From positions 1 through 25,852 of IMG/VR virus record IMGVR_UViG_3300047300_000223: DNA of 25,852 bases; one strand, 5' to 3'. The notes under the pieces were generated by a model, which worked only from the letters and a program-made list of their open reading frames with translations, was not told the DNA's origin and ran no database searches. The position numbers and the translations under genes were made by a program. How positions within the stretch are numbered: the stretch's first letter is position 1; each line of letters opens with the position of its first letter. This document shows positions 1 to 25,852 of this stretch, in pieces. Source of the stretch: a virus.

Positions 1-243
1 ATGTTCCTGACTGAAGGCATCTGCGCTGGGCTGAAGCTGCCCTACAAGCTAGTGCCGCCGTCAGTCTGGAAGCCAGCACTGAAAATTCCAGTCACGCTTC
101 AGAACCCCAAGGAGCCAGCGCGTCTTCGTGCCATTGAAACGTGGCCGGACGATGCTGGCTTTTTCGCCCGCAAAATGGACCACAACCGCGCCGAGTCGCT
201 GCTGTTGGCAAAATACTGGGAAGACATTGGGTCGAAGCAATGA
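1..243 (+). CDS. RuvC-like Holliday junction resolvase, C-terminal part (5' end outside window)
   Basis: An open frame runs from the first base to TGA at 241-243. The 80 visible residues resemble the C-terminal half of phage RuvC-family crossover-junction endonucleases: an EGICAGL helix, then LPYKLVPPSVWK (family pattern lPy.lV.P..WK), and near the end ARKMDHNRAESLLLAKY, matching the conserved K.DH.RAEALL block that supplies the last acidic residues of the RNase H-fold active site. The N-terminal DxG strand and the central glutamate are not in the window, and full-length relatives have about 160-180 residues, so the ATG at base 1 is most likely an internal methionine. The known role of the family is to cut four-way junctions during phage replication or before packaging. 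The stop overlaps the next start (ATGA), so it is co-translated with the primase-helicase. The family call is fairly sure; the true start cannot be seen. Confidence 0.75.
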   Translation: MFLTEGICAGLKLPYKLVPPSVWKPALKIPVTLQNPKEPARLRAIETWPDDAGFFARKMDHNRAESLLLAKYWEDIGSKQ

Positions 244-2318
244 ATATGCACCAAGTCATCACGCCCGCTGACTTGATCGAAGCAGCACTCGACTGGGCAG
301 ACTTAGGCGTCCCAGTGTTTCCGACAGGCGACGATAAGCGCCCACTGACCAAAGACGGCTTCTACAACGCATCGACTGATCCAGACCGCATCCGGCAAAT
401 GTTTTTGGATGCTGGAAGCCGTCTGCATGGTATCGGCGCAAGGATGGGAGAAGCCTCTGGCTTGTTTGCCATTGACGCCGACACTTACAAGGAAGGTGAG
501 TCAGGCGAGGCAGCGAAGAAGTATGTCGCTTGGCTAACGCAGTCCGGCTTCCTGCCCAAGACACGGGTCCACGCCACACGCAGCGGCGGGCGGCACTATA
601 TCTTCTCGTCCGATACAGAGTTCCCCAACTGCAAGCCATCCAAAGGCGTCGAAGTAAAGGGCGAGGGCGGCTATATCATTGTGCCACCTTCTCCGGGATA
701 CGTTGTGGAGCAGGAAGGCGTCCTAGCGGCCTCTGCGGGCCTCCTAGACCATCTTCGCTCTGCTAGGGTAGCCCAAGCCGCTACGCCCATAGAGGCCCTA
801 AAGAAGAACATCCTGACGGGGGATGACTTCCATGACAGTCTGACACAGCTTGCAGCCAAGTTATCGTCTGCTGGCGAGCCTATGGAGTCTGTGCAAGCCA
901 CACTACTAGGACTGATGAACGCATCGGTAGCCGCTAACCCAAAGCACCCACGGCACGACCGCTGGGAGCCTATCATGGCGGACAAAAGCGGAGAGTTGAC
1001 GAGGATCGTCGGCAGCGGCCATTCGAAGTTCAACACAGTTTCAAAAACGGACGGGCTGCGCGATGCCGCCCCTGTCTGGCTGAAGGAAATGGCCGCGGCT
1101 ATGTTTCCGGCCACACGGATTGAGAACGCACAGTTGCCAGTTGTGACTGCGGCTTCTTATGGCGACGACTTTCCGTTTGCTGGCAGGCGCGGTTATTTCG
1201 GCCACGAGAAGCTAGACGTTCTGACGGAGGAGTTCATCATGCACCCGATTTACCATGCGAGCGAAGTCACGCTGATTTCGGCTGACCCAAAGGCAGGAAA
1301 GACGCTCGTCAGTCAGACACTGGCTATGCACATCGCTGCTGGACTGAATTTCGACGACACACTGACAGTCACAGAGCGCCGCCCCGTGCTGTATTTTGCT
1401 CTTGAAAGCCAGACTGCGATCAGGAAACGTCTAGTGGCGTGGAAGAAATACCACGATCCAGCGGACGAGAAATACACAGATGAAAAGACGTTCCCGTTCT
1501 ACACTGTCGAAGAAAGCATCAACCTTCTGGACGAGACGGCGCGAGTTAATCTCGTGGAGCAGATCAAGGCAGCGGATGCGTGGTGGCTGAAGAAGGGCGA
1601 AAACCACATCGGCGTCATCGTCATCGACACGCTGACTAAGGCAATGCCCGGTGGCGATCAGAACAGCGTCGAAGACACATCGGCGGTCTTTGACGTTATC
1701 GCCAAGATCAAGGATGCTGGCATCAAGGCAGCGGTCGTCATCATCCACCACAACACGAAGAATGGCGGCGGGCCGCGCGGTTCGAGCAACATTCAGGCAG
1801 AGCCTGATACATTGCTGACGCTGACTAAGGTCGAGGAAACAGGCCAGCTTGAACTGAAAATCCTGATGGCGCGGTCTATCGACGACGACAAGTCCTTCTT
1901 GTTTGACATTGTGACTGAGAAACTGGGCGTCAGCAATCAAGGCTACGAAATTACAGCGCCTGTGCTGCTTCCGGGGGCCAAGTCAGGGAATGAGGAAGCA
2001 GATGCTGCAAGCGAGATGCTGCGGCTTGAGATGATGTATCAGCCGCTCTACGCCGCTGTCGCGGCCTATGGCACTGGTGTCGTGCCGCTGAAGCGGATGC
2101 ACGAGCATTTGAAAGAGGCGCTGAAGGATACCAATTTGTATTCGAAGGCAACAAAGATGCGGGCTGACGCGTCTGACTTGAGTGCCTTCTTGCTGGGACT
2201 GTTCCCATCGACGGGCAAGAATGTCGCTGGCGGCTACAATGTGATGCTAGAAACAAAGGAGAACCGCTATGGTTCTCCTCTGGTCACGTTCTTCCGTATC
2301 TTCAAGCTAGAGGGCTGA
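240..2318 (+). CDS. PrimPol domain fused to RepA-like AAA/RecA-fold helicase (bifunctional DNA primase/polymerase)
   Basis: A 692-residue protein starting at ATG 240, which overlaps the upstream TGA as ATGA; the frame stays open to 141, but those codons lie inside the resolvase gene and look like an out-of-frame shadow. Residues about 10-160 match the bifunctional primase/polymerase N-terminal family (PF09250-like): GVPVFP near 23, FAIDADT with acidic D79 and D81, then RSGGRHYIF (H119) and KGEGGYIIVPPS. Residues about 325-560 form a RecA-fold ATPase of the RepA/AAA_25 type: Walker A in DPKAGKT (K354), Walker B VIVIDT (D463), followed by IIHHNTK and GPRGSSNIQ, typical of hexameric RepA-like helicases. 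It probably primes and unwinds phage DNA at the fork. No separate DnaB or DnaG is visible. The C-terminal 130 residues are of unknown role. It ends at 2318, directly against the opposing stop codon. Confidence 0.88.
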   Translation: MNMHQVITPADLIEAALDWADLGVPVFPTGDDKRPLTKDGFYNASTDPDRIRQMFLDAGSRLHGIGARMGEASGLFAIDADTYKEGESGEAAKKYVAWLTQSGFLPKTRVHATRSGGRHYIFSSDTEFPNCKPSKGVEVKGEGGYIIVPPSPGYVVEQEGVLAASAGLLDHLRSARVAQAATPIEALKKNILTGDDFHDSLTQLAAKLSSAGEPMESVQATLLGLMNASVAANPKHPRHDRWEPIMADKSGELTRIVGSGHSKFNTVSKTDGLRDAAPVWLKEMAAAMFPATRIENAQLPVVTAASYGDDFPFAGRRGYFGHEKLDVLTEEFIMHPIYHASEVTLISADPKAGKTLVSQTLAMHIAAGLNFDDTLTVTERRPVLYFALESQTAIRKRLVAWKKYHDPADEKYTDEKTFPFYTVEESINLLDETARVNLVEQIKAADAWWLKKGENHIGVIVIDTLTKAMPGGDQNSVEDTSAVFDVIAKIKDAGIKAAVVIIHHNTKNGGGPRGSSNIQAEPDTLLTLTKVEETGQLELKILMARSIDDDKSFLFDIVTEKLGVSNQGYEITAPVLLPGAKSGNEEADAASEMLRLEMMYQPLYAAVAAYGTGVVPLKRMHEHLKEALKDTNLYSKATKMRADASDLSAFLLGLFPSTGKNVAGGYNVMLETKENRYGSPLVTFFRIFKLEG

Positions 2319-4406
2319 CTACTGCCGCTCGTTAGGACCAAAAGACGCCCCAAACGTCTGCCGCGCTACGCTAGGCGGCAGGATACGAGGAGGCATTTCG
2401 GCGCGGTTTAGGTAGCCGAAAATTTCTTTGATAGCAGCGTCCAGTTCTTCTGGGCCTTGTGCAGTCATCCACTTGGCAATCTGGTTTGTCACAGCAGCAC
2501 GTTGACCTTTGCCGCCTGTGGTAGCAATACGCCGTGCGGCTGCCCCCGGAAGTGCGCGTAAGCCACCCGCTGCTACACCAGTCACTACGTCTCCGATGTC
2601 GGAAAGTAGAGCCGCCATTTCAGGACCAGCACCAGCACGACCAAGTTGAGAGCTTGCCGCAGCGCCTAGCGCAGTCGAGGTGGTTTGCCGCATATCTGAC
2701 ATTTTGGTTGCAAAAGATGCTAGATCGTTGGCAACTTGGTCGCCAAATAGAACGCGCAAACGGCCCATTTCTTGCGTATTACCGCCTTCTGCTTTACGCA
2801 GAAATGCCAGTTCGCCCCGCTCAATCTGGGCTTGCAGAGCATCACGATAGCCCTGTTTGAAGGCGTCGAGTTCTGCTGGTTTTAGCGTCGAGATGTAGTC
2901 AGTCAGGTCTTCGACTGTTCCTTTTTTCCGTGTAGCGGCCTTCGCCCCCTTGGTGCGGAAATCGTCAAAAGTCAGCTTGTCTGCGTATTTTTCGGTTACG
3001 TCAGAATAGCCGGGAACATAGTCATCCAAGAATTTGCTGACTTCGTTCTTTGCATTTAGTGCAGATCGTGCTGCTTCTTTTGTTGCTGCTCCCGCTTCCT
3101 CATTAGAAAGTCGCTCATACAAGTCGTCTGCTTGTTTTTTGAGAGAAAGAACTTGCTCTGCGGTCATTAAATCGTAGATAGGGTTTCCGTCAGCATCAAG
3201 TAGCGGCTTGCCGTCTGCATCCCGCATTACTGGCGTATTACGATCCACAACACGTTTTAGTTGGGCGCGGACTGCCGCTGACTGGTTTGTTCCAGTTGGA
3301 ATAGTCTCGTCCAAAATAGAGTAGGCTGTCTCTCTATCTAGAAGTTTGCCAGCCTTTTTAAGTACGGAAGTGTATTCTGCTTGTAATGGCGCAAGCGCCG
3401 CCTCCATGCCTTCTTTATGCACCGAGGCAGACACTGAGTCAGGAAGAATTTGCTGAATGCCGTCTTGCACCATAACGCCAAATTCGTCCTGCCGACCTTT
3501 CATCACAGAAGTCAGGTTGCCTAAGACTTCAGGCGCAGTGCGGCGGTTGCCAGCAGCAGCAGCCAGTGCGTTGCGAAGGGCAGGGTCCAAATCAGCTAAC
3601 GTAGCATTAGGCAAAGCCTCATTAGCTTGCTGGCCTAATTCACCAGCACGGAAGCCACCAGTCGATTCCATAGTAACAGGATCAAATTTACGCGGTCCTT
3701 TGCCAGCGAAAGCGCCCGCTTCGCTAATCAGTGCCTGTGCAGCCTCAGTCTTAGCAGCGTCTGATCCACCAAAACCAAGCATACCAGCGACTGACTTCGC
3801 TGTCTTTGGAACACCAGAGAAGATCGCGTTACCAAGCAAAGACGCGCCGCCACTCATAATAGCGTCATAAGCAATGGCGTCAGGAGTGCGGCCTTCTCCA
3901 AGGTCGTTTCCAGCAGAGGACAACGCAGCAGGAGCCGCACCGCCTACAAATGGCGTGACAATATTTTTACCGATCCAGTTTGCTGCTGGGCCAAGATACG
4001 GAGCCGCTTTCTGCACAGCTTTGCCGACAAGACCTTCGCCAGTGAGCGCCAAGCCTACGTCAGCGCCTGTTCTGCCGACCCCATAAGAAATGGGATACTG
4101 CTCTTGGATGGCCGCTTTGTTGGCGACATTTTGTTCGATGCCTTCGCTTATTGAGCCAGCACTGCCAGTCAGGTAATTGATGAGGCCAGCGAGCGGATCA
4201 TCCAAACCAAACGACACCGCTTCGCTGGCCCCAGTAGCGGCGGCATTTACCATGCCCAAATTGTTCTTCATGCCGCGTGTAAACCCCTGCATGAAGGTTT
4301 CTTCTTGCGGGGGCTGGTCAGTAGGAGTCGGGGCCTGTTGTGCTTCCGCAGTAGCCCGTTTTGCAGTTTGTGCGGCTTTAAGTGCTTTGCGCTCTGCTTC
4401 CGTCAT
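2319..4406 (-). CDS. Putative internal virion / DNA-ejection protein (695 aa)
   Basis: A 695-residue, Ala/Gly-rich, mostly helical protein with no enzymatic motif that I recognise. The first 35 residues are Lys/Ala/Gln-rich and probably disordered. Residues about 40-220 contain Gly/Ala-rich, weakly hydrophobic segments (LTGEGLVGKAV, GGASLLGNAIFSG), and about 280-600 look like long helices with charged heptads. Large helical proteins of this kind lie last in the structural operon of many podoviruses and are ejected with the DNA to form a trans-envelope conduit; that role is inferred from position and composition. ATG 4406 follows the TAA of the upstream 846-aa gene with no gap, with GGGAG upstream as ribosome site. 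It is the last gene of the - strand operon, and its TAG (2321-2319) touches the TGA of the convergent primase-helicase gene. A large minor structural protein of another kind is possible. Confidence 0.6.
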   Translation of the reverse strand: MTEAERKALKAAQTAKRATAEAQQAPTPTDQPPQEETFMQGFTRGMKNNLGMVNAAATGASEAVSFGLDDPLAGLINYLTGSAGSISEGIEQNVANKAAIQEQYPISYGVGRTGADVGLALTGEGLVGKAVQKAAPYLGPAANWIGKNIVTPFVGGAAPAALSSAGNDLGEGRTPDAIAYDAIMSGGASLLGNAIFSGVPKTAKSVAGMLGFGGSDAAKTEAAQALISEAGAFAGKGPRKFDPVTMESTGGFRAGELGQQANEALPNATLADLDPALRNALAAAAGNRRTAPEVLGNLTSVMKGRQDEFGVMVQDGIQQILPDSVSASVHKEGMEAALAPLQAEYTSVLKKAGKLLDRETAYSILDETIPTGTNQSAAVRAQLKRVVDRNTPVMRDADGKPLLDADGNPIYDLMTAEQVLSLKKQADDLYERLSNEEAGAATKEAARSALNAKNEVSKFLDDYVPGYSDVTEKYADKLTFDDFRTKGAKAATRKKGTVEDLTDYISTLKPAELDAFKQGYRDALQAQIERGELAFLRKAEGGNTQEMGRLRVLFGDQVANDLASFATKMSDMRQTTSTALGAAASSQLGRAGAGPEMAALLSDIGDVVTGVAAGGLRALPGAAARRIATTGGKGQRAAVTNQIAKWMTAQGPEELDAAIKEIFGYLNRAEMPPRILPPSVARQTFGASFGPNERQ

Positions 4407-6947
4407 TTATTTCACTCCCATCAGCCGCTTCACTTCAGCTTGTGCAGTGGGCGACAAGCTATCAAAAGCGCCGCCTTCATCGAAGAACGTATCGTCATGG
4501 ATAATCTTGTCGAATCCAGCACCGAGTTCTTTCATGGCGGTCGGCGCGATGTCTTGGTCAGTCAGATCGCCAAGCACAGTCGTCCTCACTCCAGACAGCC
4601 CAAGGTTTGTTGTAGTCCCCATGCGCTCTTGCTCAGGGTCTACGCCAGAGCCACGGATCACATATCGAGCCGAGAAGGCGTCAGCGTCTTCTGCGCTAAT
4701 TTTGCCGTCCTTATAAAGCTGCAAAATCTTCTCTGGAGTTCCGTGAACAGTATCAAGGTAAGCGTTCATTGCTGCACGGGTGTCTTCGCGCAGGATCGCT
4801 GGATCGCCTGTCACATCAAGTGCGCCAAACTGTGACTCCAATTTTGCGCCTTCCGCGTCAGACACACTACCGAGCGCCCCGCCTGTTGGGCTTGCGAGAC
4901 GCATGGCCGTGAGGTTATCCAGAGATGTTAGACTCCTGATAGTCTTGACGCGGCTTTTGACTTCTGAAGCGTCAGTGCGCGGAACAAGACCAGTTGCCAT
5001 AATAGCAAGTCCTTCGCCCACACCTGTTTTCCAGTCAGCAGTTTTGTCGAGAACATCTTTGCCGTAGCGTAGGATGGTGTCAGCAGACAAAGTTTGGCGG
5101 ACTGCTCGCATTGTTTCTTTTTCTGCGTCAGCCTGTTTCGCTGCTTCGTCAGCGTTGGCTTTAGTTGCTGCTTCGCCGCCTTCGATGTTAATAATCTTTG
5201 GCGTCCCATCAGGATTGAGTACAATGTCTAGTTGACCAGTTTCAGGATTTGTTGCGCGAGCAAACATTTGCCCGTTTTCAACAAGGTTCTTTTCGGCATC
5301 AGCCCATGCTGACGGAACTACTTGCCCTGTGGAGCCAGTGTTAACTTCGACATTTGTTTTTGGCCCGCCGGAACTCAAACGCCAAGCCAGAGCCTCGCCG
5401 TAGGACGTAAAGGGCTGCTTGGTGTCTGGATTGGTTGCTTTAGACGCAAACAAATCTTGCGCTTCGTTTTGCGCGTTGCTTTGCTCTGATCCAGCGGGCG
5501 CTGGCAAAGTTAGCACAGCAGTAGCTTCTGCGGGCGTGAACGGCTTCTTAGTGTCTGGGTTAATCGCGCCCCTTGCGACCAGTGCATCTGCGTTTTGCAT
5601 CTCGTTAGTGGGCGCTACAGCAGTATCTTTAGCGACAGGGAAGCGATCAGACGCCAGCTTATAGCCTTCCGCTACAGTCATATTGGGGTCGCTCAACAGC
5701 AGTTGCCCAGTAAGGCGCAGCACTGGGTCTTCGCTGGCGACATACTCCTCTGCGACAGCAGTCCGTTGCTCCGCCGCTGCTGCTGCCTCGTCTTCTTTTT
5801 TCCGTGCTTCGTCTGCGAGTTTTGACTGCTGACCAAGAGTCAAAACAGTGCTGGGGTCTACACCAGCATCAAGCGCCGCCGCTACTTCTGCGGTGCGTTT
5901 TTCATCGAAGCCAAAATCGCCAGCCATACCAAGCACCAGCCCACCAAGGGCTTTATTTGCTTGCTCAGTCTTCAGTCGCTGGGCGTCTGCTTGCTCAGTA
6001 AGCCGTTTGCGCTCGCGCTCGCTGAACACATCGTTGATGCTCATAACCCCAGAGGCGACTGCCCCTGCCATATCCGCATCACCAGTCTGGCTGTAGATAA
6101 GCGCTGCGCCCGCCCGCGCCCGATCACGCTCACGCATATCCAGCACGTTCTGACGGCGGCGGGCGTCAGCGTTGATTGCGATGTTTGACAGATCGACAGG
6201 ACGGCCTTGCGATATGGCCGACAATCCCTGACTTAGCCCGCGCCAAATGTCTTTGCGATGCGCCGCCTTCTCGTCTTCAGCAGCATTCGGATAGAGCGAC
6301 GACAGGATACCTTCGACAGTCTGCGGCAGAGCGCCACCAGCCGTTTGCGGCCCACCCATAGTGCTAACTGTCGTGTTTAGGTTAGGAGAGCCACCAAGCT
6401 GGAAGTGGACGCCATCCTTGAGCGTAGTCCAGTCGCCTCCCCATTGGAAATCAGTCAGGCCGCGTTCTGCGGCAACTTCTTTTGCGATGTCGGCAACAGG
6501 TTTATAGTCATCAAAATTGTAATTTGGTTTGCCATCCGGCCCAACAAGGTAAATGTCGGCAGCGTTACCAGTCAGATGGTGGCTGTTTTGCGTCTGCGAC
6601 TTGCCGGAAGCAACCATTTCTGCTTGCCGCTCTGCGCTGCGCTTGGTTTCCGCGATTTGCATATTGATGCCTTGGTCGCTTGCTCGCCGCTCCACTTCAG
6701 TCATAAAATCGCTTAGGCGAGGGTCCGCCCCAGCCAACCGCTCTTTTGATGTGGTGTTAAACTCTACGAGGGTCGGCTGCGGCACTGGGCCGCGCTGCAC
6801 AGCATCGGCAACTTGTACTCCCTGCCCTTTAAGAATGGGATTGGCAAGCTGGCTCATCACATTGCCGATGCTCGAAGCCTCGTCGCCCCGCGCGTTTGCA
6901 TAGTCCAGAAGGGCAGAGAGCGGATTGCGGCGAGTATTCATTGCCAT
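4407..6947 (-). CDS. Internal virion protein with N-terminal M15-type peptidase domain (846 aa)
   Basis: An 846-residue protein. Residues about 65-187 form a peptidase M15 (VanY / L-Ala-D-Glu or D-Ala-D-Ala peptidase) domain. The zinc motif SxHxxGxAxD is present as SHHLTGNAAD (H124, D131), and the late ligand region reads WGGDW then KDGVHFQLGG (D178, H181), the usual order of the family. The remaining roughly 650 residues are Ala/Glu/Lys-rich and helical, including repeated elements of the type NPDTK.PFT (near 465 and 508), and lack cysteine-rich or membrane segments. Combining a murein hydrolase with a long helical body fits a virion-carried ejection protein that opens peptidoglycan during DNA entry; the endolysin is encoded separately at 10819. 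The start at 6947 is chosen because AAAGGA lies 6 bases upstream; a second ATG two codons in is less well placed. It is followed directly by the 695-aa ejection-protein candidate. Confidence 0.78.
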   Translation of the reverse strand: MAMNTRRNPLSALLDYANARGDEASSIGNVMSQLANPILKGQGVQVADAVQRGPVPQPTLVEFNTTSKERLAGADPRLSDFMTEVERRASDQGINMQIAETKRSAERQAEMVASGKSQTQNSHHLTGNAADIYLVGPDGKPNYNFDDYKPVADIAKEVAAERGLTDFQWGGDWTTLKDGVHFQLGGSPNLNTTVSTMGGPQTAGGALPQTVEGILSSLYPNAAEDEKAAHRKDIWRGLSQGLSAISQGRPVDLSNIAINADARRRQNVLDMRERDRARAGAALIYSQTGDADMAGAVASGVMSINDVFSERERKRLTEQADAQRLKTEQANKALGGLVLGMAGDFGFDEKRTAEVAAALDAGVDPSTVLTLGQQSKLADEARKKEDEAAAAAEQRTAVAEEYVASEDPVLRLTGQLLLSDPNMTVAEGYKLASDRFPVAKDTAVAPTNEMQNADALVARGAINPDTKKPFTPAEATAVLTLPAPAGSEQSNAQNEAQDLFASKATNPDTKQPFTSYGEALAWRLSSGGPKTNVEVNTGSTGQVVPSAWADAEKNLVENGQMFARATNPETGQLDIVLNPDGTPKIINIEGGEAATKANADEAAKQADAEKETMRAVRQTLSADTILRYGKDVLDKTADWKTGVGEGLAIMATGLVPRTDASEVKSRVKTIRSLTSLDNLTAMRLASPTGGALGSVSDAEGAKLESQFGALDVTGDPAILREDTRAAMNAYLDTVHGTPEKILQLYKDGKISAEDADAFSARYVIRGSGVDPEQERMGTTTNLGLSGVRTTVLGDLTDQDIAPTAMKELGAGFDKIIHDDTFFDEGGAFDSLSPTAQAEVKRLMGVK

Positions 6948-6957
6948 GTTGTGTCCT

Positions 6958-7656
6958 TTACAGTCCCATGAGGCCAGAGCCGAGTCCCAAGAAATCTAGG
7001 ATTCCGGGTTTGTAACCATCTGTAGAAGTCGTATTTCCGCTAAGGGGCGAGGCCGCTCCGGCGTTAGTCAGCATCTGCAAGAAGTTTGCAGGAGAATTGG
7101 TGTAGTCCAAGAACATCTGGCGGGCGTCATTAAGCCGCTGCTGTTCCATTTGCTGCTGCTGCATACCGCGATTCCACTGGTTCGTTTCCAGCGTGTTGCC
7201 CATGTTGAAAGCAGAAGCGCCAAGATTGCCGAGTGTTCCGGCCCCAGACAGCATCCCGCTTGCACCAGTGAAGCGGTTGCTGATGTCTTGATTGGCGAGG
7301 TTGGCGGCAGTGTTGAAGCCACCCATACGAAGGTTTGCAGCAAGGTCGCCCATATTGCGCTGGGCTTCTGCGTTGGTCGTCGCTTCCACAAGGCCGTGAC
7401 GCGATCCACCGAAAGCCCCTGCTCGTGCTGCATTCGCAGCGTTCTGCTGTTGTTGCTGCTGAGTCAGGCGGCTCATGTCCGACATAGAGCGGTCAATGAC
7501 TTCGCTCGTATAGGGGTTCATGTAGGTCGAGATACCAGACGCGATGGTCGGGACATTCGAGTAGGCGTTGATAGCCCCAGTTGCCGCGTTACCAGCCCCA
7601 GTCAGGGCGTTGGCTGCGCCAGCGTAGGCATTGGTATTTGCTCCACCACCAGACAT
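6958..7656 (-). CDS. Virion structural protein, Gly/Ala/Asn-rich (AGAFGGSR motif), 232 aa
   Basis: A 232-residue protein rich in Gly, Ala, Asn and Gln, with no enzymatic motif. It contains MNPYTSEVIDRSMSDMSRL, a run of six glutamines, RAGAFGGSRHGLVEA and further helices of the pattern AANLANQDI. The AGAFGGSR block followed by a helix with E..TN is, to my knowledge, a recurring motif in structural proteins of many tailed phages, encoded between tail genes and ejection proteins; function is not established. The C-terminus is hydrophobic and Gly-rich (GILDFLGLGSGLMGL). The start ATG 7656 has a strong AAGGAG site that overlaps the end of the 177-aa gene upstream, 10 bases away. The most likely role is a minor virion or ejection protein; a tail assembly factor cannot be excluded. 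Confidence 0.55.
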   Translation of the reverse strand: MSGGGANTNAYAGAANALTGAGNAATGAINAYSNVPTIASGISTYMNPYTSEVIDRSMSDMSRLTQQQQQQNAANAARAGAFGGSRHGLVEATTNAEAQRNMGDLAANLRMGGFNTAANLANQDISNRFTGASGMLSGAGTLGNLGASAFNMGNTLETNQWNRGMQQQQMEQQRLNDARQMFLDYTNSPANFLQMLTNAGAASPLSGNTTSTDGYKPGILDFLGLGSGLMGL

Positions 7657-7666
7657 GGCGCTCTCC

Positions 7667-8200
7667 TTACTTAAACAGACCAGAAATTATGTCGATGATG
7701 TTGCGGCGATTACCAGCTTGACCGCTGTCGGCCCCGCCGCCACCACCGCCAGAACGAGGAGCGGCGTAGCGCACTCTGCCAGTCGGCTCGTAATCGCGGC
7801 GACGATTAGATGACTGCTGCGTGTTCGTTGCAGGAGCGGCGGCAGGGTTGCCAAACGTCATCGTTGGCGCTGCACCAGTCTGCGGATTAATGAACATAGA
7901 TTCGATGAAGGCCCGCTGCCCAGCAGGGATGTTGGCTAGGGCGTCAGTATAGGCAGCATAGGGATTAAGGTTTGCGCCAGTCGGCACTGCCATCGTAGGC
8001 AAGCCAAAGGCTTCTCCGCCCATATTTCCGCTTTGAATGGCTGCAATCTGCCCCGGCTGCATCCCAGCAACTGTATCACCAGTGTAGGGGATGTAGCCAA
8101 GTTGTCCGACTTTCTTAGCCATATCCAAGTTCGCCAAGGCGAAGTCCCGCAGTGCGGGGTCGATCTTCGTCTCAGATGTAGATTTACCGCCGAGGCTCAT
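7667..8200 (-). CDS. Probable virion protein, 177 aa, Gly-rich C-terminus
   Basis: A 177-residue protein of unknown function. The first half has helical segments with KVGQLGYIPYTGDTVAGM then QPGQIAAIQ and GGEAFGL, a pattern I associate with the N-terminal part of the AGAFGGSR-type structural proteins, of which the next gene carries the second part. The C-terminal 60 residues are Arg/Gly/Ser-rich with a six-glycine run and end in IIDIISGLFK, similar in style to the hydrophobic tail of the next protein. ATG 8200 overlaps the upstream TGA (ATGA), with TTAGGAG nine bases before it. Its position between tail-hub-associated genes and the ejection proteins suggests a minor virion component; this is inference only. 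Confidence 0.5.
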   Translation of the reverse strand: MSLGGKSTSETKIDPALRDFALANLDMAKKVGQLGYIPYTGDTVAGMQPGQIAAIQSGNMGGEAFGLPTMAVPTGANLNPYAAYTDALANIPAGQRAFIESMFINPQTGAAPTMTFGNPAAAPATNTQQSSNRRRDYEPTGRVRYAAPRSGGGGGGADSGQAGNRRNIIDIISGLFK

Positions 8201-8577
8201 GGTTCTATGCTCCTAACACAAGTTGTGAACTGCTCTGTCCAGCCGACTTTAGCCCATCCTCTACGACCTGATAGAGTCAGCTTGCAGCAACCAGCGTCAC
8301 GGGCAGCTTGTTCGAGTTGCGGAATCGTATCCAGCATCTCCGTCAGGTCGCCCCCTGCGGCAAACACATGATAGTGCTTTTGGCGCGGATACTCAACAAT
8401 TTCAGTGAGGGCGACACTATTCTTTGTAGACCATAGGCGAAGTCTGCCTTGAAGTACCATCATAGTCAGGTCGTCGAAGGTGTGCGTTCCGCCATTGTGG
8501 TCCATCGCCGCTTCCAATTCAGGGCGGAAATGATCCAAAATGTCGAGCAATTTCCTGACTTCAGATGCCACGCTCAT
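8197..8577 (-). CDS. Small conserved phage protein, possibly GNAT-like fold (126 aa)
   Basis: A 126-residue protein. ATG 8577 is chosen because it forms an ATGA overlap with the stop of the upstream gene; the frame extends to 8679 only inside that gene. Visible features are a helical N-terminus (EVRKLLDILDHFRPELEAAM), then YHVFAAGGDLTEMLDTIPQL, and a C-terminal block ARDAGCCKLTLSGRRGWAKV. The arrangement aGGdl.E....P.le..A...GC..i...GR.GW recurs in small phage proteins encoded next to tail genes and resembles the cofactor-binding half of acetyltransferase-like folds, but I see no full acetyl-CoA loop, so activity is doubtful. It lies between the jelly-roll-like protein and virion proteins, which argues for an assembly or accessory role. 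Confidence 0.6.
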   Translation of the reverse strand: MSVASEVRKLLDILDHFRPELEAAMDHNGGTHTFDDLTMMVLQGRLRLWSTKNSVALTEIVEYPRQKHYHVFAAGGDLTEMLDTIPQLEQAARDAGCCKLTLSGRRGWAKVGWTEQFTTCVRSIEP

Positions 8578-9275
8578 GTGACTACCCGATTGATTGCTAA
8601 GGTAGCAGCAGGAGACGCAGGGGCGTAAGCGGTGGCTGCGTGATTTTCTAGGAAGCCGCTGGTGCTGTCGGTAGCCCACATAGCTTCAAGATAATCTCCA
8701 GCAGCAAACTGAAAAATGCTGTCGCGGGCTACGACTGTTGTGCCGCCGTTGTTGTGCAGCGTTCCGACCATTGTACTGCCGCCTACATTGGTCCCGTTCA
8801 CTTTAGGCCAAAAGCGGAAATGGATCGTAGAAGCTGACGACGACGAAATCTGAGCCGTGAACGACAGTCGGTAAAGTCCTGCATTGGCAAAGACGATCCG
8901 AGTCAGGTTTGCAGGATCGCGGCTGATACCAGTAGCAAAGGCAGGGGCGTCGAATTGGATCGCGTAAGCGGTGTCGGCGGCGGCTGCGGTAACAGACGCC
9001 GCTCTACCAAATAGGGCGTTACCGATGCCGTAGTTGTAGTCAGCAACAGCCAGACGATGCCATGCGTTGTCCTTGGATACGACAGGGTATCCGTCCTGAT
9101 CCCACATCAACAGGCCGTCAGTCGTCGGCTTCTCGCCGCCAATCTGGCGTTGCATGAGGATAGTCTGCGGGTCTACAGAGCCGCTGGTGGCATCCCGCAG
9201 GAAATTGTGAACATCAGTTGCCCAGCGCGTAAGGTTGTCGCGGTTAGGCGATGGGACGATAAAGCTGCGTCTCAC
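8574..9275 (-). CDS. Virion protein with C-terminal jelly-roll (C1q/TNF-like) domain, 233 aa
   Basis: A 233-residue protein starting with GTG at 9275, which overlaps the stop of the tail-hub gene as GTGA and has GGAGG six bases upstream. The first 85 residues are a linker or anchor with RDNLTRWATDVHNFL and a domain ending in DNAWHRLAV. The last 140 residues are beta-rich: FANAGLYRLSFTAQISSSS, then FRFWPKVNGTNV, FQFAAGDYLEAMWA. The pattern of Gly-Leu-Tyr strand, hydrophobic alternation, and GDY-E strand is that of trimeric C1q/TNF-like jelly rolls found on phage decoration and fibre proteins. It is most likely an exposed virion component attached near the tail hub, perhaps binding a cell-surface glycan. 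The fold assignment is from pattern alone. Confidence 0.6.
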   Translation of the reverse strand: MRRSFIVPSPNRDNLTRWATDVHNFLRDATSGSVDPQTILMQRQIGGEKPTTDGLLMWDQDGYPVVSKDNAWHRLAVADYNYGIGNALFGRAASVTAAAADTAYAIQFDAPAFATGISRDPANLTRIVFANAGLYRLSFTAQISSSSASTIHFRFWPKVNGTNVGGSTMVGTLHNNGGTTVVARDSIFQFAAGDYLEAMWATDSTSGFLENHAATAYAPASPAATLAINRVVT

Positions 9276-10789
9276 CGAATACCTCCAGTTTTGACATTTG
9301 CCCGCATCGTGCCGATCTGCCAGCCAGCGGCGCGGCCTTCAAAGCGCAGAGCAAATTGTCGCCCTCTCGCCCTGACTGGTGTTGGTCCAGTCAGAGTGTA
9401 GGGGCCATACGAAGTCTCTGGCAAGTTCGGCATATCTTGGGTCTTGATCGTCAGAGTCACATCGCCAGCAACTGCCTCGTCAGGATAGAGATAGTCGATG
9501 AAGGCTTGGCGGTCGCCTTGACCGAGTTCGAGCGGTCCAGTTTCGCAATAGGGCGTCACGCCGTCTGTGATCGCTGTTCCGGGCAGTTCGTGGTTGTAGA
9601 GCAGCCCATCTGCCGACACCATGAGGGGATAGGCAGTGGCGGCATTGTCCACGGCTACGCTGCGGCTGAGTTTGCCTTTGGTCCAGTGGTTGGCGGAGAA
9701 GTCGTAGCAGATGTAGGAATCGACTTCTTTGTCTGGGCTTGTCTTAGACGGATAGAGCCACCAGACTTCGTTGAAGCCCCGCAGCGAGAACCCGTAAGTC
9801 TTGCTGTATTCCGTCTCGCTTAGGTCGTTATGGAAGAAGTCGATGACGTCTGACTCTAGCTTGTGGAGAGAGCCGTCATACATCCAGAAGTTGCGCTCCG
9901 CTGCCCACATAGCGAAGCGGGCAGTGGTCACGACTGAGGTAGGGGAGATGAGTCCGCTGTTGTCGCCTACGCGGTCAAAGCCGTAGATGTAAGGCGGGCC
10001 GAGGTAGCGCCCAGCATAGACTTCATTCTGACTGATGATGAGCAGTTCGTTCATAATCTGCGTAATCGCCAGCAGCGGGCCAGTGCCAGCCAAGGTAATA
10101 GACCCAGCTTGGTTGGTGGTAGATGGGGTCCAGTCGGTGTTATCTTCTGAAGCAGACCACTGAACAATGCGCGGATTGGTCGAGTCACCGACACCTATAA
10201 CGATGCGCTCGTCAGTCACGAGGAAGTCCTGCATATCAGTGGGCGAGGTGGAGATGACTAGGGCCGCAGGGTCGCCCACAGTCCATTCATAAAGTTGTCC
10301 GTCACCACGGAACTGCGCCAAAAGGTTTTCGCCCCACAAAGCAAAGTCCCATGAGGCAGCAGGAGTGGGGATAGCACCAGTAAACGTGCGAGGAGTGCCG
10401 TAAGACGACAAACCATACGAAAACGTCCCGTAACCGACTGCCAATCCAGAGTCTTTTGCTGCCGGAGTAAACCCAGCAGGAGTGATGGTAGACTTGGCCC
10501 CAGACGAGTTGATGTAGTAAAGGGCGCGATTAGTTCCGACAACAATGTGTCGCGCTCCAGAGTTGTCAGTCCAAGCAAAAGTGTTGCGCGGAGCCTCAAT
10601 CGTAGCGTCAGCATAAAGAGCCGGAATGACTTCGTTTACTGAATTGCGCCGCCGTTCCCAGCCTCCGATGACGCGAATAGACCCGTCTTTCCAGCGCACC
10701 AAATTGGAGTCAGCCCACCGCAGTTTTCCGCTGTAGGCTGTGCCGTTTTTGTAGACGCCGGGCTGTAGACTGATTGGGACTAGAGGCAT
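9272..10789 (-). CDS. Tail hub / P22 gp10-like structural protein (505 aa)
   Basis: A 505-residue protein, beta-rich throughout. It begins MPLVPISLQPGVYKNGT and RWADSNLVRWKDGS followed by RVIGGWERR, a signature opening of podoviral tail hub or DNA-stabilisation proteins of the P22 gp10 type. Repeated blade-like strands follow (GTNRALYYIN, WGENLLAQFRGDGQLYEW, ERIVIGVGDS), and LLIISQNEVYAGRYLGPPYIYGFDRVG and AMWAAERNFWMYDG add to a beta-propeller-like pattern. In P22, gp10 sits under the gp4 ring and closes the channel; the same role is inferred here. The start ATG 10789 has AAGGAG seven bases upstream. The gene follows the endolysin after a 29-base gap, one of the few non-overlapping junctions in the operon. 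The family is fairly secure; exact correspondence to gp10 is inference. Confidence 0.72.
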   Translation of the reverse strand: MPLVPISLQPGVYKNGTAYSGKLRWADSNLVRWKDGSIRVIGGWERRRNSVNEVIPALYADATIEAPRNTFAWTDNSGARHIVVGTNRALYYINSSGAKSTITPAGFTPAAKDSGLAVGYGTFSYGLSSYGTPRTFTGAIPTPAASWDFALWGENLLAQFRGDGQLYEWTVGDPAALVISTSPTDMQDFLVTDERIVIGVGDSTNPRIVQWSASEDNTDWTPSTTNQAGSITLAGTGPLLAITQIMNELLIISQNEVYAGRYLGPPYIYGFDRVGDNSGLISPTSVVTTARFAMWAAERNFWMYDGSLHKLESDVIDFFHNDLSETEYSKTYGFSLRGFNEVWWLYPSKTSPDKEVDSYICYDFSANHWTKGKLSRSVAVDNAATAYPLMVSADGLLYNHELPGTAITDGVTPYCETGPLELGQGDRQAFIDYLYPDEAVAGDVTLTIKTQDMPNLPETSYGPYTLTGPTPVRARGRQFALRFEGRAAGWQIGTMRANVKTGGIR

Positions 10790-10818
10790 GGCAGAACTCC
10801 TTGATGCCTGACTATAGC

Positions 10819-11655
10819 CTAAGCCAAGAGTTTAGCCAATGTCTTAGGGCCGACGATGCCGTCCGCCGCCAAGCCGTTGGCTGCTTGCCACTTCTTGACT
10901 GCTGACTCAGTGCCGGGGCCAAACACGCCGTCATCTTCAAGGCCCAGTTCGGCCTGAAGGCGTTTCACGTTTTCGCCCGTCGATCCTTTTTTCAGGACTC
11001 CGGGAATGGCGGCGGCGCTGGTAATCGGTGCAGGAGTAGCGCCTCCCAACACTTTCAGGGCGTCCTCGTAGTGCTTGCGGCGATCTTCAAGGCCAATGGT
11101 TCCGCCATTGACCAGCTTGGTCATCTTTACGATGTCGCCTTCATCACAGGCGATGTTAATCTTACGGCTGTTCCAGTACCAGCAAGCGGACTCGAGTGCG
11201 CCCTTTTTGGTTTGGACGTAGTCGATGACTTGTTCAGGCGACATTCCTACACTTTTTCCAAAAGCAGTAGTATTGTCACGCCCGGTCAACTGGATGACCC
11301 CTCTGCCTCTGAACTTGAAGCCATCCCCAGACGCCGTATCCCCATTGCCAAGACGATTGGCGTAAATGACATTTGCGATTTTCTCCGGCTGTTTTGCGTA
11401 GTCAGCAGCATTCCGCCCTGCCTTCGAGAAGTATTTGGAAAACAGTTTTTCCAAAGTTTCTGCCCGATAATTGAGGTTTTCAGACAGGACAGTGAAGTTC
11501 ATGGACTCATGGCCGCACTGAGCGAAGAAGCCAGCAATGCGGTTGGCCGTATTGATGTCGTACTTGGGCAAAATTTCCAAGGCAGCGTCTGCCCAAGCGG
11601 CAGCGTCAGCATTGCCGTGCAGAATGTGGATAATGTGGTCCTTAGTCAGGTTCAT
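10819..11655 (-). CDS. Endolysin: GH19-type lysozyme/chitinase domain plus PG_binding_1 domain (278 aa)
   Basis: A 278-residue protein. Residues 1-205 match GH19-family phage lysozymes: FFAQCGHES with catalytic acid E50, SENLNY with second acid E59, KFRGRGVIQLTGR at 114-126, and ESACWYW near 155. Residues about 222-277 form a peptidoglycan-binding-1 domain (LKKGSTGENVKRLQ, DDGVFGPGTESAVKKWQ, DGIVGPKTLAKLL). A short Pro/Ala/Thr linker joins them. It hydrolyses the murein glycan strand at the end of infection. There is no signal peptide or signal-anchor, so release must depend on a holin; the two-membrane-segment protein at 11828 is the candidate. ATG 11655 overlaps the upstream 59-aa gene stop (ATGA). 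Enzyme class is confident; whether it cuts as muramidase or with other specificity is not decided by sequence. Confidence 0.9.
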   Translation of the reverse strand: MNLTKDHIIHILHGNADAAAWADAALEILPKYDINTANRIAGFFAQCGHESMNFTVLSENLNYRAETLEKLFSKYFSKAGRNAADYAKQPEKIANVIYANRLGNGDTASGDGFKFRGRGVIQLTGRDNTTAFGKSVGMSPEQVIDYVQTKKGALESACWYWNSRKINIACDEGDIVKMTKLVNGGTIGLEDRRKHYEDALKVLGGATPAPITSAAAIPGVLKKGSTGENVKRLQAELGLEDDGVFGPGTESAVKKWQAANGLAADGIVGPKTLAKLLA

Positions 11656-11831
11656 TTCTTCTTCCCCGCACCCTTGACCACAGCACCAAGTAGGTCGCCT
11701 ACATTGCCAGTGGTGGCAATCTTGATGGCGTCCTCCACTGGATCAGGCAGATCAACCTTATCCAGCACAGCATCGACAGCCTTTTCTTTCAGCTTGCGCC
11801 CCACCAGAGCGCCTACAAGTCTACCGATCAT
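11652..11831 (-). CDS. Small basic protein between holin-like gene and endolysin (59 aa)
   Basis: A 59-residue frame, joined to both neighbours by ATGA overlaps: its ATG at 11831 overlaps the stop of the 88-aa membrane protein and its TGA overlaps the endolysin start. It reads MIGRLVGALVGRKLKEKAVD, then a Pro/Asp-containing centre (DLPDPVEDAIKIATT), GNVGDLLGAVVKG, ending AGKKK. The N-terminus is an amphipathic Gly/Leu/Val helix with basic residues, which could lie on a membrane surface, but it is not long enough for a standard transmembrane span. I do not recognise a family. Its place between holin candidate and endolysin suggests a lysis-related or membrane-associated role. Confidence 0.7.
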   Translation of the reverse strand: MIGRLVGALVGRKLKEKAVDAVLDKVDLPDPVEDAIKIATTGNVGDLLGAVVKGAGKKK

Positions 11832-12094
11832 TCTGATGGCCCTTCTTCTGAAGTCTTGTTGCGGTTGTTTCCTGCCGCCATGACGCCACCGAGCGCCCCG
11901 ACGATGAAGGAGGCAATGGGAGTCAGGAGTTCGAAGAACTTGCGGTCGTTTTCACTACTTTCGCCCATTGGCTGCGTCACGAAGACCAGCGAATACAAAA
12001 TGACGAAAATCGTGCCGCCGAGGATGACAGTCAGCGCCACGCCAATGAAGTAGCGCAGCTTCGCTTCCATTTCGTCAGGATCAGGTTTACCCAT
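11828..12094 (-). CDS. Putative holin, two transmembrane segments (88 aa)
   Basis: An 88-residue protein with a charged N-terminus (MGKPDPDEMEAKLR), a long hydrophobic segment at about 14-39 (YFIGVALTVILGGTIFVILY), a short charged loop with SSENDRKFFE, and a second segment at about 57-73 (PIASFIVGALGGVMAAG), ending in a polar tail. Two segments with both ends polar fit a class II-type holin topology. Small proteins of this type are commonly encoded near the endolysin in marine phages; two genes downstream lies the GH19 enzyme. GGAGG precedes ATG 12094 by five bases, and the gene overlaps the preceding 62-aa gene by 8 bases. Function as holin is inferred from topology and neighbours; no diagnostic holin motif exists. 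Confidence 0.6.
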   Translation of the reverse strand: MGKPDPDEMEAKLRYFIGVALTVILGGTIFVILYSLVFVTQPMGESSENDRKFFELLTPIASFIVGALGGVMAAGNNRNKTSEEGPSE

Positions 12095-12275
12095 TTATTC
12101 CTCCAGTCAGGTCTTCAGGACATTGTTTTGTAGCCGTACAAATTGGTGGCTGGCATTCTGGTAGCGCCCACTTGTTCGGGTCTTGGCATGGATAGCGATA
12201 GAAGCCGTCTTTGGATAAGACGAATATGGCAATGATGGCAGAAGCGAAGGCCAGCCAAATCAGTCGTTCTTTCAT
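12087..12275 (-). CDS. Small membrane-anchored protein with four cysteines (62 aa)
   Basis: A 62-residue protein. ATG 12275 is chosen because GAGGG lies directly upstream and it leaves a 7-base gap after the 143-aa gene; a longer frame back to 12356 would overlap that gene. Residues 1-22 (MKERLIWLAFASAIIAIFVL) form one N-terminal membrane segment with positive residues before it, so the C-terminus should face the periplasm. That part contains FYRYPCQDPNKWALPEC and ICTATKQCPEDL, four cysteines in C-x10-C-x4-C-x5-C spacing, probably disulfide-bonded. I recall similar FYRYPCQDP proteins in marine phages, without known function. Its place next to the holin candidate suggests a role in the envelope during lysis. 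Confidence 0.65.
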   Translation of the reverse strand: MKERLIWLAFASAIIAIFVLSKDGFYRYPCQDPNKWALPECQPPICTATKQCPEDLTGGING

Positions 12276-12282
12276 GTCGCCC

Positions 12283-12714
12283 TCACTGGATTGGGTTCTT
12301 TGACAGGTCGTCCATCGCCTTCCACAGGTCTTCGATGTCGCGGTCGTATGTGTCAAGTTTATCTTTCAGACCAGCCGTGATGGCGTCTGACTTTTCCACA
12401 GAGGACCGCAAGTCAAGAAGTTGCTTTTGCTGCTCTAGGATGGTCTGCATCTGCGTTCCGATGGACGACAGTTTGGGCGCAAGGCCACGAACATCGTTGT
12501 CTTGGATGGCCTGTTCGAGCGTCTGGACGCGGCTTTCCATATCCGTGATGGCGTTGACGCTTTCCTCGACCGCCCAGAAGCGGTTCACAGTGTCGTAGGC
12601 ATAGTAGATGCCGCCCGACAAGCCGGAAAGGACTGGTAAGGCTACAGCCAGATACCAGCCCTTAAAGTCAAAGCCCCCAATTTTAATGGAGGTTCCGCTG
12701 TCTTCGTCACTCAC
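12283..12714 (-). CDS. Membrane-anchored coiled-coil protein, possible inner-membrane spanin-like (143 aa)
   Basis: A 143-residue protein starting with GTG 12714, which overlaps the upstream stop as GTGA. Residues 1-19 are polar; about 20-42 (WYLAVALPVLSGLSGGIYYA) is a single membrane segment; the rest is a charged helix with heptad-like hydrophobic spacing (VNAITDMESRVQTLEQAI, LSSIGTQMQTILEQQKQLL, LDTYDRDIEDLWKAMDDL). N-in, C-out topology with a long periplasmic coiled coil is the plan of i-spanins (Rz-like). A lipoprotein gene lies upstream at 14025, but it is not nested in this gene as Rz1 is in Rz. Alternatives are a membrane-bound accessory of adsorption or superinfection control. No catalytic motif is seen. 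Confidence 0.6.
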   Translation of the reverse strand: MSDEDSGTSIKIGGFDFKGWYLAVALPVLSGLSGGIYYAYDTVNRFWAVEESVNAITDMESRVQTLEQAIQDNDVRGLAPKLSSIGTQMQTILEQQKQLLDLRSSVEKSDAITAGLKDKLDTYDRDIEDLWKAMDDLSKNPIQ

Positions 12715-13472
12715 GAGCCGTATCCTGCGCTATAGATGTCTTCAGCACTGACGCCATTGCCAGCCATAAAGCCCATAAAGCCGATTCCAAACGTGTCTCC
12801 TGCGGCGACATTCAGGATGTCAGCAGTAGCACTATAGGCAGCAAAGCCGTTGTAGAGGTTTACGTTTGCGTTGGCTGCGTAGTTGTCCACAGTAGACGTC
12901 AGCATCGTGTTGTTGGCAGCAGCGAGGAACGCGCCAGCTTCACGAGCATACTCCTGCACCGAGGCCAAAGCGTTGTTGTAGTTGCCCTGCTCTGCGTCCG
13001 TTACAGCCAGTTCCGGCGAATTTTCCAGCATGGCTTGCATGGCTTGCTGCTCAGGCACAGTGTCGGCTGCTGCGGCCATGTCTGCGACTGCTGCGGCGGT
13101 CGCCAGCACCAGCGTAGCATCGACAAGGTTGTCCACGGAGGCGCTCAGGTTCTGCATGGCTTCTTCGTGCTTGTCCATGAACAGTTCGTGCGAGCCATAG
13201 TAGTTGGCGTCGATGACTGCTTGAATAGCGTTGTTGTAGCTGTTCTGCATGGAGTCAGAAATAGAGGCTGTCTGCATGACCCCGGTATTCAGAATATCGC
13301 CGCTTCCAGCGGCTTGCACGGCCCCAGCAGTCAGGATTTGCGAGGCGCTAATCTGACTTAGAATCGCTTGGGCTGACTGGTTTAGGTTGGTCATCGTTTG
13401 CTCCGCCAGCACCTGTGTTGCGGCGGAAACGCTCAGAAAGGCTAGGGCCAGTGTTTTGGTCAACTTCAACAT
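12711..13472 (-). CDS. Sec-exported, Ala/Asn/Gln-rich protein of unknown function (253 aa)
   Basis: A 253-residue protein with a textbook Sec signal peptide: MLKLTK, hydrophobic ALAFLSVSA, then a cleavage-like site near QVLAEQ (about residue 23-24). ATG 13472 has AGAGGA eight bases upstream, which supports this start even though it lies 125 bases inside the preceding gene. The mature part is Ala/Asn/Gln/Met-rich, acidic, without cysteine or Lys-rich regions, and contains Asn/Tyr clusters (SYNNAIQAVIDANYYGSHE, GNYNNALASVQEYA, YAANANVNLYNGFAAYS) and an Ala-rich centre. It ends GVSAEDIYSAGYGS. It has no known domain that I recognise. Export implies action in periplasm, outer membrane or outside the infected cell, unlike the virion genes around it. 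It could also be a virion part assembled after export, but that would be unusual. Confidence 0.68.
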   Translation of the reverse strand: MLKLTKTLALAFLSVSAATQVLAEQTMTNLNQSAQAILSQISASQILTAGAVQAAGSGDILNTGVMQTASISDSMQNSYNNAIQAVIDANYYGSHELFMDKHEEAMQNLSASVDNLVDATLVLATAAAVADMAAAADTVPEQQAMQAMLENSPELAVTDAEQGNYNNALASVQEYAREAGAFLAAANNTMLTSTVDNYAANANVNLYNGFAAYSATADILNVAAGDTFGIGFMGFMAGNGVSAEDIYSAGYGS

Positions 13473-14082
13473 CGGGCAGTTCCTCTCCCATCATCAAAAA
13501 GGTGTCCCAGAAAGTCTGGTCGTCGGCGTATCCTACCACATAAATGAAGGGCTGGGAACGCATTGTGATGTAGGCGTCCCTGCCCATCATCAGCTTACCA
13601 GCAGCGATGGAGTAGACAGGGCAGGGTGTTGATGCGAGAGCCATTGCTTTGAAGATGGCAGGGTTGCCGCACATGAGAGAAATGCCGCTGACTTGAAGGC
13701 CCAGACCGCCCGTGTCCTGTGGTGTGCCAAGCAGTCGGCTGTCTTTCCTACGATTGCACTCTGTATCTTGGATCATCTTGCCGTCAGCTTTGCCAAAAAT
13801 GCTGATCTGGAAGGCTTGCTGGATCGGAATGAGACAGGAATCATTACCGCCGCCGCCCATGACTGTAGGGGCAGCGGCAGTCGGTACAGGCTGACTGAAT
13901 GGTGCGCTGCCCGCGCCGTTGTAGTTTTTGGTTTCGTTGTTGGTGGGGTTGTTGCTGCCGACAGTGGAGTTGGTATTGCCGCTGTTGGTATTAAGATCGC
14001 CTGTGATCTGTGCTGCGGCAGGGCTTAGTAAAGCGAGCAGACTTCCCCAAGCGATGAGCGCACAGAAGTGTCGCCGCCACAC
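13348..14082 (-). CDS. Sec-exported cysteine-containing protein of unknown function (244 aa)
   Basis: The frame is open from 14214 to TAG at 13350. I choose GTG 14082: it gives a compact signal peptide (WRRH, then FCALIAWGSLLALLSPAAAQ) of about 22 residues and a 58-base overlap with the lipoprotein gene. The alternative ATG 14151, with AGAGGGGG seven bases upstream, adds an Arg-rich 23-residue extension that looks like an out-of-frame shadow. The mature protein starts with an Asn/Thr-rich stretch (DLNTNSGNTNSTVGSNNPTN), then a core with cysteines in GGNDSCLIP, DTECNRRKD, SLMCGNPA and STPCPVYS, and ends in a Pro/Ser/Asp-rich tail. I recall similar Asn-rich signal-peptide proteins with an ECNRR block in other aquatic phages; their function is unknown. 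The 3' end overlaps the 253-aa gene by 125 bases. The four cysteines suggest two disulfides in the periplasm. Confidence 0.66.
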   Translation of the reverse strand: MWRRHFCALIAWGSLLALLSPAAAQITGDLNTNSGNTNSTVGSNNPTNNETKNYNGAGSAPFSQPVPTAAAPTVMGGGGNDSCLIPIQQAFQISIFGKADGKMIQDTECNRRKDSRLLGTPQDTGGLGLQVSGISLMCGNPAIFKAMALASTPCPVYSIAAGKLMMGRDAYITMRSQPFIYVVGYADDQTFWDTFLMMGEELPDVEVDQNTGPSLSERFRRNTGAGGANDDQPKPVSPSDSKSD

Positions 14083-14246
14083 ATCAAGGCATCGCCAGCC
14101 TCGAACTGTCCCATGTAGTAGAGCGTTTGGGCGTTCTGCCTGATTTCGCATTGGGTATCCCCCTCTGGACAAGCAGTCGTGTAAGCGATTGATGTAACAG
14201 CGATAGGGCCGCATGAGGCAAGTAGCAAAAGTGGAAGAAACTTCAC
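14025..14246 (-). CDS. Small lipoprotein (73 aa), possible o-spanin
   Basis: A 73-residue protein starting with GTG 14246 (GTGA overlap with the upstream stop). MKFLPLLLLASC is a clear lipoprotein signal with lipobox LASC, so Cys12 should be lipidated; the next residue is Gly, which allows outer-membrane sorting (no +2 Asp). The mature part of about 62 residues has four more cysteines (ACPEGDTQC, LMC, EVC) and a short helix RQNAQTLYYMGQFEAGDAL. A small lipoprotein coupled to a membrane coiled-coil protein is the arrangement of two-component spanins, but typical o-spanins are Pro-rich whereas this one is Cys-rich. It may instead be an outer-membrane-inserted phage lipoprotein that blocks superinfection, as known for T5 Llp. 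Start and lipobox are clear; role is inferred. Confidence 0.68.
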   Translation of the reverse strand: MKFLPLLLLASCGPIAVTSIAYTTACPEGDTQCEIRQNAQTLYYMGQFEAGDALMCGGDTSVRSSLGEVCSLY

Positions 14247-14476
14247 TTACGCAGCACCCCTTCGATTGTGTCTAACTTTTCGAAGATGCGGCGAAAGTTT
14301 TCCCGCATCTCTTTAAATTCTTTGTCGTGGGCTTCTTTGTTCGCCTCGTGGACTGCTTGTAGCACGGCGAGTTGTGTCGCATGACTTTGCTGAGTGCGGT
14401 ACATCATCAGCACACCAGCGGCGATTGGGGCTACGATCCACTGCATGGCAGTATTTATGAGGTCCAAAAATTCCAT
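14243..14476 (-). CDS. Membrane-anchored coiled-coil protein (77 aa)
   Basis: A 77-residue protein. Residues about 6-26 (LINTAMQWIVAPIAAGVLMM) form one membrane segment; the following 50 residues are a charged helix (ANKEAHDKEFKEMRENFRRI, then LDTIEGVLRK) with coiled-coil spacing. The N-terminus is short and acidic and positive charges follow the segment, so by the positive-inside rule the coiled coil would face the cytoplasm, the opposite of a normal i-spanin; XhlA-like holin accessory proteins share this plan in reverse order. ATG 14476 lies 2 bases after the TAA of the 52-aa gene with AAGGA in that stop region. The gene is coupled to the lipoprotein by a GTGA overlap. Possible roles are holin, holin accessory or spanin partner. 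Confidence 0.62.
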   Translation of the reverse strand: MEFLDLINTAMQWIVAPIAAGVLMMYRTQQSHATQLAVLQAVHEANKEAHDKEFKEMRENFRRIFEKLDTIEGVLRK

Positions 14477-14478
14477 AT

Positions 14479-14637
14479 TTATTCCTTACCCCATTTGCCA
14501 GCAGGACAGTCAGAGTGTGCAAATCTGACTTTGATTGGCATGATACAACCGCATAGTTTGCACTGTTTTAGTAAAGAGTTGAAATTTTCACACGCTGTGC
14601 AAATTGCGTAGCGCGTTTCAGAAAACGGCTGGCTCAT
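14479..14637 (-). CDS. Small four-plus-cysteine zinc-binding-like protein, DUF6171-like (52 aa)
   Basis: A 52-residue frame found by hand. ATG 14637 follows the collar-fibre stop by two bases and TAA is at 14479-14481. It reads ETRYAICTACENFNSLLKQC, then KLCGCIMPIKVRFAHSDCP and AGKWGKE. The spacing C-x2-C-x9-C-x2-C-x-C and a final DCPAGKW match a small family I know from many phages (pattern C..C......C..CGCfm..K......CP.gkW, listed as DUF6171), thought to bind zinc as a ribbon. Function is unknown. In this genome it sits between the fibre genes and the membrane/lipoprotein cluster and is cytosolic by sequence. The family match is from memory of the pattern; the reading frame itself is well supported by motif and tight spacing. 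Confidence 0.8.
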   Translation of the reverse strand: MSQPFSETRYAICTACENFNSLLKQCKLCGCIMPIKVRFAHSDCPAGKWGKE

Positions 14638-14639
14638 GC

Positions 14640-15392
14640 TTACGCTTTCATGATGTAGGCGAGAGCATAATATGGCGGGCGGTTTTCATGCGACTCGCCA
14701 GAACCTGTGGCGGCAGTTGTGCCGCTGACTGTATGCGAGTGGTTGCCAGCCGAAAGGGTCTGAACACCGCTGTTTTCGATTGCGCCACCGCAGCAGCTTG
14801 AGCCGGGGCCGGAGCCGTCACCAGTCCCGTTAGAACTGTAATTTTGCTCAGTGTGCGTGTGCGCCCCGGTCGTATTGGTCGTCGCACTGAAAGTATGTGT
14901 ATGAGAAGGGATTTGGGCTTCAGTCAAAGTTACAGAGGCAGAACCACCAGTAGCGCCTACAGCGTAAGTGGTCCCTGCACCGACGATGAAGCGGTCGCGC
15001 AAGTCAGGCGTACTGTTTGCACCATCGCAGAGATACCAGCCAGATGGCACAGATGCGATGGAGCCTGACCACATGATAATGCCGCCTGACGGCATTAGTC
15101 GCGTATTTAGGTCGTTGGTCGTCGCTGTGATGCCATCAAGGACGTTTATTTCCGCTGTTGATGCGGTCACGCCGTCAAGAATATTAAGTTCAGCCGCCGA
15201 TGATGTGACTGCCGTGCCGTCGATTTTCCAAAGACCACCAGACAAGTTTGGCTTGGCTTTTGGAGTGCCTGTGCCGCCAAGAAGTGCGTCGATGGCGTCC
15301 AAGTCAGAGTTTAGCTTGGTCCCCCAAGTGTCCGAACTGGCCCCAACTTCAGGTTTCGTGAAGCCGTAGTTTGTCGTCGTTGTATCGGCCAT
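14640..15392 (-). CDS. Short tail fibre with phage tail collar domain (250 aa)
   Basis: A 250-residue protein. Residues 1-40 ([30 protein letters not shown]) are an attachment segment common in phage fibres. Residues 67-90 hold two tandem units [12 protein letters not shown] / [12 protein letters not shown], a known fibre shaft repeat. Residues about 101-150 are a tail collar domain ([36 protein letters not shown]). The C-terminal part carries three His-x-His motifs (164-166, 178-180, 218-220) and a Ser/Gly/Cys-rich insert ([11 protein letters not shown]). In T4 gp12, HxH motifs in a threaded trimer bind metal, so the same trimeric needle is inferred here. ATG 15392 has AAGGA eight bases upstream. 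It is likely a receptor-binding or base fibre of the podoviral tail. Confidence 0.82.
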
Positions 15393-15403
15393 CTATTCGA
15401 TCC

Positions 15404-15988
15404 TTACTCGGTCCACGCTGACGAGTCAGCGGCTTGTGGGGTCCAGTTACCAGAACCAGCATTTTGATCAGACCAAAGGGACGCTGCGGTAGTCTGCGGT
15501 GTCCAAGGATCAATGGCCGGAGGCTGCGGAGTCCAGTCTTCGCTATCTGCTGACTCATCTTCCCATTTTTTGCGAGCAAATGCAACAAAGGTGAGCGCAC
15601 TCGCTATATTTGAGGCAGCACGAGCGATCCTTTGTGCGGACGGCGATACATCTGACTGGATGCTAATGTCCGATCCAGTCAGGTAGATGGCGAGCGCAGT
15701 CGCAGAAGTCTGTGAAGTAAGACCAATGAAGCTGTTGCCCAAAAGCACTTTTTGTGCCGCTACAGTCGTCGTTGACGTTATAGGAATTGTCGCCGTTGCC
15801 AAAGTGATAATGGCAGAGTCAGCCGCAACAGTTAGTGTAAGTGGTATGTCTGACGCAACATTTTGTATGCGCTTTGCACTCGTCGTGACAACTGCCTGAA
15901 TGTTGATTGCAGATGCAAAATTAGTGGCATCGCCTACGGCGTAGCCTTCTATCCAGTAATCAGGCTCGACGTAATACGGCGCTGGCAT
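15404..15988 (-). CDS. Tail-fibre-region structural protein with C-terminal WTPQ repeats (194 aa)
   Basis: A 194-residue protein. It starts MPAPYYVEPDYWIEGYAVGD, a tyrosine-rich opening, then about 100 residues of Thr/Ser/Ala/Ile-rich alternating strands (LTLTVAADSAIITLATATIP) consistent with a beta-fibre or beta-sandwich. After a basic-acidic hinge (FARKKWEDESADSEDW), the last 48 residues carry imperfect repeats with W at 4-12 residue spacing: DWTPQ, PWTPQ, LWSDQ, NWTPQ, AWTE. The Trp repeats probably bind a neighbouring fibre or are stacked in a trimer. GGAG lies six bases before ATG 15988. I do not know a named family; location between the fibre chaperone and collar fibre supports a tail role. 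Confidence 0.58.
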   Translation of the reverse strand: MPAPYYVEPDYWIEGYAVGDATNFASAINIQAVVTTSAKRIQNVASDIPLTLTVAADSAIITLATATIPITSTTTVAAQKVLLGNSFIGLTSQTSATALAIYLTGSDISIQSDVSPSAQRIARAASNIASALTFVAFARKKWEDESADSEDWTPQPPAIDPWTPQTTAASLWSDQNAGSGNWTPQAADSSAWTE

Positions 15989-15991
15989 ACT

Positions 15992-16369
15992 TTACTCCGG
16001 CTGCGTGGGCCAAACGATGTCTACGGGGAAGCCTTCCTGCTGCGGAACATCCAGCAAGGCGCGACGATATGTGGCCCATGCAGCTTGTGCTTCTGCGGTA
16101 AGGTCAGCCCAGCGCAGGGGGTTGGAGACGATGGGGTCAACCACGTTAGAAAGGATGGTATCACGGGTTGCACGGACAATTTCAGCTTGTGCTGCGTCAG
16201 CTACTTCCTGCGTAGGTGGAACCCACTCAGAACCATTCCATGTGTGCAGGTGACTAGGACGGATTGGAACTTCAACAGTGCCTTCAGGATACGCTGCAAG
16301 ATGTTCGTCAGTGGGTGTAGAGATGGTCTGCCAGTAGCCGTCTGTCGGGTGATAAAAACCGTGTTCCAT
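15992..16369 (-). CDS. Tail fibre assembly chaperone-like protein (125 aa)
   Basis: A 125-residue protein. ATG 16369 is chosen because it forms a TAATG overlap with the fibre gene; the frame continues to 16426 only inside that gene. The N-terminus EHGFYHPTDGYWQTISTPTD and EYP-like PEGTVEVPIRPSHLH plus WNGSEWVPP match the small domain that precedes assembly regions in phage fibre chaperones. The C-terminus LTAEAQAAWATYRRALLDVP followed by QQEGFPVDIVWPTQP matches the YRqALlDvpqQ.GFP..i.WP ending of phage tail fibre assembly or DUF4376/XkdW-type proteins. These proteins help fold or attach the fibre encoded next to them. Its place directly after the 374-aa fibre supports that partner. It may stay in the virion or act only in assembly. 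Confidence 0.72.
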   Translation of the reverse strand: MEHGFYHPTDGYWQTISTPTDEHLAAYPEGTVEVPIRPSHLHTWNGSEWVPPTQEVADAAQAEIVRATRDTILSNVVDPIVSNPLRWADLTAEAQAAWATYRRALLDVPQQEGFPVDIVWPTQPE

Positions 16370-17493
16370 TATGCTTGTCCCTCTGTCCAAACAGAAATGA
16401 CGGTTCCTGTCACCCGGTAATACCATGAGGGTGGGACAAGATACGTCATATTTGAAGCCGCCACGTTCATGGATATACCTGTTATACCTAAGCCGGACGT
16501 TGACCCTAGCAAAAAAGTTTGCCCATTGTTAGACATGGAAACTGATACTAAAAGCCACCCGCTGGTGGTGTTTTGGTATGTTGTGGCTGTTGCCCTGCTA
16601 CCAATTTTGCTTGAAACAACAGTTGATCCGAGCGCCGATGAAGTCCACGAAGGCGATGCACCTGACCCACCAGAGGTAAGCACCTGACCGGACTTGCCGT
16701 AGTTAGCGCCGCCGATGCCAATTTGACCTAACTGAGCTACACGAAGTCTTTCAATTTGGTTTGCGTAAAAGCGCAAAGACTCAAAACCAGACAAAGAAAC
16801 AACCGAGACTTCTGGCGCACCCAAACCATAGTTTGGAATTGAATTGGTTACCCCAGATGGAGTAAAGTTTGAAGAGTCTGACGTTAAAGCATATCCTGTT
16901 GAACTATATGTTTTTCCAAATATTGCTAGGTTTCCATAAGTGCTAGGAGAACTCGTCCCAATCCCTACGTTGCCGGAGGCGTCGATGCGCATCCGTTCTG
17001 TGGCACTTGTAAAAAACGCCATTGCAGTAGCTTCATAGTTGATCAGCACAGCTTCTTCGCTATCATTTATGCCAATCAAGAAACCATCTGTAATGGTAGT
17101 GCCAGTAGTCGAGTTTTGAAAGTTTGCGTAAACGCCCACGCCTTGAGCGTTGTATGCCTTATAGGCAACCATGTCTGCGGTGGTAAACGTGTTTACTTGC
17201 GAGTGGACCTTGGCAAGAGGCGAACTCGTACCAATCCCTACGCTGCCAGTAGCGGTAACCACAAACGGGGTGGTGTCCGGGTTTGCGCTATCTTCAACGA
17301 CCAAGGCATTGCCAGCACCAATCTGCGTGATCGTGACGGCGGCTACCGCAGAGTTGGACGCAACAGTCACGTTGCCAGTCAGTGCGGGCGAGGCCAACTC
17401 AGCCTTGTCAGTGTTCAGATTGGTGAAGTTGGCATCCACCTCGTTATGAGTGAGAGGGCTACCTTTTCCAGCGCGTGTAACGATAGTAGCCAT
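16369..17493 (-). CDS. Tail fibre with GIGTSSP repeats (374 aa)
   Basis: A 374-residue fibre. It begins MATIVTRAGKGSPLTHNEVD and ANFTNLNTDKAEL, a common N-terminal attachment segment of phage fibres. Residues 80-200 contain two units of the type (A/T)xGxVGIGTSSP (GSVGIGTSSP near 87, GNVGIGTSSP near 175) and a decayed third (GQIGIGGANYG near 256), the usual beta-turn repeat of marine phage fibres; ATERMRIDASGNVGIG is a typical linker. The C-terminal 100 residues are beta-rich without repeats (SGWLLVSVSMSNNGQTFLLG, then SWYYRVTGTVISVW) and probably form the receptor-binding tip. It precedes the assembly chaperone gene. DNA under the repeat is also nearly duplicated (see the repeat entry), suggesting recombination within the gene. 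Confidence 0.8.
   Translation of the reverse strand: MATIVTRAGKGSPLTHNEVDANFTNLNTDKAELASPALTGNVTVASNSAVAAVTITQIGAGNALVVEDSANPDTTPFVVTATGSVGIGTSSPLAKVHSQVNTFTTADMVAYKAYNAQGVGVYANFQNSTTGTTITDGFLIGINDSEEAVLINYEATAMAFFTSATERMRIDASGNVGIGTSSPSTYGNLAIFGKTYSSTGYALTSDSSNFTPSGVTNSIPNYGLGAPEVSVVSLSGFESLRFYANQIERLRVAQLGQIGIGGANYGKSGQVLTSGGSGASPSWTSSALGSTVVSSKIGSRATATTYQNTTSGWLLVSVSMSNNGQTFLLGSTSGLGITGISMNVAASNMTYLVPPSWYYRVTGTVISVWTEGQA
16949..17247. repeat. Pair of near-identical 26-base direct repeats within the tail fibre gene
   Basis: Bases 16949-16974 and 17222-17247 differ at only two of 26 positions; both begin gaactcgt and contain ccaatccctacg on the + strand. They encode the VGIGTSSP blocks of the fibre. 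Synonymous-site identity between the two copies is higher than expected from protein repetition alone, which points to recent duplication or gene conversion. Repeats like this let fibres gain or lose units by recombination. The span given covers both copies and the region between them. Confidence 0.75.
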
Positions 17494-17500
17494 GTCAAAC

Positions 17501-17881
17501 TCAATCCAATGTAATGTCTAGATCACCAGCAGGAACACGCAGCACATCGCCCGTGGCGATGGTTTTTGCCGCAGTCAGATCGCCGTAAGCAATGAGCGTC
17601 CCGCCAGTCACAGCAGTAAAGACACCAACGGCTACAAGCGTTCCCCACGATCCGCCAGCGGTCGGATATTCGATATTGGCAGTATTTGTAGCTAAGTTGC
17701 CAGAAACACTCATGGTGAACGACTGGCGAGCGTAAGAAGTGCCGCTGCATTCAGTGCCGCCGCCAGCATCCGTGGGGGCGACAGTGTAAAGGGCCAGATA
17801 CCAAGCCGTGGGGCGCGTGACTGCGGTTGCAGTGAATAGCCACTCAAGCGTGGTGGTTTCAAAGGCGTTTGACAGGCTCAT
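17501..17881 (-). CDS. Tail fibre-like / head-proximal small structural protein (126 aa)
   Basis: A 126-residue beta-rich protein beginning MSLSNAFETTTLEWLFTATA then RPTAWYLALYTVAPTDAGGG. The pattern sLSn..E...L..lf....... p...YlaLyt..P...g.gtE is a common small phage protein, often annotated as tail fibre-like. Later strands include SYARQSFTMSVSG, GGSWGTLVAVGVF and ends in VLRVPAGDLDITLD. It probably forms a beta-sandwich on or near the tail. ATG 17881 overlaps the stop of the adaptor-like gene (ATGA) and it precedes the fibre gene by 7 bases. The family is well known to me by pattern but not by function. Confidence 0.65.
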   Translation of the reverse strand: MSLSNAFETTTLEWLFTATAVTRPTAWYLALYTVAPTDAGGGTECSGTSYARQSFTMSVSGNLATNTANIEYPTAGGSWGTLVAVGVFTAVTGGTLIAYGDLTAAKTIATGDVLRVPAGDLDITLD

Positions 17882-18504
17882 GCGACAACTCCCGGCATCG
17901 GTGCGCGTAGCGGACTTCCCGCATAACGACGACCAGCTTCAGCATTCATAACGGACCCAAGAGTCTCGTCGTACTCGTTCTTCCATAATGCCACACGTTC
18001 ATCGTCTTTTAAATAGGCAGGAGTGTGGCGCAGGACAGCGTAGGTATAGAGGTCGAGATAGTCGTCGGCCAACCAAGACGAGTTCGTCGCAGCAAAGTCA
18101 GGCACTTTGCTGTAGTAAGTCATAATGATTGACCGCGCCGGATCGTCAGTCGCTGCCATAGGACCGACGAAATACAGCGCGTCATTGGCGATTGTGTAGA
18201 CTGGCTGGAAGGTGCTGGCGTTTGCCAGCTTGATGCGCTCGCGCTCGTAAGGCGAGACGTACTGCATGGGGGCAGGAGGACTGTCAGAGGTGATCGTCCG
18301 CATTTCCAGATAGTTTGACGGAAGTGCTATTGAGTCAGCAACCAAGTCAGCATTGGCGACCACCACCATGCGCTGAATCCGCAGATCGCGGTTCAGGCGG
18401 GCGTGAGCCATGTTGACCATATTGTCTAGGTCTGCCTCAAACACTGTGTCGCCGTTACGCCAGACGAACCGAGCAAGGTAGGCTTTGAAAGCGGCATAGT
18501 TCAT
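17878..18504 (-). CDS. Head-tail adaptor, P22 gp4-like (208 aa)
   Basis: A 208-residue protein. ATG 18504 is chosen because it overlaps the upstream stop (ATGA); the frame continues to 18531 only inside the preceding gene. MNYAAFKAYLARFVWR is followed by LDNMVNMAHARLNRDLRIQR, then IALPSNYLEMRTIT, QYVSPYERERIKLA, VYTIANDALYFVGP and IIMTYYSKVPDF, ending in a helix with TYAVLRHTPAYLKDDERVAL. The order helical N-terminus with Ala.a.LnrdLr, P.dyle.r.i, Y and y...ip is that of phage adaptor proteins that form the dodecameric ring beneath the portal (P22 gp4 family). Position between head genes and fibres agrees. Whether it has the muramidase-like activity reported for gp4 is not visible. Confidence 0.74.
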   Translation of the reverse strand: MNYAAFKAYLARFVWRNGDTVFEADLDNMVNMAHARLNRDLRIQRMVVVANADLVADSIALPSNYLEMRTITSDSPPAPMQYVSPYERERIKLANASTFQPVYTIANDALYFVGPMAATDDPARSIIMTYYSKVPDFAATNSSWLADDYLDLYTYAVLRHTPAYLKDDERVALWKNEYDETLGSVMNAEAGRRYAGSPLRAPMPGVVA

Positions 18505-18803
18505 TTCTGATGCACCCTGAGTCGTGACCACGTTCCATCGCGTAGCTTACCTTTAGCATAGATTGCCCACTCGCGCGAGCCTACTGATGCGCCACATTCC
18601 TTTGCCCACTGTTGAGCGATAAGGACAGGCACTGTGCCAAGGTATTTGCCGCCAGCGGGGCCAGTATTTGGACGCAGCGTGTCCGCTGCATCCTTTGCTG
18701 CGTCTAAGATACCCTGCACATCTTGCTTCTTGATGAAGTGGACGTCCCGACCATTGGGGTCGAGATACAGCTTTTCGACGATTGGCGAAGATGGCAGGAG
18801 CAT
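18501..18803 (-). CDS. Conserved small phage protein of the connector region (100 aa)
   Basis: A 100-residue protein. ATG 18803 is chosen: GAGGA lies six bases upstream, within the preceding gene's stop region; the frame goes back to 18836 only inside that gene. It reads LYLDPNGRDVHFIKKQDVQG, ILDAAKDAADTL, then YLGTVPVLIAQQWAKECGAS and VGSREWAIYAKGKLRDGTW. This arrangement (lDpdgr.vHfikkqDVqpIld, then iP..ia..W.kEcG..vg..Ew..y.k.kl) occurs next to adaptor genes in several podoviruses; I know no function. The size and position suggest a connector or tail-completion factor. The stop overlaps the adaptor ATG (ATGA). Confidence 0.62.
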   Translation of the reverse strand: MLLPSSPIVEKLYLDPNGRDVHFIKKQDVQGILDAAKDAADTLRPNTGPAGGKYLGTVPVLIAQQWAKECGASVGSREWAIYAKGKLRDGTWSRLRVHQK

Positions 18804-18804
18804 A

Positions 18805-19035
18805 TTATTCCTCAATATAGGGCTTGAGGTAGCCAAGTTTGTTGTAGTGCGAGGCCAAGTCAGGAGTCAGTTCGACCACGGAACCCGGATGGATCAGCGA
18901 GTCCATGCCGCCGCCATAGGGGCTGATTGCGCCGTTGATGACTTCGTATTTGGTTGTCGCGGGCTTTGCGCGTTTCTTGGGCGCAACGTCTTCGACTTTT
19001 GCTGCTTCAGCAACGACTTCTGGTTCTTCAGACAT
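18805..19035 (-). CDS. Small head-region protein, unknown function (76 aa)
   Basis: A 76-residue protein with an acidic-then-basic disordered N-terminus (MSEEPEVVAEAAKVEDVAPK, KRAKPATTKY) and a small folded C-terminus (GGGMDSLIHPGSVVELTPDL, ASHYNKLGYLKPY). The second half, with hPG..veLt...a......GylkP, recalls the short RNA-or-protein-binding-like domains seen in small head proteins after the major capsid gene. GAGG lies six bases before ATG 19035, downstream of the strong hairpin at 19056-19079. A head-joining or capsid-accessory role is possible. Confidence 0.55.
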   Translation of the reverse strand: MSEEPEVVAEAAKVEDVAPKKRAKPATTKYEVINGAISPYGGGMDSLIHPGSVVELTPDLASHYNKLGYLKPYIEE

Positions 19036-19055
19036 GATAGTCCTCTCTAAAGGGA

Positions 19056-19079
19056 AGGGGCGGCGCTGCCGCCGCCCCT
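19056..19079 (-). terminator. GC-rich hairpin between major capsid gene and next gene (partial terminator or mRNA-stabilising structure)
   Basis: On the - strand the stem is AGGGGCGGCG / CGCCGCCCCT, ten perfect pairs with a four-base loop GCAG. It lies 7 bases after the capsid stop codon and 20 bases before the next ATG (19035). The bases after it read TCCCTTTAGAG, so the T-run is weak. It may stop part of transcription and thereby give more capsid than downstream proteins, or protect the 3' end of capsid mRNA. It is the most stable-looking intergenic structure inside the operon. Confidence 0.7.
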
Positions 19080-19086
19080 AGTTTCG

Positions 19087-20082
19087 TTAGGCCGCTGCGC
19101 CAGTGGTCGCGTGGATCGCGCCGTGGGCTTTCTCGTTGGAGATTTTCAGCGTGTATTCGCAATGCACCATGCGGCGCTTTGCGTGACCAGTCTGGGCCAG
19201 TTCCGTCTGACGCGGAGTTTCCAAGAAGGAGAGGCTCGCGTATTCGGGGTCCAGCACATACACCGAGTAGTTGTTCGATGCAGTGGTTTGCTGGAAGCGG
19301 TTCGGGACCACTGTCATTTCACCGAAGTCCGAGTCATAGACGTCGATGGCAGCAGTCAGGCGCTTGTCGATAGCGTCCTTGTAGCGGGTAGCGTTACCCG
19401 TGAAGGTCTGCGAGATAACGCGCTTGTTGTTGGCGTTGACCATGATGATCGAAGGCGTAGCGCCTTCGTTCCAGCAAGCCTGAATGACGTTGTTCAGGTT
19501 GGTTTCCGACAGAACAATCGCAGTACCCGGAGTCAGGGCCGCGTCAGGATAGCCAGCGGTCGTGCCGGACAAGGTAGGCGCAGCCCCGCCAACGCCCAGA
19601 ACGATGTTGGTCCGCAGCCAAGCGGGCAGACCAGCAGCCTGACGGGCAGTACCCGACGAGCCAGCGGCAGCAGCGATGTTCTGAAGCAGCATGGCTTCCA
19701 TATCGCGCTTCATTTCCTTCAGCTTGATGGCGACCTGAGCAGCCAAACGCTGGACGTTTTCAGCAGCAGCATCGACGGCTTCCGAAGTGTTCGAAACCGA
19801 CACGATCTTGTCGCTGATCTGCGTGTAGTTGCCAAAGCGTTTGCCCAGCGTACCAACGTCTTCGCCCGGAGCATCGTCACCTTCGATGACGCGGTTCGAG
19901 GTCGAGGGCGAGGCCAGTTCTACCACAGTCCATTCGTGGTAGGTGTTGGTGGCGGCGGGGCCGACACCGATAGCAGTCTGGAACGGCGTCTCCTCGGGGG
20001 AGATCATCGTGTACTGCTGTTCGAGGTCTTCACGGATGACAGTGTTGTCATACGTTTCGATGGTTTGTGCATCAACTGCCAT
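19087..20082 (-). CDS. Major capsid protein, SU10/DUF5309-type HK97 fold (331 aa)
   Basis: A 331-residue protein. It opens TIETYDNTVIREDLEQQYTM, then ISPEETPFQTAIG, EWTVVELASPS and GDDAPGEDVGTLGKRFGNYT followed by QISDKIVSVSNTSEAV. The order of an N-terminal region with P-E-TPf.s.ig, hEW..d.L.......EGddA....t.r..n.tQI..k...vS.t.eav is the signature of the SU10-type major capsid family. Later blocks are RDMEAMLLQNIAAAAG, PSIIMVNANNKRVIS, IDVYDSDFGEMTVVPNRF and the C-terminal VLDPEYASLSFLETPR then AKRRMVHCEYTLKISNEKAHG. It sits after the scaffold and is followed by a hairpin. ATG 20082 has AAAAGG nine bases upstream. Family assignment is strong. Confidence 0.92.
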   Translation of the reverse strand: MAVDAQTIETYDNTVIREDLEQQYTMISPEETPFQTAIGVGPAATNTYHEWTVVELASPSTSNRVIEGDDAPGEDVGTLGKRFGNYTQISDKIVSVSNTSEAVDAAAENVQRLAAQVAIKLKEMKRDMEAMLLQNIAAAAGSSGTARQAAGLPAWLRTNIVLGVGGAAPTLSGTTAGYPDAALTPGTAIVLSETNLNNVIQACWNEGATPSIIMVNANNKRVISQTFTGNATRYKDAIDKRLTAAIDVYDSDFGEMTVVPNRFQQTTASNNYSVYVLDPEYASLSFLETPRQTELAQTGHAKRRMVHCEYTLKISNEKAHGAIHATTGAAA

Positions 20083-20088
20083 GATAGT

Positions 20089-21099
20089 CTACCTTTTCGG
20101 TTTGCGTACAAGCATGGTGGCGGCGATGTCTTCAACGCGGCCTGACTTGCGAGCGGTTTCCAGAGCGGCCTTTTGGTTCCGCGCTACCGCCGTTGCAGTT
20201 GCGAGAGTTTTAGACGTTCCGGGCCTCATGGTGACTGCTGCCTTGGCCTGTTTCTGCGGTGCTGCTTGCCCTTTAGCCTTCAGTTGCCTGTAGGCGGCGG
20301 CGTCAGCCAGCACGAGATACATCCGATGATCCACGATTTCGGCCAGTTCATTGTCAGCAAATTGGTATGCACGAGCGGCGTCTACCATCATTCGCTGAAT
20401 TTCCGGCCCTTTTACGGGATCGCGCAGCACTGGCATGGCTTCGACGAGGCGATGAGCGGCTTCTGCCTTCATCTGATCGCGTTGCTCTGCTTCCTGCTGC
20501 TGGAACAGCGCCACAGCTTGTTGCACTTTGGTTCGCTTTGCTTGAAGTTCGCCTTGCTCCGCCCGCCAATTTTCCATCTGGATGAGGTATTGGGTAGGGT
20601 TGGTTTGCTGAAGTGCAGGGTTGGGCTGCGGGACTTGAGGCTGGAACATCAGGCTCTCGAAAGCTGTAAAGGCTTTCACGAGGTTCTGACGGCCAGAGTT
20701 TAACTCCTGCTCCACTTGGACCTTGAGGCTCTCGGCCTGTTTCTTGGTTTCCGTGGCGATTTGCAGTCGTTTTTCGATTGCTCCTTCACCAGAATAGGCA
20801 CGTTTCAAGTCAGCGAGCGTTACTTCGCGTTCCTCTCCATCTACTGTCACCGGGATAAGAGTATCGTCGGTTAGTTGGAAGGTTTCGAAGTTTTCATCAT
20901 CATCGTTGGCGGTGTCATCGGTGGGGGCGGCATCTGACTCAGATTCTGACTCAGACGTATCAACTTGGTCTTCGACGCTATCGTCCGCAGCGTCAGCGGT
21001 AGTCTCCTCCTCCTTTACAGGGTCAGCGGAGACGATCATGGAGGCAGCAATGTCGTCCATCGACATTTTGCCAGTTGGTTGTCCGGCTTCAAGAGCCAT
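20089..21099 (-). CDS. Scaffolding protein (336 aa)
   Basis: A 336-residue protein with a very acidic N-terminal third (SVEDQVDTSESESESDAAPT, DDTANDDDENFETF), then a short beta stretch (DDTLIPVTVDGEEREVTLAD) and a long Gln/Glu/Lys/Ala-rich helical region (ATETKKQAESLKVQVEQEL, QGELQAKRTKVQQAVALFQQ), ending in a basic tail (MLVRKPKR). No cysteine and low complexity agree with internal scaffolds that guide capsid assembly and leave; a basic C-terminus binds capsid in P22. The gene lies directly before the capsid gene and follows the 75-aa gene with a TAATG overlap. Function is inferred from position and composition. A protease motif is not visible. Confidence 0.82.
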   Translation of the reverse strand: MALEAGQPTGKMSMDDIAASMIVSADPVKEEETTADAADDSVEDQVDTSESESESDAAPTDDTANDDDENFETFQLTDDTLIPVTVDGEEREVTLADLKRAYSGEGAIEKRLQIATETKKQAESLKVQVEQELNSGRQNLVKAFTAFESLMFQPQVPQPNPALQQTNPTQYLIQMENWRAEQGELQAKRTKVQQAVALFQQQEAEQRDQMKAEAAHRLVEAMPVLRDPVKGPEIQRMMVDAARAYQFADNELAEIVDHRMYLVLADAAAYRQLKAKGQAAPQKQAKAAVTMRPGTSKTLATATAVARNQKAALETARKSGRVEDIAATMLVRKPKR

Positions 21100-21326
21100 T
21101 AGGGTTTCCTCTCATCGACCTGCCGCGCGATATTACGCAGCGTTGCTCGAAAATCATCCACAGCCCTGACTTTGGCGTGGATATGAGTCATCCTTACAGT
21201 GTCTTGACTATCAACGGAACAAAATTCTGCAAAAGCCTCCGCAACCATCTGGTTTGTGATGTCGGTGACGACCGAATCCTCCAGAAGTTCCTTAGCGCGG
21301 CGGGCTTTTGTGAAGGAATCAGCCAT
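21099..21326 (-). CDS. Small head-region protein between portal and scaffold (75 aa)
   Basis: A 75-residue helical protein: MADSFTKARRAKELLEDSVV, TDITNQMVAEAFAEF, then TVRMTHIHAKVRAVDDFRAT and LRNIARQVDERKP. No known domain. Phages of this group often encode a similarly sized small helical protein with f..f..t...d.e...ei...vRavd....+l between portal and scaffold, without known function. It overlaps the portal 3' end by 8 bases, and the scaffold ATG overlaps its TAA (TAATG). It may assist portal or scaffold assembly. Confidence 0.6.
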   Translation of the reverse strand: MADSFTKARRAKELLEDSVVTDITNQMVAEAFAEFCSVDSQDTVRMTHIHAKVRAVDDFRATLRNIARQVDERKP

Positions 21327-23496
21327 TCTGGACGGCTCCTGCCGGAGGAGCGGGCGGTGTCAGAGGCTCTGCGGTCGGCGCGTCATAAGGCGCAGACCGG
21401 ATTTTTTCTTGCTCCAAAGCGACCTTTTGCTTGTCGATTGCTGACTTGGAGGCAGCGATTTCGAGGTCTTGGGCCATCTTGTCGCGCTCAAGATCGTCTT
21501 TGGCAGCAAACTCCAGTGCGCGGATTTGGTTGTCCAGCGCCAGACGGCGTTCCTCTAGCATGGTGGTGACGTAGAGTTCGCGTTCCTTGAGTTGTGCCTT
21601 GATCTTCTCGGCTTCGATCATCGCAGTGCCGGGGTCAACCACAGGCTGCTGGTTCTGCGCGGCCTGTGCTGCTTGCTGGGCCAAGGTCTGCTCGACTTCA
21701 GGCGTGACGGGGGAGAAGTAGCGGCTGACGTTATAGATGCCATACAGCTTCGTCATGTCTTCAAGGGTGTTGTAGATGTTGCGGTAGGTCACGATGGGGT
21801 TGGAGGGACCCAAGGTGGCAACAATCTCTTTTTGCTGCGCTAGGACGCCCTGTAGGCCCGCCAGCTTCTCTGTTGCCTCGCCAGTGCCTAGACCCACGTT
21901 AGCCCGCATATACAGCGTAGGATCGAACATGGCAGTGTCTACGGGGACGTAATCGCCGTTCACTTCCATGATCTGCTCTCGCGGCATATGCCACATGGAC
22001 AGCTTCAGGATGCCGTTGAAGACAGTCTTCAAACCTTCTGCGATGTTGCGAGCCATGACTTCGATCTGTCCTTGCGACATTTGGATCGTGTTCATGGCGG
22101 CTTCGCGGGTCGTGGACTGCAAAGCATCGTGGTCGATGCCCATTGCAGCGCCAGTGATACCCACTTTTTGCTCAGTGTCTTGCTTGAGGAACTGCAAGAG
22201 AGGCAGCATGGACGAGATGGTGGACTGAACCCCAATTTCTTGGATTTGTCCTGCTGACTTGAAGCGGATTGGAGCGCCTACAGCGGGGTTCAGTACATCG
22301 TCCATGTTCACGAGCGTGTCGTGAACAGCTAGGCGGCGGTTGTTGGAAAGGTGTGCGTTATCGACTGTCGCGCGTAGCAGCGAGGTCATCGTGTCTTGTT
22401 CTTGGCGTACAACGTCAAAGAGTGACTTGCCGAAGACAGTATTTGGTTCGGGATCGACTGAGATAAGGCCGAATGGAACTTGTGAGGCGCGTTCATGGTG
22501 TAGAAGGTCGTAGTTCGTGCCGCCTAGCCAGAAGCGGTATAGCTGCGGGATGCCTGTCCCGTCAAGATCGTAGCGGGCGTAGCATTCCGTAATCAGGACG
22601 AGCCGCATCATGCGGTCCATCGACTCTTGCTCCGTGACTTTCATGTAGCCACGGCGATATTCGGATTCGCCAGCACTTGCGTAAAGTTCGGGGTCGATTG
22701 TGTCGAGATTGTCGAGTTCGTCGAAGGGAAGACCCATTGCAACGGCATCGCCAACACGCATTTGGCGGCGGTGGCCGATAACGCGAGCGTCTTCGATGCC
22801 AGAGGCGTTTTCGTCAATGAAAAACTCCTCCAAAGGCACGTTTTCGACACGAATGGAGCCGTTTTTGACGTAAAGTGCGATATTTGCGTCGAAAAGTTGG
22901 ATTTGAGTGCCGTCCGGCGAGATAATGACGGGCTGTGCCTCGGAAGGCGTCACGGACATAATCATCGCGTCAGGACGAGAGGAGATTCGGTCGAGTTCGT
23001 CGGTCGGAATGGCAGTCAGGTCGATGTATTTGACTTCAGTCGCGTCATCGAACCAGAATTTCATCACGCCTAGCTTCTTAAGCATGGCGTTTTGGATGCA
23101 GTCGTAGAGCGAGCGGTAGCCATTTGAGCGGAAAAAGAGCGAATTGACGTATTTGGACTGCTGAGAGGCAAGATTTGCTGACTTTGTGCCGTTTGGAACA
23201 AACTCGACGATAGTGTCTGCTTGCAAAAAGATACGCATCAAGGACGGGCGAGCGGATCGGATCGCGTCCCTGACTGCTGTCACCACGACTTTGGAGCGGC
23301 CTTGGACAGTTTGGATGTCAGTCAGGCCATCGTAGTATTTTTGGGCTGTCTCCCAGCCGGGCATAAACTGCTCGTCGATGAAGTTGACGGCAGTGTTGAC
23401 CAATGCGCCCAATTCGTGCGCTGCGTCATCGACAGAAATGGTCTGGTCGTCCGCAGGAGGGACAGACTCATCAATACCCCAGATGTCTTCAGCCAT
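21319..23496 (-). CDS. Portal protein, P22-type large (725 aa)
   Basis: A 725-residue protein. The N-terminal region has INFIDEQFMPGW-like VNFIDEQFMPGWETAQKYYD and GRSKVVVTAVRDAIRSARPS, then LMRIFLQADTIVEFVPNG, features of the large portals of P22/HMO-2011-like podoviruses. A wing/stem region follows (MKFWFDDATEVKYIDLTAIP), then SQVPFGLISVDPEPNTVFG and KSLFDVVRQEQDTMTSLLRA, where the conserved portal strand and crown lie. The C-terminus (from about 600) is a long Gln/Glu/Ala-rich helix like the barrel of podoviral portals. It forms the dodecameric ring to which the terminase docks and through which DNA passes. Position between TerL and scaffold is as expected. The start ATG 23496 follows the 44-aa gene by 14 bases. 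Confidence 0.86.
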   Translation of the reverse strand: MAEDIWGIDESVPPADDQTISVDDAAHELGALVNTAVNFIDEQFMPGWETAQKYYDGLTDIQTVQGRSKVVVTAVRDAIRSARPSLMRIFLQADTIVEFVPNGTKSANLASQQSKYVNSLFFRSNGYRSLYDCIQNAMLKKLGVMKFWFDDATEVKYIDLTAIPTDELDRISSRPDAMIMSVTPSEAQPVIISPDGTQIQLFDANIALYVKNGSIRVENVPLEEFFIDENASGIEDARVIGHRRQMRVGDAVAMGLPFDELDNLDTIDPELYASAGESEYRRGYMKVTEQESMDRMMRLVLITECYARYDLDGTGIPQLYRFWLGGTNYDLLHHERASQVPFGLISVDPEPNTVFGKSLFDVVRQEQDTMTSLLRATVDNAHLSNNRRLAVHDTLVNMDDVLNPAVGAPIRFKSAGQIQEIGVQSTISSMLPLLQFLKQDTEQKVGITGAAMGIDHDALQSTTREAAMNTIQMSQGQIEVMARNIAEGLKTVFNGILKLSMWHMPREQIMEVNGDYVPVDTAMFDPTLYMRANVGLGTGEATEKLAGLQGVLAQQKEIVATLGPSNPIVTYRNIYNTLEDMTKLYGIYNVSRYFSPVTPEVEQTLAQQAAQAAQNQQPVVDPGTAMIEAEKIKAQLKERELYVTTMLEERRLALDNQIRALEFAAKDDLERDKMAQDLEIAASKSAIDKQKVALEQEKIRSAPYDAPTAEPLTPPAPPAGAVQNG

Positions 23497-23510
23497 TTCT
23501 TACCTCGAAG

Positions 23511-23645
23511 TCAGCGATTATCGACGATAGCGACAAGAATCTGCGATTTTGACTCTGCGACTACGGCGTGTTTAACGTGGTTGATGGTCGCGTAGTATGC
23601 GCTGGCCTTATTGTTCGGGCTGGGCGGCGAAATCGTGACTGACAT
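23511..23645 (-). CDS. Tiny protein between terminase and portal (44 aa)
   Basis: A 44-residue frame, found by hand: ATG 23645 shares its first base with the TAA of the 56-aa gene (TAATG). It reads MSVTISPPSPNNKASAYYAT, INHVKHAVVAESKSQILVA, then IVDNR. There is no Shine-Dalgarno before it, so translation would depend on coupling to the gene before. Alternating Val/Ala/Ile and charged residues suggest a small beta-rich or helical fold. I know no family. The region is otherwise free of genes and the frame is uninterrupted, but a 44-codon frame alone is weak evidence. Confidence 0.5.
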   Translation of the reverse strand: MSVTISPPSPNNKASAYYATINHVKHAVVAESKSQILVAIVDNR

Positions 23646-23815
23646 TAGCTTTTGCCAACTTTGCCGTTGCTACGCATGGCCTCGGCCACAGTCTTTTTGA
23701 CGATGGCTGACTGCTTTACAGGGTCCATCTTCTGCTTGCCGTCAGACGAGAACATCCCGCCGCTGGTGGGAGGAAGGACTTTCGGGAAGGGGTTCTTGAC
23801 TCCGCGAATGGGCAT
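23645..23815 (-). CDS. Small basic protein downstream of terminase (56 aa)
   Basis: A 56-residue frame, found by hand. ATG 23815 has GGAGG five bases upstream. It reads MPIRGVKNPFPKVLPPTSGG, MFSSDGKQKMDPVKQSA and IVKKTVAEAMRSNGKVGKS. It is rich in Lys, Pro and Ser, basic, and ends in a predicted helix (KTVAEAMRSN). It follows the terminase after a 68-base gap, the largest within the operon. The strong ribosome site and TAATG coupling to the next frame support it. Possible roles are terminase or portal accessory; there is no known domain. Confidence 0.68.
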   Translation of the reverse strand: MPIRGVKNPFPKVLPPTSGGMFSSDGKQKMDPVKQSAIVKKTVAEAMRSNGKVGKS

Positions 23816-23883
23816 TTTGGCCTCCGGGCTATAGGTTCAGTTGCAGCAGTCTACCAGTTAGGCGGCTTTTGGTCAACGAAGGC

Positions 23884-25305
23884 TCATACGAGGCCCGGAG
23901 TTGTCCAAGTCAGAGGTTTTTTCCAGCTATTTTTCCCATTGGAGCGACCGACTGCAATGGCTCCGCCGCCAGCGAAAGTCAGGCAAAGTGCGTCAGCCAA
24001 GTTTGGCGACCGAACACCGCGCTGCTTCATCGCCCCCTTGGATTCGACGTCTGCCTTGCCTGTCGATGTGAAGATTGCTTGCGGCTCCGCCAATTCCGAC
24101 ATTAGCTTTTCTGCCAAGTCCAGTTCTTTTGGAAAAACGACATTGCGCTGCTCCAGCCATTCCCTGACTGCGTACCACAATTCCGCCCGCAACCGCGTGA
24201 AGCGGTCTTTCATAGAGGGGGATTCAGCGACATTAACGTCAACAGCAGGAAGACCAAGTTCACGAAGGCGGTCAGCAACACCAGCACCCAGACCGATGGA
24301 GTCAACGAAGATAGATTCGGGCCGCTCCTTGTCGGGCGTTCTGTCCCAGCGCTCTTTGACACGGCCTGTGACGCGCATGAGGTCTGCATCGTACCATTCG
24401 ATGAGTTCTTCGACATGGTTGTCTGCTCTGATGCAAAAGCCTGTTGGGTCGCCTCCGCGTCCGGGGTCCACACCCCAAAAACGCTCCGCGCCGCGTAGGA
24501 GGTCAACGTCTCTGCCCCATGCGCCATCAATCAACTCCTTTGGGATGACAGTATCGGCTACGCTCTCTGGAAACTCGCCCAAGACTTTGTAGCGGTAAGT
24601 GTTCGAGCCAGTGCCGTAAGTCAGGGCAATGTTATCGACGAAATCCTGCGTAACGCGGGAACTGTCGAAGGACGACACTTGCTTAGTGAACCACTTGTGC
24701 TTGAGCAGAGTATGCGTCTTGTGGAAGTAGCCAGTCGGTCGCGTTGGGTTGCCGATCAGGATGAAGATAGAACCAGCCGACGACATTGTGCCTTCAGCAA
24801 ATTCGAACACGATATCCGGCACACCGCTTGCCTCGTCCACAATCGCCATAACATGGCTGGCGTGAATACCCGCCAATGCTTCAGGCGAGTCAGCGCGGGC
24901 AGTACGGAATGAGATGAAGTTGTTGTCGCCGCCCGGAGTGCGCCGGATGCGGTCCTCAGTCATCTCAATCTGGATACGCAAGAACTCAGGCAGTTTAGCG
25001 ATCCAGCGTTTCGTCTCTGGAATAAGGCCGTCCTTCAACTGCGAACTGGACGGAGCAGTTACAGGAATTTTTACGTCATCGCGGAACAGCAAGTAGTGGA
25101 TCGACAGCCAAGCACACAAGGCAGTCTTACCAACGCCGTTGCCAGATCGAATGGAGATACGAGTTTCGCCACTGTCCAGAGCAGCCATCGTCTCGCGCTG
25201 CCAGTCTTCGACTTTTTCGACGCCCAAAATCTCAGTGACGAAGAAGTAGCGATCTACAGCACACCGAGCAACGAGGGCAGAGTAGAGCGAGTCTTCTTCA
25301 GTCAC
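23884..25305 (-). CDS. Terminase large subunit (473 aa from GTG)
   Basis: A large terminase. The frame opens upstream to 25365, but GTG 25305 is preferred because the earlier ATG would put 68 bases inside the preceding 81-aa gene, whereas GTG leaves an 8-base overlap; no strong ribosome site is seen. From that start, Walker A is SGNGVGKT (K60), Walker B AIVDEAS (D157, E158) and motif III reads LIGNPTRP. The nuclease domain of RNase H fold follows: FWGVDPGRGGDPTGF, then IFVDSIGLGAGVADRL and the late SPNLADALCL, each giving an acidic residue. It pumps DNA through the portal and cuts the concatemer. The small subunit is not recognised nearby (see findings). Confidence 0.92.
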   Translation of the reverse strand: MTEEDSLYSALVARCAVDRYFFVTEILGVEKVEDWQRETMAALDSGETRISIRSGNGVGKTALCAWLSIHYLLFRDDVKIPVTAPSSSQLKDGLIPETKRWIAKLPEFLRIQIEMTEDRIRRTPGGDNNFISFRTARADSPEALAGIHASHVMAIVDEASGVPDIVFEFAEGTMSSAGSIFILIGNPTRPTGYFHKTHTLLKHKWFTKQVSSFDSSRVTQDFVDNIALTYGTGSNTYRYKVLGEFPESVADTVIPKELIDGAWGRDVDLLRGAERFWGVDPGRGGDPTGFCIRADNHVEELIEWYDADLMRVTGRVKERWDRTPDKERPESIFVDSIGLGAGVADRLRELGLPAVDVNVAESPSMKDRFTRLRAELWYAVREWLEQRNVVFPKELDLAEKLMSELAEPQAIFTSTGKADVESKGAMKQRGVRSPNLADALCLTFAGGGAIAVGRSNGKNSWKKPLTWTTPGLV

Positions 25306-25543
25306 ACGCCCACCGCTTTCGCGCTGCCTTGCCGCGCTCCCCAGTCCAACCACTCGACCGCGCACAGAAGGACTTCTTGCGTCCCTCGTCTGCCTTGGTC
25401 TTGGGGTTAGGAGCAGGGGCTTTGAGATTTGAGCCAGTGGCAGCGTTATATTTCGCGCGGCCTTTTGCAGTCAGCCCCGCCCCCTTAGAGACAGGCAGCT
25501 TCTCTCCGCGTCCGACAGACAAAGACGGCCCTTGCTTCTTCAT
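25298..25543 (-). CDS. Small Lys/Arg-rich conserved phage protein, DUF6321-like (81 aa)
   Basis: An 81-residue strongly basic protein: MKKQGPSLSVGRGEKLPVSK, GAGLTAKGRAKYNAATGSNL, KAPAPNPKTKADEGRKKSFC, ARSSGWTGERGKAARKRWAC, D. The pattern GaGLTAKGRakYNraTGsnLk followed by RkkSFCARs.GW.g.rgkaArkrW.C is a widely conserved small phage protein (DUF6321, as I recall) with unknown function. ATG 25543 overlaps the upstream TGA (ATGA), and its own TGA overlaps the terminase start region by 8 bases. Two cysteines near the end and the basic charge suggest nucleic-acid contact, perhaps as a packaging accessory. Confidence 0.82.
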   Translation of the reverse strand: MKKQGPSLSVGRGEKLPVSKGAGLTAKGRAKYNAATGSNLKAPAPNPKTKADEGRKKSFCARSSGWTGERGKAARKRWACD

Positions 25544-25686
25544 TTTGGCTTTTTCGCTGTCTTGGCAGAAGCCTTGAAGGCAGCAGCAGTGGGCGCACCC
25601 TTTGCACCAACCTTCCGCATCTTTTCGCCGCTTCCGGCTTCGATACGTTTACGCTTCGCGTTGATGTTGGCGTAAAGCCCCTTCAT
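25540..25686 (-). CDS. Small basic conserved phage protein (48 aa)
   Basis: A 48-residue frame, found by hand: ATG 25686 overlaps the stop of the tiny gene before it (ATGA), and its TGA overlaps the next ATG. It reads MKGLYANINAKRKRIEAGSG, EKMRKVGAKGAPTAAAFKAS, AKTAKKPK. The MKGLYANInaKrkRIeaGSgEkMRkvG.kGaPt...Fk.sa.taK pattern is one I recognise from many phages, usually near terminase genes; function unknown. Highly basic, no cysteine, likely binds nucleic acid. Confidence 0.83.
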   Translation of the reverse strand: MKGLYANINAKRKRIEAGSGEKMRKVGAKGAPTAAAFKASAKTAKKPK

Positions 25687-25724
25687 TTCTTCTTGCCTTT
25701 GCGCTTCTTAGTCATACAGGCCAT
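25683..25724 (-). CDS. Tiny basic leader-like peptide (13 aa)
   Basis: ATG 25724 to TGA 25683 encodes MACMTKKRKGKKK. It has AAGGG seven bases upstream, and its TGA overlaps the next ATG (ATGA), so it could be a coupled leader that opens translation of the 48-aa gene. It is too short to be proven a gene; a start at the second ATG (25715) is possible. It is the first frame of the operon with a clear ribosome site. Confidence 0.45.
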   Translation of the reverse strand: MACMTKKRKGKKK

Positions 25725-25747
25725 TTTGAAACCCTTTCTGAAGGATG

Positions 25748-25786
25748 CCTACGCCCAACGGGCATTTGTGGGCGGTTGGGCGTAGG
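25748..25786 (-). promoter_or_regulatory. Perfect 12-bp inverted repeat in leader of the late operon
   Basis: Bases 25748-25759 (cctacgcccaac) and 25775-25786 (gttgggcgtagg) are perfect inverse complements around a 15-base centre. It lies 24 bases before the first tiny frame and downstream of the promoter-like site. No T-run follows on either strand, so it is not a typical intrinsic terminator. Options are an mRNA 5'-leader hairpin for stability, an attenuator, or a protein operator. Confidence 0.68.
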
Positions 25787-25821
25787 ACTTAGCAAGCAAC
25801 AGGGAGGACCATTGCGAAAAC

Positions 25822-25850
25822 AGAATACAAAAAGCAGCTACGGCAGTCAA
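25822..25850 (-). promoter_or_regulatory. Sigma70-like promoter for the - strand late operon
   Basis: On the - strand, TTGACT (25850-25845) is separated by exactly 17 bases from TATTCT (25827-25822). The -35 matches five of six consensus bases and the -10 matches four. A start near 25815 would give a leader of about 90 bases carrying the inverted repeat. No other promoter-like site was found ahead of the operon, but the sequence right of 25852 is not visible, so a stronger promoter there is possible. Confidence 0.45.
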
Positions 25851-25852
25851 TC

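Follow-up and report, generated by a model that had tools for sequence, protein, structure and literature searches.

The window analyzed here is the whole 25,852-nt stretch of the IMG/VR virus record IMGVR_UViG_3300047300_000223. Three consecutive genes on its minus strand encode proteins with predicted export signals. The first, at 14025–14246, starts with GTG and encodes a 73-aa lipoprotein whose lipobox, L-A-S-C, places the lipid-bearing cysteine at Cys12. The second, at 13348–14082, also has a GTG start and encodes a 244-aa protein (hereafter the Cys protein) that matches PHROG_20531 and consists of a signal peptide, a spacer rich in N, T, S and G, a four-cysteine domain and a disordered tail. 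The third, at 12711–13472, has an ATG start and a VLA|E motif; its 253-aa product, P1, is an elongated alpha-helical protein predicted to be Sec-exported. The lipoprotein and Cys genes share 58 nt (14025–14082), and the Cys and P1 genes share 125 nt (13348–13472), all on the minus strand. The original prediction had placed the three ORFs and both overlaps correctly, and its remark that the overlapped DNA is the part encoding signal peptides also holds: the second overlap spans the P1 signal peptide, and the first spans most of that of the Cys protein.

Variable sites were counted by codon position in eight close loci, using the stretch unique to each gene. The counts at positions 1/2/3 were 10/5/41 for the lipoprotein, 36/21/154 for the Cys gene and 50/35/186 for P1. 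The variable sites thus concentrate at third codon positions in every gene's own frame, which supports coding in all three frames. In the same loci divergence was lowest in the P1/Cys overlap (0.128, against 0.169 and 0.191), which is the expectation for DNA that codes twice. The 244-aa frame showed no third-position bias 5' of 14082 (41/10/5). Translation therefore likely begins at GTG 14082, with the signal peptide at the N-terminus of the protein. The alternative start ATG 14151, which the original prediction had allowed and which would give a 127-base overlap, is disfavoured by this variation, the frame being unconstrained upstream of 14082.

Most overlaps among the roughly 30 late genes of the window measure 11 bases or less, and few are long. 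Other long same-strand overlaps, between late ORFs without an assigned function, lie at 8574–8679 (106 bases) and 16369–16426 (58 bases). The Cys/P1 overlap was present with an identical frame relation (2 mod 3) in all 71 loci compared, and its length was 62–179 nt in 70 of them, the exception being a truncated outlier with 302 nt. With length and frame relation kept in 71 loci, the sequences indicate that the overlap is not due to chance. The tail of one protein and the signal peptide of the next would thus be encoded by the same DNA in a long, conserved overlap.

The N-terminus of the Cys protein has an n-region with WRR, a hydrophobic core and the cleavage motif AAA|Q. Scored with our own heuristic rather than SignalP, 188 of 220 Cys ORFs and 76 of 77 ORFs of the 253-aa family begin in a signal-peptide-like manner, compared with 181 of 1025 background ORFs. 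Among the Cys and P1 ORFs scored negative, several have an evident hydrophobic start that lacks Lys/Arg, and others are truncated or carry wrong starts. The LASC lipobox of the 73-aa protein is also kept in homologues, lipidation being predicted from the sequence. By this heuristic, the proposed run of three consecutive exported proteins is conserved, and the homologues are not the signal-peptide-free proteins that would have spoken against it. A hydrophobic C-terminal segment, possibly a membrane anchor, occurs in 17 of 221 Cys-domain homologues. An "SxSxRFR" motif in the tail of the Cys protein was left uninterpreted, as the DNA encoding it also encodes the P1 signal peptide, from which the motif might simply result.

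The four-cysteine core of the 244-aa protein is encoded at 13603–13893 (minus strand) and contains C83, C109, C138 and C154. These cysteines are invariant within the pattern D..C.R...L..G......MC........CP. The lipoprotein carries what appears to be a short copy of the domain, with C26, C33, C56 and C70 following the lipid Cys12. The two align with a probability of 95.6% (hhalign, E 1.2e-8), and an HMM built from 47 lipoproteins matches large Cys ORFs with E down to 1e-10, with no direct match to the Cys protein of the window itself. On these profile comparisons, the 73-aa and 244-aa proteins have one four-cysteine domain in common. The domain had no relative in Pfam, NCBIfam or the PDB. The earlier statement that no domain can be recognized is therefore accurate for Pfam and NCBIfam and had missed the domain common to the two proteins. 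PHROG_20531, a family of unknown function, is matched by the 244-aa protein at E 2.2e-6 and by its relatives down to 7e-29; the lipoprotein of the window gave no match to it.

In the AF2 model of the 244-aa protein the core has a pLDDT of 80–97, and the spacer and tail ends fall below 50, i.e. they are disordered. The confident model of P1 (pLDDT 88.7, pTM 0.72) shows an elongated bundle of helices and a small sheet at the C-terminus. Neither protein matched a PDB fold at E<=0.001 or a PDB entry by sequence profile; a viral library gave P1 three matches, none bearing a named function.

The domain is encoded on more than 580 IMG/VR stretches. Homologues of the 244-aa protein occur in the roseophages CRP-207 and CRP-810, both of which also encode the lipoprotein without annotation, and in the unclassified Manatee Spring phage genome MW202675. 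The cysteine core alone matches the pelagiphages HTVC023P, HTVC115P, HTVC033P, HTVC202P, Mosig (T4-like) and Baldr, and the roseophage and pelagiphage cores agree in profile comparison (hhalign 99.1%, 9e-19). The homologues L101, L102 and L192 have spacers that exceed 150 residues and contain TN- or N-rich repeats; the repeats of the window protein are short (about 35 aa). The Cys gene was also seen in contigs binned to Marinimicrobia, Flavobacteriales, Actinomycetota or archaeal MAGs (L192–L200, L202, L207), which are probably misbinned phage contigs, several of them showing phage-type gene order.

An inspection of the neighboring genes, all on the minus strand, indicated a larger cassette. 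Directly downstream of P1, a gene at 12283–12714 encodes a 143-aa protein with a transmembrane segment and a coiled coil (TM/coil protein) that ends in an NP(L/I) motif, NPL in the window. It is followed at 12087–12275 by a 62-aa transmembrane protein with a Cys-rich tail, YPCQDP..W, whose start is most likely ATG 12275 rather than the TTG of the longest ORF. A stretch similar to this tail exists in the actinobacterial phage OQ999401. Next come an 88-aa holin-like protein with two transmembrane segments (11828–12094), which matches PHROG_25359 of unknown function (2.9e-13) and weakly a holin family (PHROG_9987, E 0.19), and a GH19-type endolysin with a peptidoglycan-binding domain (10819–11655; PHROG_181 endolysin, E 2.8e-71; PG_binding_1, 2.8e-14). 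The TM/coil genes of CRP-810 (L002:7219-7641) and CRP-207 (L003:3292-3873) are labelled "lysozyme" in GenBank, a name we do not adopt, as no lysozyme domain is detectable.

The order lipoprotein, Cys protein, P1, TM/coil protein is fixed. Starting from P1, we found the Cys gene directly upstream in 79 of 79 loci, the lipoprotein in 76 of 76 and the TM/coil gene directly downstream in 64 of 69, so the three-gene order suggested for a database search is strictly co-inherited. Loci seeded with the TM/coil protein, which were fetched by a single-protein query and belong mostly to one phage lineage, had Cys (70/70) and P1 (68/75) upstream, and downstream a holin-like gene (68/69) and, within 2.5 kb, a GH19 endolysin (69/69). 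Of the membrane proteins that the original prediction had drawn into the module, the one at 12283 is the TM/coil protein of the cassette, and the one at 12087 follows the TM/coil gene in 58 of 69 loci; the 77-aa transmembrane protein upstream of the cassette (14243–14476, minus strand) is inconsistently linked, occurring in only 7 of 40 loci. The cassette is conserved over hundreds of sea- and freshwater phages. We found no description of it in the literature, and the available parts of the papers on CRP-810, HMO-2011-type phages and HTVC027P contain no functional test of its genes.

Pelagiphages including HTVC023P and Mosig retain both the Cys and the TM/coil gene, with a different exported protein in the middle. 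In place of P1, pelagiphages and many other contigs encode a larger exported and partly acidic protein; they have no lipoprotein, whereas the TM/coil protein is kept. The pelagiphage TM/coil protein is related to that of the window (hhalign 96.9%, 1.4e-10) and ends in NP(L/I/M) in 40 of 41 cases. The slot between the Cys and TM/coil genes in L088, L093, L101, L102, L192, L205 and L208 holds exported, partly acidic proteins of 500–950 aa, with no Pfam domain in those examined; their longest ORFs begin within the Cys gene.

CRP-207 and CRP-603 are both HMO-2011-type roseophages (PMC9038755). They have flanking genes in common (68% and 92% identity), between which a five-gene block of CRP-207 (lipoprotein, Cys, P1, TM/coil and gp72) corresponds to a single unrelated 114-aa TM/coil gene in CRP-603. 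One gene at the site of the cassette indicates that the cassette is optional and dispensable. Since the late region of CRP-603 has no other credible lipoprotein, this gene swap does not show the replacement of one spanin system by another. The cassette of CRP-207 is found close to the terminase genes, and no endolysin was identified next to it; this phage carries an integrase.

Within one alphaproteobacterial family (Hyphomonadaceae-type), 15 of the 60 genomes examined also encode the domain, in some as tandem pairs. In four such chromosomal loci (L234:4804-7704, L235:17-2908, L236:4705-6276, L237:3923-6376), one partner has the Cys domain behind repeats, which are collagen-like or of another kind, and the second partner additionally has an OmpA domain at its C-terminus (PF00691, E 1e-20 to 1e-25). 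Both share with the phage protein a signal peptide and a low-complexity or repeat spacer before the same four-cysteine domain; the cellular proteins carry PF01391 and/or PF00691, whereas the phage proteins lack both domains and are linked with the P1 and TM/coil genes. The fusions to a peptidoglycan-binding OmpA domain place the domain at the peptidoglycan/outer-membrane layer. As the domain architecture is richer in cells, we judge the cassette to be a transferable envelope cassette of probable host origin. An OmpA identity of the phage protein itself was rejected because PF00691 occurs neither in the window protein nor in CRP-810 gp53 ("OmpA family protein"), whose GenBank name probably stems from the cellular fusions.

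The signal peptides, co-inheritance, lysis-gene neighbors and OmpA-fused homologues are all consistent with the envelope-directed module of the original prediction, without separating the functions it offered. The cassette seems to act on the host cell envelope, probably around cell burst. Our tentative preference is that it aids the opening or detachment of the outer envelope at lysis as a multi-protein, spanin-like system without spanin homology. The cassette proteins would meet in the periplasm as one assembly made late in infection. At the outer membrane the lipoprotein would display its Cys domain; in the 244-aa protein the domain would sit on a flexible spacer, and the elongated helical P1 could form a bridge. 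The TM/coil protein would serve as the inner-membrane anchor of the complex by way of its coiled coil, with the C-terminal NPL as a putative docking motif.

Two-component spanins (Rz/Rz1, PHROG_739) likewise combine an outer-membrane lipoprotein bearing periplasmic cysteines with an inner-membrane coiled-coil protein, encoded by late genes near the endolysin. Lipoproteins are rare in phages, and i- and o-spanin genes are embedded, overlapping or closely adjacent, with a published extreme of about 1 kb (PMC6139136). In the cassette, by contrast, 1.3 kb and two genes for exported proteins separate the lipoprotein gene from the TM/coil gene, the TM/coil protein has no cysteine, and the lipoprotein is absent from the pelagiphage versions. 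The lipobox lipoprotein is shared with spanins, and the gene spacing and sequence are not. The net charge of the flanks of the TM segment, averaged over 69 proteins (-0.2 N-terminal, -1.3 C-terminal), leans weakly towards N-in. Against the Rz-like PHROG_739 the window TM/coil protein scored E 0.016, and 4 of 47 members reached E<=0.01, fewer than with an SbcC coiled-coil profile. Searching whole records with PHROG_739 was uninformative, as 9 of 14 control genomes matched and the profile thus picks up coiled coils generally. No spanin was found in about 13% of the genomes analyzed in PMC6139136, many of them from marine phages, which makes an alternative system plausible.

The location of the cassette directly before holin-like and endolysin genes in this lineage supports a role at lysis. 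On the other hand, the isolated lytic phage CRP-603 has no cassette, pelagiphage-type cassettes have no lipoprotein, the CRP-207 cassette is not beside an identified endolysin, and the linkage to the endolysin may reflect mere descent. We place disruption at lysis narrowly ahead of an envelope-modifying "moron" role, a somewhat less probable explanation in which altered outer layers block adsorption or injection by other phages or the envelope is strengthened during infection. Lambda lom and bor are known precedents of envelope genes near tail-fibre and lysis genes. They too are optional and exported; here the cassette is multi-gene and strictly co-inherited, and it is not known to be homologous to them. 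The clean presence in CRP-207 and absence in CRP-603 of a dispensable cassette of predicted exported proteins fits superinfection exclusion about as well as lysis, and the four-cysteine domain resembles host envelope proteins. Moreover, CRP-207 has an integrase, and CRP-810 integrates into its host (PMC11288001). Against such a role stand the close coupling of the cassette, in this lineage, to endolysin and holin-like genes of the late operon and the related pelagiphage HTVC027P, which is described as obligately lytic, though itself without a Cys-domain match.

It is unlikely that the N/T-rich phage repeats, or the collagen-like host repeats, polymerise outside the cell as a surface fibre or adhesin for aggregation or "sibling capture". 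The long TN-repeat spacers of L101, L102 and L192 and the collagen repeats of cellular homologues would suit a fibre, and curli-type modules reported in other pelagiphages (PMC9599517, PMC7029224), for which sibling capture has been proposed, provide a precedent of exported N-rich-repeat proteins in marine alphaproteobacterial phages. However, CsgG, the only curli component searched for, was found in none of the 48 Cys-domain-bearing virus records searched (0/38 IMG/VR, 0/10 named phages; control genomes positive), and a curli module was rejected. The cassette also has no outer-membrane pore, the repeats of the window protein are short, and the OmpA fusion suggests a periplasmic site. The location of the genes between tail-fibre and other late genes might indicate virion parts, such as tail-tip or ejection proteins that merely start with hydrophobic segments. 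This appears very improbable given the lipobox, the retention of classical cleavable signal peptides in even very diverged homologues, the OmpA-bearing cellular homologues and the dispensability of the cassette in HMO-2011-type phages.

SAR11 and Roseobacter rank with the most abundant marine bacteria. Their phages carry the cassette, yet every protein of it is either listed as "hypothetical" or wrongly named ("lysozyme", "OmpA"). In many marine phages no means of opening the outer membrane has been recognized, for which disruption at lysis by the cassette would be a concrete, testable candidate. A widespread marine and freshwater system of outer-envelope disruption that does the work of spanins, with a domain taken from host OmpA-linked proteins, is a more doubtful extension; if true, spanin work would be done in phages thought to lack spanins. 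Elsewhere in the window, an 846-aa late protein (4407–6947) contains an M15 peptidase domain (PF13539) and may be a second peptidoglycan hydrolase, perhaps virion-borne.
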